Part shown: one piece after another, positions 1 to 64,000 of the stretch
Position numbering within the stretch: position 1 is the stretch's first letter
Layout of the letters: each line of letters begins with the position of its first letter
Assembly: GCF_009936045.1 (NCBI RefSeq)
Contig: NZ_QWEQ01000002.1
Location: 62,001 to 126,000 of the forward strand
DNA: 64,000 bases
Reading direction: 5' to 3'
Source of the DNA: Emergencia sp. 1XD21-10
GTDB lineage: Bacteria > Bacillota > Clostridia > Peptostreptococcales > Anaerovoracaceae
Position numbers and translations under genes: made by a program
The notes under the pieces: generated by a model
Told to the model about the DNA's origin: nothing
What the model saw: the letters and a program-made list of their open reading frames with translations, nothing else
The model's database searches: none

Positions 1-222
1 TGATTTACGGCTGGCTGTCCCTGCAAAGATAACTTCTTCCATTTTTCCGCCGCGAAGAGCTTTCGGGCTCTGTTCGCCGAGAACCCATCTGATGGCGTCG
101 CTGATATTACTTTTTCCGCTTCCATTGGGGCCTACGATACAAGTTACACCCTCGTGAAACTCTATAACTACCGGCTCTGCAAAGGATTTAAACCCATGCA
201 TTTCTAGCCTCTTAAAATACAT
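1..222 (-). CDS. smc: SMC chromosome segregation ATPase, N-terminal part (cut by window edge)
   Basis: Only the first 74 residues are in the window. The chain begins [14 protein letters not shown] and carries the Walker A loop GPNGSGKSN followed by the typical [12 protein letters not shown] segment, which identifies the N-terminal head half of SMC, the ATPase that compacts and segregates chromosomes with ScpA and ScpB. The ATG is at 222. It lies 64 bp downstream of rnc on the same strand, the rnc-smc order common in Firmicutes, so it is probably co-transcribed with plsX and rnc. Confidence 0.95.
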
Positions 223-286
223 ACTGACCTTTCCTCTTTCTACTAAGTTATGTTTTTCTTTGTCTCATACTAATTTCATGCCTTTA

Positions 287-985
287 TCAGAACTGATTTT
301 CTGACAACAGATGAAAGGTTTCTCTTGCGGCATTTTGCTCCGCTTCTTTCTTGCTTTTGCCTGACCCGCGCCCCAGCACCTTGCCATTGCAGGACAGATG
401 GACATAGAAGGTTTTATCGTGATCTGGACCTTCCTCTCTGTCCAGGTGATAGGAAATGATAATCTTCTTTCCGCGTTTTTGCAGAACTTCCTGCACCTGC
501 GTCTTATAATCGGTAAATATTCTGCCTGCAAGGGCATCCTCAATAGTCTTCGCAAACTCTCTTGAAACAAAGCGAAAGGCTTCTTCAAAACCGCCATCTA
601 AATAAATAGCACCTACTACAGCTTCCACTGCATCAGCAAGAATGGATTCTCTGTGTCTGCCTCCAGAGTGTTCTTCGCCTTTTCCCATATTCAAATATGC
701 ACCAATGTCAAGGCGTCTTGCCACCTGCGCCAAAGACTTTTCGCAGACAATAAGAGCTCTGGTTTTAGTCAGTTTTCCTTCATCCACTTTTTCCAAAAGC
801 TTATAAAGCTCCACACTAATAATTGCGTCAAAAAAAGCGTCACCTAAGAACTCCAGCCGCTCGTTGTTATTTTTAACCTCAGTTCCATGCTCTCTGCAGA
901 AGGAACTGTGGGTCAGCGCCTTGTTCAAAAGTTCTTTATCTTTAAATATATATTGGATTTTCTTCTCAAAATCTCCGTTATTCAC
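287..985 (-). CDS. rnc: Ribonuclease III
   Basis: Double-strand-specific endoribonuclease of 232 residues that processes rRNA precursors and structured mRNAs. The catalytic signature ERLEFLGDAFFD is at residues 42-53 (the usual form ends AVLD), with the second acidic cluster in DAVEAVVGAIYLDGG near residue 120. A double-stranded RNA-binding domain fills the last 75 or so residues. The start codon is GTG at 985, overlapping the plsX stop by 8 bp, behind GAGGAG, which suggests translational coupling with plsX. Length and domain order are normal for the family. Confidence 0.96.
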   Translation of the reverse strand: MNNGDFEKKIQYIFKDKELLNKALTHSSFCREHGTEVKNNNERLEFLGDAFFDAIISVELYKLLEKVDEGKLTKTRALIVCEKSLAQVARRLDIGAYLNMGKGEEHSGGRHRESILADAVEAVVGAIYLDGGFEEAFRFVSREFAKTIEDALAGRIFTDYKTQVQEVLQKRGKKIIISYHLDREEGPDHDKTFYVHLSCNGKVLGRGSGKSKKEAEQNAARETFHLLSENQF

Positions 986-1991
986 TGATTAGTATCTCCT
1001 CAATCTCCAAAACTGAATTCTGTATGGTATCTACCACATTTTCCTCCACATAAGGGATTGCCTTCATGATGGTCTGCTTTACGGCCAGAGCATCAGAAGA
1101 GCCATGCATTTTCAGAAGGGCTCCCTTTACGCCAAGAAGCGGCGCCCCACCATATTCTGCGTAGTTAAACTCTTTTTTAATTTCTGAAAGCTGATCTTTC
1201 AAAAGAACCGCACCAAGTTTGGACTTAGTCGTTGACAGAAATCTGCGCTTCATCTCGCGAAGTACCATCAAACCCATACCTTCTGTCAATTTAATGATTG
1301 CATTCCCCGTAAAACCATCTGTAACGATGATATCGCAAATGCCATCCTGCAGACTTCTTGCCTCAATGCTGCCGATAAAGTTCAGATTACTCTTTGAAAG
1401 CAGTTCATAGGCAGCCTTTGTCAAAGTAGTACCTTTGCCTTCTTCTGTTCCGTTATTGACAAGTCCTACAGTCGGGTTCTCTCTCTTCAAAACCTTTTCC
1501 ATATAAATGCTGCCCATAGTGGCAAACTCTAAAAGATTGCCTGGCTTGCACTCTGCGTTAGCGCCGGTATCTACCAAAAGAGACGGCTGCATGCCGATGA
1601 CTGGATAAACTGTTGCCAGGGTCGGTCTGTCGATTCCTTGAATTCTTCCCAGAATAAAAAGTCCTCCTGCCAGAAGTGCCCCGGTGCTTCCTGCCGAAAG
1701 GAGCACATCCGCTTCTTTGTTCTTCACCATGTTAAGACCCTTGACAATAGAAGAATCCTTTTTAGTTCTAACCGCCTTGACAGGAGCTTCATCGTTGGTG
1801 ATTTCTTCGCTTGCGTCAATGACCTCTATCTTTTCAGAAATGGTCCCGTATTTAGCAAGGCAAGCTCTGATTTTATCCTCATGGCCAATAATCGTAATCT
1901 GATCTTTAATCTCTTTTGCTGCTGCAACTGCACCTTCTACAATAACTTCCGGCGCGTGGTCGCCACCCATACCGTCCAATAAAATTTTCAT
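978..1991 (-). CDS. plsX: Phosphate acyltransferase PlsX
   Basis: Makes acyl-phosphate from acyl-ACP, feeding PlsY in phospholipid synthesis at the membrane surface. The 337-residue chain begins MKILLDGMGGDHAPEVIVEG, the PlsX hallmark. An in-frame start further upstream exists, but ATG at 1991 is preceded by AGGAGG at ideal spacing, so I use that one. It overlaps rnc. Upstream lies a gap of almost 600 bp containing repeat island A. Its usual partner fabD/acpP is not adjacent here; rnc and smc follow instead. Confidence 0.95.
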   Translation of the reverse strand: MKILLDGMGGDHAPEVIVEGAVAAAKEIKDQITIIGHEDKIRACLAKYGTISEKIEVIDASEEITNDEAPVKAVRTKKDSSIVKGLNMVKNKEADVLLSAGSTGALLAGGLFILGRIQGIDRPTLATVYPVIGMQPSLLVDTGANAECKPGNLLEFATMGSIYMEKVLKRENPTVGLVNNGTEEGKGTTLTKAAYELLSKSNLNFIGSIEARSLQDGICDIIVTDGFTGNAIIKLTEGMGLMVLREMKRRFLSTTKSKLGAVLLKDQLSEIKKEFNYAEYGGAPLLGVKGALLKMHGSSDALAVKQTIMKAIPYVEENVVDTIQNSVLEIEEILISE

Positions 1992-2136
1992 TCTGTTCCT
2001 CCTAGCTCGCTGTCGCGTGAGCATACATAATTTATTTTAACACAATTCCATGTTTTATGCAAGAAATGGAAGGATTCTATAATAAATGTTAGGAAGCGAC
2101 CTCAACATTTAACATAGAACCAAAAACTACGTTACC

Positions 2137-2437
2137 GTTGTGCAAAGGAAGCCATGTTTCGCTTATTAGCACAACCGACAACCATAAAAGTTGTGCATAC
2201 TAATGCTATAAGTGATGTCTTGCACAACGTTTCAATTTTTTACCGTTTAACAGCAAAAAAGTTGTGCAATCATAGGTATTTCCCGCCTGTTTTACACAAC
2301 TTTCTGTTTGTATTCCACGATAAATACAGATCTGTCTGTTGGAAGTTGTGCAGGATAGTCTTCAGAAAACTATTTTGCACAACCGACACCGCCAAGAGTT
2401 GTGCAAATCAATACTATAAAACTTTTCCCTGCACAAC
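2137..2437. repeat. Intergenic inverted-pair island A (GTTGTGC family, five units)
   Basis: Ten copies of GTTGTGC or its complement GCACAAC alternate strictly in orientation. They group into five units that open with GTTGTGC and close with GCACAAC: 2137-2175, 2190-2228, 2261-2300 (right arm ACACAAC), 2345-2383 and 2398-2437. Unit lengths are 39, 39, 40, 39 and 40 bp, while the interiors share no sequence and the linkers vary (14, 32, 44 and 14 bp). The island lies in the 586 bp gap between plsX and glyA. It is not a CRISPR: there is no conserved long repeat. Confidence 0.85.
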
Positions 2438-2500
2438 TTTTCAAAAAATATACCCCCTACCCCTATATTACTGTACAATCTGATTGATAAATTTCATATA

Positions 2501-2550
2501 CAAAAGAGAACTGCTCTCATGCACAAATTCCCGTGCAAAAGCAGTCCTCT
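2501..2550 (-). terminator. Rho-independent terminator of glyA
   Basis: On the minus strand an imperfect stem AGAGGACTGCT / AGCAGTTCTCT with an inner GCAC/GTGC stem ends in a short T run, about 28 bp after the glyA stop codon. The inner stem reuses the GTGCA/TGCAC core of the adjacent island A. Confidence 0.7.
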
Positions 2551-2577
2551 TTCTTTTAATTTAAAATATCTGCTGTT

Positions 2578-3813
2578 TTACAGCATTTCTTTAATTACTG
2601 CGTCAATCTTTCTGGCTACTTCTCTGAAATCCTCTTCCTTGTAGCCTCTTGTGGTCATCGGCGCTGTACCAATTCTAACACCACTGGTTTCCTTCGGAGA
2701 ACGTTTCTCGCCTGGCACGCAATTTTTGTTCAGGGTAATGCCGACTTCATCTAATTTATCCTGCAAATCCTTACCGCTGAACGGGAATTCCAGTAAATCT
2801 AATAGAAATACATGATTATCAGTGCCGCCGGTTACAATCTTGTAACCCAGTTTCAGGAATTCATCAGCAAAGGCTTTGCAGTTAGCGACAACCTGCGCTG
2901 CATATTCCTTATATTCCGGACGAAGTGCTTCCTCTGCACAGACTGCTTTTCCTGCGATTACGTGTTCCAACGGACCGCCCTGGGCATAAGGGAACACCGC
3001 GCTGTCTACCTTTTTTGCTAAATCCTGACGAGCAAAGATCAGACCGCCTCTTGGTCCTCTCAAAGTCTTATGGGTTGTGGTGGTTACGATATCCGCATGA
3101 CCGAACGGAGACGGGTGTGCGCCTCCTGCCACAAGACCTGCGATGTGCGCCATATCCACCATAAAATAAGCCCCTGCTTCCTTTGCAATTTCAGCAAAAG
3201 CAGCAAAGTCGATGATTCTGGAATAAGCGGAAGCACCAGTCAGAATCAGCTGCGGCTTGTATTCCTGCGCCTTCTTTCTGACGTCTTCCATATCGATGAA
3301 TCCATTCTCATCTACATCGTAAAATACCATGTTGTAAAGCTTTCCGCTGAAGTTGACGCCGGATCCATGAGTCAAATGTCCACCGTTATCCAAACTCAGG
3401 GACAAAATGGTATCCCCCGGCTGCAAAATTGCCTTATATGCTGCAAAGTTTGCCTGAGAGCCGCTGTGTGGCTGCACGTTTACGTGGTAATCGGTGTCAA
3501 ATACCTTTCTCCACATATCGCAGCAGTATTCCTCAAGCTCGTCGACAAACTTGGTTCCGCCATAGTATCTGCTGGTGTTGCCGGAGGTTCTCACATAAGG
3601 ATAGCCTTCTGCATACTTCCAGGAAAGACAGCTTCCGCAAGCAGCCAGTACCGCCTCAGAACAATAATTTTCTGAAGCAATCAGCTCAATGTTGTTCTTC
3701 TGTCTGTTATATTCCTTTTCAATCAGATTCCCCACAACTGGAGAGGATTTCTTAATAAATTCAAAATTCTCTACGTTATAGGTGCTGTTATCTGCGCCTT
3801 CTCTGTTAAACAT
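2578..3813 (-). CDS. glyA: Serine hydroxymethyltransferase
   Basis: PLP enzyme that interconverts serine and glycine while charging tetrahydrofolate with a one-carbon unit. The 411-residue protein has the PLP-lysine motif [11 protein letters not shown] (Lys near residue 249), the RYYGG segment and the DMAHIAGL motif. The start at 3813 follows a GGAAG ribosome binding site. The N-terminus is about 20 residues longer than in E. coli GlyA. It stands alone, with its own terminator, although the folate biosynthesis operon and folC are within 13 kb. Confidence 0.96.
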
Positions 3814-3922
3814 GTGTACACTTCCTTTCGGTTTTTGAAAATACCGTATTATTGTATCACAACAAAGATGGACTATTCAACCTAATTCTGTTCAAATCCA
3901 TGAAATTCACGAAAAGAACAGT

Positions 3923-4549
3923 TTACACTTCTTCCATCTGTAAAATAGACACTTCAAAGGCAGTTTTGACCATCACATCGCCGTCCTCACATTTTTTCTT
4001 ATACTGCCTGCTTTGAATTCTTCCGTGAAGGGCAATCTTTGCCCCCACTTCAAGACTTGATGAGTACACCGCATTTCGACCCCATGCAATGCACGGTATG
4101 TAGTCGGATTTGTTGTAAAGCCGGTTGACCGCCAGCATAATGTCGCAGATTTTGCGCCCCAAAGGCGATGTCCTCCCAAGAGGCGGTTTGCAAATATAAC
4201 CTTCCAGATAAATCTGATTCAGAGGTTCAAAGCATTCCTCCGCCTCAGCTATATCTCTTGCAAAGACTACAATATTTAAGCGGTTGTGACCGTCTACATC
4301 TTCGTTATACGTGCGAATCTGCCCCTGTACCTCAATCCACATGCCGACTTCAATCTGCATGGTGTTCAAAATCCGTTCGGAAGCCATGACAATAATTTGG
4401 TCTTCGTATCCGCTGTTTCTGGCAATGCCCACCTCAAAAGTATAAAATGCTTCCCCATATGTTTTATGATTCAGCTTCAGCCCATCTATGATTTCACCCC
4501 GAATATATGCTATGTTTGTAGGGTTATTACTGTCCGTCGTATTTATCAT
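3923..4549 (-). CDS. SSB-like protein with two OB-fold segments
   Basis: A 208-residue protein resembling single-stranded DNA-binding proteins of clostridia. Residues 10-100 (YIRGEI...FYTFEVGIARNSG...IEVQGQIRTY) and 110-205 (YLEGYICKPP...DIMLAVNR...YIPCIAWGRNA...ALHGRIQSR) each follow the SSB OB-fold pattern, so the chain looks like an internal duplication. It lacks the acidic DDIPF-type tail of the main replicative SSB. Function is inferred as ssDNA binding or a specialised, perhaps competence- or repair-related SSB. No neighbour points to a pathway. Confidence 0.7.
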   Translation of the reverse strand: MINTTDSNNPTNIAYIRGEIIDGLKLNHKTYGEAFYTFEVGIARNSGYEDQIIVMASERILNTMQIEVGMWIEVQGQIRTYNEDVDGHNRLNIVVFARDIAEAEECFEPLNQIYLEGYICKPPLGRTSPLGRKICDIMLAVNRLYNKSDYIPCIAWGRNAVYSSSLEVGAKIALHGRIQSRQYKKKCEDGDVMVKTAFEVSILQMEEV

Positions 4550-4610
4550 ATTTTCCCTCCCAGAAATTCACATTAGTACATTGTATTCTGAGACGCAGAA
4601 AGTATGCCAA

Positions 4611-5255
4611 TTAGCTAGTTTCCCCTGCCAGTGCCACCGGATTATATAAATTAGGGCATTTTATAGTATAAACAAGACTGTCTGCCTGCGCCGAAGTCAA
4701 CGTATCCGGCGTCTTGCCGAAGTAATAGCCGGCCGCTTCCTTAATTCCATAGCAGTTTTCCCCAAAATAAATACAGTTTAAATACATTTCCAGGATTTCA
4801 TCTTTGGAATAATCCCACTCCAGGTGAAACGCTACAAAGACCTCCGCTACCTTTCTCTCCATAACCTTTTCAAAATCGAAATACATATTCTTTGCAAGCT
4901 GCTGCGTAATTGTGCTTCCACCTTCTACAAAGCTTCCCGCAATGATGTCGTTTTTTACTGCTCTTGCAATAGCGAGAGGATCTATGCCAAAATGCCAGGA
5001 AAAGCGTTTATCCTCAGACTTTATAATCTCTTCCACAAAATAATCGGACATCTCTGACAGAGGTACATAATCGTCACGTTCTCTGATTTCAGAAACTTTC
5101 TCTTCCAGGGGTACTTCTTCCACCGCAGTTTTGTACAGCTGATAGCCCCTGTATACTGTCGGCGCTGCAGCAATGCTGCATGCAAGCGCCAGTACCAAAC
5201 AAACCTTAAATAGCTTTCTCAAAAAAAACACCCCTTTCCCATTTGATACTTTCAT
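4611..5255 (-). CDS. mtgA: Monofunctional peptidoglycan glycosyltransferase (GT51)
   Basis: Polymerises lipid II into glycan strands at the outer face of the membrane. One N-terminal membrane anchor (residues 12-32) precedes a GT51 domain with the catalytic glutamate motif KSEDKRFSWHFGID and the GGSTITQQLAKNMYF motif. There is no transpeptidase domain; the chain ends after 214 residues, which is normal for the monofunctional class. It lies between the ThrE-like exporter genes and the SSB-like gene on the same strand. The gene symbol is by family and not by orthology. Confidence 0.88.
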   Translation of the reverse strand: MKVSNGKGVFFLRKLFKVCLVLALACSIAAAPTVYRGYQLYKTAVEEVPLEEKVSEIRERDDYVPLSEMSDYFVEEIIKSEDKRFSWHFGIDPLAIARAVKNDIIAGSFVEGGSTITQQLAKNMYFDFEKVMERKVAEVFVAFHLEWDYSKDEILEMYLNCIYFGENCYGIKEAAGYYFGKTPDTLTSAQADSLVYTIKCPNLYNPVALAGETS

Positions 5256-5326
5256 TGTATCCCATGAGAAAAGGGTATTCCATAGATATTCGTTACAGAT
5301 TGCTTACAGTTTTGTAAGGTCCTTTT

Positions 5327-5770
5327 CTAAGAATCCTTGCGCCAAGCTGCTGCAGCTTTATTCCAGTACTTGTTCATCACCGTCACAATTACAAACCCCA
5401 GCGAAATAGCAAGAGCAATTGTAATTGCTGCGGTTCCATTTTCAGCAAACATGGCTTTGTCTTCGCTGACAAGACCATACATGGTATAATACAGTCTACC
5501 TCCGGGAATCAGCGGCACTGCTGCAGCAGTCAGAAAAATCGTCGCAGGAGCGCGATTTACCCGCGCCATAACCTCTGCGTAAACTGCTACAAAGACAGAT
5601 GCAATAAGATTTGCCTCAAAATTGCTGCCTAGCCATTCAAAACAGGCAAGGTAAATGCCCCATGTAACCAGCCCTCCGATACCTGCATACAACACCTGCC
5701 TGCCTTTTATTTTCAGCATAAGTGCAAATCCAATAGATCCCAGAAAAGCAACAATCAGCTGTACAATCAT
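5327..5770 (-). CDS. Threonine/serine exporter, C-terminal-type subunit (ThrE/YjjB family)
   Basis: A 147-residue integral membrane protein with about four transmembrane helices and the family segment NRAPATIFLTAAAVPLIPGGRLYYTMYGLV. It corresponds to the C-terminal half of ThrE, the amino-acid exporter of Corynebacterium. An in-frame upstream start exists, but ATG at 5770 has GGAGGTG in front and overlaps the stop of the partner gene by 4 bp (ATGA type), implying translational coupling. The two half-genes together make one split ThrE exporter. Confidence 0.85.
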   Translation of the reverse strand: MIVQLIVAFLGSIGFALMLKIKGRQVLYAGIGGLVTWGIYLACFEWLGSNFEANLIASVFVAVYAEVMARVNRAPATIFLTAAAVPLIPGGRLYYTMYGLVSEDKAMFAENGTAAITIALAISLGFVIVTVMNKYWNKAAAAWRKDS

Positions 5771-6531
5771 AAGACACCTCCAAGGAGTATAATAGTCAGG
5801 GCAAAGCCGCAGGCAATAGCTGCTGCTATTAAAAGAGAATTGCACAGGCGTAAAAGCCCCGAAGCGATATCCCCTGTCAGCATATCACGCACTGCGTTGG
5901 TCAATGCAATGCCCGGAATCAGCAGCATAATTCCGCCAATCATGAGCATTTCCACATGATCTCCAATGCCCAGCGCTACAAAAACATGCGCACAAATACC
6001 TGCAACCACCGATGCTACAAAGTGATATACAATCTGATTTTTTTCCTGCTTTGCGTAAAACAACTCAAAGAGCACCATAACAATCGCCATCAGCGATGAC
6101 GCTAGGCCATCTTTGATACTGCCGCCAAAGAACACGGCAAAAGCTCCGGCTCCCAGCATGCAGCCGATAAAATGCAGCCAAACAGACTGTTTAGGACGCG
6201 CCAAAACTTCATCAAATTTTTGTCGAAGTTCGCAAACGTCCGGCTTATTCGCACAGATATATCTGCTCAAATTATTGAGATAATCAAGGCGATCGAAATT
6301 AGTATCATAGCGAATCAGTCTTCTGATATGGGTCAAAATTCTGCCGTCTGGTGCTTCCATAGTTACCTGAATGTTGGAGGTAATGATAAACACATTAATC
6401 CGCTCTGCGCCGTAGCTTTCGCACATGCGCAAAATGCTGTCCTCCACACGACTAACTTCTGCACCGCAGCAGACCATCTCTTCTCCAATATCTAAAATGC
6501 CCTGCAAAATTCTGTCATAATCGAAATCCAT
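5767..6531 (-). CDS. Threonine/serine exporter, N-terminal-type subunit (ThrE/YjjP family)
   Basis: 254 residues. The soluble N-terminal part carries the YjjP pattern (GEEMVCCGAEVSRVEDSILRMC) and is followed by about five transmembrane helices (residues 120-250) with the motif GGIMLLIPGIALTNAVRDML. This is the N-terminal half of a split ThrE transporter for export of threonine, serine or a related small metabolite. It follows the acetyltransferase gene immediately (stop and start touch) and overlaps its partner by 4 bp. Confidence 0.87.
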   Translation of the reverse strand: MDFDYDRILQGILDIGEEMVCCGAEVSRVEDSILRMCESYGAERINVFIITSNIQVTMEAPDGRILTHIRRLIRYDTNFDRLDYLNNLSRYICANKPDVCELRQKFDEVLARPKQSVWLHFIGCMLGAGAFAVFFGGSIKDGLASSLMAIVMVLFELFYAKQEKNQIVYHFVASVVAGICAHVFVALGIGDHVEMLMIGGIMLLIPGIALTNAVRDMLTGDIASGLLRLCNSLLIAAAIACGFALTIILLGGVL

Positions 6532-6978
6532 TTATGCAATCTCCAGTTTCATAACCTCTGGGTGGCAATTCTTCTGATACTGCGGACAGTACTTGCACTC
6601 GAAGAAATTAGGGGCTGTTTCCGGATCGATGGCAGTAAAGCCGTTAGCGCGGAAGAATCCTGGCGCTCTTGCTACCAGATAAAGACTATCCCCACCAAGC
6701 TCCTTCACCGTATCAATCACCTTCTGCAGCAGTATATTGCCCACTTTCAACTTGCGATAAGGCGCATCCACCGCAATGCCGTCGATGATATAGCGGCCTT
6801 CTCTCTTTGCGAGAACCACTGCACCTACCAGGTGTTCCTCTGCACCGTGGACAATTTCAAAGCATCTTACGATATCCGTATCCACTTCCTCATCACCATC
6901 AAATTCAAGCTCATTTTCAACAAAAAACTGAACCAATTTCTCATACGCATCTGTCTGTCTCAAAATCAAACGCATCAT
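6532..6978 (-). CDS. GNAT family N-acetyltransferase
   Basis: A 148-residue GNAT protein. The acetyl-CoA loop lies in YRKLKVGNILLQKVIDTVKE, and the C-terminus is cysteine rich (CKYCPQYQKNC), a layout seen in clostridial GNAT proteins of unknown substrate. The start at 6978 is ATGATG embedded in the stop of the upstream lipid kinase gene, behind GAGAGGAAA, so the two are coupled. The substrate cannot be named from sequence; position in the valS-folC run gives no clear clue. Confidence 0.82.
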   Translation of the reverse strand: MMRLILRQTDAYEKLVQFFVENELEFDGDEEVDTDIVRCFEIVHGAEEHLVGAVVLAKREGRYIIDGIAVDAPYRKLKVGNILLQKVIDTVKELGGDSLYLVARAPGFFRANGFTAIDPETAPNFFECKYCPQYQKNCHPEVMKLEIA

Positions 6979-7916
6979 ATCGTTTCCTCTCCCATATTGT
7001 CTTCCAAAGTAAAGATTTTTAGTCGATTGTGCAAAACGCTGAAAGTCAGCGGCAGTTTTTCACCGTGTTCACCGTCAATATCCGTCGGTAAATCGCTGGA
7101 CGCTTCTATTTTCAGGCTGTTGGTCTGAAAATGCAGCACTCTTTTGCTGGACGGATGGTTTCCTTGTAAAATTTTCACGAAAACCCCTGGCATTTCCAAA
7201 AGTCCCATGTTCCTAAACAGAATGACGTCGAGAAGTCCGTCGTTAATCTCTGAATCCGGTGAGATTTTCTTAAAACCGCCTGCCGATTTTCCGTTCATCA
7301 CCACCATAAAATACATCTTTTCGCGGTAAACTTTTTCCGGCGTCGTCAGAGTCACCTTAATTGGCTTCAAGTTAGGCACTTCGGACAGTCCCTTTAGATA
7401 ATATGCCAAAATACCGATAGTATTCTTTAAGGTTGGGTCGGTCTTCTGGCTGACGTCCACAACCTGCCCCATGGCTGCCACGTTAATAAAGTGACGGTCG
7501 TTGACCTTTCCCACATCGGCATAGGTATAATTATCCCCAAGAGCGATGTCCACCATGCGCTCTATATCGCCGGGGATATTGAAGTAATACGCAAAGTCAT
7601 TCGCCGTTCCTGCAGGAAAAATCGCCAGCGGCAGATAGATATCATTTCGTATCATAGCGTTAACACATACATTGATGGTGCCATCGCCTCCGGCAGCGAT
7701 AATCTGCCTGTATTCATTCTGCGTGCCTTCTCTGCTGATTTCCGCCAAAAAATCAGCAATCACTGTACCGTGAGCCGCCCGCACCGGCACCACCAGATAA
7801 CCTGCGTCCTGGCAGCGACCGATGATATAGTCCAGATTGTTCTTGAACATGCCGCTTCCGGAATTTGGATTATAAAATAAAATAATCTTGTTAAGTTTCT
7901 CTGACTCCTTTTTCAT
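6975..7916 (-). CDS. Diacylglycerol kinase-family lipid kinase (YegS/BmrU type)
   Basis: A 313-residue soluble lipid kinase with the nucleotide-binding pattern LFYNPNSGSG near the N-terminus and the family signature AAGGDGTINVCVNAM, followed by PAGTANDFA. Members phosphorylate diacylglycerol or related lipids with ATP. A TTG start at 7940 is possible, but ATG at 7916 has GAGGAC at good spacing and still overlaps the folC end by 26 bp, so I prefer it. It is followed by an overlapping acetyltransferase gene. Confidence 0.86.
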   Translation of the reverse strand: MKKESEKLNKIILFYNPNSGSGMFKNNLDYIIGRCQDAGYLVVPVRAAHGTVIADFLAEISREGTQNEYRQIIAAGGDGTINVCVNAMIRNDIYLPLAIFPAGTANDFAYYFNIPGDIERMVDIALGDNYTYADVGKVNDRHFINVAAMGQVVDVSQKTDPTLKNTIGILAYYLKGLSEVPNLKPIKVTLTTPEKVYREKMYFMVVMNGKSAGGFKKISPDSEINDGLLDVILFRNMGLLEMPGVFVKILQGNHPSSKRVLHFQTNSLKIEASSDLPTDIDGEHGEKLPLTFSVLHNRLKIFTLEDNMGEETI

Positions 7917-9189
7917 TGATAAGTCCTCTAATCTTTCCAATCAAATATAATGAACCTGTGAATAATATTACATCATACGCTTCGTATAACCCCTGCGCAC
8001 AGCTGACCGCCTCTTCTGCCTTGCTAAAGCGGTGGACATGACCTCCCCTTTTCTGCATCTTTTCTGCCAGTTCTTCTGCCGGCAGTTTTCTCGGATTGTC
8101 CGGCTCTGTGGCTATAAAATCCTTAGTTATATCCATAAAGGAGTCTAGAACTTCCTCCACTTCCTTATCTGCTAAAATACCGGTCACCATGAGGATTTTT
8201 TTATCTTTAAAGTGGCGAAGGACGGTTTCTTTCAGCGCCTTTGCCCCACCCGGATTGTGAGCGCCATCTAAGATTACAAAAGGCTCTTTTTCCATGATTT
8301 CAAAGCGTCCGATTTGCTTTGCCCGCTTAAAGCCCTCTGCAATCTGTTCATCAGTAACTGTGAAATCTCCTCGTTTATTTAACAGAGCGATTGCAGTCAG
8401 TGCTGTCAACGCATTTTGCACCTGATGGCGCCCAACCATAGAAACCGTAAACTCATAGGTTTCCTTTAGGACTTCAGCACGAACGTGAGTACCTTCTACC
8501 GTTTCTTCCAGAATTTCACACGGACTTTGCAGTGCGTCAAAAATCGGCGTATGCTTTTCTATGGCCTTGTGCTTCAGTACCCACATGGCTTCCTCATTTT
8601 CTACACCGGTAATAACCGGACAGCCTTCTTTGATAATTCCCGCCTTTTCTGCAGCAATCTCCTCGATGGTCTCGCCCAGCCTGTCTGTGTGGTCCAGAGA
8701 AATAGAGGTAATAATGCTGCAAAGCGGCTGCTTTACTACATTGGTGGAGTCGCCCCTACCGCCAAGTCCTACTTCCAGCACTACAAAATCCGTATTCTTT
8801 TCTTTGAAATAGAGAAAAGCAACGGCTGTAATCACTTCAAATTCTGTCGGTGATTCATGACCTTCTGCAACCATTTCTTCTGTCATTGCAAGGACGACGT
8901 CGCTGCACCGCTGCAAATCCGCATCGGAAATAAAGCTGCCGTCAAATTCGATTCGTTCGTTGAATACCTCCAGAAAAGGCGAAGTAAACAGCCCGCACCG
9001 GTAGCCGGCTGCCTGCAGAATCTCATAGAGATACCTGCAGACAGAGCCTTTGCCGTTGGTTCCTGCAACGTGAAGCACTTTTAAATCCTCGTGAGGATTG
9101 CCCAGCTTTTCAAGAAGCACATTCATTCGTTCCAGCCCCAGCACCCAGCCAAATTTCTGAAATTCACTGATTTTGCTGATTGCATCCAT
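7891..9189 (-). CDS. folC: Folylpolyglutamate synthase / dihydrofolate synthase
   Basis: Adds glutamate to dihydropteroate and to tetrahydrofolate. The 432-residue protein has the Mur-ligase-type P-loop HVAGTNGKGSVCRYL, the SLDHTDRLG motif and the ILDGAHNPGGAKAL motif of the C-terminal domain. It starts 1 bp after the valS stop; the valS-folC pair is conserved in many Firmicutes. With the folE-folP-folBK operon 5 kb away it completes the dihydrofolate branch apart from the phosphatase step. Confidence 0.94.
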   Translation of the reverse strand: MDAISKISEFQKFGWVLGLERMNVLLEKLGNPHEDLKVLHVAGTNGKGSVCRYLYEILQAAGYRCGLFTSPFLEVFNERIEFDGSFISDADLQRCSDVVLAMTEEMVAEGHESPTEFEVITAVAFLYFKEKNTDFVVLEVGLGGRGDSTNVVKQPLCSIITSISLDHTDRLGETIEEIAAEKAGIIKEGCPVITGVENEEAMWVLKHKAIEKHTPIFDALQSPCEILEETVEGTHVRAEVLKETYEFTVSMVGRHQVQNALTALTAIALLNKRGDFTVTDEQIAEGFKRAKQIGRFEIMEKEPFVILDGAHNPGGAKALKETVLRHFKDKKILMVTGILADKEVEEVLDSFMDITKDFIATEPDNPRKLPAEELAEKMQKRGGHVHRFSKAEEAVSCAQGLYEAYDVILFTGSLYLIGKIRGLINEKGVRET

Positions 9190-9190
9190 C

Positions 9191-11932
9191 TTATTTGTTC
9201 ACTTTCTTTGCGACCATAGCGAGTCTCGCCTCTACCTTGGCCAGCATATCTTCATATTTTGCCTGTTTTTCTTTTTCCTCGTTGATCACCTTTTCAGGTG
9301 CCTTTGCAAGGAATCCCTGGTTAGAAAGCTTGCCGGAAACGCGCTTTACTTCACCTTCTAGCTTTTTCTTTTCCTTGGTCAGACGATCAAACTCAGCATT
9401 AAAATCTACAAGGTCATCCAGCGGAATAAAGATTTCGATTCCTGCGATGACGGCAGACATAACCTCTTCCGGCACTTCCGATTTGTCGGTTACAAATTTG
9501 ATATCACTGATGTTGGCAAGGTCTTTGATATATCTCTCGCCGCCCTTGATAATTTCCATCTTTTCTCCCTGCGCCAAAATCACTGCACGCAGCTGCTTGC
9601 TCGGTTTTGCGTCAGCTTCAGCACGGATATTTCTGATTGCGCCGATCGCTTCCATAGCGATTTCCAGTTTTTCCTCTTCTGCTGCAAAGCGCCTTTCTTC
9701 TGCAAATTCCGGCCATTTCGCCTGAATCAGGAAGCAGTTCGGATTCTCCTCTCTTTCGCAGTCGGAGTGCGGCAGGAAGGACCAGATTTCTTCTGTGATA
9801 AACGGCATGAACGGGTGCAGCATTTCCAGCATGTTCTTCAAAACCATAACCAGAACGAATCTGACAACCTTCTTGTCTTCTTCATCGTCGCCCCAGAGTC
9901 TTTTCTTTACCAGCTCAATGTACCAGTCACAGTACTCGTTCCAGATCAGTTCGTAAACTCTCTGCCCTGCCAGCGCAAGGTCATATTTTTCCAGCGCCTT
10001 TGTCACATAGTCGGCAGCGTCGTTGACTCTGCTGATCATCCATTTATCTTCATCGCGCAGTGCGATATTCGCAAAGTTTGTAGTATCTCCGCAAGCCATG
10101 CCGCAGCAGTCTGCGCAGCATTTTGCCAATTCTTTAAAGTTGCCTTCTTCGTCCTTAAGGTTCATGATAACGAATCTGGAAGCGTTCCAAAGTTTGTTGG
10201 CAAAATTTCTAGCAGATTCCAGCTTGTCTGTTTTAAAACGCATATCGTTACCCGGCGTAATACCTGTGGTCAGCATAAAACGCAAAGCGTCTGCTCCGTA
10301 CTGGTCGATGACTTCCAGCGGGTCGATGCCGTTTCCAAGGGACTTACTCATCTTGCGACCTTCTGCGTCACGAACCAGTCCGTGAATATATACGTGATGG
10401 AACGGAGATTCTCCCATAGCTTCACAGCCGGAGAATACCATTCTGATGACCCAGAAGAAAATGATATCGTAGCCTGTTACCAGCACATCAGTCGGATAGA
10501 AGTATTCCAGTTCCTTAGTCTTTTCCGGCCAACCCAGTGTGGAAAACGGCCACAGCGCAGATGAGAACCAGGTATCAAGAACGTCTTCGTCCTGCGCTAA
10601 ATCAGCAGAACCGCACTTTGGACACTTGGTTGGATCTTCCTCCGCTACAATCAGTTCTCCGCATTCCTGACAGTACCATGCCGGAATTCTATGTCCCCAC
10701 CACAGCTGCCGGGAAATACACCAGTCTCTGATTTCTTCCAGCCAGTGGAGATAAGTCTTTTCAAAACGTTCAGGCACGTGAGTCAGCGCGCCGCTCTTTG
10801 CAGCTTCAATAGCAGGCTTTGCCAGTTCTTCCATCTTGACAAACCACTGATCGGAAAGCATTGGCTCGATGACAGTGTGGCATCTGTAGCACTCGCCTAC
10901 TGGAATAACCTTCTCCTCGGTCTTTACAAGGTAGCCCGCTTCTTCCAAGTCTTTTACCCATGCTTTGCGGCACTGGTACCTGTCCATGCCTTCGTACTTT
11001 CCTGCCATGGCGTTCATTGTTGCATCTTCGTTGATACAGCAAAGATTTTCTAGTCCTGCACGCTGCCCTACTTCAAAGTCGTTAGGGTCGTGGGCCGGCG
11101 TAATCTTAACTGCGCCGGTTCCTTTTTCCGGATCCGGGTAAGGGTCTGCAATGACAGGAATTTCTCTGCCAACAAGTGGCAGAATGACTTTCTTTCCTAC
11201 CATATCCTTATATCTTTCATCGCTTGGGTGTACGGCAATGGCAACGTCGCCGAACATAGTCTCAGGTCTTGAGGTTGCAACGACCATTTCCTTGCCGCCT
11301 TCTTCTGCAGCAGGATAGCGGAAATACCAATACTGTCCATTCTTGTCCTCGTGCTCTACTTCGGCGTCGGAAAGAGATGTACCGCACTGCGGACACCAGT
11401 TAATCAGACGGTTTCCTCTGTAAATGAGTCCCTTGTTATATAAATGAACGAAGAAATGTCTGACTGCCTTGTTGCAGCCTTCATCCATGGTGAATCGTTC
11501 TCTGCTCCAGTCGCAGGAATCTCCCAGCTTACGGCATTGTCTTGTGATTCTGCCGCCGTATTCTTCCTTCCATGCCCAGGCACGCTTTAAAAATTCTTCT
11601 CTGCCCAGATCTTCCTTTTCTTTGCCTTCGTCATTTCTGATTTTTTCTACCACCTTTACTTCCGTTGCAATGCTGGCGTGGTCAGAGCCCGGCAGCCACA
11701 GCGCACTGTAACCCTGCATTCTCTTCCAGCGAGTCAGTACATCCTGCAAAGTCTGGTCCAGGGCGTGTCCCATGTGCAGCTGGCCTGTAATATTTGGCGG
11801 CGGCATGACAATGGTAAAAGGCTTCTTATCCTCTCTCACCTCAGCACGGAAAGCGCCGTTCTTCTCCCACATCTCATAAATGCGGTCCTCAAAATCCTTC
11901 GGATTATAGGTCTTTGCTAAGTTTTTTTCCAT
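9191..11932 (-). CDS. valS: Valine--tRNA ligase
   Basis: Class I aminoacyl-tRNA synthetase of 913 residues. It has the HIGH-type motif in [17 protein letters not shown], the KMSKS motif in [11 protein letters not shown], an editing domain between them, zinc-ribbon-like CPQCG and CQECG...CPKCG pairs, and a C-terminal coiled coil rich in Lys and Glu. The open frame extends further upstream through the leader RNA, but ATG at 11932 with AAGGAGAT in front is the true start. Expression is controlled by the T-box leader just upstream. Confidence 0.97.
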
Positions 11933-11987
11933 TGGAATCTCCTTCTTTCTATAGTTTGTTTTTCGGGTGCGCCAAGCTCCAGCAGGC

Positions 11988-12205
11988 AATAAAAAAGTCC
12001 TCTGTGAGCATGCACTCACAAAGGACGAAATTATTCCGCGGTACCACCTTTGTTCCATCTGAAGCTAGTTCAGATGACTCTCATTTCCAAAACAGCTCCA
12101 AAGCAACCTTCGGCGGACACGTTTCTCTAAGGTCTCTCAGCCTATGAACCTTATTCTCTGTAGAGTGTTATCACACTTACTCCTCTTCTTCAACGCTGCA
12201 TATAT
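11988..12205 (-). promoter_or_regulatory. T-box leader controlling valS
   Basis: On the minus strand the leader has a GAGGAGTA segment and a GCTGAGAG apical element typical of stem I, then the antiterminator core AAGGTGGTACCGCGGAA at about 12035-12051. It is followed by an intrinsic terminator with arms near 11999-12024 (GTCCTTTGTGAG / CTCACAGAGGAC) and a T run. Uncharged tRNA-Val should stabilise the antiterminator. I could not assign the specifier codon with confidence. Confidence 0.93.
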
Positions 12206-12223
12206 TTTTTGTTTGTCTCAAAT

Positions 12224-12252
12224 AGTATACCTAAAAGAAGTAAGATTTGCAA
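12224..12252 (-). promoter_or_regulatory. Sigma-A promoter of valS
   Basis: TTGCAA at 12247-12252 and TATACT at 12224-12229 with a 17 bp spacer, reading toward the T-box leader. The same boxes and spacer occur in front of rpsO. Confidence 0.8.
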
Positions 12253-12323
12253 GGGTTTATTTTGTTGGTTTTGGCTGCGTTTAGTTTGAAGTTCATTATT
12301 GACGATGGTGCATAAGCTATGGA

Positions 12324-12583
12324 CGCCAACTTCACTGCTTATTTTATAAATCCTTGCGTTACCTCTCCGAAATATGCCAACTTTCAGCGGTTTCTATAAG
12401 ATTATTGCGCCAAGCTACTGGATTTAGCAGATTTCACTGATAAAACGACGGTACATCGTGCCATATTCTTTTAAAAACTCCTTCATGTTGGCACTCACCG
12501 CCATTTCAAAAAAAACTTTGTCTAAGTTGGCGTTTTCAAAGTAGCGAACGCAAGAAAGTTAAAATAAACCTTTAAAGTTGGCA
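12324..12583. repeat. Intergenic inverted-pair island B (CGCCAAC...TTGCGTT family)
   Basis: Two plus-oriented 37 bp units open with YGCCAAC and close with TTGCGYY: 12324-12360 and 12375-12411. A minus-oriented unit of exactly the same length is at 12547-12583 (AACGCAA...GTTGGCA). Two more GTTGGC half-sites at 12488 and 12526 have only degenerate partners at the expected distance. The interiors differ. Plus units come first and minus units second, a convergent layout shared with island G. The gap between the valS promoter and the XRE gene holds no supportable gene. Confidence 0.78.
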
Positions 12584-12719
12584 TATCGTCAAAATCACAC
12601 ATCGATTAGATATTCTTTGCCCAGTCTGCCACCAGCTTTTCTGCCGCAGCAAACCATTGCCTGAAAATATTGAATCTGCTTTAGTATTGTGTTTTCCTCC
12701 AAAGCACTGTATAGGCTTT

Positions 12720-13229
12720 TTAGCCTTTCTTTCGAGTCAGAAAACTTCCAACGATTGCTCCTATTAAAATAATCGGTGCGATTCTAACAAACAGCCACTC
12801 AAGCGAGTGAAAGGCTACGCCTAATACCGCAGTTTCCGGATCGCTATAGTTCCAGCCTAAGTAAGGACTGTCGAAAACGATTAGAAAGGCAAAAATGATT
12901 ATGATAACTGCAGACAATGTAATAAGCAGCCAGTGAATCAGCGTTCTTCTTGTATTCTTCCTCTGTGCCAGCTGCAGGTTTATAATTTCTAGTTTTTCAG
13001 AAATTACTTTTAGGTCATCGACCTTTGTCTCAGCAATGGTTTCTCCAAGCAAAGCGCTGACCGGCGTTTCAAAGACCTCTGATATGGCGATTAGCATATC
13101 CGAATCCGGTACTGACAATCCCTGTTCCCATTTAGAGATCGTTTGTCTCACCACATTCAGCTTAACTGCAAGTTCCTCTTGAGAAAGTCCTTTTGATTTT
13201 CTGATTATCTTTATGTTTTCGTTTAACAT
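12720..13229 (-). CDS. XRE-type regulator with C-terminal membrane segments
   Basis: 169 residues. An XRE helix-turn-helix at residues 3-60 (IKIIRKSKGLSQEELAVKLNVVR) is followed by a linker with coiled-coil character and two hydrophobic stretches (about 105-125 and 140-160), so the DNA-binding domain is probably tethered to the membrane. The start is ATG at 13229 behind AGGAGG. The target is unknown. The gene sits alone between two repeat islands (B downstream, C upstream). Confidence 0.82.
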   Translation of the reverse strand: MLNENIKIIRKSKGLSQEELAVKLNVVRQTISKWEQGLSVPDSDMLIAISEVFETPVSALLGETIAETKVDDLKVISEKLEIINLQLAQRKNTRRTLIHWLLITLSAVIIIIFAFLIVFDSPYLGWNYSDPETAVLGVAFHSLEWLFVRIAPIILIGAIVGSFLTRKKG

Positions 13230-13403
13230 TTTTAGATTTCCTCCTTTTTCAATCGATAAGGCGATTGTATAAGGAACCGTCCGTTGCTGCAAGCAACGCA
13301 AATTAACATTTGAAATTATTGTAGCACAGACGTTTCTCATTGCCACGGTTCCATCGCTTGCCTACCACGGCAAACGCATGAAAAGTATCATGAACCATCA
13401 ATA

Positions 13404-13582
13404 CTGACAAAATGATAGCAGCATGCAGGATTTTGTCAGCAAATCGTGAAGAACCCCATCTTAATACGCCTGAAATCCTGACAGAACTGACAAAATCAAA
13501 AATAATTGTCAGTTCTGGCAGGATTTTTGATAGAAACACAGACAAAACTGACAAAAATCTAAAAAGCAGTCAGCTTTGTCTG
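13404..13582. repeat. Intergenic inverted-pair island C (CTGACAA family)
   Basis: A 36 bp unit with perfect 10 bp arms (CTGACAAAAT / ATTTTGTCAG) is at 13404-13439. Two nested structures follow. At 13478-13521 two direct half-sites 9 bp apart face two inverted ones, with a long stem (13473-13493 against 13506-13526, one mismatch). At 13539-13582 CAGACAAAACTGAC faces GTCAGCTTTGTCTG. Within each nest the half-sites pair at 34-36 bp. The island lies upstream of the XRE gene and downstream of folBK. Confidence 0.82.
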
Positions 13583-13640
13583 TTTCAGAAAATCACTAAA
13601 TATGTGGCGTTTATATGTCCACACATTTTTTCATAACAAT

Positions 13641-14459
13641 TTATAATTCTTCCTTCAACGCTTTGATGGTCTTTCCAAACACAGGATGCCGCACCCAGGG
13701 TGCAATCTGCGCCAGAGGTGTCAGCACAAAGTCTCGCTTATGCATTTCCACATGAGGAATCGTAAGCGCCTCGCTGTCCATTACCAAATCATCGTAGAGC
13801 AAAATATCCAAATCCAGTGTTCTCGGTCCCCAGTGGATTTCCCTCTTTCTGTCAGCCGCAGCCTCTATCTCATGAAGAAGCGTAAGCAGTTCTGCAGGCG
13901 AAAGCAGGGTTTCCAGTTCCAAACAGCTGTTGAGAAAATCGTCCTGCTCTACACCGCCGTAAGGTTCGGTAACGATATAATCTGCAACCTTCTTGACACG
14001 GCAACCCTCTGACTGAGAGAGACGAGAAACTGCCATGTCCAAATAACCTTTCTTATCCCCCAGATTAGAACCCAGTGCAATATAGCAGCGATGCCAGAAT
14101 CTGGTGATTTTAACCGATACATAGTCGAGCGGCAGCTTTACCGGCGCCCATGGTTTTTTGATTTCCAGGGAAATGCCGCGTACCAGCGGAAATGCCTCAA
14201 GAACAGCCCATGCCAGCTGCTCTGCCGCAGCCTCTATAAGTTTATAGGTATGCTCCTGCAGGAATCCTACCATAAACTGTGATACTTCCCCATAATGAGT
14301 GGATTCTGTCAGGTCATCGCTTCTTCCTGCACTCTGCAAATCACTATAAAGCACAGCGGACACAACAAACTTTTGTCCCAGTGCAGTCTCCTCGGAAAAA
14401 ACGCCATGATTGGCAAAAAACTGCAGATTTTCTATATGAATTTCATCGTACTTTTTCAT
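13641..14459 (-). CDS. folBK: Dihydroneopterin aldolase fused to HPPK
   Basis: 272 residues combining two consecutive folate enzymes. Residues 1-120 are FolB (IENLQFFANHGVFSEE, then AAEQLAWAVLEAFP), which cleaves dihydroneopterin. Residues 125-272 are FolK (CYIALGSNLGDKKGYLDMAV, DRKREIHWGPRTLDLDILLYDD), which pyrophosphorylates the hydroxymethyl product. The gene overlaps folP by 4 bp and ends the folE-HD-folP-folBK operon. Such fusions are known in clostridia and other bacteria. Confidence 0.94.
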   Translation of the reverse strand: MKKYDEIHIENLQFFANHGVFSEETALGQKFVVSAVLYSDLQSAGRSDDLTESTHYGEVSQFMVGFLQEHTYKLIEAAAEQLAWAVLEAFPLVRGISLEIKKPWAPVKLPLDYVSVKITRFWHRCYIALGSNLGDKKGYLDMAVSRLSQSEGCRVKKVADYIVTEPYGGVEQDDFLNSCLELETLLSPAELLTLLHEIEAAADRKREIHWGPRTLDLDILLYDDLVMDSEALTIPHVEMHKRDFVLTPLAQIAPWVRHPVFGKTIKALKEEL

Positions 14460-15268
14460 TTTCCTTCTCCCATAATCGCAAGGGTCATTTGAATCGCCCT
14501 GAAATTTTCTTTGATGTCATGGACACGAACAAAGGCTGCGCCCTTCATCACACCCATGACTGTCGTTGCTACCGTTCCTTCGACACGCTCCTCTACTGGT
14601 AGATTGAGCGCATTTCCAATCATAGATTTTCTCGAAGTAGCAAGTAATACCGGATATCCTAATGCACAAAGTTCCTCCAGGCGATTGACAACAATCAAAT
14701 TATGTTCATATGTTTTTCCAAAGCCTACACCTGGATCCAGCATAATCTGATCTTTTGAAATTCCTGCTACCTGTGCAATTTCCAATGTTTCTCGCATGTC
14801 TTCCAACATATCTGCCATAAAATCCTCGTACTCGGCTTTTTCCCGATTATGCATAAGACAGCAAGGAACATCATACGCAGCAATCAACTCCGCTATTTTC
14901 TTATCGTATTTCAGTCCCCAGATATCGTTGACCATATCTGCCCCCGCTTTAAGTGCCGCTTCTACCACCTGTGATTTATAGCTGTCAATAGACACAGGCA
15001 CGTCAAAATTTTCCTTTACCATCTCAATACACGGTACCACCCGCCGGATTTCTTCTTCTATAGAAATCTGCACATGACCCGGCCTTGTGGACTCTCCACC
15101 AATATCGATTAAATCTGCTCCTTCATCAATCATCTGCGCCACATGTGCTTTCGCCCGTGTCAGGTCGTTCCACTTTCCTCCATCAGAAAAGGAATCCGGC
15201 GTGACGTTGAGGATTCCCATGATATAGCAGCTATTTACAAAGTCAAAATCTCTATTTCCAATTTTCAT
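14456..15268 (-). CDS. folP: Dihydropteroate synthase
   Basis: Joins p-aminobenzoate to hydroxymethyl-dihydropterin pyrophosphate; the sulfonamide target. The 270-residue TIM barrel shows GILNVTPDSFSDGGK, DLIDIGGESTRPG, DMVNDIWGL and LDPGVGFGKT motifs in the expected order. The start at 15268 is 1 bp from the HD-domain gene stop and the end overlaps folBK by 4 bp, so this is tight operon coupling. Confidence 0.96.
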   Translation of the reverse strand: MKIGNRDFDFVNSCYIMGILNVTPDSFSDGGKWNDLTRAKAHVAQMIDEGADLIDIGGESTRPGHVQISIEEEIRRVVPCIEMVKENFDVPVSIDSYKSQVVEAALKAGADMVNDIWGLKYDKKIAELIAAYDVPCCLMHNREKAEYEDFMADMLEDMRETLEIAQVAGISKDQIMLDPGVGFGKTYEHNLIVVNRLEELCALGYPVLLATSRKSMIGNALNLPVEERVEGTVATTVMGVMKGAAFVRVHDIKENFRAIQMTLAIMGEGK

Positions 15269-15269
15269 T

Positions 15270-15764
15270 TCAATCTTTTATCTCCTTGTTTTTCTTATCT
15301 TCACTCCAGTTACAGGTCCCCTGCTGTTTACAATAAAAACAGTTTCGTGAACCTTTGTCAGCACGATACAACAGCCCTGCCAAATCAGATCGTAATCTAC
15401 TATCCGGCTGTCTATGGGCACCGATTGCCTCAATAATTGCAGCACATTCTTCTTCGCAAAAGCCTATTTCACTCAAAATCGTTCCTGCCAGTGCACAGCT
15501 TGCCTCATGGTGAGGAACATCCTGCACATACTCCAAGCCCCTACCGATATCGTGCAGTAGCGCCGCCGCATAAATCAGTTCCTTGCTGACTCCAAGACTT
15601 TCTTCCAGATTTTCGATGTGTGCCAGCCTTGCTGTATCCAGCAAATGAGTCAAATCATGCTTACAATATATACGAGTCTCTTCCATAGCCTCAATCTGCG
15701 CCATCGCTCCTTGCCAAAGCGGATGCCTGATGATTCGATTTACCCGATTCATGTGTTCCATCAC
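15270..15764 (-). CDS. HD-domain phosphohydrolase in the folate operon
   Basis: 164 residues with an HD metal site: H in [13 protein letters not shown], the HD pair in [11 protein letters not shown] in VPHHEAS and a late D in [13 protein letters not shown]. The C-terminal tail holds a [10 protein letters not shown] cluster that could bind metal. It overlaps folE by 4 bp and precedes folP by 1 bp. The operon has no recognisable dihydroneopterin triphosphate pyrophosphatase, so this HD protein is a candidate for that step; that is inference from position only. Confidence 0.85.
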
Positions 15765-16315
15765 TTACCCATCACCTGAAAGAAACGATTCTGCAGCTTC
15801 TCATCCTGCTCAAACGCACCTCTGGTAACCACCGTCACAGTCTTTGCACCCGGTTTTTTAATACCACGCATAGTCATACACATATGCTCAGCTTCAATGA
15901 GCACCATGACTCCTTTGGGCTGCAATTCTTCCATAAAAGCGTCAGCAATCTGCGCTGCAAGCCGCTCCTGCAGCTGAAAGCGCTTTGCGAAAACCTCCAC
16001 AGTTCTGGCAATCTTGGAAAGTCCTACAACCTCACCATTTGGAATATATGCTACAGCTACATTTCCATAAAAAGGAAGCATATGGTGTTCGCAGAAAGAA
16101 TAGAAATGAATATCTTTCTCCAAAATCATGTCGCTGTTTTCCACATGAAACCGCTTGGCAAGATGCGTCTGTGCACTGTCGGTATATCCAGCTGCAAGTT
16201 CCTCGTACATACGTGCAATCCGCTCCGGCGTTTCCCTCAGTCCTTCCCTATTTATATCTTCGCCGATTCCCTCAAGAATCAAGCGGACACCTTCTTTTAT
16301 CTTTTCGCTATCCAT
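15761..16315 (-). CDS. folE: GTP cyclohydrolase I
   Basis: First enzyme of the pterin branch, converting GTP to dihydroneopterin triphosphate. The 184-residue form starts at ATG 16315 (MDSEKIKEG), which fits the family length; the frame extends further upstream without a good ribosome binding site. Zinc ligands are in FCEHHMLPF and EHMCMTMRG. It leads the operon folE-HD-folP-folBK, in which all junctions overlap or nearly touch. Confidence 0.95.
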
Positions 16316-16479
16316 TACTGTATCATGTCCTTTCAATAGTTCATTGCCCATAGATTTCATTATATGACATTTCCCCGCGAAGTACAAGGAAAAAGCAAGA
16401 AAAACACATATTCACACAATCATTATCCTATGTATGGCTTAGTGCCCTTTTCAACAGATTTTACCAGATAAATTGAGAA

Positions 16480-16989
16480 TTATAACTTTAAGCTATATTG
16501 TAAAAGATTATAACGATGTCCGTCTTTGCCGTCTATTTCAGTTACTGTAGAAATCATCGAGAAACCAAATGACTCTGCCAAAAGATTAGATGCTCTGTTT
16601 TCCTCTCTTGTCGAATAAATAAATTCTTTTGCATCAAACTCCTTTTTGCAATATTGAATCAACCCCCGAAGAATCTGTTTTCCAAACCCTTTCCGTACAT
16701 AATTGGGACCTAAACATATCCCTGCTTCTTGATAGGTGCAAGGACCAATCTTTTCTACGCCGGCAAAGCCAATCGCCTTACCACTTGCCCTTTCATAAAC
16801 CAAATATGTATCATGCTCTTTTTGAAATGCAATAGTTTTTATCATCCGTATTTTGGCATCATCTTCGTTTGTAGTAATACTCCAAGACATGTATTTTGCA
16901 CTTTCCGGTTGAGACCAAACATTGTAATACATTTCTTTCCAATCCGAAAACTTCGCCTTATCAAGAATAAGACTCTCTGTTTCAATCAT
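16480..16989 (-). CDS. GNAT family N-acetyltransferase (RimJ-like)
   Basis: 169 residues of the RimJ/RimL type: TESLILDKAKFSDWKEMYYN at the start, GFAGVEKIG in the core, and an acetyl-CoA loop in LGPNYVRKGFGKQIL. The ATG at 16989 follows CAGGAG; a TTG a few codons upstream is less likely. The substrate is unknown. It is separated from folE by about 160 bp and starts a run of small accessory enzymes. Confidence 0.82.
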   Translation of the reverse strand: MIETESLILDKAKFSDWKEMYYNVWSQPESAKYMSWSITTNEDDAKIRMIKTIAFQKEHDTYLVYERASGKAIGFAGVEKIGPCTYQEAGICLGPNYVRKGFGKQILRGLIQYCKKEFDAKEFIYSTREENRASNLLAESFGFSMISTVTEIDGKDGHRYNLLQYSLKL

Positions 16990-17076
16990 TTTCAAATTCT
17001 CCTGCAAATCCCAATTTACCCACTTAAATTACACCTATTTTTACAGGTATCCGTCTACTGTTTTTTCATCTATAAA

Positions 17077-17613
17077 TCACTTTTGAAACTCCGAATCCGG
17101 GTCGCCCATCGCTTTCCAGCCAAACCGCACCACAGATACGATAATTGAAGTTAAAGTGATGGTTTCATTTAGAACGCCGCCCCACGAGCCGGCATAGATA
17201 TCGTAAATCAGCCAGCAAGGTGATGCACAGAACAAATTAGCCCCTCTTATCATCTTCGCATTATTGGTCCAATAGAAAATTGTACTAACCGATGACGCTA
17301 AAAATGTCAAAATGGTAACAGGACCTGCCCATGTAAAAATCAGAACCACTGCAAAGGCAGCACAAAATGCCCACGCAAGTTCTTTCCTCTGCACCCATTT
17401 CCATTCATTGTACTTTGTCAAAAGCGCATATCTCAGAATATTAAGCAACATGCTCAAACAGCCGCTGTACGCACCCAGCATGAAAAACTGAATGCAGAAA
17501 AGCAGCGAACCTAAAAGCTGAAATATGTACAGCGCCTTATTGGACTTGATTTGATAAGAAACGATAAAGGCAATTACGCCCAGAAATCCGATTCCCTGTA
17601 TGAAGATATCCAT
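17077..17613 (-). CDS. YgjV-family inner membrane protein
   Basis: 178 residues with about six hydrophobic segments and the YgjV pattern (GFLGVIAFIVSYQIKSNKAL, SVSTIFYWTNNAKMIR, CWLIYDIYAGSWGGVLNE). The function of this family is not established. It starts 6 bp after the methyltransferase stop and is probably translated from the same transcript. Confidence 0.8.
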   Translation of the reverse strand: MDIFIQGIGFLGVIAFIVSYQIKSNKALYIFQLLGSLLFCIQFFMLGAYSGCLSMLLNILRYALLTKYNEWKWVQRKELAWAFCAAFAVVLIFTWAGPVTILTFLASSVSTIFYWTNNAKMIRGANLFCASPCWLIYDIYAGSWGGVLNETITLTSIIVSVVRFGWKAMGDPDSEFQK

Positions 17614-17619
17614 ATCTTT

Positions 17620-18378
17620 TCATCTCGCAACCACAATTGGCTGATAAAATCCAGTTTCTTCCGGCATTTTCCAGATAACTTCGCAAAATCCGCCGGCAAG
17701 GAGTAAATCTGTCAGTTCCTGTCTGCGCACTGCTCTGTATTCACAGGCAAACTTGCTGATTCGCGGTTCTCCCTCATCTTCGATGATATATTGGGTAAAC
17801 TGATAATGGTCGCCATTCCAATCCCATGTCTGAAAAGAAACCCGCTGACCACCCTCGGTTTTGTGAATGTATGGCGGCGAATAAGTCGGTTTTTCCGCAA
17901 GAATGCTGTCATAGTCTCTAATGCTTGCGACAAAAATACCGCCGGATTTTGTACGGTCTGAAATGCTGTTTACCGCACTTGCCAGCGCCTCATGGGAAAG
18001 CATATGTGGAAGCGCATTGTCCATTGCGATGACGATATCAAACTGCCGATCAAAAGTTTTGGATAAAGCACAGAAATCCACCTGAGTAAATACAATATCT
18101 ACATGATTATCCGCAGCTCTCTTTTTCGCCTCTGCAAGCTCCCCCTCGCTGAGATCCGAAGCAGTTACTTTATAACCTTTTTGTGCGATACCTACAGCCT
18201 GCGTACCAATGCCGCATGCACAGTCAAGAAACTCTGCATCAGTATCAAAACCGTAACTTTTAAAAATCTTATCTAAAAGCGCCGCTTGTTCTTTGGTTGT
18301 TTCCTCCCAATTCTGAAACAGCTTATCGTATTGATTTGCCATCTGGTCGTAAAAATTCTGTGTAATAGCTATTTTCAT
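17620..18378 (-). CDS. Class I SAM-dependent methyltransferase
   Basis: 252 residues with SAM motif I FLDCACGIGTQAVGIA, motif II region VTASDLSEGELAEAKKRAA, and FDIVIAMDNALPHM as the post-motif strand. The substrate is not deducible. The ATG at 18378 has AAAGGAAG upstream; the frame extends into the remnant of the broken acetyltransferase gene, which is not part of this protein. Confidence 0.85.
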   Translation of the reverse strand: MKIAITQNFYDQMANQYDKLFQNWEETTKEQAALLDKIFKSYGFDTDAEFLDCACGIGTQAVGIAQKGYKVTASDLSEGELAEAKKRAADNHVDIVFTQVDFCALSKTFDRQFDIVIAMDNALPHMLSHEALASAVNSISDRTKSGGIFVASIRDYDSILAEKPTYSPPYIHKTEGGQRVSFQTWDWNGDHYQFTQYIIEDEGEPRISKFACEYRAVRRQELTDLLLAGGFCEVIWKMPEETGFYQPIVVAR

Positions 18379-18394
18379 AGACTTCCTTTCTGTG

Positions 18395-18698
18395 TTACCA
18401 ATTTTTTTGCAAAATAATTTCCAGAGGCTCACCGGAAAGCAGCAAAGCCCCACAATCAATAATCCGTTAACTGTGTGCCATAGCCTTTACCTCTGTAACC
18501 TTCCAGAAAAAACAACATATTCATAAAAGGAATGCTGTCCCAGAACAAATTGTACCGCAGCCAGCCGGCAAATGTGTTCGCCTGGAACATAACGAGAATT
18601 CTTCCTGATTCTATACAGTTTCTAAGTTCCTCTTCAGAAACTCCGTGTTCATACTGTTTCAGAACTTCAAAGTCATTCATATTTGCATATCGAATCAT
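18395..18698 (-). pseudogene. Acetyltransferase (GNAT) gene with an internal deletion
   Basis: The first 80 codons encode a GNAT N-terminal half ending in the acetyl-CoA loop (LEGYRGKGYGTQL) and then stop abruptly after TDY. Immediately downstream, in another frame, the sequence encodes GALLLSGEPLEIILQKNW followed by a stop, which matches how the C-terminus of related acetyltransferases reads. About 50 codons between the two parts are missing, and the join is out of frame. I infer a deletion pseudogene; a functional short product is unlikely. Confidence 0.7.
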
Positions 18699-18716
18699 AT
18701 CATCTTCTCCTTATTG

Positions 18717-19319
18717 CTATATGAAAGGAAAATTTTCCTCGTCATAAGCTTTTACACGCTTAGCATTCAGTTCATCATCGTAAATATCTGATTCATAGTA
18801 TTTGCCGCCTTTAGCAGAAGAAAGATATCCAGGAATAAGTTCCATTCCCATAAATGCGGGATAATGATTTCCGTTTAAATCCGTTATACCCCACGTATAC
18901 GCCTCTTTAAAGCCAAACTGCGGATAGTACTCCGGTCTGCCAAAGAATAGAATTGCTCCGAAACCCATTTTCTTTGCTTTAGCAATCATCCCAGTAAGGA
19001 GTGCCTTTCCAACACCTTTCCTCTGTAGCTCTGGCAATACGCTAATTGGTCCAAAATTCAAAACAGGAATCGTTCTATCTTCCATTCTTACTTCTGCCTT
19101 GCTGCAAATGACATGTCCTGCGATGGTTTCATCTATTTCAGCAACTAAACTAAGACCTGGTATTCCATCTCTCCGTCTCAACTCATGCACCATCCAGTGC
19201 TCATATGGACAGCCAATCCCTCCATCCTCTATTCTGCCAGGATAGGAAAAAGCTTCTCTGGTGATTTCTTCAACCCTGCGATAGTCCTTTTCCTGTTCCT
19301 CTCTAATTGTAATATTCAT
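18717..19319 (-). CDS. GNAT family N-acetyltransferase
   Basis: 200 residues, a YhbS-like GNAT protein: ITIREEQEKDYRRVEEITREAF at the start, NFGPISVLPELQRKGVGKALL as acetyl-CoA loop, then GFGAILFFGRPEYYPQFGF. The start is ATG 19319 behind GGGGAG, overlapping the Nudix gene end by 17 bp, so the two genes are probably coupled. The substrate is unknown. Confidence 0.85.
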   Translation of the reverse strand: MNITIREEQEKDYRRVEEITREAFSYPGRIEDGGIGCPYEHWMVHELRRRDGIPGLSLVAEIDETIAGHVICSKAEVRMEDRTIPVLNFGPISVLPELQRKGVGKALLTGMIAKAKKMGFGAILFFGRPEYYPQFGFKEAYTWGITDLNGNHYPAFMGMELIPGYLSSAKGGKYYESDIYDDELNAKRVKAYDEENFPFI

Positions 19320-19785
19320 CGACACTCTCCCCAAATCTCCTATGTACCTTAGCCACCAGTAATGGCTGAATGTCCGGATAAGTCCATGCCTCCGGCAACT
19401 CATCAAATAACTCAATCTTTTCCATCTCACTATTTAGCTTAGGATTAAATTCGCTTATTTCAGCATAATAAAGCATGCCGTATGTCTCATCACCGGTTTC
19501 ATTCACCCTGTTCTTCCCAGTAACGGAATAAACGCATACCGAATTTATGATAAATTGCACAGCTCCCGTTTCTTCCATCAGTTCTCGCTTTGCTGTCTCC
19601 AATATTGTTTCACCTTTTTCCCTATGCCCACCGGGAACTTCATAAGTATTTCTCTCTTTATGTTTACAAAACACCCATTTCCCCTCAGACCTTGAAACAA
19701 TTACTGCAAATTTTAATAATTTGTCATCAACACTATCATAAAAATTCACTTTTAACATATCATCTTTTTCTCTTGAAGTTATCAT
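19303..19785 (-). CDS. Nudix hydrolase
   Basis: 160 residues with a complete Nudix box (GHREKGETILETAKRELMEE then TG), the signature for hydrolysis of nucleoside diphosphate-linked compounds. ATG 19785 has AGGGAG at 10 bp and is preferred over ATG 19758. It overlaps the membrane protein gene upstream by 26 bp and the acetyltransferase gene downstream by 17 bp. It could in principle supply a pyrophosphatase step, but it is not in the folate operon. Confidence 0.86.
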   Translation of the reverse strand: MITSREKDDMLKVNFYDSVDDKLLKFAVIVSRSEGKWVFCKHKERNTYEVPGGHREKGETILETAKRELMEETGAVQFIINSVCVYSVTGKNRVNETGDETYGMLYYAEISEFNPKLNSEMEKIELFDELPEAWTYPDIQPLLVAKVHRRFGESVDEYYN

Positions 19786-20257
19786 TATGTTCAATCTCCC
19801 TCTTATGCCCCAGATGTATACCAATATGTCCGATTCCCAGCGTGATGACCGCAACCAGCAGCAATATATTTTTCCCATATACCGCCAGCAATCCAAATGC
19901 AAAAACCGGCAGGCTTGCGCCTGCTACGGGAATGCCGAAAAGACTGCTGTAAAAGTCCGCCATGGTTTTCTCGCTTTTGAAGTAGCGAATCCAAAATGCT
20001 TCATATAATACCAGAAGTAGAAAAGCTCCCGCCAAAATCAATGTCCTGCCGGACACCTGCCCTACATTAAAATCTGTAAATATCAGTGCCAAACAAGTTA
20101 CTGCTACTTCTCCTACTCGCTCAAATGCCAACAGAATTTTATTTTCGCTGCCAACATAGTTCTCATAACCTACCGGTTTATTGCGGCTCCAAATTAAATT
20201 GGGCACCATCAGCATTGCCAAAAAGACAAGACCCACATAAGAAAATCCCAAATTCAT
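19760..20257 (-). CDS. Small integral membrane protein of unknown function
   Basis: 165 residues with about five hydrophobic helices (starting LGFSYVGLVFLAMLMVPNLIW) and a charged, histidine-rich end (HIGIHLGHKREIEHNDNFKRKR). I recognise no functional motif beyond similarity in style to conserved clostridial membrane proteins. It overlaps the following Nudix gene. Confidence 0.75.
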   Translation of the reverse strand: MNLGFSYVGLVFLAMLMVPNLIWSRNKPVGYENYVGSENKILLAFERVGEVAVTCLALIFTDFNVGQVSGRTLILAGAFLLLVLYEAFWIRYFKSEKTMADFYSSLFGIPVAGASLPVFAFGLLAVYGKNILLLVAVITLGIGHIGIHLGHKREIEHNDNFKRKR

Positions 20258-20281
20258 CTCTTTCCCCTTAAATCATATAAA

Positions 20282-21121
20282 TTATAGCACAAATTTTTCA
20301 ATGGCCTTTGCCACGCCGTCCTCAGCGTTGCTTGCAGTCACGTAGTCCGCTATAGCCTTCGTTTCCTCTGTACCATTAGCCACTGCCACTCCAAGCCCCG
20401 CCAGTTTCATCATTTCGCCGTCGTTGGGACTGTCCCCCACAGCCATAAGCTCCTCAGGCAATACCCCAAGACGCTCCATGAGAAAAGTCAGCGCCGTGCC
20501 CTTGCTGGTATTTACGCCTCCCATTTCAATATTATGAATAAAGGAAGTCGTCAGAGTCAGATTCGGTATCTGCGCCAGTTCTTCCCGCCATACGGCCTTT
20601 TCTTCCAAAAACTCAAAATTCAGGCTGATATTCTCAATTTCGCCCTTGTGTGCCATCATGTAATCTAAAATCTGCGGCACCGGATTTCTGGTATCTCTAA
20701 TGTAAGCTGCGTCACGGTAAGTAGAACCCTCTGCTATAATCTCCTCGTATTCATCCTTGTCAATATAGGCGTGTCCGTCGATAAAAGTTTCCACGGAAAT
20801 GTGAGTTCTGCCCTTTTGGCGAATCAGTTCGACCACTGCAGTCACTGACTCAGGAGGAAGCAGGTTTTCGTAAATTCGCTCCATGGAGGCAAGTTCTGTA
20901 ATGTGCGCGCCGTTGGAGGTCACCACGTATTCGAGACCATCTATAGAAAAAAGCTGCTTCGGCAGAGACTGAAAGGTTCTGCCGGTGGAAATAACGATAT
21001 GCACGCCCTGCTCCATCGCTCTTTTAAACGCTGCTACCGTTCTTTCTGTAATCTTTCCATATGGGTCTAAGGTCGTACCGTCAAGATCCAGCGCGACCAT
21101 TCTGATGTTCTTATCGTTCAT
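20282..21121 (-). CDS. Cof-type HAD family phosphatase
   Basis: 279 residues with HAD motif I ALDLDGTTLDPYG, motif II in ISTGRTF, and motifs III-IV in GTALTFL...AVGDSPNDGEMM, plus a type IIB cap. These enzymes dephosphorylate sugar phosphates, nucleotides or flavin precursors; the substrate cannot be read from sequence. The start overlaps the upstream metallo-hydrolase gene by 11 bp. Confidence 0.9.
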   Translation of the reverse strand: MNDKNIRMVALDLDGTTLDPYGKITERTVAAFKRAMEQGVHIVISTGRTFQSLPKQLFSIDGLEYVVTSNGAHITELASMERIYENLLPPESVTAVVELIRQKGRTHISVETFIDGHAYIDKDEYEEIIAEGSTYRDAAYIRDTRNPVPQILDYMMAHKGEIENISLNFEFLEEKAVWREELAQIPNLTLTTSFIHNIEMGGVNTSKGTALTFLMERLGVLPEELMAVGDSPNDGEMMKLAGLGVAVANGTEETKAIADYVTASNAEDGVAKAIEKFVL

Positions 21122-21713
21122 GTCCGTCCCTCAATGCTAAAAATTCCGTGTTGTAAACTCTTACCTTTTTCATATTGCAGCCGCTGTCATGTCCGGGATA
21201 GATGGTAATGTCATTCTCCCATTTGTCAATAATCTCCTGTACAGAACGGCGCATATCCTCCTCACTGCCTCCCGCAAGATCGGTGCGTCCAAGATCTGTA
21301 TCGAAAATCGTATCTCCGGTAAAGCAGACTCTACTCTTCTGGCTCATCAGACAAATACTTCCCTTGGTGTGTCCCGGCGTGTGAATTACCCGTAAAGTTT
21401 CACCTTCAAGGTCGAGGGTCTCTCCATCTTTCAGATGACAATCCACGCTGCCCCGATAAACAAAAGCGTCATCCGCATGCATATAAATCGGGCAGTCCAT
21501 CGCCTCTGCTACTGTTTCTGCAGCGCCGGTGTGGTCGTGATGCAGATGAGTCAGCAAAACGCCGGCAGGTTTCAAATCCTTTTCACGGATAAATCCAATA
21601 AATTTCTTCGGGCTGTAGCCCGGATCTATGATATAGCAGTAGCCGCCCTCCCTTTGGTAAATCACATATCCGTTGCTCAAAAGGGCTCCGCTTACAAAAC
21701 ATTTTATTTTCAT
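21111..21713 (-). CDS. Metallo-beta-lactamase-fold hydrolase (glyoxalase II-like)
   Basis: 200 residues with the binuclear metal motif THLHHDHTG, then HTPGHTKGS and FTGDTIFDTDLGRTD, ending with a GHDSG motif. It resembles short YcbL-type glyoxalase II-like proteins; thioester hydrolysis is likely but unproven. It heads a two-gene unit with the HAD phosphatase. Upstream lies repeat island D. Confidence 0.88.
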   Translation of the reverse strand: MKIKCFVSGALLSNGYVIYQREGGYCYIIDPGYSPKKFIGFIREKDLKPAGVLLTHLHHDHTGAAETVAEAMDCPIYMHADDAFVYRGSVDCHLKDGETLDLEGETLRVIHTPGHTKGSICLMSQKSRVCFTGDTIFDTDLGRTDLAGGSEEDMRRSVQEIIDKWENDITIYPGHDSGCNMKKVRVYNTEFLALRDGHER

Positions 21714-21830
21714 ATCCTCACTCCTTGAAATTCATTGTATCACAGGTCGCCTTTTGTTGGCAAGTTTTGCACGCGCCTTACTCACAGCAGATGCATGAAA
21801 ATTCTAACAAACAAGAGACATAGAGAAACA

Positions 21831-22102
21831 TTGCCAAATTCTTGGTTTTTTATGTTTTTGTCAATAAGTGCTGAGAAAACAAGGGATTTTCTTGTCATTT
21901 CAGGGCACTACTTTGGCAGAATTGACAACTTTCCGTTTTTTTGTCAATTTAGTCAACATTTCAGCCCCAAAACATTGACAAAATTGACAGATTTCCGAAT
22001 TTCGGTCAATCTTGTCAATGTTAATATAAATAATCGACCGTTTCACCCCAAGATGACCATCATTCATTGACAAAAATACACAGATGAGCAAGATTTGTCA
22101 AT
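21831..22102. repeat. Intergenic inverted-pair island D (TTGACAA family)
   Basis: TTGACAA and TTGTCAA half-sites pair at 34-35 bp. The pairs are 21831-21864 (left arm TTGCCAA), 21913-21947 interlocked with 21922-21956, 21975-22009 interlocked with 21984-22018, and 22067-22101. In the interlocked pairs two direct half-sites 9 bp apart face two inverted ones, spanning 44 bp. One forms a 17 bp stem (21972-21988 against 22005-22021, one mismatch). A degenerate copy is at 21871-21903. It fills the gap between the divergent metallo-hydrolase and trkA genes. Confidence 0.83.
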
Positions 22103-22142
22103 ATCGGAAGTTGTAAAAGGTTTTCATGTAGCCGTAAAATAT

Positions 22143-22165
22143 ATTTGCATCACCTACTTGCAAAT
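22143..22165. promoter_or_regulatory. Inverted repeat upstream of trkA (possible operator)
   Basis: ATTTGCA at 22143-22149 and TGCAAAT at 22159-22165 with a 9 bp spacer, just upstream of a weak promoter candidate (TTGAAT at 22175-22180, 16 bp spacer, TATATA at 22197-22202). A regulatory role for trkA is inferred. Confidence 0.4.
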
Positions 22166-22245
22166 TAGAAACATTTGAATTACAATAGGGGTTATGTATA
22201 TAGGCAAATGCCAATATTTTGATGGAAATGAAGAGGAAATAAGTT

Positions 22246-23598
22246 ATGATGAATGTAGCTATTGTCGGCGCCGGCAAACTGAGTTTTCGCGTTGCGGAAG
22301 CCCTGCTGGGCGGAGATTATGCCATTACAATTATAGATAAGAACAACGACGTATTGCAGAAACTTTCTCAGCAGCTTGACGTCATGACAATCAATGCAGA
22401 TGCCAGAGATATTAGCGTACTGAAGAATCTTGATATCAAGGATTTCCAGTATCTTCTGGCTGCTACAGATAACGATGAAACCAATATGGTCATCGCTTCC
22501 TTTGCAAAAAAACTGGGCTGCAGGCGTGTTATTGCAAGGGTCAGAGACCCGGAGCATATGAACCAGTTTGGATTCATCAAGGAAACCATGGGTATCGATT
22601 CCATCGTCAACCCTGACCTTTCCATTACGCTGGAAATCTACAAATATCTTGCCGAAAAGTATACCTTGAGCAACGGTATTTTTACCAGCGGCAAAATCGC
22701 CCTTATTGAATTCCCAGCAAGAAAATTCAATAAGCTTGTAGGGCTTTCCATTCCACAGGTGCGCGAGGTCATGCCAAATATGCTCATCGCCGCAATTTCC
22801 AGAAACGGTAAAGTCATCATTCCGCACGGGGATGATGATATCAGAGAAAGAGACTATCTCTACGTCATCGGCGAAAAAGATCAAATTATCGAGTTGAATA
22901 AACGGGTTCACGAAAAAGGCAAGTACACCAACCTGCAGAAAGTTATGATTATCGGCGGTGGAAAGACCGGTTTTTATCTGGCAGAAAAGCTTTCAGAATT
23001 TGGGGTTGCTGTAAAACTGGTCGAAAAAAGCATGGAACGGTGCCGTTACCTTTCCACCCATTTGAACAATGTGATGGTGCTTCACAGCGACGGTACAGAC
23101 ATTCCTCTGCTGGAAGAAGAAAATATGAACGAAATGGATGCCTTTGTTACTGCCACAGGCTACGACGAAGAAAATCTGCTGCTGGCTCTAACCGCTAAGC
23201 AGCACGGTATTGAAGACGTTATTTCCAAAGTCAGCCACGAAAGCTACAAGGATTTAATTGAGCGTATGGGTGTCGACATGGTACTGAATCCGCTTGATAT
23301 CACCGCCAGCAATATTTTACGCTTTATTCAGGGCTCCAAGAAAATCATTTCTTCTCTGCTGATTCAAGGACAGGCTGAAATCATGGAAATCGTCGCGCAC
23401 TCTCATATGAACATGATTGACGTGCCCCTTCACAAGCTGGATCTTCCTGATGGTGTACTCATTGCCGCCATTCACAGAGGACAGAAAGTCATCATTCCTG
23501 ACGGCAACACTGTAATTAAATGGAATGACAGAGTTATCATTTTAAGCCTGCTTTCCGAAATCGGTGATCTGGAAAAATTACTAAAAAATAAGAATTAG
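22246..23598 (+). CDS. trkA: Trk potassium uptake regulatory subunit TrkA
   Basis: 450 residues made of two tandem RCK units. Each has a Rossmann NAD(H)-binding loop (VGAGKLSFRVAEALL near the start, IIGGGKTGFYLAEKL near residue 233) and a TrkA-C domain. It gates the TrkH channel from the cytoplasm. The sequence NADARD and HSDGTD mark the two nucleotide domains. It is followed after 9 bp by trkH, so the two are co-transcribed. Confidence 0.95.
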   Translation: MMNVAIVGAGKLSFRVAEALLGGDYAITIIDKNNDVLQKLSQQLDVMTINADARDISVLKNLDIKDFQYLLAATDNDETNMVIASFAKKLGCRRVIARVRDPEHMNQFGFIKETMGIDSIVNPDLSITLEIYKYLAEKYTLSNGIFTSGKIALIEFPARKFNKLVGLSIPQVREVMPNMLIAAISRNGKVIIPHGDDDIRERDYLYVIGEKDQIIELNKRVHEKGKYTNLQKVMIIGGGKTGFYLAEKLSEFGVAVKLVEKSMERCRYLSTHLNNVMVLHSDGTDIPLLEEENMNEMDAFVTATGYDEENLLLALTAKQHGIEDVISKVSHESYKDLIERMGVDMVLNPLDITASNILRFIQGSKKIISSLLIQGQAEIMEIVAHSHMNMIDVPLHKLDLPDGVLIAAIHRGQKVIIPDGNTVIKWNDRVIILSLLSEIGDLEKLLKNKN

Positions 23599-23607
23599 GA
23601 GATTCTC

Positions 23608-25074
23608 ATGACTGTAAATTTTAACAGTGTGATTAGAATGATGGGAATGCTGCTGCTTGTCCTTGGCGTAGCCTTCCTGCCTGCCTTTGTCGTGGCGCTG
23701 ATTTACCACGAAGGTACTGCAGCAAAGAGCTTTCTGACAACGATGCTTCCCTGCTTTCTTCTGGGATTCATTTTAATAAAAACATTCCGCCCTTCTCTAA
23801 TCCGGCCTAAGGCCAGAGATGGGTTTCTTATTGTATCACTGTGCTGGCTGACCGCTTCTCTCATCGGTGCAGTACCCCTTTGGATCTCCGGCTCCGTTTC
23901 AGACTATATCGACGCATTCTTTGAAATCTGTTCCGGATTTTCTACTACAGGCTCTTCTATTTTGACCGACATTGAATCTCTGCCGAAGTCCATCCTTTTT
24001 TGGCGTTCCTTTACCCATTGGCTGGGCGGCATGGGGATTATCGTCTTTGCTATGGCGCTGCTTCCTTCTATCGGCGTAGGCGGTCAGCTCATTGCAAGCG
24101 CAGAAACGCCAGGTCCTTCTTTGGACAAAATCGCACCAAGATTTTCTGACACTGCAAAAAATCTATATCTGATTTATTTGCTGTTTACTGCTGTTGAAAC
24201 GCTGCTTCTTCTCTTTGGAGGGCTAAGCTTTTTTGATGCGTTGGTACACACTTTCGGCACCGTAGGAACCGGCGGCTTTTCCTCCTATAACAGCAGTGTT
24301 GCTCAGTTCACAAGTCCTTACGTGCAATGGGTCATCATCATTTTCATGGTACTTTGCGGAATCAACTTTAATCTATACTTTATCATGATGAAGCACGGTA
24401 TCAAGAGAGTTTTTCGGGATTCAGAACTTCGTATATATCTGCTGCTAATCGGTGTAGTTACTGCATTCATCGTGATAAACCTGCTGACATCCGGCACATA
24501 CCAAAATGTAGGAGACTGCATTAGAGACTCTGCATTTCAGGTAACATCAATTATTACGACCACAGGATACGCCACTGCAGATTACGATATTTGGCCAACT
24601 TTCAGCAGAATGCTGATTTTCCTGCTCATGCTGACAGGCGCCTGCTCATCATCCACAGGCGGCGGCGTTAAAATCATTCGTATTCTCGTTTCACTGAAAC
24701 TGATTCGCCGCGGTGTATCATTGAAGCTACATCCATCCAGAGTCATCACGGTGACACTGAATAAGCGGGAAATTCCAACAGATATGGCAACCGGTATTGC
24801 AAATTTTGTATTCTTCTACATCTTTGTTGTATTTACAGGTTCCCTGCTTATCTCTCTCAACGGATTTGATTTGATGACTACCATATCCTCTGTGCTGACC
24901 TGTGTTGGCAATGTTGGACCGGGATTTAATCTCATCGGACCTTCCATGAACTTCTCCATGTTCAACGATTTTTCCAAGATGATTCTATCCCTTCTCATGA
25001 TTGCCGGAAGGCTGGAGTTATTCACTTTCTTTATGCTGCTGTCACCACATTACTGGAATTCAAACAAGGCATAA
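23608..25074 (+). CDS. trkH: Trk potassium channel subunit TrkH (copy 1)
   Basis: 488-residue membrane protein with the four pore loops of the SKT family. Loop regions with filter glycines are STTGSSIL, GTVGTGGFSS, TTTGYATAD and CVGNVGPGFN. About ten transmembrane helices are visible. The ATG follows TTAGGAG. It lies 9 bp after trkA and 49 bp before a second TrkH gene. Confidence 0.94.
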   Translation: MTVNFNSVIRMMGMLLLVLGVAFLPAFVVALIYHEGTAAKSFLTTMLPCFLLGFILIKTFRPSLIRPKARDGFLIVSLCWLTASLIGAVPLWISGSVSDYIDAFFEICSGFSTTGSSILTDIESLPKSILFWRSFTHWLGGMGIIVFAMALLPSIGVGGQLIASAETPGPSLDKIAPRFSDTAKNLYLIYLLFTAVETLLLLFGGLSFFDALVHTFGTVGTGGFSSYNSSVAQFTSPYVQWVIIIFMVLCGINFNLYFIMMKHGIKRVFRDSELRIYLLLIGVVTAFIVINLLTSGTYQNVGDCIRDSAFQVTSIITTTGYATADYDIWPTFSRMLIFLLMLTGACSSSTGGGVKIIRILVSLKLIRRGVSLKLHPSRVITVTLNKREIPTDMATGIANFVFFYIFVVFTGSLLISLNGFDLMTTISSVLTCVGNVGPGFNLIGPSMNFSMFNDFSKMILSLLMIAGRLELFTFFMLLSPHYWNSNKA

Positions 25075-25123
25075 AGAAGAGTATAAAAGCGATAGATATT
25101 AACATATTATAAAGGATTTCATT

Positions 25124-26590
25124 ATGACATACAATGTTCGAGTAATTTTAAAAACCCTTGCGGTAGTTCTTCTCTTTGAAGGAGTAGCAATGCTGCCTCC
25201 TATGGCATATGGCATCTATCTTGCCGAGTACAATGCTGCTTCGGCTCTGTTTTTCCCTGCCATTTGCTGTATCTTCGCCGGACTTTTTGTGTATCGTCAT
25301 TTAAAATACTACACCCTGCAGATTAAATCCAGAGAAAGCTTTTTTGTTGCTTTCTTATGCTGGATTCTGGTCAGCATTGTCGGCACAGTCCCCTATTTCA
25401 CCGCTAACTGCGGATACAGTCTGATTGACAGTCTCTTTGAGTCCATATCCGGCTGGACTACCACCGGCGCCTGGGTCATTGATGCTACTACCATGCCCCG
25501 CAGTTTGCTTCTTTGGAAAGGGATTTCCAACTGGCTTGGCGGCATGGGACTCCTGCTCCTAACCGTCTCCTTGTTCCCGGTTCTTGGTGTACAGGGACAA
25601 AAAATGGCCGCTGCAGAAGTTCCGGGTCCTGACTTTGAGAAAATGTCAGCTAGAATCAGCGACACCGCAAAGCTAACCTATCGAATTTATTTCGTGCTGA
25701 CGCTCATCGAATTTCTCCTGTTGCTGCCAAGCGGACTTGATCCTTTTCATGCCCTTGTCAATACCATGTCTACTATCAGCACTGCAGGTCTTTTGAGCGC
25801 AGACAGTGCTTTAAATCTGACCAACGAGACTTATGTGAAAGTCATCTTCACCTTTTTTTCTCTTGCAGGCTCAGTAAACTTCATGATGTATTTTCTGTTG
25901 TATTGCAAAAAGTGGAAAATGGCATTCAATATGCTCGAAATAAAAACTTATCTGGCACTCCTTGCCGGAGGCGCACTTGTCATTTCCGTCGTTCTTTACG
26001 TAAATGGGCAGTACGAATCTTTCCTTGGAGCCTTTGGAGACGCATTCGCACAGGCAACTGCCTTTGGTGCAACCTCCGGGTATGAAATCGATAACATCAA
26101 CCTGTGGCCTACTACCTGCAAAATGGTGCTTTTAATCCTCGTCCTTATCGGCGGCTGCGGAAATTCTACCAGCGGTTCCATCAAAGTTATGCGCTTTATC
26201 ATATACTTTAAAATCATTCTGAGAGGCGTTTACAAGCGAATTCACCCGCGGGCAGTAAAACCTATCATGATTCAGGGAAAACCCGTCAGCGCAGCAACTG
26301 CTGCTTCTGTGACAGTATTTGTTCTGATGTACTTCGCTGTATTTATATTCTCATCTCTAGTACTGGCGCTGGAAAATCAAGATATGGAAACAACCTTTTC
26401 CACAGTTCTTGCTTGTATCACCAACAACGGCACTGCTTTCGGCGCTATTTCAGGAGGAAATTTCAGCATCTTTTCCGGTTTTGGAAAAATGTATGCCGCC
26501 GCTCTCATGCTGGCAGGCAGACTGGAGCTTTACGCAATCATCATTCTCTTCTCTCGTTCTTTCTGGAATTCGGACAGAGCAAGATCGTAA
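25124..26590 (+). CDS. Trk-type potassium channel subunit (copy 2)
   Basis: A second TrkH-like protein, also 488 residues, but clearly diverged from copy 1. The pore loops read TTTGAWVI, STISTAGLLS, ATSGYEIDN and NNGTAFGAIS, so each keeps a filter glycine while the flanking residues differ. It may have other ion selectivity or affinity. No second TrkA gene follows, so the two channels probably share one regulator or this one works with the downstream CBS protein. Confidence 0.9.
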   Translation: MTYNVRVILKTLAVVLLFEGVAMLPPMAYGIYLAEYNAASALFFPAICCIFAGLFVYRHLKYYTLQIKSRESFFVAFLCWILVSIVGTVPYFTANCGYSLIDSLFESISGWTTTGAWVIDATTMPRSLLLWKGISNWLGGMGLLLLTVSLFPVLGVQGQKMAAAEVPGPDFEKMSARISDTAKLTYRIYFVLTLIEFLLLLPSGLDPFHALVNTMSTISTAGLLSADSALNLTNETYVKVIFTFFSLAGSVNFMMYFLLYCKKWKMAFNMLEIKTYLALLAGGALVISVVLYVNGQYESFLGAFGDAFAQATAFGATSGYEIDNINLWPTTCKMVLLILVLIGGCGNSTSGSIKVMRFIIYFKIILRGVYKRIHPRAVKPIMIQGKPVSAATAASVTVFVLMYFAVFIFSSLVLALENQDMETTFSTVLACITNNGTAFGAISGGNFSIFSGFGKMYAAALMLAGRLELYAIIILFSRSFWNSDRARS

Positions 26591-26600
26591 GCAAGAAAAC

Positions 26601-26634
26601 AAAAAGAGTGGTTTTACGCCGCTCTTTTTCTTTC
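26601..26634 (+). terminator. Terminator after the trk genes
   Basis: Stem AAAAAGAGTGG / CCGCTCTTTTT with a short loop and T-rich tail, 10 bp after the second trkH stop. It would separate the trk unit, fully or partly, from the CBS gene. Confidence 0.7.
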
Positions 26635-26688
26635 TATCTCATAAATCCTGTCTTTTTGCAAATCCTATGTAACAGGAGGATTCAAAAC

Positions 26689-27114
26689 ATGATTGTAAAA
26701 GAATTAATGTCTACCAATATTTACTTTGCAAAAATTGATGCTACAATTGCCGATGTTGCTGCCCTGATGAAACAATATGATATCGGTTTTGTACCAATCT
26801 GCGACAACAAAGGTTGTCTTTTAGGCGTTGTCACAGACAGAGATATAGTTTTACGCAGCAAATTCGCAAAAATAAGCGACTTTCAAAGCCTTCCCATATC
26901 TGAAGTCATGTCCAGCAATATTATCGCCGTGAACGCCGATATGAACGTCCACGATGCCGCTTGCATGTTTTCAGAGAAAAAAGTCCGCAGGCTTCCTGTC
27001 CTCGAAAGCGGAAAACTCACCGGTGTACTCACTCTTTCTGATTTAGCCAGAAAAAAACTCTTTCTTGCAGAAGTAGGCGATATCATGGGACATTTAGCAA
27101 CCAGCAGAAAGTAA
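26689..27114 (+). CDS. Tandem CBS-domain protein
   Basis: 141 residues consisting of two CBS motifs: VKELMSTNIYFAKIDATIAD with GVVTDRDIVLR, and VSEVMSSN-like ISEVMSSNIIAVNADMNVHD with GVLTLSDLARK. Such stand-alone pairs bind adenine nucleotides or other ligands and act as sensors. The real start is ATG 26689 behind AGGAGG; the open frame extends upstream without coding character. Its place after the potassium genes suggests, but does not prove, a link to ion homeostasis. Confidence 0.9.
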   Translation: MIVKELMSTNIYFAKIDATIADVAALMKQYDIGFVPICDNKGCLLGVVTDRDIVLRSKFAKISDFQSLPISEVMSSNIIAVNADMNVHDAACMFSEKKVRRLPVLESGKLTGVLTLSDLARKKLFLAEVGDIMGHLATSRK

Positions 27115-27218
27115 TCGAAAAAACAATCAAAATTTCAGTATTCATTCAAGTTTTTTTGCGTTTTTTACGTTCTTTTAAAAAAATTCACATATTCTTCATT
27201 AAAAATTGCAAATATTCG

Positions 27219-27247
27219 TTGACTTATTTAACTAATTGTTTTATTCT
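27219..27247 (+). promoter_or_regulatory. Sigma-A promoter of the padR-family gene
   Basis: TTGACT at 27219-27224 and TATTCT at 27242-27247 with a 17 bp spacer, about 25 bp upstream of the start codon. The surrounding AACTAATT...ATTAGT stretch could be an operator for autoregulation. Confidence 0.7.
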
Positions 27248-27273
27248 TATTAGTAAGAAAGGATAGGTGCAGT

Positions 27274-27621
27274 ATGACACAGAGAAACAAAAACAAGAGT
27301 AATTTTAAAAAAGGTTCAGTAGAAATGCTTCTCCTTCATCTTCTGAAGGAAGAGGGAGATTGTTACGGTTATCAGCTTTCCCAATTAATTAACCAGAGAT
27401 CAGGTGGCGTTTTAGTAATCCCAGAAGGTTCTATGTACCCTACCTTGTACAAGCTGATTGACAACAAATACATTACAGATTATAAGAAAACCGTTGGCAA
27501 GAGAATGACCCGTGTTTATTATCACCTGGAGCCATCCGGTGAACAGCGTCTGGCTGAATTGATTGAAGACTATATCGAAGTAGCTTCCGCAATCGAAACC
27601 ATCATGGGTATTAAGAAATAA
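27274..27621 (+). CDS. PadR family transcriptional regulator
   Basis: 115-residue winged-helix protein with the PadR core (KGSVEMLLLHLLKEEGDCYGYQLSQLI, then EGSMYPTLYKLIDNKYI and RVYYHLEPSGEQRL). Short PadR-s2 proteins usually sense small molecules and often repress their own gene. It is monocistronic, with a promoter just upstream and a strong terminator just downstream. Confidence 0.92.
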   Translation: MTQRNKNKSNFKKGSVEMLLLHLLKEEGDCYGYQLSQLINQRSGGVLVIPEGSMYPTLYKLIDNKYITDYKKTVGKRMTRVYYHLEPSGEQRLAELIEDYIEVASAIETIMGIKK

Positions 27622-27646
27622 ACCTAATAAAAATATGCTCAACCCA

Positions 27647-27680
27647 AAAGGACCGGCAGTGTTGTCGGTCCTTTCTTTTC
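27647..27680 (+). terminator. Terminator of the padR-family gene
   Basis: GGACCG at 27650-27655 pairs with CGGTCC at 27666-27671, extended by AAA/TTT and followed by a T-rich tail. Confidence 0.85.
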
Positions 27681-27719
27681 ATGGTGTTTTCAGTGTCTGC
27701 GCAGATTCCCCCAATGGCT

Positions 27720-27882
27720 TGTACGTATAATCCACTTTTTTCCTTTAAATATGCACGCGCAATCGCCTATCAGTCCATTTCTTCACCGAAACTCCTCCTA
27801 AATGTGCATATTTTAAGCGTTATTTTAACTTTTACGTACGTTCGTGTACATATATCGAAAGCTTTTTTGATATTTATGCACT
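27720..27882. repeat. Intergenic inverted-pair island E (TGTGCATA family)
   Basis: Three units of exactly 38 bp: 27720-27757 (TGTACGTA...TATGCACG), 27803-27840 (TGTGCATA...TACGTACG) and 27845-27882 (TGTACATA...TATGCACT). Arms are 8 bp and interiors are 22 bp of unrelated, AT-rich sequence. Several arm changes are transitions. The same family forms island F 3 kb away. It lies between the convergent padR and pnp genes. Confidence 0.75.
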
Positions 27883-27911
27883 GCCTATGCGCAATCCTGT
27901 CAGATCCGCAA

Positions 27912-27939
27912 ACAAGCCACCCATTACAGGGTGGCTTGT
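27912..27939. terminator. Hairpin terminator between padR and pnp
   Basis: Perfect 11 bp stem ACAAGCCACCC / GGGTGGCTTGT with a 6 nt loop, 9 bp after the pnp stop codon (pnp is on the minus strand). Both strands have T-rich flanks, so it may work in both directions. Confidence 0.8.
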
Positions 27940-27947
27940 GATTTTTA

Positions 27948-30056
27948 TTACAGTAATTCTTTTCTGGAAAGGTTAATTCTGTTCTGACTGTCAATTTCGG
28001 TAACCTTTACTTTTACCACATCACCGATGTTTACAACATCTTCAACCTTTTCAACTCTTTCTTTTGCCATCTTAGAAATGTGCAGCAGCCCTTCCTTGCC
28101 AGGCAGGATTTCAAGGAATGCGCCGAAGTTCATGATTCTGGTAACTGTGCCCTCATAAATTTCGCCGACTTCTACTTCCTTAGTCAGAAGCTCGATACGA
28201 TGACGTGCTTCGTTGGCGCCTTCCATATCGGCACTGTAAATGCTGACAAGTCCCGGATCATCCTCGGAAATATCGATCTTAACACCAGTTTCATCTACAA
28301 TCTTATTGATGGTCTTTCCACCAGGTCCGATGACAATTCTAATCTTATCAGGATCAATACGCATCGTAATGCTTCTCGGTGCGTACTTGGACATTTCTTC
28401 TCTAGGTGCAGGAATTTCTTCTAACATCTGTTCCATGATGTACATTCTGCCTTCCTTTGCCTGCTGCAACGCCTTTTCCAGAATTTCTCTGGACAGGCCG
28501 TGCACCTTAATATCCATCTGAATTGCAGTAACGCCGACTTCTGTACCGGTTACTTTAAAGTCCATGTCGCCCAGAAAGTCTTCCATGCCCTGAATATCGG
28601 ACAGGATAGCCATCTTGCTGGAACCGTCTTCCTCTACTCTTTCAATCAGACCCATAGCGATACCTGCAACTGGTCTCTTGATTGGAACACCTGCGTCCAT
28701 CAGCGCCAGGCAAGAGCCGCAAGTGGAGCCCATGGAAGTGGAACCGTTGGAAGAAAGTACTTCAGATACCACACGGATTGCATAAGGAAATTCCTCTACA
28801 GAAGGAAGCACCGGAATCAGCGCTCTTTCTGCCAGTGCACCATGTCCGATTTCTCTTCTGCCCGGGCTTCTCATAGGTCTTGCTTCACCTACGGAATAGC
28901 CTGGGAAGTTATAGTGATGCATATATCTCTTTTCAGTCTGTTCAGTGATACCGTCAATAGTCTGAGATTCGCTTGCCGGTGCCAACGTGCATGCTGAAAG
29001 CACCTGAGTCTGACCTCTCTTAAAGAGTCCGCTGCCGTGTACTCTTGGAAGCATCTGGGTTTCGCACCAAATCGGTCTGATTTCGTCCAGCTTTCTGTTG
29101 TCCGGTCTGATACCTTCGTCCAGAATCATAGCGCGAACACATTCCTTGGTGATATTGTAAAGAACATTGGCAATATCCTTTTCATTTTCAGGATAAATTT
29201 CTGCAAAGTGCTCTTTCGTTTCTACTTCTACTGCATCCATGTTATCAAGTCTTTCCAGCTTGTCTACAGTCTTAATCGCAGTCTTCATCTTGTCTACAGC
29301 ATAAGCTCTAACTGCAGCATCGATATCCTCAGGAACCTGATAAAGGTTTACGTCCTGCTTATCTTTGCCGACCTCAGCAACAATCTCATCGATAAAGTCT
29401 ACAATCTTCTTAATTTCTTCGTGTCCGTAGAGGATTGCGTCCAGCATTACGTTTTCCGGTACTTCATTAGCACCTGCTTCTACCATCATAATCGCTTCTT
29501 TAGTACCAGCAACAGTCAGATTCATTTCGGAAACTGCTCTCTGTTCCAAAGACGGATTGATGATGAACTGTCCGTCAATCATTCCTACCCTTACAGCACC
29601 AATCGGTCCTTCCCACGGAATATCAGAAGTGGACAGCGCAACAGAAGCACCAATCATTGCCATAATATCTGTTTCACAGTCGGGATCCACAGACATAACA
29701 GTTGCAACAACAACTACATCGTTATAATATCCCTTCGGGAACAACGGACGAAGCGGACGGTCCATCAGTCTGGAACACAGTGTCGCCTTCTCGCTCGGTC
29801 TTCCCTCTCTCTTGATAAAGCCGCCTGGAATCTTGCCAGCAGCATACATTCTTTCTTCATAGTCGCAGCTCAGTGGGAAAAAATCGATGTCAGGTCTTGG
29901 CTCTTTGGAAGCGCAGGCGGTTACATTGACTACGGATTCACCGTATCTTACCATAACCTGTCCGTTTGCCTGTTCGCAAACCTTGCCAATCTCTAACTGC
30001 AGAAGTCTCCCTCCTACTGCTGTTTTAAATGTTCTGTAATCTGTAAATCTTGCCAT
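27948..30056 (-). CDS. pnp: Polyribonucleotide nucleotidyltransferase (PNPase)
   Basis: 702-residue 3'-5' phosphorolytic exoribonuclease. Two RNase PH domains ([16 protein letters not shown] early; second with [11 protein letters not shown] and [16 protein letters not shown]) flank an alpha-helical linker, then a KH domain ([16 protein letters not shown]) and an S1 domain ([26 protein letters not shown]). The ATG is at 30056; a TTG four codons upstream abuts the AAGGAG site and is unlikely. It follows rpsO, as in many bacteria. Confidence 0.97.
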
Positions 30057-30100
30057 TTTAATAAACAACTCCTTCCTGTTTATTTTTTCTTACGCTTGGC

Positions 30101-30173
30101 TTACCTTCGATTGATAAAGATGTTCTGCCGCATGCAGTATTTCAATCCACGCACCCTTATCAATCGAAGGTAA
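30101..30173 (-). promoter_or_regulatory. Long perfect hairpin in the rpsO-pnp intergenic region
   Basis: TTACCTTCGATTGATAA at 30101-30117 is the exact complement of 30157-30173, a 17 bp perfect stem with a 39 nt loop, placed after the rpsO terminator and 45 bp before the pnp start. The flanks AAGATGTT and AACATCTT allow an alternative pairing. In E. coli a hairpin at this place is cut by RNase III and mediates PNPase autoregulation; the same role here is inference. Confidence 0.75.
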
Positions 30174-30182
30174 CATCTTATT

Positions 30183-30212
30183 TAAAAAAATGACGGGACC
30201 TTCGCCCCGTCA
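30183..30212 (-). terminator. Terminator of rpsO
   Basis: On the minus strand GACGGGG...CCCGTC followed by a run of T residues, 17 bp after the rpsO stop codon. Some read-through into pnp is expected from gene order. Confidence 0.85.
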
Positions 30213-30228
30213 AAATTTCCACTATGGA

Positions 30229-30495
30229 CTACTTTCTTAATCCTAAACGAGCAATCAGGCTTCTGTATCTTTCTACGTCAACATTCTTCAGATACTTCAG
30301 CAGATTTCTTCTCTGACCTACCATCTTCAGCAGACCTCTTCTGGAATGATGGTCCTTCTTGTGAACCTTCAGATGCTCGTTAAGATCATTGATTCTTGCA
30401 GTCAGAATTGCTACCTGTACTTCCGGAGAACCAGTGTCTCCTTCTTTGGTTGCATATTCTTTGATAATTGCCGTTTTCTGTTCTTTTGTAATCAT
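30229..30495 (-). CDS. rpsO: 30S ribosomal protein S15
   Basis: 88 residues with the S15 pattern ([55 protein letters not shown]). It binds 16S rRNA in the central domain. The ATG at 30495 follows AAGGAG. A promoter and a structured leader lie upstream, and a terminator plus a long hairpin separate it from pnp. Confidence 0.98.
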
Positions 30496-30521
30496 TTTAA
30501 AATTCTCCTTTTCTTAATACG

Positions 30522-30566
30522 CTTTCACCGAGTTATCGTCGGAGATTCCGTAAAACCAAGTGAAAG
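30522..30566 (-). promoter_or_regulatory. Structured rpsO leader (possible S15 autoregulation site)
   Basis: In the transcript CTTTCAC and GTGAAAG (30560-30566 and 30522-30528 on the plus strand) close a stem around a segment with smaller GGA/TCC and CGA/TCG pairings, about 27 bp before the start codon. S15 autoregulates through leader structures in several phyla; assignment here is by analogy. Confidence 0.45.
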
Positions 30567-30583
30567 TAATTTTCAACTAGATT

Positions 30584-30612
30584 AGTATATCATACCTACA
30601 TTCTAATTGCAA
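30584..30612 (-). promoter_or_regulatory. Sigma-A promoter of rpsO
   Basis: TTGCAA at 30607-30612 and TATACT at 30584-30589 with a 17 bp spacer, identical in both boxes to the valS promoter. Confidence 0.8.
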
Positions 30613-30680
30613 GTGTTTAATTTTCATGTCCTTTTTGTCTCGATTCCAATCCGGTCCATGAACCATGTCAGATTATGAAA

Positions 30681-30895
30681 TGTGCATAAAATCATCATTT
30701 CTATTCAAAATATGCACATCCTTCTCCTGATCTGTGCATATTTTTTGTAAAATCAACGAGTATATGCATATTCTTGAACTTAAATGACTACACTTCAAGG
30801 TAAAACCCACTTAAATCTACATATTTTGAACAATTTCTTCAATTCTATGCACGTGCTTGTGCATATTTTGTCAAATTTTTTCTAATATATGCATT
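30681..30895. repeat. Intergenic inverted-pair island F (TGTGCATA family, four 38 bp units)
   Basis: Four units, each exactly 38 bp: 30681-30718 (TGTGCATA...TATGCACA), 30733-30770 (TGTGCATA...TATGCATA), 30816-30853 (TCTACATA...TATGCACG) and 30858-30895 (TGTGCATA...TATGCATT). Linkers are 14, 45 and 4 bp. The 22 bp interiors are AT rich but not alike. The island sits between the ribF stop and the rpsO promoter. No gene is visible in this gap. Confidence 0.87.
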
Positions 30896-30931
30896 TTACC
30901 CCGTCGCGCCGCCCTCGCTAGGACACGCCTT

Positions 30932-31867
30932 TTATTCCTTGTCATGCTTCTGATGAAACTGGCTCGCCTGCCTGCAATCTCTGACAATTTGCGCAGACAG
31001 TTCCTTTACACTGTCAAATTTGACCTCGTCTCTGGTCTTCTGTAAAAACTCTACCGTAATCTGTTTTCCATAAAGTTCTTTATCAAAATCAAAAATATGC
31101 GTCTCTACATTTTTGTTATAGTGTCCAATGGTCGGCTTATGACCTACATTAGTTACACTCGGATAGCGAACGCCATTGTAAGTGCAGTAGGTTACATAAA
31201 CACCGTTAGGCGGCGTTACCATGGACGGGTCGATAACCAGATTGGAAGTGGGAAAGCCCAGCTGCTTTCCTAGTCTGTTTCCTACCACCACTTCACCGCC
31301 GATAGAATAGTGCCTGCCCATATAAGTTTTGCACTGCTCCACTTGGCCAGAAGCAATCAAGGTACGAATCAGCGAAGAGCTGACGATTTCACCTTTAATT
31401 TTATACGGTGGGATTTCCGTCACCTCGTATCCGTGCTGCGCGCCCATCTGTCGCAAAACCTCCGGATTTCCCTGCGCTTTGTAGCCAAAATGATAATTAA
31501 AGCCACAGAAAGCAGCTTTCATCTGAAACTTCTCAAGAAGGAGCTTCTCCACAAAATCTGCAGGGCTCATGGTCATAATGCTGCGAGTAAAAGGCACATT
31601 GAACAGATAGTCCACGCCTAAGTCTTGAATAATCTGCTCCTTTTCCCGCTTAGCTAAAATGTTTTTTACCTTTTTTTCTTTGGGCAACAAATCCTTCGGG
31701 TGATTAGAAAAAGTAAACACCGCCGACTTTAAATCCGACTCACCTGCTTTTTCCACCGCCTTTTTAATCAGTTCCTGATGCCCCAGATGAACACCGTCAA
31801 AATTCCCCAGCGCTACTGCCGCCGGTTCAATATTCTGTATTTCTTCTAAGGTTTCAAATATCTCCAT
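30932..31867 (-). CDS. ribF: Bifunctional riboflavin kinase / FAD synthetase
   Basis: 311 residues. The N-terminal nucleotidyltransferase has ALGNFDGVHLGHQELI; the C-terminal flavokinase has GNRLGKQLGFPTSNL and NGVYVT. It makes FMN and FAD. ATG 31867 has GAGGTG at good spacing; ATG 31873 and GTG 31876 are alternatives that would overlap the truB stop. It ends the nusA-infB operon, a position typical for Firmicutes. Confidence 0.95.
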   Translation of the reverse strand: MEIFETLEEIQNIEPAAVALGNFDGVHLGHQELIKKAVEKAGESDLKSAVFTFSNHPKDLLPKEKKVKNILAKREKEQIIQDLGVDYLFNVPFTRSIMTMSPADFVEKLLLEKFQMKAAFCGFNYHFGYKAQGNPEVLRQMGAQHGYEVTEIPPYKIKGEIVSSSLIRTLIASGQVEQCKTYMGRHYSIGGEVVVGNRLGKQLGFPTSNLVIDPSMVTPPNGVYVTYCTYNGVRYPSVTNVGHKPTIGHYNKNVETHIFDFDKELYGKQITVEFLQKTRDEVKFDSVKELSAQIVRDCRQASQFHQKHDKE

Positions 31868-31872
31868 TTTCA

Positions 31873-32832
31873 TCACCTCGTATAAAAAATCTTGTCCGCT
31901 ACCAGTTTCTTATAGGTCTCGTTATAAAATGCCACACCTATAAAAACCTCTTTTCCGGCAATCTCCGCAAAGACATTATATGCTTTGCGAAACTCCGCGC
32001 GGATAGGCAGATAAAAATCCTGCTCTGCAAAGGTCGGCGCTTTTACAATCTGACATGCCTGCAAAGGAAGGTGCCAGCCGGCTGCAAAGCGCACGCCGGA
32101 AATCTCATCGGTCACTACCTTGCCAAAGTGAACAAGAGGCTGCCACGAAGCATAGAGTCTTTTTTCAATCTCCAAAGGGTCCATCTCTCGAAATACTTCC
32201 AAATCCAGCGCTTCTTCAACATGAAAGATACCGCTGGAAATTCGTTCAAGGGATGTCAATGTGCCGCAGCACCCCAGTTTTTCCCCTGCGTCCTGACAGA
32301 TGGTTCTGATGTATGTACCCTTGGAGCACTGCACCGTGAAGGTTATGGTTTTTTCACCATCGGGAAAAATCTTCTCAAGTTCCAGATTATGAATATAGAT
32401 TTTCCGTGTCTTTACATCGACGGTTTTCCCTTCTCTTGCATACTCGTAAAGTCTTTTTCCATCAACCTTCAGCGCTGAATACATAGGCGGTTTCTGGTCG
32501 ATAACACCGCAAAAATCCGCAAATACAGCTCTAACCTGCGCTTCCGTGCAGGTAACCGATCTTCGCTCAAGTACCTCCCCCCAGATATCCTGGGTATCGG
32601 TCAGTAGTCCCAGCTCCATGGTACACCGATAAGTTTTCAAATCCATATCCAGATACTCCATGATTCTGGTGCTCTTTCCAATGCAAACAGGAAGAACTCC
32701 GGTTGCCATCGGATCCAGCGTGCCGGTATGTCCGATTTTCTTAATACCCAAAGTTCTTCTGGCAACGCCTACGATATCGTGAGACGTCATATTCTGCGGT
32801 TTGTTGATATTCAGTATTCCTTCTGTAATCAT
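31873..32832 (-). CDS. truB: tRNA pseudouridine-55 synthase
   Basis: 319 residues. The catalytic aspartate is in KIGHTGTLDPMATGVLPVC, with the N-terminal ILNINKPQNMTSHD and the CSKGTYIRTI motif. It modifies U55 of tRNAs. It starts 3 bp after the nrnA stop and nearly touches ribF, in the conserved rbfA-nrnA-truB-ribF order. Confidence 0.97.
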   Translation of the reverse strand: MITEGILNINKPQNMTSHDIVGVARRTLGIKKIGHTGTLDPMATGVLPVCIGKSTRIMEYLDMDLKTYRCTMELGLLTDTQDIWGEVLERRSVTCTEAQVRAVFADFCGVIDQKPPMYSALKVDGKRLYEYAREGKTVDVKTRKIYIHNLELEKIFPDGEKTITFTVQCSKGTYIRTICQDAGEKLGCCGTLTSLERISSGIFHVEEALDLEVFREMDPLEIEKRLYASWQPLVHFGKVVTDEISGVRFAAGWHLPLQACQIVKAPTFAEQDFYLPIRAEFRKAYNVFAEIAGKEVFIGVAFYNETYKKLVADKIFYTR

Positions 32833-32835
32833 GCT

Positions 32836-33801
32836 CTATCCTATACTCTTTATAATCTTTTCCTTCAAAAGGTCGAAGGCTTCGGAAAGTCCTAAGGTAA
32901 GCGTTGCGCCCGCTGCACGGATATGACCGCCGCCGCCAAGTTCAGAAGCAATGCGTGCCACATCTACACAGGATTTAGAGCGCAGACTGAGCTTAATTCT
33001 GCCGTCCTTTGTCTCCTTCAGGAATGCCGCCACTTCCACACCGGAAATGCTGCGCAGCCGCTGTACTACGCCTTCGGTCTCTTCCATAAGCGCACCGCTT
33101 TCTGAAAGCATATCCTGCGTCACATATGCGATGACACCGCGTCCGCCTGCTACGGTAGACATGGTGGCAAGCGCCATATTCTCGATGAGAAGTTTTTCTA
33201 TGCGCATGTTCTCGTAAATCTCTACGCTGACTTTATTCGCATCAATACCAATGTCGTAAAGCTCTGCTGCGATGAGATGGCTCTCCTTGCTGGTATTGCT
33301 GTACTGAAAGTTTCCCGTGTCCGTGGTAATTGCCGCAAAAATGGCTTCGCCCATTTCTTTGTCGAGGGCAATGCCCAGAGTCTGCAAAAGTCTATAAATC
33401 AGTTCACCAGTCGCTGCAGCGTCTTTGTCTACGTAGTTGTAATTGCAATAAAATGTCGTCGTTTCGTGATGGTCAATGCACATGGACTTACTGCTCTTTT
33501 CAAAAGCCGCCTGCCTTCTTTCAAAGCGGGACGGATCGCCGCAGTCCACACAGACAGAAAGGTCGGGCGCTGTGATAACGTTCTGATCAAAGGTGCAGTA
33601 CCCTTGGTCTAAAAACGCTAAATTGGCGGGAATGTCATCTTCAATGAGAACATGACATTCCTTTCCCATACTGCGCAGCCCCTTGCACAGCGCTGCCGCT
33701 GAGCCCAGAGCGTCTCCGTCCATATTGACATGAGGATAAATTAAAATTTGTCTTGCAGAAGAAAGGACTTCTGCCAATTCTTGAAAAGTATTATTCTTCA
33801 T
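32836..33801 (-). CDS. nrnA: DHH-family phosphoesterase (NrnA-type oligoribonuclease/pAp phosphatase)
   Basis: 321 residues with DHH motif I as HVNMDGDALGSAAAL, motif II in VCVDCGDPSRFE, the DHH motif as CIDHHETTTF, and the C-terminal DHHA1 GGGGHIRAAG. Family members degrade nanoRNA and 3'-phosphoadenosine 5'-phosphate. I use ATG 33801, which overlaps the rbfA end by 11 bp; a TTG at 33822 is possible. Confidence 0.9.
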   Translation of the reverse strand: MKNNTFQELAEVLSSARQILIYPHVNMDGDALGSAAALCKGLRSMGKECHVLIEDDIPANLAFLDQGYCTFDQNVITAPDLSVCVDCGDPSRFERRQAAFEKSSKSMCIDHHETTTFYCNYNYVDKDAAATGELIYRLLQTLGIALDKEMGEAIFAAITTDTGNFQYSNTSKESHLIAAELYDIGIDANKVSVEIYENMRIEKLLIENMALATMSTVAGGRGVIAYVTQDMLSESGALMEETEGVVQRLRSISGVEVAAFLKETKDGRIKLSLRSKSCVDVARIASELGGGGHIRAAGATLTLGLSEAFDLLKEKIIKSIG

Positions 33802-34177
33802 GTTCGATTCCCAGTTTTCCAATTACCTCTGAAATATGTCTGCCATACTCCATGGAGGTGTCCAGTTTAAAAATCAGCTCCGGAATGTGGCGCAGCTTAA
33901 TCTGTCTGCCGATTTCTTTTTTTATAAGGCCTTTGGCGCTGCGAAGCCCCTCTAGTACAGCTTCCGCCTCCTGCTGCTTTGCCTCCTCATCTTTACTTCC
34001 GACAGAAAGCACAGTCACATAGCAGGTGGCATAGCTGCCGTCAGAAGTCATTTCCACTCCCGACAGGCTTACCATCGCTGACTGTAATCTAGGGTCTTTA
34101 ATGTCTCTGAGCAGCATTTCGCTGACAATTTTGCGAATTTCTTCTCCTAGACGACCCTGTCTGTATCCTTTTCCCAT
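33791..34177 (-). CDS. rbfA: Ribosome-binding factor A
   Basis: 128 residues, single KH-like domain with YRQGRLGEEIRKIVSEMLLRDIKDPRL and ARSAKGLIKKEIGRQIKLRHIPEL-like segments. It helps 16S rRNA 5' end maturation of the small subunit. It lies 20 bp after infB and overlaps nrnA. Confidence 0.95.
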   Translation of the reverse strand: MGKGYRQGRLGEEIRKIVSEMLLRDIKDPRLQSAMVSLSGVEMTSDGSYATCYVTVLSVGSKDEEAKQQEAEAVLEGLRSAKGLIKKEIGRQIKLRHIPELIFKLDTSMEYGRHISEVIGKLGIEHEE

Positions 34178-34197
34178 AGGTTTTCCTTTCGTAATGG

Positions 34198-36933
34198 TTA
34201 TTTACGTTCAATTTCAACCATGTGGAAGCACTCGATAATGTCACCTTCTTTGATGTCATTGTATGCTTCAATGCCGATACCGCATTCATAGCCGGAAGCA
34301 ACTTCCTTAGCATCATCTTTGAATCTCTTCAGAGATGAAATCTTACCTTCGTGAATTACGATACCATCACGCACCAGTCGAACTTCTGCGTTTCTCACAG
34401 CTTTTCCTTCCAGTACGTATGCACCGCCGATGATACCTACACCTGGTACTTTGAACGTAGTTCTAATTTCTACTTTACCCAGAATTTCTTCTTTAAATTC
34501 AGGATCCAGCATACCCTTCATGGCATTTTCTACATCATCGATCACATCGTAAATGACTCTGTAGGTTCTGATCTGAATGTTTTCTCTATCTGCCATGGTC
34601 TGTACTGCTGTGCTCGGTCTTACATTGAAGCCGATGATGATAGCGCCGGCTGTACCTGCCAGCATAACATCGGATTCTGTTACAGTACCTACACCTGTAT
34701 GAATAATGTTTACTTTTACATTTTCGTTATTGAGTTTTTCAAGGGAAGCAATCAGTGCGCCGACAGAGCCCTGTACGTCGCCCTTGATGATCAGGTTCAG
34801 TTCTTTAACTTCCCCTTCCTGGATCTGGCTGAACAGCTTTTCTAAGGTGGTGCTTGCGTTTCTTGCAAGAACTTCTTCTCTCAGCTTTTCTTTTCTGTTT
34901 TCAGCAATTTCTCTTGCTATCTTATCGTCTTTTACTGCGTTAAATTCATCACCTGCCTGCGGTACATCGGTCAGACCCAGGATTTCTACTGCTGTAGCAG
35001 GACCTGCTTTCTTGATGGTCTTACCTTTGTGGTCGGTCATAAGACGGATTCTGCCGGAGCAAGTTCCTGCAACGACGCTCTGTCCGCTCTGCAATGTTCC
35101 GTTAGTGACTAGAAGTGTAGCAACCGGACCTTTGGATTTGTCCAGTCTTGCTTCAATAACTGAACCCATGGCAAGTCTGTTCGGATTTGCACGAAGTTCC
35201 ATCATCTCTGCCTGAAGCAGAATCATTTCCAGAAGGTTTACGATACCTTCGCCGCTCTTTGCAGACACTGGCACGCTGATGACGTCGCCGCCCCAGTCTT
35301 CTACCAAAATACCGTGCTCGGTCAAATCCTGCTTTACTCTATCAGGGTTTGCACCTGGTTTATCCATCTTGTTGATAGCAACGATAATCGGAACGCCTGC
35401 AGCCTTTGCATGGCTGATGGATTCAACAGTCTGCGGTTTTACACTGTCGTCTGCTGCAACAACCAGTACTGCGATATCGGTAACGTGCGCGCCTCTTGCT
35501 CTCATTGCAGTAAATGCTTCGTGACCCGGTGTATCTAAAAATACGATCTTCTGTCCGTTAATTTTTACTTCAGAAGCACCGATATGCTGGGTAATGCCGC
35601 CGGACTCGGAAGCAGTTACATTGGTCTTTCTGATTGCGTCAAGAAGCGATGTCTTACCGTGGTCAACGTGACCCATAACAGTGATAATCGGCGGTCTGTC
35701 CTTCAAATCTTCTTCACTGTCTTCAAAGAGTTCCAGTCCCTCTTCAACAGCTTCTTCCTCTACCTTGCCGATAGCTACACTCAGCCCCAGATCCTCTGCC
35801 AGCACCATTACAGTATCTTCATCAATATTCTGGTTGATATTTGCCATGATACCCAGCTTCATCAAAGTCATGATGACTTTTGAAGTGGATACTTCTGCCT
35901 GTTCACAGAAGCCTGCAACAGTAATCGGCACATTGATCACAACGGTGCCTTCTGGCAGTACTTCTTCTTCAATTTCAGCTTCCACAACTTGTGGTTTTGG
36001 TTTATTGTGTTTCTTTCTTGTCTGTTTTTCCAACGATTTTCTTTCCAGTTTATCAAACTTATTCTTTTCTTTATCCTGCTTCTTCTTGGAATCGTCTCTT
36101 CTTCCCGGCTTGGTTTCAATTTTATCAAGCTGTGGACGATCCTTTCTTGCCCCGCCGTTTCCACTGCGATCGTTTCTATTATTGTTTCCACCGCGGTCAT
36201 TTCTGTCATTTCTGCCGTTATTTCCACGAGGATTATCCTTGCGGTCATTGCGATCATTTCTGTCATTTCTGCCGTTACGATTTCCGTTGCCGCCGCGATC
36301 GTTTCTGTCAACTCTCGCACCATCTTTGCGTTCCGGTTTCTTGCCGCCGCGGTCTTTTCTTTCTGCATTTCTATCAGCAGGTTTCTTCTCTGGCTTTACT
36401 GCCGGCGTTTTTTCAACTGGCTTTACTGCCGGCTTCTCAGCTACTGCAGGCTCCGCTGGTTTTACCGGCGCAGCTTCCGGTGCTTTTACAGGCGCCGCAG
36501 TTTTTGCCGGTTTTTCAACTGGTTTTGCTTCTCTCGGCAGCGGAGTGCCTACAGGCGGTTTCTGTCTGCTTCTATTTTCCAATTCTGCTTTATTTACTAC
36601 CGGCTTTCCAACAGGCGGTTTATTCTTATTTGCCAAATACTCCGTATCTACTACCGGTTTTCCAACAGGCGGTTTCGGACGATTGGAAAAGCCTGGTCTT
36701 ACTGCCGCTTTGACAGTGACTCTCGGTTCTTCCTGGACTGTAGTTCCCTTTTTCTTAGGCTCTGCCTTTACAATCTTAGTCTCTTTCTTTGTTCCCTTTA
36801 TCTTGTCAACATCCGCATCAGATAACACGCTCATATGGCTTGTTACACTGATACCGAGCTGCGCTGCCTTCTCTTGGAGTTCTTTACTTGAAATGTTTAA
36901 TTCTTTTGCCAGTTCATGTACTTTTTTCGTCAT
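34198..36933 (-). CDS. infB: Translation initiation factor IF-2
   Basis: 911 residues. The GTPase G-domain has [20 protein letters not shown] and NKMDKP, followed by domains II to IV. The N-terminal IF2N region (residues 1-50) is followed by a long low-complexity section (about 90-320) with repeated KPPVGKPVV-like blocks, Ala/Pro/Lys stretches and Arg-Asn-Asp runs (NDRNDRGGN). Such linkers vary widely between species. ATG 36933 follows GGAGGA; the ylxQ-type gene ends just before it. Confidence 0.97.
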
Positions 36934-36935
36934 AT

Positions 36936-37262
36936 TCACTCCTCCCTTTCTGATTGAATAAGGTCAATCTCCTTACAAATAATTTCCGCAAAATGACGGT
37001 CTGTAATACCGAAAATCCCCTTTCCGGTCTTTCCTGTCACCTGAGAAAGCTCATCGCTTCCTCCGAAAATTCTATAGTTAACATTATTTTTTTCGCATTT
37101 TCCCTGCATTTTTTTCACTGTGTTATCGGCTAAATCTTCAGTTAAAATCAAAAGCTGCACTCTTCGCTTCTCAATCATCATGATACAGGTGTTATACCCA
37201 GTCACAAGATTTCTGGACTTGGCGGCAAATCCTAAATAGCTGAAAACTTTTCCTCTATTCAT
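36936..37262 (-). CDS. ylxQ: L7Ae-like RNA-binding protein YlxQ
   Basis: 108 residues of the L7Ae/L30e fold ([50 protein letters not shown]). RNA binding is expected; the exact role in the nusA-infB operon is unsettled. It overlaps the ylxR gene by 8 bp and ends 2 bp before the infB start codon. Confidence 0.9.
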
Positions 37263-37536
37263 TAGCCTGCCCGTTTACTTCTTTTAATTCCTCACAAACC
37301 CTGTCAATTTCGCTCTGGGCAATATTGGCAGAAAAGCTTCTCGAAAACGCCTTACGCTTCTGCGCCTTTTCAATACACACATTGTTGCGGCAGAGATATA
37401 CGCCGCGCCCTTTAGCTCTTCCTGTCGTATCTAGCGACAAAATACCTTCGTAAAAGGCTACGCGGAGCAGTTCCTGCTTGGGTTTTGATTCCATGCAGCC
37501 GATACACTTTCTCATAGGAATCTTGTTACTCTTCAA
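37255..37536 (-). CDS. ylxR: YlxR family RNA-binding protein (RnpM-type)
   Basis: 93 residues with the family motif RKCIGCMESKPKQELLRV and GRGVYLCRN. YlxR of Bacillus (RnpM) binds the RNase P RNA and modulates its activity. It overlaps the nusA end by 11 bp and the ylxQ start by 8 bp, so the three are translated in concert. Confidence 0.93.
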   Translation of the reverse strand: MKSNKIPMRKCIGCMESKPKQELLRVAFYEGILSLDTTGRAKGRGVYLCRNNVCIEKAQKRKAFSRSFSANIAQSEIDRVCEELKEVNGQANE

Positions 37537-38647
37537 TCTCGAAAACCTCTTCTCCTTCTAATGCTTCTGCCGGCTCCTCATCGATTTCCACAATGTCATC
37601 TGCCGCCTCTTCATTATAGTACTGCGTGTGGCTCTTAATGTCGATTTTCCAGCCGCTGACTTTTGCAGCCAGCCTTACGTTCTGTCCTTCTTTACCAATT
37701 GCCAGAGAAAGCTGATAGTCCGGCACTACAACTGTTGCAGTCTTTTCAGCCTCATCTGCCAGCACAGATTCCACTTTTGCAGGTGAGAGCACGTTGCTGA
37801 TCAGTACTTTCGGATCTTCACTCCAAGGAATGATGTCGATTTTCTCGCCGCCCAGCTCGTCAACTACTGCCTGCACACGAATACCTCTGGTGCCAACACA
37901 TGCACCAACCGGATCAACATTCGCGTCTTCGCTGTAAACTGCCAGCTTGGTTCTGGAGCCGGCTTCTCTTGCAATCCCCTTGATTTCAACAAAGCCGTCC
38001 TGAATTTCAGGAACTTCCATCTCGAAGAGACGCTTTACAAGACCCGGATGAGATCTGGATAAAAACACCTGTGGTCCCTTCGTGGTCTTCTTCACGTCCA
38101 TAATGTAGACTTTCAACCTTTCGTTGACCTCAAAGCGTTCACCCGGTACCTGTTCGCCAGCAGAAAGGATGCCCTCCGCCTTTCCCATGTTGACAAACAG
38201 CGTTTCGCCGCTCTTTCTCTGCACAACACCGGTTACGATTTCACCCTGCTTGGTGATGAAGTCATCGAAAATCATACCTCTTTCGGCTTCTCTGATTCTC
38301 TGTACTACAACCTGCTTTGCAGTCTGTGCAGCAATTCTTCCGAAGTCTCTTGGCGTTACAGAAAACTCAATCGCGTCACCGATTTCGTATCTTGGATCGA
38401 TTTCCTGTGCCTCCTCTAAAGACATCTCAATCATATCATCATAAACTTCTTCTACAATATCTTTTCTCATGAGTACTGCAATATCGCCGTCTTCCCTGTC
38501 GATATCCACTCTCACATTCTGCGATGTGCCATAGTTCTTCTTGTAAGCAGAAACCAGTGCGGACTCAATTGCTTCAATCAAAATGTCCTTGGAAATGTGT
38601 TTCTCCTTTTCAAGTTCATTTATCGCTTCGATAAATTCTCTGTTCAT
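37526..38647 (-). CDS. nusA: Transcription termination/antitermination factor NusA
   Basis: 373 residues: N-terminal RNA polymerase-binding domain, S1 domain (GEIVTGVVQRKSGETLFVNMGKAEGIL), then two KH domains (PVGACVGTRGIRVQAVVDELGGE and LAIGKEGQNVRLAAKVSGW). The acidic tail is rich in Glu. No C-terminal acidic repeat domains of the gammaproteobacterial type are present, which is usual for Firmicutes. Confidence 0.97.
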   Translation of the reverse strand: MNREFIEAINELEKEKHISKDILIEAIESALVSAYKKNYGTSQNVRVDIDREDGDIAVLMRKDIVEEVYDDMIEMSLEEAQEIDPRYEIGDAIEFSVTPRDFGRIAAQTAKQVVVQRIREAERGMIFDDFITKQGEIVTGVVQRKSGETLFVNMGKAEGILSAGEQVPGERFEVNERLKVYIMDVKKTTKGPQVFLSRSHPGLVKRLFEMEVPEIQDGFVEIKGIAREAGSRTKLAVYSEDANVDPVGACVGTRGIRVQAVVDELGGEKIDIIPWSEDPKVLISNVLSPAKVESVLADEAEKTATVVVPDYQLSLAIGKEGQNVRLAAKVSGWKIDIKSHTQYYNEEAADDIVEIDEEPAEALEGEEVFEIEE

Positions 38648-38662
38648 TTGTCTTTACCCTCC

Positions 38663-39142
38663 TTAGAAAACCACTGCCAGGTTGGTTTTTGCCACCTGAT
38701 CCAGCGGGAACATCCATTTTTTATCATTTTCATCTTTTATTACAACATTGCCGTCTTCTAAGCCTTCCAAAATGCCTTCAAAAACTTTTTTTCCGTCAAT
38801 GCCCTTATACAATTTTACTTCTACCAGTCTGCCGGTATACTTCTCGTAATGCCTTTCGGTAATCAGTTCCCGGTCCATGCCCGGCGAAGAAACTTCCAAA
38901 TAATAATTCTGCTCAATAGGATCCAGTCTGTCCAGCTCGTCGCTTAAAAATCTGCTGACCTTTTCGCAGTCGTCGGTACTCACGTATTCTTCCTCCTCTG
39001 CGGAGATTTTATCGATATAAACCCGCAGAAACCAGTCTCTGCCTTCCTTAGCAAACTCAACGTTATAAAGTTCCAGCTCAGATTCTTCCATGAATCCTGC
39101 TGCAATTTCCTCAATAATTTCTTTTATCTTTTTCTTTGCCAT
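38663..39142 (-). CDS. rimP: Ribosome maturation factor RimP
   Basis: 159 residues with the RimP pattern (ELYNVEFAKEGRDWFLRVYID, DDCEKVSRFLSDELD, YYLEVSSPGMDREL). It assists 30S assembly. It is the first gene of the rimP-nusA-ylxR-ylxQ-infB-rbfA-nrnA-truB-ribF operon, behind a clear promoter. Confidence 0.95.
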   Translation of the reverse strand: MAKKKIKEIIEEIAAGFMEESELELYNVEFAKEGRDWFLRVYIDKISAEEEEYVSTDDCEKVSRFLSDELDRLDPIEQNYYLEVSSPGMDRELITERHYEKYTGRLVEVKLYKGIDGKKVFEGILEGLEDGNVVIKDENDKKWMFPLDQVAKTNLAVVF

Positions 39143-39195
39143 TTACTGCCTTTCGTCCTCTTGCAAAGCCGCTCTTTTACAGCACTTTGCCCTAA

Positions 39196-39228
39196 ACAAA
39201 ACTGAAAGAGTGGGTTTTGCCCACTCTT
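39196..39228 (-). terminator. Terminator of the iron-sulfur flavoprotein gene region
   Basis: On the minus strand AGAGTGGG/CCCACTCT forms an 8 bp stem with a 5 nt loop, followed by TTTCAGTTTTG. It lies about 60 bp downstream of the rimP promoter, between that promoter and the rimP start codon, so it could also attenuate the nusA operon transcript. Confidence 0.65.
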
Positions 39229-39260
39229 CTCGCTTTCCTCAATAAATTTCGTACATATAT

Positions 39261-39289
39261 ATACTAGCACAAATCTACGGCTATGTCAA
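39261..39289 (-). promoter_or_regulatory. Sigma-A promoter of the rimP-nusA-infB operon
   Basis: Consensus TTGACA at 39284-39289 and TAGTAT at 39261-39266 with a 17 bp spacer, reading toward rimP. A hairpin with T tail lies between it and rimP, which hints at attenuation in the leader. Confidence 0.75.
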
Positions 39290-39377
39290 ATATTAGTTTT
39301 TTCAAATTTTCGGCGCATTGACATCAAACCTGCAATAGCTCTGATACCGCTATAAAGCAGACTGCGCCTTATGTCCT

Positions 39378-40001
39378 CTATCTGATAAAATTAGTCGCAA
39401 CCTTCGAATTAACCGGTGCTTCAATCCCGTTTTCTTTTCCTGCTTCAATACATTTTAAAAGCCAAGCCATGTTAGAAGCGATATTTCGCATAGTCTGCAG
39501 TCCCTCTAAATCCTGTGCGACTTCCTCCGGCGTGTTGCCGTGCACCATATTCCAGTAAGTAGAAGATACCACCGGCATCTGATTAATCATAAAATATTTG
39601 TTCAAATCATCCAGCGCTGCTGTAGTGCCCGCTCTTCTTGCAGATACTACTGCTGCTCCCGGTTTGTGTGTAAATGCACTGCCTCCAGCATAAAAAGCTC
39701 TGTCAAGCACAGAAAGAACTCTGCCGTTAGCATGCGCGTAGTATACCGGTGATCCAAACACAAATCCATCTGCTTCCGCTGCTTTTCCTATCAATTCATT
39801 AACTGGATCATCCTCAAAAACGCAAACACCGTTTCGGCTGCCACATGCACCGCAGCCGATACAGTCTCTAATCGGCTGTTTCCCCAGCTGCAGGATTTCA
39901 CTGTCGATATGAAATTCTGCCAGCGTCTGTGCAATCTCTTTTAAGGCTGTAAAGGTACAGCCTGCCTCGTTAGGGCTTCCATTTAACAGTAAAACTTTCA
40001 T
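39378..40001 (-). CDS. Iron-sulfur flavoprotein / NADPH-dependent FMN reductase family protein
   Basis: 207 residues with the flavodoxin-like FMN loop LLLNGSPNEAGCT and a compact cysteine motif CIGCGACGSRNGVC (C-x2-C-x2-C-x5-C), as in archaeal and clostridial iron-sulfur flavoproteins. The motif VFGSPVYYAHANGRV also binds FMN. It probably handles one- or two-electron transfer in anaerobic metabolism. It lies just downstream of a LysR gene on the same strand. Confidence 0.85.
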   Translation of the reverse strand: MKVLLLNGSPNEAGCTFTALKEIAQTLAEFHIDSEILQLGKQPIRDCIGCGACGSRNGVCVFEDDPVNELIGKAAEADGFVFGSPVYYAHANGRVLSVLDRAFYAGGSAFTHKPGAAVVSARRAGTTAALDDLNKYFMINQMPVVSSTYWNMVHGNTPEEVAQDLEGLQTMRNIASNMAWLLKCIEAGKENGIEAPVNSKVATNFIR

Positions 40002-40047
40002 TCTTCTACCTCCCTTGTTGTGTCAGAGTAATCTATGTTCTTTGTCT

Positions 40048-40908
40048 TTAAAAATTCCACTTTTTCAGGAAAGACGCAAATTTCTTTACCGCTGCCGAAG
40101 CATTCTTTCCATTTTTGTAAATAACTCCAATATTACGGTAACACGGTAAATCCAGCGGTGCAATTTTAATCTGATCGCGGCATGTCTGCAATACCAAATC
40201 CGGCATAAGGCTAATGCCAAATCCCTTTGCAACCATGGATATCGCACTGTTATCGTCAACATAGGTGGTCTGTCTGTTGGGCTTGATATGATATCCTGCC
40301 AGCTGCTGCTCAACATCCAGGTCACTGGCACAGTAAGGGAACAGGAAATGTTCTGTTTCAATTCTATGCAGCGGAAAGAGTTCCCCCTCCTTCCATGGAT
40401 ATTCCGGTGGAAGCACTGCAAAAAAATCATCTCTGGCAAGGGGTTCAAAGTCCTCTCTTTTCACCAGGTTGGTAGTGATGCACATGTCGACCCTTCCTTC
40501 ATCAAACCACTGATACAGCCTATCGTCTCCCTCTTTAATCTCAAAAGAAATTTCCGGATTCTCCTTCTGAAAAGCGCGCATCACGTCCGGAAGCCAAGTT
40601 CTGATTACGCTGGCAACCGCCGCAATACGAATCATAGAGGCTTTCTGTTTTAGAATCAGGTCTACCTCCGTCTCAATCTTTCCGCTGGCCTTGACCAGTT
40701 CTTTGAAAAGTGGCATAAGGCGCTCGCCTTCTTCTGTAAGCCGCACACCAAACTTACCGCGGTGCAGCAGCACCACGCCCAGTTCACTTTCTAAAGAGTT
40801 CATCATATGGGTAAGCCCGGCCTGGGTATATCCCAGCTTAGTAGCCGCTGTCAGCAGACTGCCGTTATCCACCGCATAAATCAGCACCTTGACCTTATTA
40901 ATATCCAT
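40048..40908 (-). CDS. LysR family transcriptional regulator (aminotransferase divergon)
   Basis: 286 residues. The N-terminal helix-turn-helix (VLIYAVDNGSLLTAATKLGYTQAGLTHMMNSLE) is followed by a substrate-binding domain. It is divergent from the aminotransferase gene (135 bp apart) and upstream of the flavoprotein gene, so either may be its target. A candidate T-N11-A type site lies between the divergent genes. Confidence 0.9.
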   Translation of the reverse strand: MDINKVKVLIYAVDNGSLLTAATKLGYTQAGLTHMMNSLESELGVVLLHRGKFGVRLTEEGERLMPLFKELVKASGKIETEVDLILKQKASMIRIAAVASVIRTWLPDVMRAFQKENPEISFEIKEGDDRLYQWFDEGRVDMCITTNLVKREDFEPLARDDFFAVLPPEYPWKEGELFPLHRIETEHFLFPYCASDLDVEQQLAGYHIKPNRQTTYVDDNSAISMVAKGFGISLMPDLVLQTCRDQIKIAPLDLPCYRNIGVIYKNGKNASAAVKKFASFLKKWNF

Positions 40909-40961
40909 AATATCCGTCCTGTTCTATTAAAAATCGTTATATATATATAATAATAAAGAGA

Positions 40962-40981
40962 ATTCCATAAGTCAATAGAAT
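40962..40981. promoter_or_regulatory. Candidate LysR-type binding site
   Basis: ATTCCAT at 40962-40968 and ATAGAAT at 40975-40981 form an imperfect inverted repeat between the divergent lysR and aminotransferase genes. The assignment rests on position and symmetry only. Confidence 0.35.
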
Positions 40982-41043
40982 GCGGTAAAATATAGATATA
41001 AATATTCGTTTAATTTGAAAAGATTTATTAGGAGGATTTCATT

Positions 41044-42234
41044 ATGTACAATAACACCATGTACGAGCTGGGAAGCCAGCCATCTCTGATTCGTGAACTT
41101 TTCGCTTACGGACTTGAACAGGCAAAGATTGTTGGACCAGAAAACGTATTTGACTATACTCTCGGTAACCCAAGCATTCCAGCTCCTGCAAAAGTACAGC
41201 AAGCAATTAAAGACATCCTTGATGATACCGATTCCATCAAAATTCACGGCTATTCCATGGCTGGCGGTTTTGATGAAACCAGAGAAGCAATCGCTGCAAA
41301 CCTGAACAAGCGTTTCGGTACTGACATCAAAGCTTCCAACCTGTTCGTAACCTGCGGTGCTGCCCCTGCACTGATTTCTGTAATTAAGGCACTGGCTACT
41401 GACGCAGATTCCGAAATTATGGCAGTTGCACCATTCTTCCCTGAATACCGTCCGTTTGTTGAAAAGAACGGTGCACACCTGGTAGTTGTACCTGCTGACA
41501 GAGAACACTTCCAGATTGACATGACTAAGGTGGAAGAACTGATTTCCGTACATACACAGGCAATCATTATCAACTCCCCTAACAACCCATCCGGTGTTGT
41601 TTACACGAAGGAAACTCTGGAAGCACTGGCTGCTATTCTGACTAAGAAGAGCGAAGAATACGGACATCCAATCTACATCATCGCTGATGAACCTTACAGA
41701 GAACTGACCTACGGAGATGCAAAGGTTACTTTCATCCCGACAGTTTACAAAAACACTATCGTGTGCTACTCCTGGTCCAAGAGTCTGTCTCTGCCAGGCG
41801 AACGTATCGGTTACGTATGCGTTCCTGATCAGTGCGATAACGCTTCCGAAGTATTCAACGCTGTTGCTGGCGCTGCTCGTGCAAACGGTCACGTTTGTGC
41901 ACCTACCCTGCCGCAGATGGTAATCGCTCGCTGTGTAGACGAAATGCCTGACCTGAAAGCCTACGACGAAAACCGTACCTTGCTGTACGATGAACTGACT
42001 AAGATGGGCTACAAATGCGCAAAACCTGACGGCGCTTTCTACCTGTTCGTAGAAGTTCCAGATGGAGACGGAATGAAATACTGCCAGAAAGCAAAAGAAG
42101 ACCACAATCTGCTGGTAGTTCCTGGCGAAGGCTTTGACTGCCCGGGATACATGAGATTATCCTACTGTGTATCCAACGAAATGATCAGAAGAAGCTTACC
42201 TGCATTCGCTAAGATGATGGAAGCTTACAAATAA
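41044..42234 (+). CDS. PLP-dependent aminotransferase, class I/II
   Basis: 396 residues, fold type I. Motifs: NSPNNPSGVVY, IIADEPYRELTYGD and the PLP lysine in YSWSKSLSLPGERIGYV. It resembles aspartate/aromatic/alanine aminotransferases; the substrate cannot be chosen from sequence. Codon choice is visibly biased to preferred codons (CTG, GGC, AAC), suggesting high expression. Strong AGGAGG site and a clear terminator; single-gene unit. Confidence 0.92.
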   Translation: MYNNTMYELGSQPSLIRELFAYGLEQAKIVGPENVFDYTLGNPSIPAPAKVQQAIKDILDDTDSIKIHGYSMAGGFDETREAIAANLNKRFGTDIKASNLFVTCGAAPALISVIKALATDADSEIMAVAPFFPEYRPFVEKNGAHLVVVPADREHFQIDMTKVEELISVHTQAIIINSPNNPSGVVYTKETLEALAAILTKKSEEYGHPIYIIADEPYRELTYGDAKVTFIPTVYKNTIVCYSWSKSLSLPGERIGYVCVPDQCDNASEVFNAVAGAARANGHVCAPTLPQMVIARCVDEMPDLKAYDENRTLLYDELTKMGYKCAKPDGAFYLFVEVPDGDGMKYCQKAKEDHNLLVVPGEGFDCPGYMRLSYCVSNEMIRRSLPAFAKMMEAYK

Positions 42235-42295
42235 TAAGCCTTTCTTCCAGCAGGGCTGTATGAAATCACACATCCCTGCGCGGCTTGACTTTAAA

Positions 42296-42327
42296 GTAAC
42301 AGTCCAAATCGGGCTGTTACTTTTTTA
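42296..42327 (+). terminator. Terminator of the aminotransferase gene
   Basis: GTAACAG-CC / GG-CTGTTAC stem (42296-42302 and 42314-42320 as outer arms) followed by a run of six T. Confidence 0.88.
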
Positions 42328-42395
42328 TCGTTGTTATTCCAATAATTTCCTTGTAATTCCAGGATAACTTTACCAGTTTTCAGTTTTATTCATTA

Positions 42396-42478
42396 GGGTT
42401 TTCAAAATCAGGATTTCGTCCGCAAAAAGAAACCCTTTTTGATAGTTTTGAAAACCAAACAGAGTATTTCTGAAAACC
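42396..42478. repeat. Intergenic inverted-pair island H (GTTTTCA family, weak)
   Basis: A 40 bp pair GGGTTTT...GAAACCC at 42396-42435 and a 33-35 bp pair AGTTTTG...GAAAACC at 42444-42478; an extra GTTTTCA at 42376. A longer pairing, GGTTTTCAAAA (42397-42407) with TTTTGAAAACC (42446-42456), is also possible. The pattern resembles the other islands but is less regular, and the words are low complexity. It lies between convergent genes. Confidence 0.5.
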
Positions 42479-42535
42479 ACCAGAATTTTCCATGTTAAAA
42501 AATTCAATAGACTGCATTAAACCTCAAATAATATC

Positions 42536-42576
42536 CAAAAAAGAGGAAGACCGGAGCACAGGGACTCCGATTTTCC
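42536..42576 (-). terminator. Terminator of the nitroreductase gene
   Basis: On the minus strand GGAAAATCGGAG pairs with CTCCGGTCTTCC (two mismatches) and is followed by TCTTTTTT. It lies 70 bp after the nitroreductase stop. Confidence 0.75.
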
Positions 42577-42646
42577 ATTTTAATCCATATTTAGCCAGTA
42601 TAATTGAATCGATATCATTCAGTCAATCTCGTTCAGTCAGTGTCAT

Positions 42647-43168
42647 TTAGTCGATATAATACGCCCAGTTCTCTTTTCTTTCTGAAGCCTTCGGATATTC
42701 TCCATCGACATAACCCAGCACGCAGTGGCCGATTCCCTCATAGTCACCTTCAATGCCCAGAGATTCAAGAATTTCCTGTCCCTCCGTACGTTCAAATTCT
42801 TCCTTTGCTCTGTGAATCCAGCAACTTCCGATTCCAAGGGAATGAGCAGCCAGCATCAGATTTCCCATGACCAGACTGCCGTTATATACGTGAGTCGGAA
42901 TCTTCTTGTCCGCTAAGACAATCAGTACCACTGGCGCACCGTAAAACGGGTCGCTGTCTGATCCCATAATCTCAGCGTTGAGTTTAGACAGTCTGTCACG
43001 AACTTCCTTGTTGGTTACTGCAATAATAATCGGATCCTGATAGTTCATTCCTGTTGCCGCAAAAGTACCGGCTTCAATAATCTGCTCAATGATTTCCTTT
43101 GGCACCATGTCCGGCTTAAATTTACGGATGCTTCTTCTCGTTTTCATCGCTTCAATAATCTGATTCAC
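42647..43168 (-). CDS. Nitroreductase family protein
   Basis: 173-residue FMN-dependent nitroreductase: N-terminal TRRSIRKFKPDMVP with FMN-binding arginines, then GTFAATGMNYQDP and LMLAAHSLGIGSCWIH. It likely reduces nitro compounds, quinones or flavins with NAD(P)H. Stand-alone gene with its own terminator; islands H and G lie on either side. Confidence 0.92.
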   Translation of the reverse strand: MNQIIEAMKTRRSIRKFKPDMVPKEIIEQIIEAGTFAATGMNYQDPIIIAVTNKEVRDRLSKLNAEIMGSDSDPFYGAPVVLIVLADKKIPTHVYNGSLVMGNLMLAAHSLGIGSCWIHRAKEEFERTEGQEILESLGIEGDYEGIGHCVLGYVDGEYPKASERKENWAYYID

Positions 43169-43240
43169 TATTTTCTCCCTCCTGTATTTTTGTTCACTCT
43201 TCTATTTTAATTGTACTGAAATTTCAAGTTATCGTCAATA

Positions 43241-43594
43241 CGCCAACTTGAAAAGAATCTTTCGGTATTCTTGCGTTCTTTATGTCAAAAACGCCAACTT
43301 GAAAATTTTATTTTAGTATTCTTGCGTTCCACTTCTTAAATTCGCCAACTCGAGAAGTAAAATTCGTCAAAACGGCGCATGACGCCAACTTGATCCTGTT
43401 TTAAAGCTGAAAGCAGCGTGAAACAGCGCTGCCTGATGGTCAGAAACGGCTTTAAAGCCTTTCGCAGCGCAAGAATCTTTAAAAAACACCTTGAGTTTGG
43501 CGTTTTTTAAGGGGCGAACGCAGAAATTTGGAAAAAAATCGGTGATGTTGGCGCGTTGGAACACCAGCACCAGGTCAGCAGCGGAATGTTGGCG
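43241..43594. repeat. Intergenic inverted-pair island G (CGCCAAC...TTGCGTT family, seven units)
   Basis: Same family as island B. Plus-oriented 37 bp units: 43241-43277 and 43292-43328 (CGCCAAC...TTGCGTT, near-perfect), 43343-43379 (right arm degenerate) and one starting at 43383. Minus-oriented units: 43466-43502 (AGCGCAA...TTTGGCG), 43517-43553 (AACGCAG...GTTGGCG) and one ending at 43594 with a degenerate left arm. Plus units precede minus units, so the array converges on about 43440. No gene is supportable in this 448 bp gap. Confidence 0.87.
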
Positions 43595-43616
43595 CGCTGG
43601 TGCTGTGCTCCGCAGC

Positions 43617-44528
43617 CTACATGCTGCCTGCCTTTTCCTTATTAAACCGCTCTATGACATAATTCTTAAAGGCTGTGTATGCCCCGGAAGGTCTCCAGCT
43701 TTTTTTCCATGCCAGAAAGGTCAGTATCTCCTGGGGCGGTTCGATAGGAAGTGCTGCAAGCATCTCATTTTCGTAGCTCTTTGCAACCGTATCGGTGATA
43801 AGCAAAATACCGGTTCCCGCCTGCACCATATCCAGCATGATGTCCGTTTCTGCTGTATTCATAAAGGCAACATTAAAGTCAACCCCATATCGCCGGTACA
43901 TCTCCTTCATCTCATTGAAAAAATGAGAATCACTTTCTCCTGTCAAAAGCGGCACCCTGGAAAGATTTTCAACTTGCATATTCTCCTCCCTGGCCAGAGG
44001 ATTTGCTCTGCTGATTAAAACATTGAGCCTTTCAGTACGTAGAACCTCATAGCGAATGCCCGGGCGATTTGCGTTTTCAATGCGGGCTTTGATAATCACA
44101 AAATCCAGCCGCCCTGCTTCCAGCATTTCGTACGCCTCATAGTTTTCCACCACCTTGATACTGCCGATGACATTTTGTCTCTCAATAAAAAAGTCATTGA
44201 TAATCGGAACCAGTCCAGCCGCTTTATAAAACGGAAATACACCGATGCGAATGGTGGTTTTATTATCCGCGGTACTCTGCCCGAAAGCTGCCAGAAGCTT
44301 ATTTACAGAGCCGATTACCTCCTTTGCATAGGCGCAAAATTTCTCCCCTTCCGCACTGAGCACTACGCTGTGTGTATCTCTTTTAAAAAGCTTTACCGAG
44401 AGTTCTTCCTCCAGCGCATGAATCTGCTGACTGATGGCCGGCTGGCTGACAAACAGCGCCTCCGCCGCCTTTGAAAAGCTGCGCTGCTTTGCCACTTCCA
44501 GCACATAATAAATCTGCCTTATCTCCAT
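43617..44528 (-). CDS. LysR family transcriptional regulator (M20 hydrolase divergon)
   Basis: 303 residues with the LysR helix-turn-helix (IYYVLEVAKQRSFSKAAEALFVSQPAISQQIHALE) and a two-lobed effector domain. It is divergent from the M20 hydrolase-permease unit, and a perfect inverted repeat lies between the two, so it probably controls those genes in response to a substrate or product. Island G follows its stop codon. Confidence 0.92.
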   Translation of the reverse strand: MEIRQIYYVLEVAKQRSFSKAAEALFVSQPAISQQIHALEEELSVKLFKRDTHSVVLSAEGEKFCAYAKEVIGSVNKLLAAFGQSTADNKTTIRIGVFPFYKAAGLVPIINDFFIERQNVIGSIKVVENYEAYEMLEAGRLDFVIIKARIENANRPGIRYEVLRTERLNVLISRANPLAREENMQVENLSRVPLLTGESDSHFFNEMKEMYRRYGVDFNVAFMNTAETDIMLDMVQAGTGILLITDTVAKSYENEMLAALPIEPPQEILTFLAWKKSWRPSGAYTAFKNYVIERFNKEKAGSM

Positions 44529-44558
44529 AACCTTTTCCTCTTTTCGACTTTTGCCGCA

Positions 44559-44583
44559 CGGTTATAACTGTATCTTATAACCG
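44559..44583. promoter_or_regulatory. Perfect inverted repeat, likely LysR operator
   Basis: CGGTTATAA at 44559-44567 and TTATAACCG at 44575-44583, 9 bp arms with a 7 bp spacer, 30 bp upstream of the lysR start and 85 bp upstream of the M20 gene. Dyad symmetry and the divergent position fit a LysR recognition site. Confidence 0.7.
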
Positions 44584-44667
44584 TATTGTATCTAATTATT
44601 TCCCTTTTTGCAATAGCCACAGTAAAATAATTTCAGAAAATTTTTTCAAGGAAAAGAGGTAAACAAC

Positions 44668-45846
44668 ATGCATCCAATCTTAGAAGAAGCAATGTCTATG
44701 AAGGAGGAAACCATTGCAGTCAGAAGGCAGATTCACGAAAACGCCGAACTGGGCTTCGACCTGCCGAAAACGCGCAAACTGGTAACAGATACCCTTTCTG
44801 CCATAGGCTGCACGCCAAAACCTTTGGGCGAAGGAATCACCTGCACCATTGGAAGCGGCGCGCCGGTCATACTCCTGCGGGCAGACATGGATGCCCTGCC
44901 GCAGACGGAAGATACAAACCTTCCCTTTGCCAGTCAAAACGGGGCCTGCCATTCCTGCGGTCATGACGCCCATACTGCTATGCTGCTGACTGCCGCGAAG
45001 ATTTTAAAAGCTCATGAAAGCCAGCTTGCTGGCACGGTCAAACTGATGTTTCAGGCAGGAGAAGAAACCCTGCTGGGTTCTCAGAAAATGATTGACGCAG
45101 GGATTTTGGAAAATCCAAAGGTTGACGCGGCTATGGGACTGCACATGAACTTCGGTCCCTGTGGAAACTATGACCTTCACCCGGGCACGCTTGCTTACAG
45201 CGCCCATCAGATGATGCCGTCAGCTGACGAATTCAGAATTACAGTCAAAGGCCGCTCTGCTCACGGCAGCAGCGCTTTTCAGGGCATTTCCGCAGTCAGC
45301 GCCGCATCCGCAATCATGACGGCTCTGCAGCAGCTCCTTGCACTGGAGCTTCCATCAGACGAACAGGCCATTCTTTCCATCGGCAGTCTGCATAGCGGAA
45401 ACGCATCTAATGTAATCCCTGATGAAGCTGTGATTATGGGAAATTTCAGAGCCTACAATCCCCAGTACCGGGATTTGCTGAAAACCCGGGTTTCTGAAAT
45501 CGCAGGCGGCATTGCAAAAGCCTGGCGCGCCGAAGCAGTGACAGAATACATCGCAGGTGTAGCGCCAAACATCAATGACCCGGAAATGGCAGAAGAAATG
45601 GCTGGCTATGCAGCCCAGGTCATGGATAAAGTGGAAGTCATCCCGCCGGTTAAAGGCTCGGAAGACTTTGCAAATCTCTGCAGTCACGTACCGACCTTCT
45701 TTGCCAATGTGTGCGGAGGAAGTCCGGAAGACGGGTACGCCTACTCCATGCACAATCCAAAAGCCACACTGGACGAAGACGCGCTGCCATACGGCGCAGC
45801 AGTCCACGTCATCTGCGCCATGAAATGGCTTGCAAATCACAAGTAA
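44668..45846 (+). CDS. M20 family metal-dependent amidohydrolase/peptidase
   Basis: 392 residues of the M20D type (carboxypeptidase Ss1, IAA-amino acid hydrolase, N-acyl-amino acid hydrolase). Metal ligands are seen in NGACHSCGHDAHTAML and QAGEETLLGSQ, with HMNFGPCG later and a C-terminal His. It should cleave an N-acyl or N-carbamoyl amino acid or a dipeptide. It is followed after 34 bp by a membrane transporter gene, suggesting import and hydrolysis of one compound. Confidence 0.9.
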   Translation: MHPILEEAMSMKEETIAVRRQIHENAELGFDLPKTRKLVTDTLSAIGCTPKPLGEGITCTIGSGAPVILLRADMDALPQTEDTNLPFASQNGACHSCGHDAHTAMLLTAAKILKAHESQLAGTVKLMFQAGEETLLGSQKMIDAGILENPKVDAAMGLHMNFGPCGNYDLHPGTLAYSAHQMMPSADEFRITVKGRSAHGSSAFQGISAVSAASAIMTALQQLLALELPSDEQAILSIGSLHSGNASNVIPDEAVIMGNFRAYNPQYRDLLKTRVSEIAGGIAKAWRAEAVTEYIAGVAPNINDPEMAEEMAGYAAQVMDKVEVIPPVKGSEDFANLCSHVPTFFANVCGGSPEDGYAYSMHNPKATLDEDALPYGAAVHVICAMKWLANHK

Positions 45847-45880
45847 AATTTGTATCATTGAACTTAAGAAAGGAATTATC

Positions 45881-47050
45881 ATGAACGGATTATACGCACT
45901 GACAATTGTCATGATTGTCTACGCTCTCGGCGATATGATCGCCACCAAAACAAAAGCAATTATCTCCATGCTGTTCGTCGCTTCCGTGGTCTTTGCCATC
46001 GGATTTTGGAACGGCCTTCCCGCAACGATTTTCGCAGACTCCGCCCTACAGGGTTTTGCAAGCGTGACCGTGGGTCTGCTGCTTGTACATATGGGTACTA
46101 CCATCAAGCTGAAAGATTTGATCAAGGAGTGGAAAACCGTAATTATCGTACTCTGCTCCACTATCGCAATCTGCCTTGGCGTTTACTTGATCGGCGGTAT
46201 CATCATCGATAAAGCCATGGCTCTAATTGGCGCTCCGATTCTGGGCGGAGGCGTTGTAGCCTTTGTTGTCATGAGTGAAGCACTGAAAAACGCAGGCGAA
46301 AACGTTATCGTCTTCGGTTCCCTCGTTCTGGTTGTCCAGGGTGTTGTAGGCTTCCCTCTTGCATCTTTCTTCTGCAAAAAAGAAGCGCTGCGTCTGAAAG
46401 GTCAGATTGCATCCGGCGAGCTGATGCTCAACAAACCGCTGGAAGACGGCGCCGCAAAGCCTGCTTTCCGCATTTTCCCGAAAACTCCGGACGATTACAA
46501 CGGACCGAATTATCTGATTGCAAAGCTTGCCATCGTTGCATGCCTGGCACAGTGGCTGTCCGGCTTAACAGGCGGTAAAGTCAACATGCTGGTTATCTGC
46601 CTGGTTTTGGGTGTTATCTTTAAAGAAATCGGCTTCCTGGATGAGGCTTCTCTGACAAAAGCCAACGGCTTTACTTTCGTTATCGGTGCAGTTCTCGTCA
46701 ACGTATTTGCAAGCCTTGCCAACACTACTCCGGCACTGGTTCTGTCCATGATTAAACCGCTGGCTGTAGTTGTTGTGGTCGGTCTTGCGTGCTGCGCAGT
46801 TGTTTCCATCCTCATCGGAAAAATTTTCCATCAGAGTTGGTACATGTCCTGCGCCCTGGGTGTAACTGCCCTCTTCGGCTTCCCGGGAACCCTGATTGTT
46901 CCGACTGAAGTCGCAAAAGCAGTAGCTGATAACGATGAAGAGAAAGAAGTGATCTTACAGAATATCCTGCCAAAGATGATCATCGCAGGTATGGTATCCG
47001 TATCCATCGTTTCCGTTGTCTTCGCAGGCGTTATGGCAAACTGGGTATAA
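45881..47050 (+). CDS. Multi-pass permease of unassigned family, paired with M20 hydrolase
   Basis: 389 residues with about ten hydrophobic helices and a hydrophilic loop around residues 175-215. Distinct stretches are GLLLVHMGTTIKLKDLIKEW, GAPILGGGVVAFVVMSEAL and GVTALFGFPGTLIVPTEVAKA. The repeat-like halves and glycine-rich turns recall GltS-like symporters, but I cannot name the family. The start is ATG 45881 behind AAGGA. The M20 neighbour suggests the substrate is an acylated amino acid. Confidence 0.75.
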   Translation: MNGLYALTIVMIVYALGDMIATKTKAIISMLFVASVVFAIGFWNGLPATIFADSALQGFASVTVGLLLVHMGTTIKLKDLIKEWKTVIIVLCSTIAICLGVYLIGGIIIDKAMALIGAPILGGGVVAFVVMSEALKNAGENVIVFGSLVLVVQGVVGFPLASFFCKKEALRLKGQIASGELMLNKPLEDGAAKPAFRIFPKTPDDYNGPNYLIAKLAIVACLAQWLSGLTGGKVNMLVICLVLGVIFKEIGFLDEASLTKANGFTFVIGAVLVNVFASLANTTPALVLSMIKPLAVVVVVGLACCAVVSILIGKIFHQSWYMSCALGVTALFGFPGTLIVPTEVAKAVADNDEEKEVILQNILPKMIIAGMVSVSIVSVVFAGVMANWV

Positions 47051-47071
47051 AAACACCTTAAAATAATGCAT

Positions 47072-47125
47072 AAAAAACTGCGCTTTTGGAAGTTCCTTTC
47101 GGATTTTCCGGGGCGCAGCTTTTAT
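47072..47125. terminator. Bidirectional terminator between permease and GAPDH genes
   Basis: CTGCGC at 47078-47083 pairs with GCGCAG at 47113-47118, with inner GGAA/TTCC pairing, A run on the left and T run on the right, between convergent genes. Confidence 0.75.
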
Positions 47126-47174
47126 CTTTTCTTCATTATATAGAAAATTCACTCCTAAGTCAATCAGCTTACAA

Positions 47175-48191
47175 TCAAAGGAAGCTTCTCAAGTGCTTTA
47201 ATGTTCTCACCATTTGGGATACATAGCTGGATTCATTATCATACCATGCAGCTATACGAACTTCATAAATCTTAGTGCCGCATCTTCGAGCCAATGTCTG
47301 CGTTGCATCAAAGAGAGATCCGTATTTCATACCGATAATATCGCTGGATACCAGTTCTTCCTCAGTATAGCCGAAAAAATCGTTTGCTGCCGCTTTCATC
47401 GCCGCATTGATGCCTTCTGCAGAAACAGTTTCCGTATCATCCTTCAAAGTGGCATCCAGAATTGTGAGGGAACCTGAAGGTACCGGAACGCGCTGCGCAG
47501 AACCAATCAGTTTTCCGTCCAGTTCAGGAATAACCAAACCAATAGCCTTTGCTGCGCCGGTACTGTTTGGCACGATATTAATTGCGCCTGCTCTTGCACG
47601 GCGGAAATCTCCTTTTCTGTGAGGTCCGTCCAGAAGCATCTGATCTCCTGTATAAGCGTGAATCGTAGTCATAAATCCGGTTCGGATTTCACGATAGTCA
47701 TTGAGCACCTTTGCCATAGGTGCAAGACAGTTAGTCGTACAAGAGGCAGCAGAAATGATATCATCCCCGGCAGTCAGAGTCTGATGATTAATGCCGTATA
47801 CAATAGTTTTCAAATCATTTCCTGCAGGTGCAGAAATAAGAACCTTCTTTGCTCCTGCCCGCAAATGCGCTTCTGATTTAGCTTTGGAACAAAAAAAACC
47901 TGTGCATTCCAAAACAATATCGATACGCATATCCTTCCAGGGCAGATTCTCCGGGTTCTTCTCTGAAAGAATTACGATACGTTTTCCGTCTACCGTAATA
48001 GACCTCTCATCGCTGGTTATCATATGTCCACAGCATCCGCCCTGTACACTGTCATATTTCAGCAGATGCGCAAGCATTGCCGGCTCTGTCAAATCGTTAA
48101 TTGCTGCAACTTCCATCGTTTCATCCTCAAGAATCTGCCTGAATGCCAATCTGCCGATTCTGCCAAATCCATTAATTGCAATTTTTGTCAT
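47175..48191 (-). CDS. gap: Glyceraldehyde-3-phosphate dehydrogenase
   Basis: 338 residues with the NAD-binding start [16 protein letters not shown], the catalytic cysteine in [18 protein letters not shown], and [14 protein letters not shown]. Phosphorylating glycolytic GAPDH is the likely role. It is not next to pgk or tpi, as the main gap usually is in Firmicutes, so it could be a second copy. ATG 48191 follows GAGGAGGG. Confidence 0.93.
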
Positions 48192-48261
48192 TTTGGATAC
48201 CCTCCTCATCTATACTATCTGTTTTCTGTAAATCACATTAATCGTATCTTGTCCGGAATAT

Positions 48262-48296
48262 GGAAATGTCCCCCATTTATACAGGGAGACATTTCC
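48262..48296. repeat. 35 bp inverted repeat after the amidohydrolase operon
   Basis: GGAAATGTC at 48262-48270 pairs with GACATTTCC at 48288-48296, with inner CCC/GGG pairs. It lies 19 bp after the last gene of the sigma-54 operon and 70 bp upstream of gap. It may act as a terminator or RNA-stabilising hairpin although no T run follows. Its length matches the island units, but it is single. Confidence 0.6.
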
Positions 48297-48314
48297 GCAT
48301 TGAGGTATTATCTA

Positions 48315-49739
48315 TTACAACTTGTCTGTTTCCATAAACTGTGCATTGGTTCCGTGAATCTTAAAAAATTCTTCCGATGCCCTAATTCCTATTTCTTTTG
48401 GACACTGTTGTATTTTCTCCAAAGAGGCTTCTTCATCTATGGTTAAAATCCTTTGATCTCTCATAATGATTTTTCCATCGACCACAGATAATGCCACCTC
48501 CTGACCTCTTGCACTATACACAAGATTCGGTACAATATTGCGCATAGGATACGTGTACACCGGAAGCATAGACGGAAAGCTAAGATCAATCGCAATAAAA
48601 TCTGCTCGTTTTCCTGTTTCTAAAGATCCAACAATATCGTCTACACCAATAGCTTTAGCTCCTTCAATTGTAGCCATGCGCAGAGCTTTCCATGCCGGCA
48701 TTTTTTCCGGATCATGGTATTTCAGCTTATTGAACATGCATATATTTTTCATTTCATGAATAATATTATGACAATTATTTCCGGGTGCCTGGTCTGATCC
48801 TAATGCAACATTGCCGCCGGCTTCCTGAAAGACTGTGCTTGGGCATACCAAACCGTCTATAATGCCGATAGAAGCAGGATTAACTACCATAGAAGCGCCG
48901 CTTCGTGCTATAATACGAGTTTCCTCATCATTACACTCAGTCAGGTGTACGGCAATTAAAGAACTGTCCAGATATTCCATATCCTGTAAAAACTCCGTCG
49001 TTCTTTTTCCATAACGCTTTTCAATCTGATAGGTTTCCCTGTCGCCCTGCTGTACGTGCATATGTATTTTCGTGCCGCGTTCTTTTGCAATCTTTTGTAT
49101 TTTCATCAGAAGCTCCGGACTGACAAAATCGACGCCCTGAGGGCCGAATAAAATCCTGATTCTGCCGTCGCCTTTACGATGCCATCTGTCAAACAGCTCC
49201 AGATTCCGTTTGAGTTCTGCTTCTCCCTGGGCATCATCCATTTCATACAGTTCTCCCGGCTGATATACTCTCCTTTTCGCTGCACGAATAGTCTGCGCAA
49301 TATTACCTCTTGCACCTATCTTTTCAATGAAACGACATACATTATTCATTTCCGCATCATAATCGCCCAGTGTAGTTGTACCAGCCTTAATTGCCTCTAT
49401 GATTGCCACTTCACTTCCGGCATCTCGCTCTGTATTGGTTACCGCATTGTCAAATGGCTGTAAGCCATACATCATCCAATTATTGGTATCCTGTGCAAGG
49501 CCGCGCATCACATTGCAGGCTGTATGCATGTGCCCGTCAATAAAACCCGGTAAAATGACATGATGGGGCAGATGCAGCACTTCCTCTGCCTGATATATTT
49601 CTTCGCAGTTGTTCAAATCCACGAAATCAATAATCTTTCCTCCATCTACAATCATTGCTTTTTCAGCCTGATATCCGACGCCGCCGCCTTTCATTGTGTA
49701 AAAGTGCGGCGCTTTTACAATCATATCTACTCTTTTCAT
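48315..49739 (-). CDS. Amidohydrolase, MtaD/TrzN-like deaminase family (member 4)
   Basis: 474 residues of the metal-dependent amidohydrolase superfamily. Metal ligands are in GFIDGHMHTA, KIHMHVQQGD, AVHLTECND and GSDQAPGNN. Where most deaminases of this family have a glutamate two or three residues after the third histidine, here the sequence is HVQQGDRE, so the chemistry may differ. It is the last gene of the operon, 40 bp after the binding-protein gene. The substrate is probably an aminated or halogen-like substituted N-heterocycle or nucleoside derivative. Confidence 0.85.
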   Translation of the reverse strand: MKRVDMIVKAPHFYTMKGGGVGYQAEKAMIVDGGKIIDFVDLNNCEEIYQAEEVLHLPHHVILPGFIDGHMHTACNVMRGLAQDTNNWMMYGLQPFDNAVTNTERDAGSEVAIIEAIKAGTTTLGDYDAEMNNVCRFIEKIGARGNIAQTIRAAKRRVYQPGELYEMDDAQGEAELKRNLELFDRWHRKGDGRIRILFGPQGVDFVSPELLMKIQKIAKERGTKIHMHVQQGDRETYQIEKRYGKRTTEFLQDMEYLDSSLIAVHLTECNDEETRIIARSGASMVVNPASIGIIDGLVCPSTVFQEAGGNVALGSDQAPGNNCHNIIHEMKNICMFNKLKYHDPEKMPAWKALRMATIEGAKAIGVDDIVGSLETGKRADFIAIDLSFPSMLPVYTYPMRNIVPNLVYSARGQEVALSVVDGKIIMRDQRILTIDEEASLEKIQQCPKEIGIRASEEFFKIHGTNAQFMETDKL

Positions 49740-49779
49740 GGTGTCCTCTTATCCGCAGCCTGTATCACAGGCATTATCA

Positions 49780-51402
49780 TTATTTTGAAACGTCTAAGAA
49801 CTTCGGTTCGCCTTCCATAATGGTCGGATGCGCTTTATAGCCTTTCACACGATTATTCAGAACAGACCAGCCGTTTTTGCTGTAAAGCGGTACCCAGATT
49901 GCTTCTTCTGCAGCAACTTTCTGTATTTCTTCATAGCATTCCATTCTTCTCGTTTCGTCCGTTGTGCTTCTTGCCTCAGCTAAAAGCTTGTCAACTTCAG
50001 GATCACTCCACTTGGAACGATTCGGTGCCGGCATATTTTTACTGTACATGTATTCCTGCAGCATATCCTCTGCGGAATTGATATAGGCACCCATAATCAG
50101 CACATCAAAATCATTGTCTCCATCGCCTCCGATTCTATCCCAGAAATCAGCAGTAGAAGTATTTACGATAACGTCAATGCCGATTTTTTTCATCTGTGCC
50201 TGGAACAGTTCCGCTGTTTTTGCATCTTCATCAGAATCGCAATAGGAAATCTCCATGGAAAGCTTTTCGCCATCCTTATACCGATATCCATCGCTTTCCA
50301 GCTTATAACCGTTGTCCTCAAGAAGCTTTCCTGCTGCCTCTAAATCATACTTGTAATAGTCTTTTCCTTCTTTCCAATTCCATTTGTATCCCTCAGGAAG
50401 GCCTGTATACATTGCCTCACAATGTCCACCCATAACTGTATTGATGATTTCGTCTCTATCAATAGCCATGTTGCATGCCTGTCTTACTGCCTTGTCAGGC
50501 ACTCTCTCCGTCTGGAACATGAGGAATACTGGATAAGGAGGATTATATTCTTCTAAAGTGTAATCGCCTTTTTCAAGCAGTCCATCAAGTTCATTGGCAA
50601 ATACGCAGCCGTTGCCCAGTACATCTATATTGCCGGCTTCAAATTCCATCTGTCTGGTTCCCGGTTCCGGAACGAATCTTACTTTTATGCCGGAAATATG
50701 TGCAGGACCCTGGTTTTCAAAAATAGAAGAGCCCCAGGTATAATCGTCATTTCTTGTCATCTTCAGGTAATCACTTGCTACATATTCCTCCAGTTTAAAC
50801 GGACCGGTACCGTCAACAACTTCTACGCCGTAAACCTTGTTGTCAGCCTCAGCCTGCTCTATCGCATCCTTATTCATAATAGAAGCAACAGGAACAGTCA
50901 TGTTTACCAGGAAATTATTATCCGGCTTGCTCATATTTACTACAACAGTCTTTTCATCCGGTGTTTCAATCGTGTCAACGAAGTCCAGATAATAAGAATA
51001 GCACGTACCGGACTCTGTCCGCCAGCGCTCCCAGGTCCACCTTACATCTTCTGAAGTCAGTGCTTTACCGCTGTGGAATTTGATTCCGTCTTTCAGATGG
51101 AAAGTATAAGTCATACCATCATCGGAAACCTCCCAGCTTTCTGCCAGTGCATCCTTAATTGTCTCACCGTCAAAATCAGTAGTCACTATCGTATCATACA
51201 TCTGGTTTACATACTGCCAGTCCCCGTAAGAAGAGGTCATCTGCGGATCCATTATGCAGTTGCTTCCCTCAGAGTAAGTACCGACAACCAGTTCTTCAGA
51301 TTCTGAGCTGCCGCCGTCATCGCCGCCGCATGAAGCCAGGGCAAATACCATGACAAAGATCAGTAAAGTTGCACTAATTCTTTTCCATTTCTGCTTTAAC
51401 AT
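49780..51402 (-). CDS. ABC transporter substrate-binding lipoprotein (family 5, DppA/OppA type)
   Basis: 540 residues. A signal peptide ends in the lipobox LASC with the lipidated cysteine at residue 25, followed by a Gly/Asp/Ser linker. The body shows the family 5 pattern (YTFHLKDGIKFHSGKALTSEDV, VDGTGPFKLEEY, VRQACNMAIDRDEI). It captures the transported ligand outside the membrane for the permeases encoded at 57.9-59.7 kb. It is separated from them by the three amidohydrolase genes, all on one strand. Confidence 0.93.
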   Translation of the reverse strand: MLKQKWKRISATLLIFVMVFALASCGGDDGGSSESEELVVGTYSEGSNCIMDPQMTSSYGDWQYVNQMYDTIVTTDFDGETIKDALAESWEVSDDGMTYTFHLKDGIKFHSGKALTSEDVRWTWERWRTESGTCYSYYLDFVDTIETPDEKTVVVNMSKPDNNFLVNMTVPVASIMNKDAIEQAEADNKVYGVEVVDGTGPFKLEEYVASDYLKMTRNDDYTWGSSIFENQGPAHISGIKVRFVPEPGTRQMEFEAGNIDVLGNGCVFANELDGLLEKGDYTLEEYNPPYPVFLMFQTERVPDKAVRQACNMAIDRDEIINTVMGGHCEAMYTGLPEGYKWNWKEGKDYYKYDLEAAGKLLEDNGYKLESDGYRYKDGEKLSMEISYCDSDEDAKTAELFQAQMKKIGIDVIVNTSTADFWDRIGGDGDNDFDVLIMGAYINSAEDMLQEYMYSKNMPAPNRSKWSDPEVDKLLAEARSTTDETRRMECYEEIQKVAAEEAIWVPLYSKNGWSVLNNRVKGYKAHPTIMEGEPKFLDVSK

Positions 51403-51468
51403 CTTTCTTTCCTCATTTCGTTATATTTTGAAAAGTGAGTGAATTACACCACCTTTTCAACAAATCAG

Positions 51469-52923
51469 CTAGTCCTCATATTTTGGAGATACCAGCGGAG
51501 ACAACTCATCTACGCTGCGTTTAAAACGGTCGTGCTGCGCAGTTCTGCTCCACGAGCCTTCTGATACCTCCTGCAGTTCCAGGGCAAGTTCTCTTTCATC
51601 CACACCATCGATTCTGCCGTCGTTTACAACACATTTTCCGCCTACATAAACCCTGTTAACAGAATGTCTTGTAGCACTGTAAACAATATTTTTTACAACG
51701 TCACGAACCGGGCTCATTTCAATGTTATCCAACTTGAATACAACAAAATCCGCCTTCGTTCCTTTTTCCAGCCTGCCCAAATCACTGCGTCCCAGTGCTT
51801 TGGCGCCGTTGACTGTCGCTGCATTAAAAATATCCCCGGCACTAACCGCAAAAGTTGTTCTGTCAACAATTTTTCCCATCACGGCTGCCATGCGCATTTC
51901 CTGAATAAAATCTGACGGGAACGTATCTGTACCAATTGTCATATTGACACCGTATTTCTGATACTTAGCAAAAGACTGCAGCGTATTTCCGCTTCTTGAA
52001 ATAGCGATTGGACAATGGGCTACTGTAGTTTTACTGTCACCAAGAAGCTTCAAATCACTGTCGCCTGCCATATTAATCGAACTGTGTCCCGTAATATACA
52101 AACAATGCGGCACAATCACATCTTCACCCAGCATGCCGGTATCAGCCATCAGCTTAACAGGAGTCTTGCCGTACATGCGGATACTGGTTTCAAATTCAAG
52201 CGGGCTTTCCGCTCCATGGATGGTAATCCGTTTATCCATTTTGTCCGCTCTCTTCCTGACTTCTTTCAGCATATCAGGCGTACAGTACATAGTCTGCGTC
52301 GGTGCCCAAATTCCGTGTATTCTGCCGTCATAAGTTCCATCGATATCGCGGATCAGCTGTTCTGCTTCTTCAATACGGTCAAATCCCTCTTTTTCATCAA
52401 AATCGCAAACTGCAGAATGGCCGTCAGGCGAATACCATATGCTCCTTTCTTCATATCGGTCTCCTGCCCTTACCGGTGCGCCAACATATGCGCGCATACC
52501 CATTTCTCCCGCCAGTTCTGCCTCCGTTCTGGAATATCCTCCTCCATAGATCAGCGAAGTCGTACAGCCGCTTTTCAAAATCTCAGCCAAATTGAGTTTC
52601 GCCTGTAAAAACGCTCCTCTTTCTCCCAGCGACATAACCAGTGCATAGTCATAGAGCGTACCTTCATAGAAATACGGATTACCTACATCTTCTCTGTAAC
52701 TCTTTAAGCTGTATACCTCGCAGGGGTGCGTATGGAGGTTTACAAACCCCGGTGTAATTGCTGCATTTCCCAAATCTTCATACGGTGCTCCCTGAGGAAT
52801 CTGTGTATAGAATCCCTCAACGGTATCACCGTCTACACCCAGATATCCGTTTTCCAATGTTTTATGACATCCCTTATCCCAAACGATAATATACTTGGCT
52901 TTATAGTATTTAATTTCACTCAT
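51469..52923 (-). CDS. Amidohydrolase, SsnA/chlorohydrolase-like (tandem paralogue 1)
   Basis: 484 residues. Metal and catalytic residues: HTH in GFVNLHTHP, H and E in ITIHGAESPLEFE, H in VIVPHCLYITGH, and D in IGTDTFPSD. It begins with the shared paralogue start YYKAKYIIVWDKGCHKTLENGY. ATG 52923 has AAAGGTG. It should hydrolyse a C-N bond (deamination or ring opening) of a heterocycle. About half of its residues match the two adjacent paralogues by eye. Confidence 0.88.
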   Translation of the reverse strand: MSEIKYYKAKYIIVWDKGCHKTLENGYLGVDGDTVEGFYTQIPQGAPYEDLGNAAITPGFVNLHTHPCEVYSLKSYREDVGNPYFYEGTLYDYALVMSLGERGAFLQAKLNLAEILKSGCTTSLIYGGGYSRTEAELAGEMGMRAYVGAPVRAGDRYEERSIWYSPDGHSAVCDFDEKEGFDRIEEAEQLIRDIDGTYDGRIHGIWAPTQTMYCTPDMLKEVRKRADKMDKRITIHGAESPLEFETSIRMYGKTPVKLMADTGMLGEDVIVPHCLYITGHSSINMAGDSDLKLLGDSKTTVAHCPIAISRSGNTLQSFAKYQKYGVNMTIGTDTFPSDFIQEMRMAAVMGKIVDRTTFAVSAGDIFNAATVNGAKALGRSDLGRLEKGTKADFVVFKLDNIEMSPVRDVVKNIVYSATRHSVNRVYVGGKCVVNDGRIDGVDERELALELQEVSEGSWSRTAQHDRFKRSVDELSPLVSPKYED

Positions 52924-52939
52924 TTTTTCACCTTTCTTA

Positions 52940-54370
52940 TTACAGTTTCTCAAAACTCATTGGATAAAACTCGTCCATCAATTTACCGTCATGCGTCTTT
53001 AATTTTTTCCACGCTTCCTCGCCCAAAGCCTGCAGTTCCTCACAGAGGCTTTTCTCATTAATTCCACAGGCCATACCATCCTGAACCACACACTTTCCCT
53101 CAACATAAACACGGGATATGGAATGTCTGGTACCGCTGTAGACAATACTCTTAATAATATCTCTGGACGGCGTCATCTCGATTGTACTCAGATCTACAAT
53201 AGAAAAATCTGCCATAGCACCCTCACAAAGTCTGCCTAAATCCGATCTTCCCAGCGCTTTTGCGCCGTTGATTGTCGCCGCATTAAAGATATCTCTGCCT
53301 CTGGTTCTGTAAGTAGTACGTTCCTGAGATTTCGCCATGAACGCAGCAAGACGCATCTCCTGCACCATGTCCGATGGGAATGTATCTGTTCCCATACCAA
53401 CATTAACACCTGCATCCGAGTATTTCGCAAAAGACTCAAGATTCGTTCCTACTCTGATAAATGGAGTAGGGCTGTGTGCTACATTGCTCTTAGTCCGGCC
53501 CAATAAATTCAGATCTCTGTCATCCCGAATAAACACCTGACTGTGTCCGGATATAAATACACAATGTGCCAGTACTACATCCTCACCCAGCATGCCCGTA
53601 TCATACAATAGCTCCACCGGTGTTTTCCCATAAAGTCTGATACATCCTTCCACTTCTGCAAGATCCTCAGCAACATGAATGGTGATGCCAACACCCAGCC
53701 TGTCAGCAGTATTACGAGTTTCCTTCAGCATTGCAGGTGTACAGGTCATGGACTGCGTCGGGCCCATCATAATATGAATTCTGTTATCATAGGCTCCGTC
53801 ATAATCCTTCACAAGGACTTCTGCTTCCCGAATTCTCTCAAAGCCGCTTTTCTCATTAAAGTCGTAAGTGACTGAATGACCATCAGGTGAATGCCACACA
53901 CTGTCTGCCTCCATTCGGTCACCTGCCCGAATTCCTGCTCCGACATAGGCACGAAGTCCCATTTGGCCTGCTGTTTCTGCTTCCAGTCCGGAATAAGGCC
54001 CTCCATAAATCAAAGACGTCGTGCAGCCGCTTTTGATGAGTTCGACAAGATTTAAAGTTGTCTGAATCTCCGCGCCTCGTTTTCCCAGAGCCGGAAACGG
54101 ATAATCCATTAATGTCGATTCAAAGAAATTAGGGTTTCCGCAGTCTTCTATGTAACTCTTGATGCTGAATACTTCTGACGGATGCGTATGCAGATTTACA
54201 AAACCCGGTATGATTGCCGCATTCCCCAAATCTTCACACTGTGCACCTTCCGGAAGTTCTGACATATAACCGGAAATCCGTTTTCCGTCTACAGCCAGAT
54301 AACCGTTTTCCAAAATGCGATGACTGTCGTTTTTCCATACAACAATGTACTTAGCTTTAAAAAATTTCAT
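52940..54370 (-). CDS. Amidohydrolase, SsnA/chlorohydrolase-like (tandem paralogue 2)
   Basis: 476 residues. Residues for metal and catalysis match paralogue 1: GFVNLHTHP, ITIHVAEDLAEVE, VVLAHCVFISGH and MGTDTFPSD. The N-terminus MKFFKAKYIVVWKNDSHRIL aligns with its neighbours, supporting ATG 54370, although the GAGGAGG site is rather far (about 14 bp). The end is 16 bp before the paralogue 1 start. It differs from the others in the region after the HxAE motif, where substrate contacts are expected. Confidence 0.88.
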   Translation of the reverse strand: MKFFKAKYIVVWKNDSHRILENGYLAVDGKRISGYMSELPEGAQCEDLGNAAIIPGFVNLHTHPSEVFSIKSYIEDCGNPNFFESTLMDYPFPALGKRGAEIQTTLNLVELIKSGCTTSLIYGGPYSGLEAETAGQMGLRAYVGAGIRAGDRMEADSVWHSPDGHSVTYDFNEKSGFERIREAEVLVKDYDGAYDNRIHIMMGPTQSMTCTPAMLKETRNTADRLGVGITIHVAEDLAEVEGCIRLYGKTPVELLYDTGMLGEDVVLAHCVFISGHSQVFIRDDRDLNLLGRTKSNVAHSPTPFIRVGTNLESFAKYSDAGVNVGMGTDTFPSDMVQEMRLAAFMAKSQERTTYRTRGRDIFNAATINGAKALGRSDLGRLCEGAMADFSIVDLSTIEMTPSRDIIKSIVYSGTRHSISRVYVEGKCVVQDGMACGINEKSLCEELQALGEEAWKKLKTHDGKLMDEFYPMSFEKL

Positions 54371-54395
54371 AGTATTTTCACGTTCCTCCTCATTT

Positions 54396-55853
54396 TTAAT
54401 CAAGGTTAATCTTAGAAAATGAAAGCGGAGACAATACATCAATTCCGCGATGCCGAATATCCTTTTTTTCAGCTTTTTTCCATCCCGCTTCAGCAAATTC
54501 CTGTAATTGACCACACAAAGCTTTTTCGTCAATTCCTTTCACTTTCCCATTTTCTACAATGCGCTGTCCATCTACATACACATGCTGTACTGAATGCCTT
54601 GTAGCACTGTATATCAGATTTTTCACCACATCTCGAACGGGGCTCATCTCAATGGAATCTAAACTGATAACTGAAAAATCCGCTTTACAGCCCGGAGCCA
54701 GCTTTCCTAAATCCTTTCTCCCCAGTGCGTGTGCCCCGTTAACAGTAGCTGCATAAAAGATATCCTTTGCACTTGCTGCGAAGGTACTTCGTCCCGTTAT
54801 CTTACCCATAATTGCTGCCATTCGCATTTCCTGAATAAAATCCGACGGAAAAGTATCTGTTCCGATTCCCATATTAACGCCTGCCTGCTGATAACGCTCG
54901 AAAGTTTCTAAAGTGTCTCCCTCCCTTGCAAGAACGATTGGACAATGCGCCACTGTTGCACCCGCCTGACCGAGCAGCTGTAAATCCCTTCCTCTCATGT
55001 AAATCTGGGAATGCCCTGTAATACAGCAGCAGTGTGCAATAACCAAATCCTCACCAAGCAGTCCTGTTTCGTGCATTACTTCTACCGGGGTTTTCCCTCT
55101 ATGACGAATGGAAGTTTCAAACTCTATAAAATCTTCACTGCCGTGAATCGTTATGCCAATACCATGTTTGTCCGCTTCTTTGCGTACCTGACGGAGCATT
55201 TCCTCTGTACAGGTCATAGTCTGTGTCGGTGCAAGCAAACCTTTAATTCGGCCGCTGCCCGAACCTTCAAGGTTTTTAGCAAAATCCACTGCCTCCCGCA
55301 GACGCTGCATACCGCTCGCCTCATCAAAAGAAAATGTAAGGCTGTGACCGTCAGGAGAATCCCATATACTGATTTCCTCTTTTGCGTCTCCTGCCCTGAC
55401 ACCCCATCCTATATAGGCTCGAATTCCTGTCTGTTCTGCTGTTTCTGCCTCTAGTTCGGACTCCGGTCCCCCGAAAATCAGAGATGTGGTACACCCGCTC
55501 TTCAAAATCTCGGCTATATTTAATTTTGCCTGTATTTCCGCACACTCCTCACCAAAGGATACCAAACCGGCATAATCATACAAAGTCGAATCATAAAAGT
55601 TAGCGTTCCCCTGATCCTCTTTGTAACTTCTGCCCCCATATACCTCCGAAGGGTGACAGTGAAGATTAATAAAGCCCGGGATAATCGCTGAATTTCCCAA
55701 ATCCTCATAAGGGGTACCTTCTGCAAGTTTTCTATGAAAATCTACAATCTCATTTCCCCTTATCTCCAGATAACCGTCTTCCAACTGACGATGCTGTTTT
55801 CCATCCCAAATAATGATATATTTGGCTTTTAAAAAAACACTTTCTTTGTTCAA
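54396..55853 (-). CDS. Amidohydrolase, SsnA/chlorohydrolase-like (tandem paralogue 3)
   Basis: 485 residues, third tandem copy: GFINLHCHPSEV, ITIHGSEDFIEFE, VIAHCCCITGH and IGTDTFPSDFIQEMRMAA. The start is probably TTG at 55853, because GGAGGTGG lies 5 bp upstream of it and no in-frame ATG precedes the conserved FLKAKYIIIWDGKQH. The metal ligand motif reads LHCH where the others read LHTH. It follows the transporter ATPase genes by about 24 bp. Confidence 0.87.
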   Translation of the reverse strand: MNKESVFLKAKYIIIWDGKQHRQLEDGYLEIRGNEIVDFHRKLAEGTPYEDLGNSAIIPGFINLHCHPSEVYGGRSYKEDQGNANFYDSTLYDYAGLVSFGEECAEIQAKLNIAEILKSGCTTSLIFGGPESELEAETAEQTGIRAYIGWGVRAGDAKEEISIWDSPDGHSLTFSFDEASGMQRLREAVDFAKNLEGSGSGRIKGLLAPTQTMTCTEEMLRQVRKEADKHGIGITIHGSEDFIEFETSIRHRGKTPVEVMHETGLLGEDLVIAHCCCITGHSQIYMRGRDLQLLGQAGATVAHCPIVLAREGDTLETFERYQQAGVNMGIGTDTFPSDFIQEMRMAAIMGKITGRSTFAASAKDIFYAATVNGAHALGRKDLGKLAPGCKADFSVISLDSIEMSPVRDVVKNLIYSATRHSVQHVYVDGQRIVENGKVKGIDEKALCGQLQEFAEAGWKKAEKKDIRHRGIDVLSPLSFSKINLD

Positions 55854-55877
55854 GCACACCACCTCCTGCAATATGTT

Positions 55878-56846
55878 CTAAACGAAATGACATGCAGCCA
55901 GATGACCATCTTCAATTTCCTTCAGTACAGGTTCCTGCGTTTTGCAAATTTCCTTTGCATTGGCGCATCTGGTGCAAAATCTGCAGCCTACCGGCGGATC
56001 GACAGGACTCGGCGTATCTCCCTCCAAAAGAATTCTCTCCTTCTTCACCGTAGGATCCGGAATCGGTATTGCAGAAAGCAATGCCTGTGTATACGGATGT
56101 GCGGGATTCTTATACAAATCATCTCTTTTCGCGATTTCCATAACCTTCCCCAAATACATCACGATAATCCGGTCGCAAATATATTCCACCACTGATAAAT
56201 CATGGGAAATAAATAACATTGTCAGCCCAAAATCTTCTTTCAATTGCAACAGAAGATTGAGAATCTGCGAACGAACCGAAACATCCAGTGCGGAAACCGG
56301 TTCATCGCAAATCATAAATTTCGGATCAGCTGCCAGAACGCGGGCAATTCCGATACGCTGTCTCTGACCGCCCGAAAACTCATGTGGATAGCGATCAGCA
56401 AATCCTTTTTCCAGCCCGACAATCTCCAGCAGTTCTTCTACTCTCTGTCTTCTTTCTTTTCGGGTTCCCCTTTTCTGTATTTCCATAGGTTCTGCTATAG
56501 TTTCAGCAATACGCATTCTTGGGCTTAAAGAGGAGTAGGGATCTTGAAATACAATCTGCAAATCACTGCGCATCTTACGAAGTTCCTTTTTTTTCATTCC
56601 CATCAGCTCTTTGCCTTCAAAAACAATACTGCCGGAGGTCGGCTGCGTCAGACCTAAGATTGACCGGCTGATAGTGGTCTTTCCGCATCCGCTTTCACCC
56701 ACCAGTCCCAGCACTTCTCCTTTATAAACATCAAACGAAACGCCGTCAACAGCTTTTACAAAGGATGTTGGTTTGCCAATCAGCTTATCATCAATCGCAA
56801 ACCACTTTTTTATATCCCTGATAGATAACAGTATTTCTTTTTCCAT
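55878..56846 (-). CDS. ABC transporter ATP-binding protein (OppF/DppF type)
   Basis: 322 residues with Walker A GLVGESGCGKTTISR, signature EFSGGQRQRIGIARVL, Walker B FMICDEPVSALDV and the C-terminal oligopeptide domain (GCRFCTRCANAKEICKTQEP). It starts at the last base of the OppD-type gene stop region. The pair of ATPases drives the permease encoded upstream. The C-terminal cysteine cluster is typical of Opp/Dpp ATPases with an iron-sulfur or zinc site. Confidence 0.93.
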   Translation of the reverse strand: MEKEILLSIRDIKKWFAIDDKLIGKPTSFVKAVDGVSFDVYKGEVLGLVGESGCGKTTISRSILGLTQPTSGSIVFEGKELMGMKKKELRKMRSDLQIVFQDPYSSLSPRMRIAETIAEPMEIQKRGTRKERRQRVEELLEIVGLEKGFADRYPHEFSGGQRQRIGIARVLAADPKFMICDEPVSALDVSVRSQILNLLLQLKEDFGLTMLFISHDLSVVEYICDRIIVMYLGKVMEIAKRDDLYKNPAHPYTQALLSAIPIPDPTVKKERILLEGDTPSPVDPPVGCRFCTRCANAKEICKTQEPVLKEIEDGHLAACHFV

Positions 56847-57838
56847 TATGCTTCACCTGCCTTTTTTTCTGCAATATGCAGCCAGCATCTGATCTTCCTG
56901 CCATTATCGATTTCGAAAAGCTCAGGTTCCTTTTCACTGCAAATATCCATAGCATATTCGCATCGCGGACAGAACCTGCATCCTGTTTTTATTTTATTGG
57001 CACCGCTTTTAAAAGGTATCATATACAATTTCTCATGATTTCCTATTTTTGGAATGGACTTCATCAAACCTTTCGTATAAGGATGCAGCGGTTTTTCAAA
57101 CAGACTTTCCACGGTCGCCTCTTCGACAACTCGGCCCGCATACATTACCACTACATATTTTGCAACTTCCGCTATTACGCCCAAATCATGTGTAATCATC
57201 ATAATAGACATTTCTCTTTCGGACTGCAGTTTGCGAATTAAATCTAAAATCTGTGCCTGTATTGTTACGTCCAGTGCAGTAGTCGGTTCATCTGCAATGA
57301 GAAGCTGCGGATTACACGACAGTGCCATAGCAATCATCGCCCGCTGCAGCATACCTCCTGACATCTGATGCGGATATTCCTTTACCCTCTTTTCCGGAAA
57401 AGAAATTCCCACTTCACGAAGCAGGTCAATTGCCATTTGTTCAGCTTCTTTCCTGGACTTTTTTTGATGCAGTACAATCGCTTCTTCAATCTGCGAACCG
57501 ATCGTATACAGTGGATTAAATGAAGTCATCGGCTCCTGAAAAATTACAGAAATCTGATTGCCTCTGATTTTCATCATTTCTTCTTCAGTTTTATCCAAAA
57601 GGTTTTCGCCTTTAAAAATGATTTCTCCTCCCGTAATTTTTCCCGGAGGATATGGAATCAGCTGCATAATGGACATAGCAGACACACTTTTGCCGCTGCC
57701 CGATTCACCTACAATTCCAAGGACCTCACCTTTTTTTATTCTAAATGTAACATCCTGAACAGCATGATTTTCATCTTTACCGTTATAGAAAGTGACAGAA
57801 AGGTGATTCACTTCAATTAAGTTATCATTTTTACTCAT
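56846..57838 (-). CDS. ABC transporter ATP-binding protein (OppD/DppD type)
   Basis: 330 residues with Walker A GIVGESGSGKSVSAM, signature QMSGGMLQRAMIAMAL, Walker B LLIADEPTTALDV and the C-terminal GCRFCPRCEYAMDIC motif. ATG 57838 follows AAGGAG, an upstream extension is unlikely. It overlaps the following OppF-type gene by one base. Confidence 0.93.
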   Translation of the reverse strand: MSKNDNLIEVNHLSVTFYNGKDENHAVQDVTFRIKKGEVLGIVGESGSGKSVSAMSIMQLIPYPPGKITGGEIIFKGENLLDKTEEEMMKIRGNQISVIFQEPMTSFNPLYTIGSQIEEAIVLHQKKSRKEAEQMAIDLLREVGISFPEKRVKEYPHQMSGGMLQRAMIAMALSCNPQLLIADEPTTALDVTIQAQILDLIRKLQSEREMSIMMITHDLGVIAEVAKYVVVMYAGRVVEEATVESLFEKPLHPYTKGLMKSIPKIGNHEKLYMIPFKSGANKIKTGCRFCPRCEYAMDICSEKEPELFEIDNGRKIRCWLHIAEKKAGEA

Positions 57839-57857
57839 CTCTGACTCCTTTTCTTTT

Positions 57858-58697
57858 CTACATACGAGGGTCCAGGACATCGCGCAGCCCATCACCCAGC
57901 AAGTTAAATCCGGTTACTGTGATAAAGATGAAGATAACCGGAAATCCCGATATATGCGGTGAAGAGCTGATATAGTCCTTGCCGGCACTAATCAATGCGC
58001 CCCATTCTGGAATTGGAGGCGTAGCCCCGATTCCCAGAAAGCTCAAAGTAGAAATAGACATTATAATCCACGCCATTTCCAGCATCGAATAGACCACAAT
58101 TGTAGGAATGCAGTTCGGGAGAATATGCTTTGCCAGAATTCTCAAATCTGAACCGCCTGCAGAGATGGAGGCTTCAATATAAGGCATCTCTTTCAGAGAC
58201 AGAACCAGTCCGCGTATCAGTCTGGCATAGGCCGGCATAGATCCCAGACCTACAGCAATCGTTACATTACCCAGACCCTGTCCTAATGTGGCAACGATAG
58301 CGATTGCAAGAAGCATTCCCGGAAATGCCATAAGGATGTCCATAAACCGCATCAATGGATTATCGAGATGCTTATAAAATCCGGAAATCAATCCAAGAGG
58401 AACACCTACCAGAACAGCTACTGCCAGAGACATCAAACTATATGGAATCGTTATTCTGGCTCCGTACAGCATCCGGCTCAACAGACATCTTCCCAGTTCG
58501 TCAGTCCCAAAAGGATACCCTTCCATCGGTCCCTTCAGAGCCATTGAACCATCCGTTAAGTATGGATCATTCGGTGCAAGCACCGGTGCCAAAACAGCAA
58601 TTGAAATCATAATTAATAAAATAACGGCGCCTATGGTTACACTTTTATTGTGAAAACACTTTCGCAGCATCATCCATTTCGGACTGTTATTTAACAT
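57858..58697 (-). CDS. ABC transporter permease (OppC/DppC type)
   Basis: 279 residues with about six transmembrane helices and the EAA loop YIEASISAGGSDLRILAKHI; the C-terminal GDGLRDVLDPRM is the family ending. The start is uncertain: ATG 58697 has AGGTGG 14 bp away, and a TTG at 58703 has better spacing. It overlaps nothing but lies tightly behind the OppB-type gene. Confidence 0.9.
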   Translation of the reverse strand: MLNNSPKWMMLRKCFHNKSVTIGAVILLIMISIAVLAPVLAPNDPYLTDGSMALKGPMEGYPFGTDELGRCLLSRMLYGARITIPYSLMSLAVAVLVGVPLGLISGFYKHLDNPLMRFMDILMAFPGMLLAIAIVATLGQGLGNVTIAVGLGSMPAYARLIRGLVLSLKEMPYIEASISAGGSDLRILAKHILPNCIPTIVVYSMLEMAWIIMSISTLSFLGIGATPPIPEWGALISAGKDYISSSPHISGFPVIFIFITVTGFNLLGDGLRDVLDPRM

Positions 58698-58716
58698 TTC
58701 CAAATTATTCACCACC

Positions 58717-59655
58717 TTAATATTTGATTCTCGGATCAACAGCACTGTAGGTCAAATCCACAATCAGATTTACGACCAGAAACATAATCGCAAAGAGCAG
58801 AATGCTTGCCTGAATGACCGGATAATCATTTCCAATAATTGCAGTAATAGAGTATCTGCCAAGTCCCGGCCATGCAAAAATACTTTCAATTACCACAGAG
58901 CCGCTGAGCATATAGCCTGTTTGCGTCCCGATGACTGTAATCAAAGGAAGAGATGCATTTTTAAGTGCGTGCTTGATTACAATAGATTTATAACGCAGTC
59001 CTTTCGCCTTAGCTGTTCTGATATAATCCTGCCGCATAACCTCCAGCATTTCCGAACGTGTCAATCTGGATATAGAAGCCATCTGCGGCAGCCCCAGCAT
59101 CAGCGCCGGTAAAAAGGCGTGCATCATGCCATCCAGACTGAAAAAAGAATTACCCATTCCGGAGAACGGAAACAGTCCCATCTGCAGACAGAAGATTTTC
59201 ATCAGCATAAGTCCAAGCCAGAATTGTGGAATGGATACACCCGCTAATGTCAGTCCCATACAGGCTTTATCGATCCATGTATTCTGTTTCAAAGCTGCGA
59301 TAATACCGAGGGGAATTGCCGCTGCAACAGACCAGATTCTGGCAAATACAATTAAATATATTGTGTTTACCAGCGCAGACATAAGGTCCTTACTAATTTC
59401 GGTCTTTCTCAAGAAGGATCGTCCAAAATCACCGTGAAGCACATTTGTAAAGTAATCAACAAACTGCTCCCATAACGGTTTATTTAAACCGAGCTGCTCC
59501 CTGATCGCCTCTATATCTTCTACGCGCGCAGAACTTCCTGCAAGTTTCACAGCAGGATCTCCCGGAGTGAATTGTACAATTAAAAATGTAACAATTATTA
59601 CGCCCAAAATAATAATCGGCAATTGAATCAGACGCTTGACTAAATATTTCTTCAT
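58717..59655 (-). CDS. ABC transporter permease (OppB/DppB type)
   Basis: 312 residues with six transmembrane helices; the N-terminus KKYLVKRLIQLPIIILGVIIVTFL, the EAA loop DYIRTAKAKGLRYKSIVIKHA and the ending VDPRIKY fit DppB. ATG 59655 follows AAGGAG. It is the first gene of the long operon, 69 bp downstream of the sigma-54 promoter. Confidence 0.93.
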   Translation of the reverse strand: MKKYLVKRLIQLPIIILGVIIVTFLIVQFTPGDPAVKLAGSSARVEDIEAIREQLGLNKPLWEQFVDYFTNVLHGDFGRSFLRKTEISKDLMSALVNTIYLIVFARIWSVAAAIPLGIIAALKQNTWIDKACMGLTLAGVSIPQFWLGLMLMKIFCLQMGLFPFSGMGNSFFSLDGMMHAFLPALMLGLPQMASISRLTRSEMLEVMRQDYIRTAKAKGLRYKSIVIKHALKNASLPLITVIGTQTGYMLSGSVVIESIFAWPGLGRYSITAIIGNDYPVIQASILLFAIMFLVVNLIVDLTYSAVDPRIKY

Positions 59656-59723
59656 CTTCTCTCCTTCTTTCTCATCTTTACTCGTCTTTTTCGTTTCATT
59701 CTTAAACTCTTTTCTCATATATT

Positions 59724-59741
59724 TTGCAATGACCGTGCCAA
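59724..59741 (-). promoter_or_regulatory. Sigma-54 (-24/-12) promoter of the oppBCDF-amidohydrolase operon
   Basis: The minus strand reads TTGGCACGGTCATTGCAA. It matches the consensus TGGCACG-N4-TTGCA at every conserved base: GG at -24 (59738-59739) and GC at -12 (59726-59727). It lies about 70 bp before the OppB-type start and downstream of a sigma-54 activator gene on the same strand. Confidence 0.92.
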
Positions 59742-59839
59742 AATGATACTTCCGCTAATTTCAATATTCATGACGATTTATTCAAAAATTTTCTTATATA
59801 TTTTTACATTTTGAGTAAAAATATTTTTATTCTTTACCG

Positions 59840-59872
59840 TATTTGTCTGATAATTCTCTTATTTGACAAATA
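59840..59872 (-). promoter_or_regulatory. Candidate upstream activator site for the sigma-54 activator
   Basis: TATTTGTC at 59840-59847 and GACAAATA at 59865-59872 form a perfect inverted repeat with a 17 bp spacer, centred about 115 bp upstream of the -24/-12 element. That distance is typical for enhancer sites. The right arm abuts the activator terminator. Confidence 0.6.
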
Positions 59873-59916
59873 AAAAACCGTAAGCTGCAATCAAAGTGCT
59901 GCAATCTTACGGTTTT
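59873..59916 (-). terminator. Terminator of the sigma-54 activator gene
   Basis: AAACCGTAAG and CTTACGGTTT form a 10 bp stem (59875-59884 against 59906-59915) with further GC pairs in the loop and a T run on the minus strand, about 19 bp after the activator stop. Confidence 0.85.
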
Positions 59917-59934
59917 CGAAACTTTAATTTTCCT

Positions 59935-61317
59935 CTATTTTTTCTTTTGCTTCAGTCCATATTTCAATAGTTTATAATTTAAAGCCTGTTTTGAAATTTT
60001 CAGCTTATTGGCCGCTAAAGAAATATTCTTAGTTGAGTCAATAGCCCGGACAATCAGACGTTTTTCATATTCCTCGACCCTTTCTGTTAAACTCAGGCTG
60101 TCCTCATAATTCATCATGATGGACTTTTCATCTTCATAATGCGTTGTCAAATAAAGCGGTAAGTTTTCCATTTTGATTTCACGGGAGCTAAGTACATTAA
60201 AAGCTCCCTCAACCACATTTTTCAGTTCCCGCACATTGCCCGGCCAAGGATACTGACAAAACAGTTCCATTACATCATCACTTACTCCAATCACCTCCTT
60301 ATTCATCTTTCTGTTATTCTGATTGATAAAGTAATTGGTCATAATCGGAATATCAGCAAGACGGTTTCGAAGTGTGGGAATTTCTATCAGTACTGTACTG
60401 AGCCGATAAAACAAGTCCTGTCGTAAAAGCCCTGCTTTAATACAATCCATAGGATTTTTATTTACAGCACTGATAATTTTAACATCAAACGGAATCATCT
60501 TATCGTCTCCGATACGTCTTACGCGTTTCTCCTCAATCGCTTTTAAAATTTTGGCCTGCATACTGACTTCCATTGAGTTAACTTCGTCAAAAAACAATGT
60601 GCCGCCGTCCGCAAGTTCAAAAAGACCGGCTTTATCCTCCGCTCCGGTAAAACTGCCTTTTACCGTACCAAACAAAATACCCTCCAGCAAATTCGACGGG
60701 ATTGCAGCACAATTCTGCGAAATAAAGCGATGCGCACACCTCACCCCGGAAGTATGAATACTCTGTGCAATCATCTCTTTTCCAGTACCGGTTTCTCCAT
60801 AGATCATCACAGCGGAATCTGTATTGGCAATCATAGGAATCTGCTTCTTTATTTCATTTACCTTCTGCGAGGCAGTAACTATATCATCAAGATGATACAG
60901 AACATCCGATTGCTTTTCCATTTTTGGCAGGTTAATGTATCGACGCTGAATATTCTTGTCACGACCATCGTCAATACTCCTGGAAAAATCAATAGCGCCT
61001 ACAATCTTGCCGCCCTGCATAATGGGCAGCGTACTGCAGATGTTTGTAACGCAATCTCCATGTCCTGTAGTCAGGTGCTCCACCCTGTCATAGATGGGCT
61101 GCCCTGTCTTCAGCACCTGCATAATTGTACTGTCCTCCTCGGCTAAGTCCGGATGAATTTCCAAAATCGTTTTTCCTACAATCTGCTCCATCTGCAGGCT
61201 GTACACGTCTGTTCTGAAATTAGTGTAATATTTGATAACGCCTTTTTCATCCGTAACCATAATTCCGTCGAAATAGTTGTAAATATTTAATATCTTTTCG
61301 ATATTCAAGTCTGACAT
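59935..61317 (-). CDS. Sigma-54 interaction domain activator with PAS sensor (RocR-like)
   Basis: 460 residues. A PAS-like sensor domain covers residues 1-120. The AAA+ domain has Walker A GETGTGKE (174-181), the sigma-54 contact loop as GSFTGA (221-226, usually GAFTGA), and Walker B GGTLFFDEVNS. A Fis-type helix-turn-helix closes the chain (NISLAANKLKISKQALNYKL). ATG 61317 follows GAGGTG. It sits between the hydantoinase gene and the sigma-54 promoter, so the transporter operon is its obvious target. Confidence 0.94.
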   Translation of the reverse strand: MSDLNIEKILNIYNYFDGIMVTDEKGVIKYYTNFRTDVYSLQMEQIVGKTILEIHPDLAEEDSTIMQVLKTGQPIYDRVEHLTTGHGDCVTNICSTLPIMQGGKIVGAIDFSRSIDDGRDKNIQRRYINLPKMEKQSDVLYHLDDIVTASQKVNEIKKQIPMIANTDSAVMIYGETGTGKEMIAQSIHTSGVRCAHRFISQNCAAIPSNLLEGILFGTVKGSFTGAEDKAGLFELADGGTLFFDEVNSMEVSMQAKILKAIEEKRVRRIGDDKMIPFDVKIISAVNKNPMDCIKAGLLRQDLFYRLSTVLIEIPTLRNRLADIPIMTNYFINQNNRKMNKEVIGVSDDVMELFCQYPWPGNVRELKNVVEGAFNVLSSREIKMENLPLYLTTHYEDEKSIMMNYEDSLSLTERVEEYEKRLIVRAIDSTKNISLAANKLKISKQALNYKLLKYGLKQKKK

Positions 61318-61389
61318 GCCGGACACCTCGTCTCAAAATGTTATTTTCATTCTATCATAAAAACAGATAATACGAAATCACATTTTAAA

Positions 61390-62793
61390 CTAAATACCTG
61401 TATAGCATCCGGCATACATTTTTGCAGGAATAAAATGTCCCATTCCGTACTCTCCGACAAATTTTCCATTCTCCACTGCAATCCTGCCGCGAAGCAGCAC
61501 AGTTTCTACCTTGCCGATCTGCTTTCTTCCTTCATAAAGATTGTAATCCACCCCATTAGGATTGTCTGCCAGATGTACCTCACCTGTCCATGCCGGGTCA
61601 AATATAACAATATCTGCATCAGATCCAACCTCCAAAGTCCCTTTTTGCGGAAAAATTCCGTTAATCTTTGCCGGTCCGGTGGCTATCAGTTCCACAAATT
61701 TTTGTCTCGATATTTTTCCGGTTTCTACACCATAAGTCCAAATCATAGAGAAACGATCTCCTGCTCCCGGTGAACCGTTTGGAATCTGTGTAAAGTCTTC
61801 TCTGCCGGCTTGTTTCAACTCTGCTACATCAATACCGCAGTGATCCGAAGAAATACCGGTGAGCAGACCACTGTTCAAAGCTTCCCATAGCGCATCGATA
61901 TCTTCCTGATCGCGAAGCGCCGGTGAGCAGACATACTTTGCAGCCTCATTAAAATCAGGATTCTCAAGTGCCTCTTTTGTAGTAGTCAGATAGTGTGTAC
62001 AGGTTTCACCGTTAATATTGATTCCTTTTCCCTTTGCTTCCACAATTTCATCCAGCGCTTCACGACAGGTTACATGTGCGATATATAAAGGGGTTCCCAC
62101 TTTTCCTGCTAAATAAGCCGCCCTGCGTACACCCTCCGCTTCAGTAAACGGCGGTCTTGAAACGTAGTGATACTTCGGTGTCAACTGTCCTTTTTTTACA
62201 CATTCATTTCTCAAAAAGTCCAGAATTTCACCATTTTCAGCATGAACAAAGACAGTTGCACCTACCTTCTTTGCCTTTTCCAAAATACGATAATAAGATC
62301 CATCATCAACATGAAGAGGTGAACCATTGTAAGCCATAAAGATTTTGATATTGGAAATTCCTCTCTCCGGGAATTCATCAATTTCATCAAAAATGCTGTC
62401 CATAAGATAAGTCACCATTGCATGAAGGGAAAAATCCACGCAGGCCTTATTTTTTGCGCGGACATTAATCCGATAGTCGATAGAATCAAGCAGCCCTGTG
62501 TCCGGATCCTGTGGAGCAAAATCTATAATCGTGGTTGTACCTCCCACGATAGCCGAATCCGTTGTCTCATAACCTGCTGTGTCTCTGTCGCCTACATTGC
62601 AAAGCGCAGAAAAATGCGTGTGCTGGTCTACTCCTCCGGGCATTACCAGCTTATCTTTTGCATCAATAATCTTATCTGCGCTCGTATTAAGATTTTGACC
62701 TATGGCGATTATTTTTTCATCTTCAATCAAAACCTCACCGATGAATTCATTTCTGTCTGTAACAATTGTACCGTTTTTAATCAAAGTTCTCAT
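61390..62793 (-). CDS. Dihydropyrimidinase / D-hydantoinase
   Basis: 467 residues of the cyclic amidohydrolase family. Metal ligands: HTH in PGGVDQHTHF, the carboxylated lysine in NIKIFMAYNG, H in VFVHAENG, H in YIAHVTC and D in SSDHCGID. It opens hydantoin or dihydropyrimidine rings to N-carbamoyl amino acids. ATG 62793 follows AAAGGA; a TTG just upstream is less likely. The neighbouring racemase gene ends 24 bp before this start. Confidence 0.92.
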   Translation of the reverse strand: MRTLIKNGTIVTDRNEFIGEVLIEDEKIIAIGQNLNTSADKIIDAKDKLVMPGGVDQHTHFSALCNVGDRDTAGYETTDSAIVGGTTTIIDFAPQDPDTGLLDSIDYRINVRAKNKACVDFSLHAMVTYLMDSIFDEIDEFPERGISNIKIFMAYNGSPLHVDDGSYYRILEKAKKVGATVFVHAENGEILDFLRNECVKKGQLTPKYHYVSRPPFTEAEGVRRAAYLAGKVGTPLYIAHVTCREALDEIVEAKGKGININGETCTHYLTTTKEALENPDFNEAAKYVCSPALRDQEDIDALWEALNSGLLTGISSDHCGIDVAELKQAGREDFTQIPNGSPGAGDRFSMIWTYGVETGKISRQKFVELIATGPAKINGIFPQKGTLEVGSDADIVIFDPAWTGEVHLADNPNGVDYNLYEGRKQIGKVETVLLRGRIAVENGKFVGEYGMGHFIPAKMYAGCYTGI

Positions 62794-62816
62794 ATGCTCA
62801 TGTCCTTTCAATGTTC

Positions 62817-63551
62817 TTATAAATCCACAATCCCATTAAATCCTTTAATTTCTTTTACCTCCGGCGCTTTCCATGTATTTGCTTTACTGGTCTTTACGTT
62901 CATTTTGACCAGTGCCTCCGCCAGTTTTACTGCAGGCATCACTCCATCCAGCACAGGCACACCCAATTCCTCGCGCAGCCTGTCGACAAAATCCACAAAG
63001 CCGGCGCATCCTAAAAGAATACACTCTGCGCCATCTTCCTCAACTGCTCTTCTGCCTTGCTCTGCTAAAGCCTTAAGGCCTTTCTCAGGATTTTTTCCGA
63101 ATTCCAATACAGAAAGCCCTGTGGTTCTGATAGACCTGCAAAAGCTTTCAGCGCCATAAGCCTTAACAACATCCTCTGTTACCTTCCGTGAACGATCCAG
63201 TACAGACACCACACTAAAATACGGAGCAATAAACTTCGCTGTAGTAATTGCAGACTCACATATCCCCAGGACAGGTTTTTCTGTCACTTCTCTGGCTGCA
63301 GCAAGACCCGGATCACCAAAGCAGGCAATAATAAATGCATCTGCATTTTCTTCTTTATCTCCTTTTATTACTTCCTGAATTACTCCGGGAACCGCCAGAT
63401 ACTCATCAACATAACACTCGATGCTGTCAGGCCCTGTTAATGGGCTTACTGCCGTGATTTCCGTGTCTGCATCCGCATATCTTACTGCCATATTGTAAAT
63501 ACTGTCCGTCATTGACTGTGTTGTATTGGGATTAATTAATTTAATCTTCAT
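62817..63551 (-). CDS. Hydantoin racemase / Asp-Glu racemase family protein
   Basis: 244 residues with the Asp/Glu/hydantoin racemase pattern: INPNTTQSMTD at the start, catalytic cysteines in IIACFGDPGL and LGCAGFVDF. It would interconvert D- and L-5-substituted hydantoins, so that the hydantoinase and carbamoylase can use both forms. It overlaps the upstream hydrolase gene by 4 bp, typical for translational coupling. Confidence 0.9.
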   Translation of the reverse strand: MKIKLINPNTTQSMTDSIYNMAVRYADADTEITAVSPLTGPDSIECYVDEYLAVPGVIQEVIKGDKEENADAFIIACFGDPGLAAAREVTEKPVLGICESAITTAKFIAPYFSVVSVLDRSRKVTEDVVKAYGAESFCRSIRTTGLSVLEFGKNPEKGLKALAEQGRRAVEEDGAECILLGCAGFVDFVDRLREELGVPVLDGVMPAVKLAEALVKMNVKTSKANTWKAPEVKEIKGFNGIVDL

Positions 63552-64000
63552 TCAAATGCCCCCCTATCTATTTTCTGTAATGTTCTCAAAAGAACCTCAG
63601 CACCATCTCTGATATGATCCGGATCTGAGTATTCGTCAAATCGGTGACTGATTCCGTTTCTGCTCGGAATAAAAATCAGTGCAGAAGGTACCAGAAAACT
63701 CATATTAATCAGATCATGACCTGCGCCGCTATACATTCTCATAGACGAATAATCGAGCTCCTCTGCAGCTTTCTCAACAATTTCGCAGAGCTGCGGACTG
63801 CAAACGGTTTCCGGTTGTTTAATAAACTCTTCTACTGATAGTCCTTTATCCTTCCACCTTGCCAGAAGCTGCTTGATGACATCATACATCCGGTTCATCG
63901 ACTTGTCGCGGAGCTCGATGATAAACTGTGTCTCACCCGGAATCACATTGACAGCGCCGGGAGTTACACTCATAGTACCTACTGTACACACCATGGTATT
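63548..64000 (-). CDS. M20-type N-carbamoyl amino acid hydrolase / allantoate amidohydrolase, C-terminal part
   Basis: Only the last 150 or so residues are present; the gene starts beyond the window. The segments VNVIPGETQFIIELRDKS, SGAGHDLINM and IFIPSRNGISHR are characteristic of HyuC/AllC-type metal-dependent hydrolases (beta-ureidopropionase, N-carbamoyl-L-amino acid hydrolase). It would release CO2 and ammonia from the product of the hydantoinase. It is translationally coupled to the racemase gene. Confidence 0.88.
   Translation of the reverse strand, partial: NTMVCTVGTMSVTPGAVNVIPGETQFIIELRDKSMNRMYDVIKQLLARWKDKGLSVEEFIKQPETVCSPQLCEIVEKAAEELDYSSMRMYSGAGHDLINMSFLVPSALIFIPSRNGISHRFDEYSDPDHIRDGAEVLLRTLQKIDRGAFE

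Follow-up and report, generated by a model that had tools for sequence, protein, structure and literature searches.

Transposase-driven movement of hairpins is a frequent explanation for interspersed repeats in bacteria, and repeats of the REP/BIME type are placed near the 3' sides of genes. Elsewhere, in multi-dimer phased operators and in the complexes formed by wrapping proteins, such as Lrp-type octamers and RemA rings, several protein units are arranged along approximately 200 bp of DNA, with the Lrp-type octamers and RemA rings being known from promoters. The resolution sites of small serine recombinases combine several subsites with inverted arms, with AT-rich contacts inside the outer motif. 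Part of the published account of REP/BIME elements deals with REPs at regular spacing, the binding of proteins and the transposases linked to them (PMC2817692), and part of that of REPINs with populations of short repeats that persist in a genome over long periods (PMC8049555).

The window, meaning the whole 64,000-nucleotide stretch of Emergencia sp. 1XD21-10 DNA analysed here, contains two islands of paired short arms, E and F. A sequence-only reading of this DNA had described seven units of identical length across the two islands, separated by linkers of 4 to 45 bp. All seven were recovered at the coordinates below, each exactly 38 bp long, with successive linkers of 14, 45 and 4 bp in island F, and 45 and 4 bp in island E. 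Island E is a weaker, three-unit copy, with unit scores of 23.9-26.4 against 31.4-38.8 for island F. The features are as follows, with strands in island F taken from the central dinucleotide of each unit:

30681 to 30718, minus strand: island F unit 1, 38 bp, with perfect arms TGTGCATA/TATGCACA
30733 to 30770, plus strand: island F unit 2, 38 bp, separated from unit 1 by a 14-bp linker
30771 to 30815, unstranded: central linker of island F, 45 bp
30816 to 30853, minus strand: island F unit 3, 38 bp, with a degenerate left arm (TCTACATA)
30858 to 30895, minus strand: island F unit 4, 38 bp, separated from unit 3 by a 4-bp linker
27720 to 27757, unstranded: first scored unit of island E, 38 bp, with no fourth unit scored on either side of the island
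27803 to 27840, unstranded: island E unit, 38 bp, preceded by a 45-bp linker
27845 to 27882, unstranded: island E unit, 38 bp, preceded by a 4-bp linker

The distance between arms is not broadly spread across the genome. Exact TGTGCATA-N(6-36)-TATGCACA pairs occur at 13 places in the window's own genome (G000; 3.39 Mb in 116 contigs), twelve of them at 38 bp and one at 37 bp, with no places found by the reversed-pattern control. When up to three mismatches were permitted, the 38-bp pattern matched 143 places, compared with one for the reversed control. In G008, which represents a second species of the genus, all 14 exact pairs were 38 bp, and the pattern with up to three mismatches was found at 94 places, versus four in the control. 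Across 61 genomes (the window's own and 60 relatives), exact pairs of any length were present in six, and those of 38 bp were confined to G000 and G008. G004 has five exact pairs, at L043 and other places, four of which are 33-bp hairpin-like units with TGTGCATA arms that may be related to the 38-bp unit. The enrichment of TGTGCATA alone within the window was modest, with six matches against a shuffle mean of 2.07, and 4 of 100 shuffles reaching six; what exceeds chance is the pairing of arms at a fixed distance, rather than TGTGCATA by itself. The loci fetched for the 38-bp matches contained 170 arm pairs at 38 bp, along with three island units of other lengths, two being 37 bp and one 39 bp, a constancy that is partly built in when orthologous units are compared, because a 38-bp matrix was used to find them. 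A scan by named species, from which the window's own record, or records close to it, may be missing, returned 22 stretches: nine were from Emergencia sp. SUG182, and the 13 other records, with one place each, are taken as chance. Scans of viral sequences gave six and two contigs, with one place apiece.

The arrangement of units within islands was similarly constrained. We examined 54 islands, drawn from places among the matches listed: 29 from G000, including E and F, and 25 from G008, obtained from 27 stretches fetched in G000 besides the window, and 25 in G008. Hence the number of islands in G000 is at least 29. Exactly four units were scored in 41 of the 54, and these 41 were used for the layout and covariation tests, the 13 with other unit counts being set aside; many of the island counts pool orthologues from the two genomes, and are therefore not independent. 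The outer linkers are 4 or 14 bp (13 bp once), and the central linkers 44-45, 55-56, 64-66 or 76 bp, with the three linkers summing to 73 bp in 22 of the 41 islands, and to 63 bp in eight. Such lengths place unit centres near whole turns of 10.4 bp, which we call the turn rule. Phase tests were restricted to linkers of at most 90 bp; for the 143 such linkers of this first arm family, the resultant length was 0.985 at 10.2 bp, the best of the periods between 6 and 16 bp. Centre-to-centre distances in the 41 four-unit islands deviated from whole turns by a mean of 0.034 turn, and by 0.19 at most, when the period was set to 10.4 bp, the best-fitting of six. When only the 11 distinct layouts were retained (33 linkers), the resultant was 0.964, a value reached by none of 2000 sets in which linkers were jittered by up to 5 bp. 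By eye, a common hairpin (AAAGCTGC..GCAGCTTT and variants) was seen in the middle of 65-bp-class central linkers at L014, L017, L024, L029 and L038; a look by eye at the 45-bp-class central linkers did not reveal a hairpin of the AAAGCTGC..GCAGCTTT type.

The unit interiors had been taken to be unrelated, which is right only in part, for the T/A tracts beside the arms and an oriented central A-tract are conserved. Of 199 units, 190 have AA or TT as their two central bases, and the oriented consensus is approximately TGTGCATATWTT-N-RAAAAAAA-Y-N-YY-N-AAAATATGCACA, in which the central AA is present in 100% of units by construction, as orientation was set by the central dinucleotide. The units also follow a grammar of direction: all seven islands of the 4-65-4 class read >><> in one orientation, as do seven of the eight 4-45-14 islands, with the eighth having one unassigned unit, and directions are mixed in the 4-55-14 class. 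Intrinsic curvature caused by phased A-tracts was considered, and dropped on spacing alone, since the tracts at positions 9-12 and 27-30 are 18 bp apart, which is not a whole number of turns.

Comparison of the two species indicates which parts of an island are retained. Flanking genes were common to G000 and G008 at 18 island pairs, one of which (L039/L061) is doubtful; divergence was calculated from the 11 of these pairs with four matching units, and linkers were compared in 12, leaving out pairs in which units were lost, extra or unlike. Over the 11 pairs, core arm positions differed at 4.7%, and all arm positions at 69 of 704; the A/T tracts differed at 37 of 352, and the central tract at 19 of 176. 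The free interior, by comparison, differed at 162 of 440 positions (36.8%), and linkers were 36-44% diverged (79 of 178 positions in short linkers, and 135 of 375 in central linkers of equal length). Linker lengths were nevertheless unchanged in 33 of 37 cases over the 12 pairs, with two differing by 1 bp and two by 11 bp; the gap separating an island from its nearest gene was unchanged in only 3 of 24 cases in the same pairs. In L015/L060, outside the count of 37, a linker is 4 bp in one island and 14 bp in the other, a change of 10 bp. Among the pairs compared, linkers were seen to have changed by about one full turn, but not by half a turn. Units have been lost from some orthologues, for example at L020 and L033, which each have one scored unit, compared with four in G008. 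The arms and tracts thus appear to have been kept by selection at orthologous places, while the remaining interior has not. The proposal that selection acts on the distance between arms is better supported than when it was first made, given a unit length fixed genome-wide, and arms and tracts conserved at orthologous islands.

The 38-bp units are one of three arm families in G000, all of which occur in the window. The other two are represented by the following islands:

2137 to 2437, unstranded: second-family island of five units of 39-40 bp, arms GTTGTGCA/TGCACAAC, with successive linkers of 14, 32, 44 and 14 bp, of which that of 32 bp departs from the turn rule
21830 to 22102, unstranded: third-family island, arms ATTGACA/TGTCAAT, between divergent genes, with units at 21830-21865, 21921-21948, 21974-22019 (nested) and 22066-22102

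Second-family islands, defined by GTTGTGCA, mostly have five units, which across three genomes were 39 bp in 79 of 109 cases and 40 bp in 25 of 109. Their linkers are mainly 14, 24, 34 or 44 bp (resultant 0.934 from 86 linkers), with three linkers of 32-33 bp off the turn rule; among the 86 are two of 3 bp, and none of 4 bp. Site centres are close to whole helical turns apart in the first family, and also, through the steps of its linkers, in the second. The third family, defined by ATTGACA, has 28-bp or 37-38-bp units, nested half-sites at a distance of 9 bp, and linkers clustering at 25, 35, 45-46 and 55 bp. Here the turn rule is weak, with a resultant of approximately 0.6 over 32 linkers, noisy half-sites included, and a distance between some centres of 87 bp (8.4 turns). 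Exact pairs number 35 in G000, 7 in G008 and 49 in G004 for the second family, and 28, 38 and 24, respectively, for the third. A further family of CATGTGC units was found in G005, a sister species, alone of 13 genomes; its units are mostly 37 bp long and mostly 53 bp apart, giving a pitch of 90 bp, or 8.65 turns, hence the turn rule is not followed. The idea that this rule is general to every arm family was consequently dropped, as the G005 family does not follow it, and the third family does so weakly. G005 also has four 40-bp units (TGCGTAACA..TGTTACGCA) separated by linkers of exactly 55 bp (L152:4504-4828), and a 39-bp relative, also with 55-bp linkers, is found at L143. The stepping of linkers by about one helical turn, the polarity of the units and the two further arm families in the genome had all been missed by the sequence-only reading.

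Gene context was established with a codon-usage heuristic for open reading frames, rather than from annotation. The 54 islands lie between convergent genes in 22 cases, tandem genes in 30 and divergent genes in 2, many of these being orthologous pairs. At tandem sites, the gap to the upstream stop codon was smaller than that to the downstream start (medians of 56.5 and 174; n=26, p 0.012), with 45 of the 54 islands entering the tests of gene gaps and of polarity.

We consider it probable, at roughly two chances in three, that the islands are phased binding arrays for putative protein dimers on one helix face, located at gene 3' sides. Firstly, each 38-bp unit would be a double-stranded DNA site for one candidate protein dimer. 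Secondly, judging from the positions of conserved bases about the unit centre, from which the groove assignments derive, the dimer would lie on one helix face, reading TGTGCATA through major-groove contacts some 1.5 turns to each side of the centre, and the tracts through minor-groove contacts at 0 turns and approximately 1 turn from it. Thirdly, because the linkers are 4, 14 or about 45, 55 or 65 bp, four such dimers would occupy one face, and may assemble into a single nucleoprotein particle of approximately 215-236 bp, acting as a bridge, loop or wrap. Fourthly, and speculatively, a particle positioned after stop codons and between convergent genes could serve chromosome architecture or topology, rather than a regulon; any architectural role, perhaps in the topology of DNA or the structure of domains at the ends of genes, is speculation. 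The quantity conserved is geometry, in the form of half-site distance and whole-turn spacing, which is held while most other bases change, so that DNA alone suffices to predict a protein assembly.

The existence of arm families in parallel hints at proteins that are paralogous or have diversified. A broader reading, which we advance tentatively and regard as doubtful, is that several populations of multi-dimer DNA arrays exist in parallel on Emergencia chromosomes, maintained by selection, with a diversified putative protein for each population; together these would be an undescribed chromosome-organising system. Spacing by whole turns would be strict in the four-unit TGTGCATA and five-unit GTTGTGCA islands, and looser in the four-unit ATTGACA islands, with dedicated particles of approximately 215-310 bp at gene 3' sides. 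With several arm families in one genus, the DNA specificity of the putative proteins could be matched by comparison across species.

The alternative that survives best, although we think it unlikely, is that the islands are non-autonomous mobile elements, on which a transposase or recombinase assembles phased dimers in order to move the island; selection on the arms would then be selection for mobility, and insertions would be tolerated at gene 3' sides, in keeping with just two of the 54 placements being between divergent genes. As with MITEs, discrete copies with a common interior and unrelated flanks do occur, in one subfamily of four islands that have all four units in common, with interiors 66-80% identical and flanks that differ. 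Interiors in the 64-66-bp class are up to 68% identical, and the median is 41% when every pair among the 22 four-unit G000 islands is considered. In addition, island F, at the rpsO-ribF site in G000, was absent in the five other species that were aligned, of twelve matched. Hence the islands seem to have spread as wholes, and then remained under selection; part of their regularity is therefore common descent, and the absence of F from the same site in five other species means that selection could be for dispersal, and not for the host alone. Against mobility as the whole explanation, flanking genes are common to the 18 G000/G008 pairs, including the doubtful one, and a merely mobile element would not need arms so much more conserved than interiors (4.7% versus 37% diverged in the 11 pairs). 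Nor was there a signal of the target-site duplication expected of MITEs, the mean direct repeat across 41 islands being 1.39, versus 1.50 when shuffled. No transposase family was matched among 40 scanned neighbouring genes, although a gene for a 281-aa tyrosine recombinase adjoins the island at L021 (L021:1377-2219). In G008, 20-bp tandem repeats around TGTGCACGGGCTTCGGCGTT directly adjoin another island (L057:2188-2368).

A second alternative, which we regard as quite improbable, operates at the level of RNA: arms facing each other across a 4-bp linker (AAAATATGCACA-N4-TGTGCATATTTT) would form a two-way intrinsic terminator, so that islands end transcription from both sides. Their location at gene 3' sides would suit this, as would the hairpins that the arms can form, including a terminator-like hairpin called at 30846-30865 from arms across the 4-bp linker of island F, and the hairpin-like appearance by eye of some central linkers. 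Both single strands of island F also fold better than shuffles (z -4.0 and -4.3), which inverted arms would lead one to expect in any case. Yet covariation was not seen overall in the 41 four-unit islands. Within units, complementary letters in the arms were rarer than in shuffles (total z -5.2), such that the conserved hairpin fold typical of REP/BIME units was not found, and compensatory stem changes across linkers did not emerge in total (z 1.0 for 4-bp, 0.0 for 14-bp and 0.0 for central linkers). Single positions across 4-bp linkers did match above shuffles, namely position 9 (z 2.7), and, in G000 alone, positions 9 and 12 (z 3.0 and 2.6; total 1.9). Folding back of the whole island about TCTGCATA arms at a4/a5 was tried and found unconvincing, the centre having a total z of 0.0 (2.3 at position 2 alone); the other fold-back pairings in the 41 islands gave z of 2.0 for a3-a6, 0.4 for a2-a7 and 0.8 for a1-a8. 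Unit polarity followed transcription at 12 of 22 tandem sites (p 0.83), and this lack of strand preference, together with the low pairing of arms, speaks against an RNA. Furthermore, linkers of whole turns have no RNA rationale, the second family has two 3-bp and no 4-bp linkers, and the genes either side of island E have terminator-like hairpins of their own outside the island (27647-27674 and 27912-27939). A search of both strands of the window with Rfam 15 at the gathering threshold gave no matches. The earlier preference for protein binding over RNA folding, originally a slight one, is accordingly strengthened as a reading of these alignments, with arms probably not selected to pair, their complementarity being below shuffles within units and at about the shuffled level across linkers.

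Less probable still is that the islands are REP/BIME-type repeats dependent on a Y1 (RAYT-like) transposase. The resemblance consists of intergenic placement at gene 3' sides in many copies, with several families per genome in a mosaic arrangement, and of one Y1_Tnp match in each of G000, G008 and G004, the genomes rich in the second and third families; that of G008 (G008:C35:11495-11851, L164) is about 2.3 kb from island L051, on a short contig. But the units are not covarying hairpins, matches to Y1_Tnp (PF01797) are present in 5 of 10 other genomes of the genus without the 38-bp unit, a stop lies within the G000 match, and G005, which possesses an arm family of its own, has no Y1_Tnp match. 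Units on both sides of the gene were seen at none of the six Y1 loci examined: that of G004 (L166) has a single unit resembling the second family, with two mismatches, and that of G008 (L164) has no unit within the examined flank of the gene. The operators of an ordinary regulon are similarly improbable, for although paired half-sites at fixed spacing are typical of dimeric regulators, 22 of the 54 islands lie between convergent genes and 2 between divergent ones, and 36 of the 40 neighbouring genes have Pfam matches with no function in common.

The phased arrays that we propose can therefore be set beside the systems from which we began. Literature searches found no description of such arrays, which is no proof of absence. 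Proteins of the Lrp or RemA families are known from promoters; the islands, by comparison, are present in tens of copies, mainly at gene 3' sides, and have no tie to a protein from either family. The resolution sites of small serine recombinases differ from units of equal length in tens of copies per genome. REPINs are alike in being short repeat populations, whereas in the islands hairpin covariation was not found, and a RAYT link is doubtful. By placement and copy number, the nearest kind is REP/BIME: the islands are likewise extragenic, in high copy and mostly at gene 3' sides, with defined orientations and spacings of units, and species-specific families. Each unit here, by contrast, has two short arms around a free interior, hairpin covariation is absent, and no Y1 gene was flanked by units in the six loci examined; the lack of a conserved hairpin and the observations on Y1, which lean against a cognate transposase, are the reasons for not filing the islands under REP/BIME. 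Hence the islands resemble these known repeats in placement, and differ from them in missing covarying hairpins, and in having a geometry of linkers stepped by about one helical turn.
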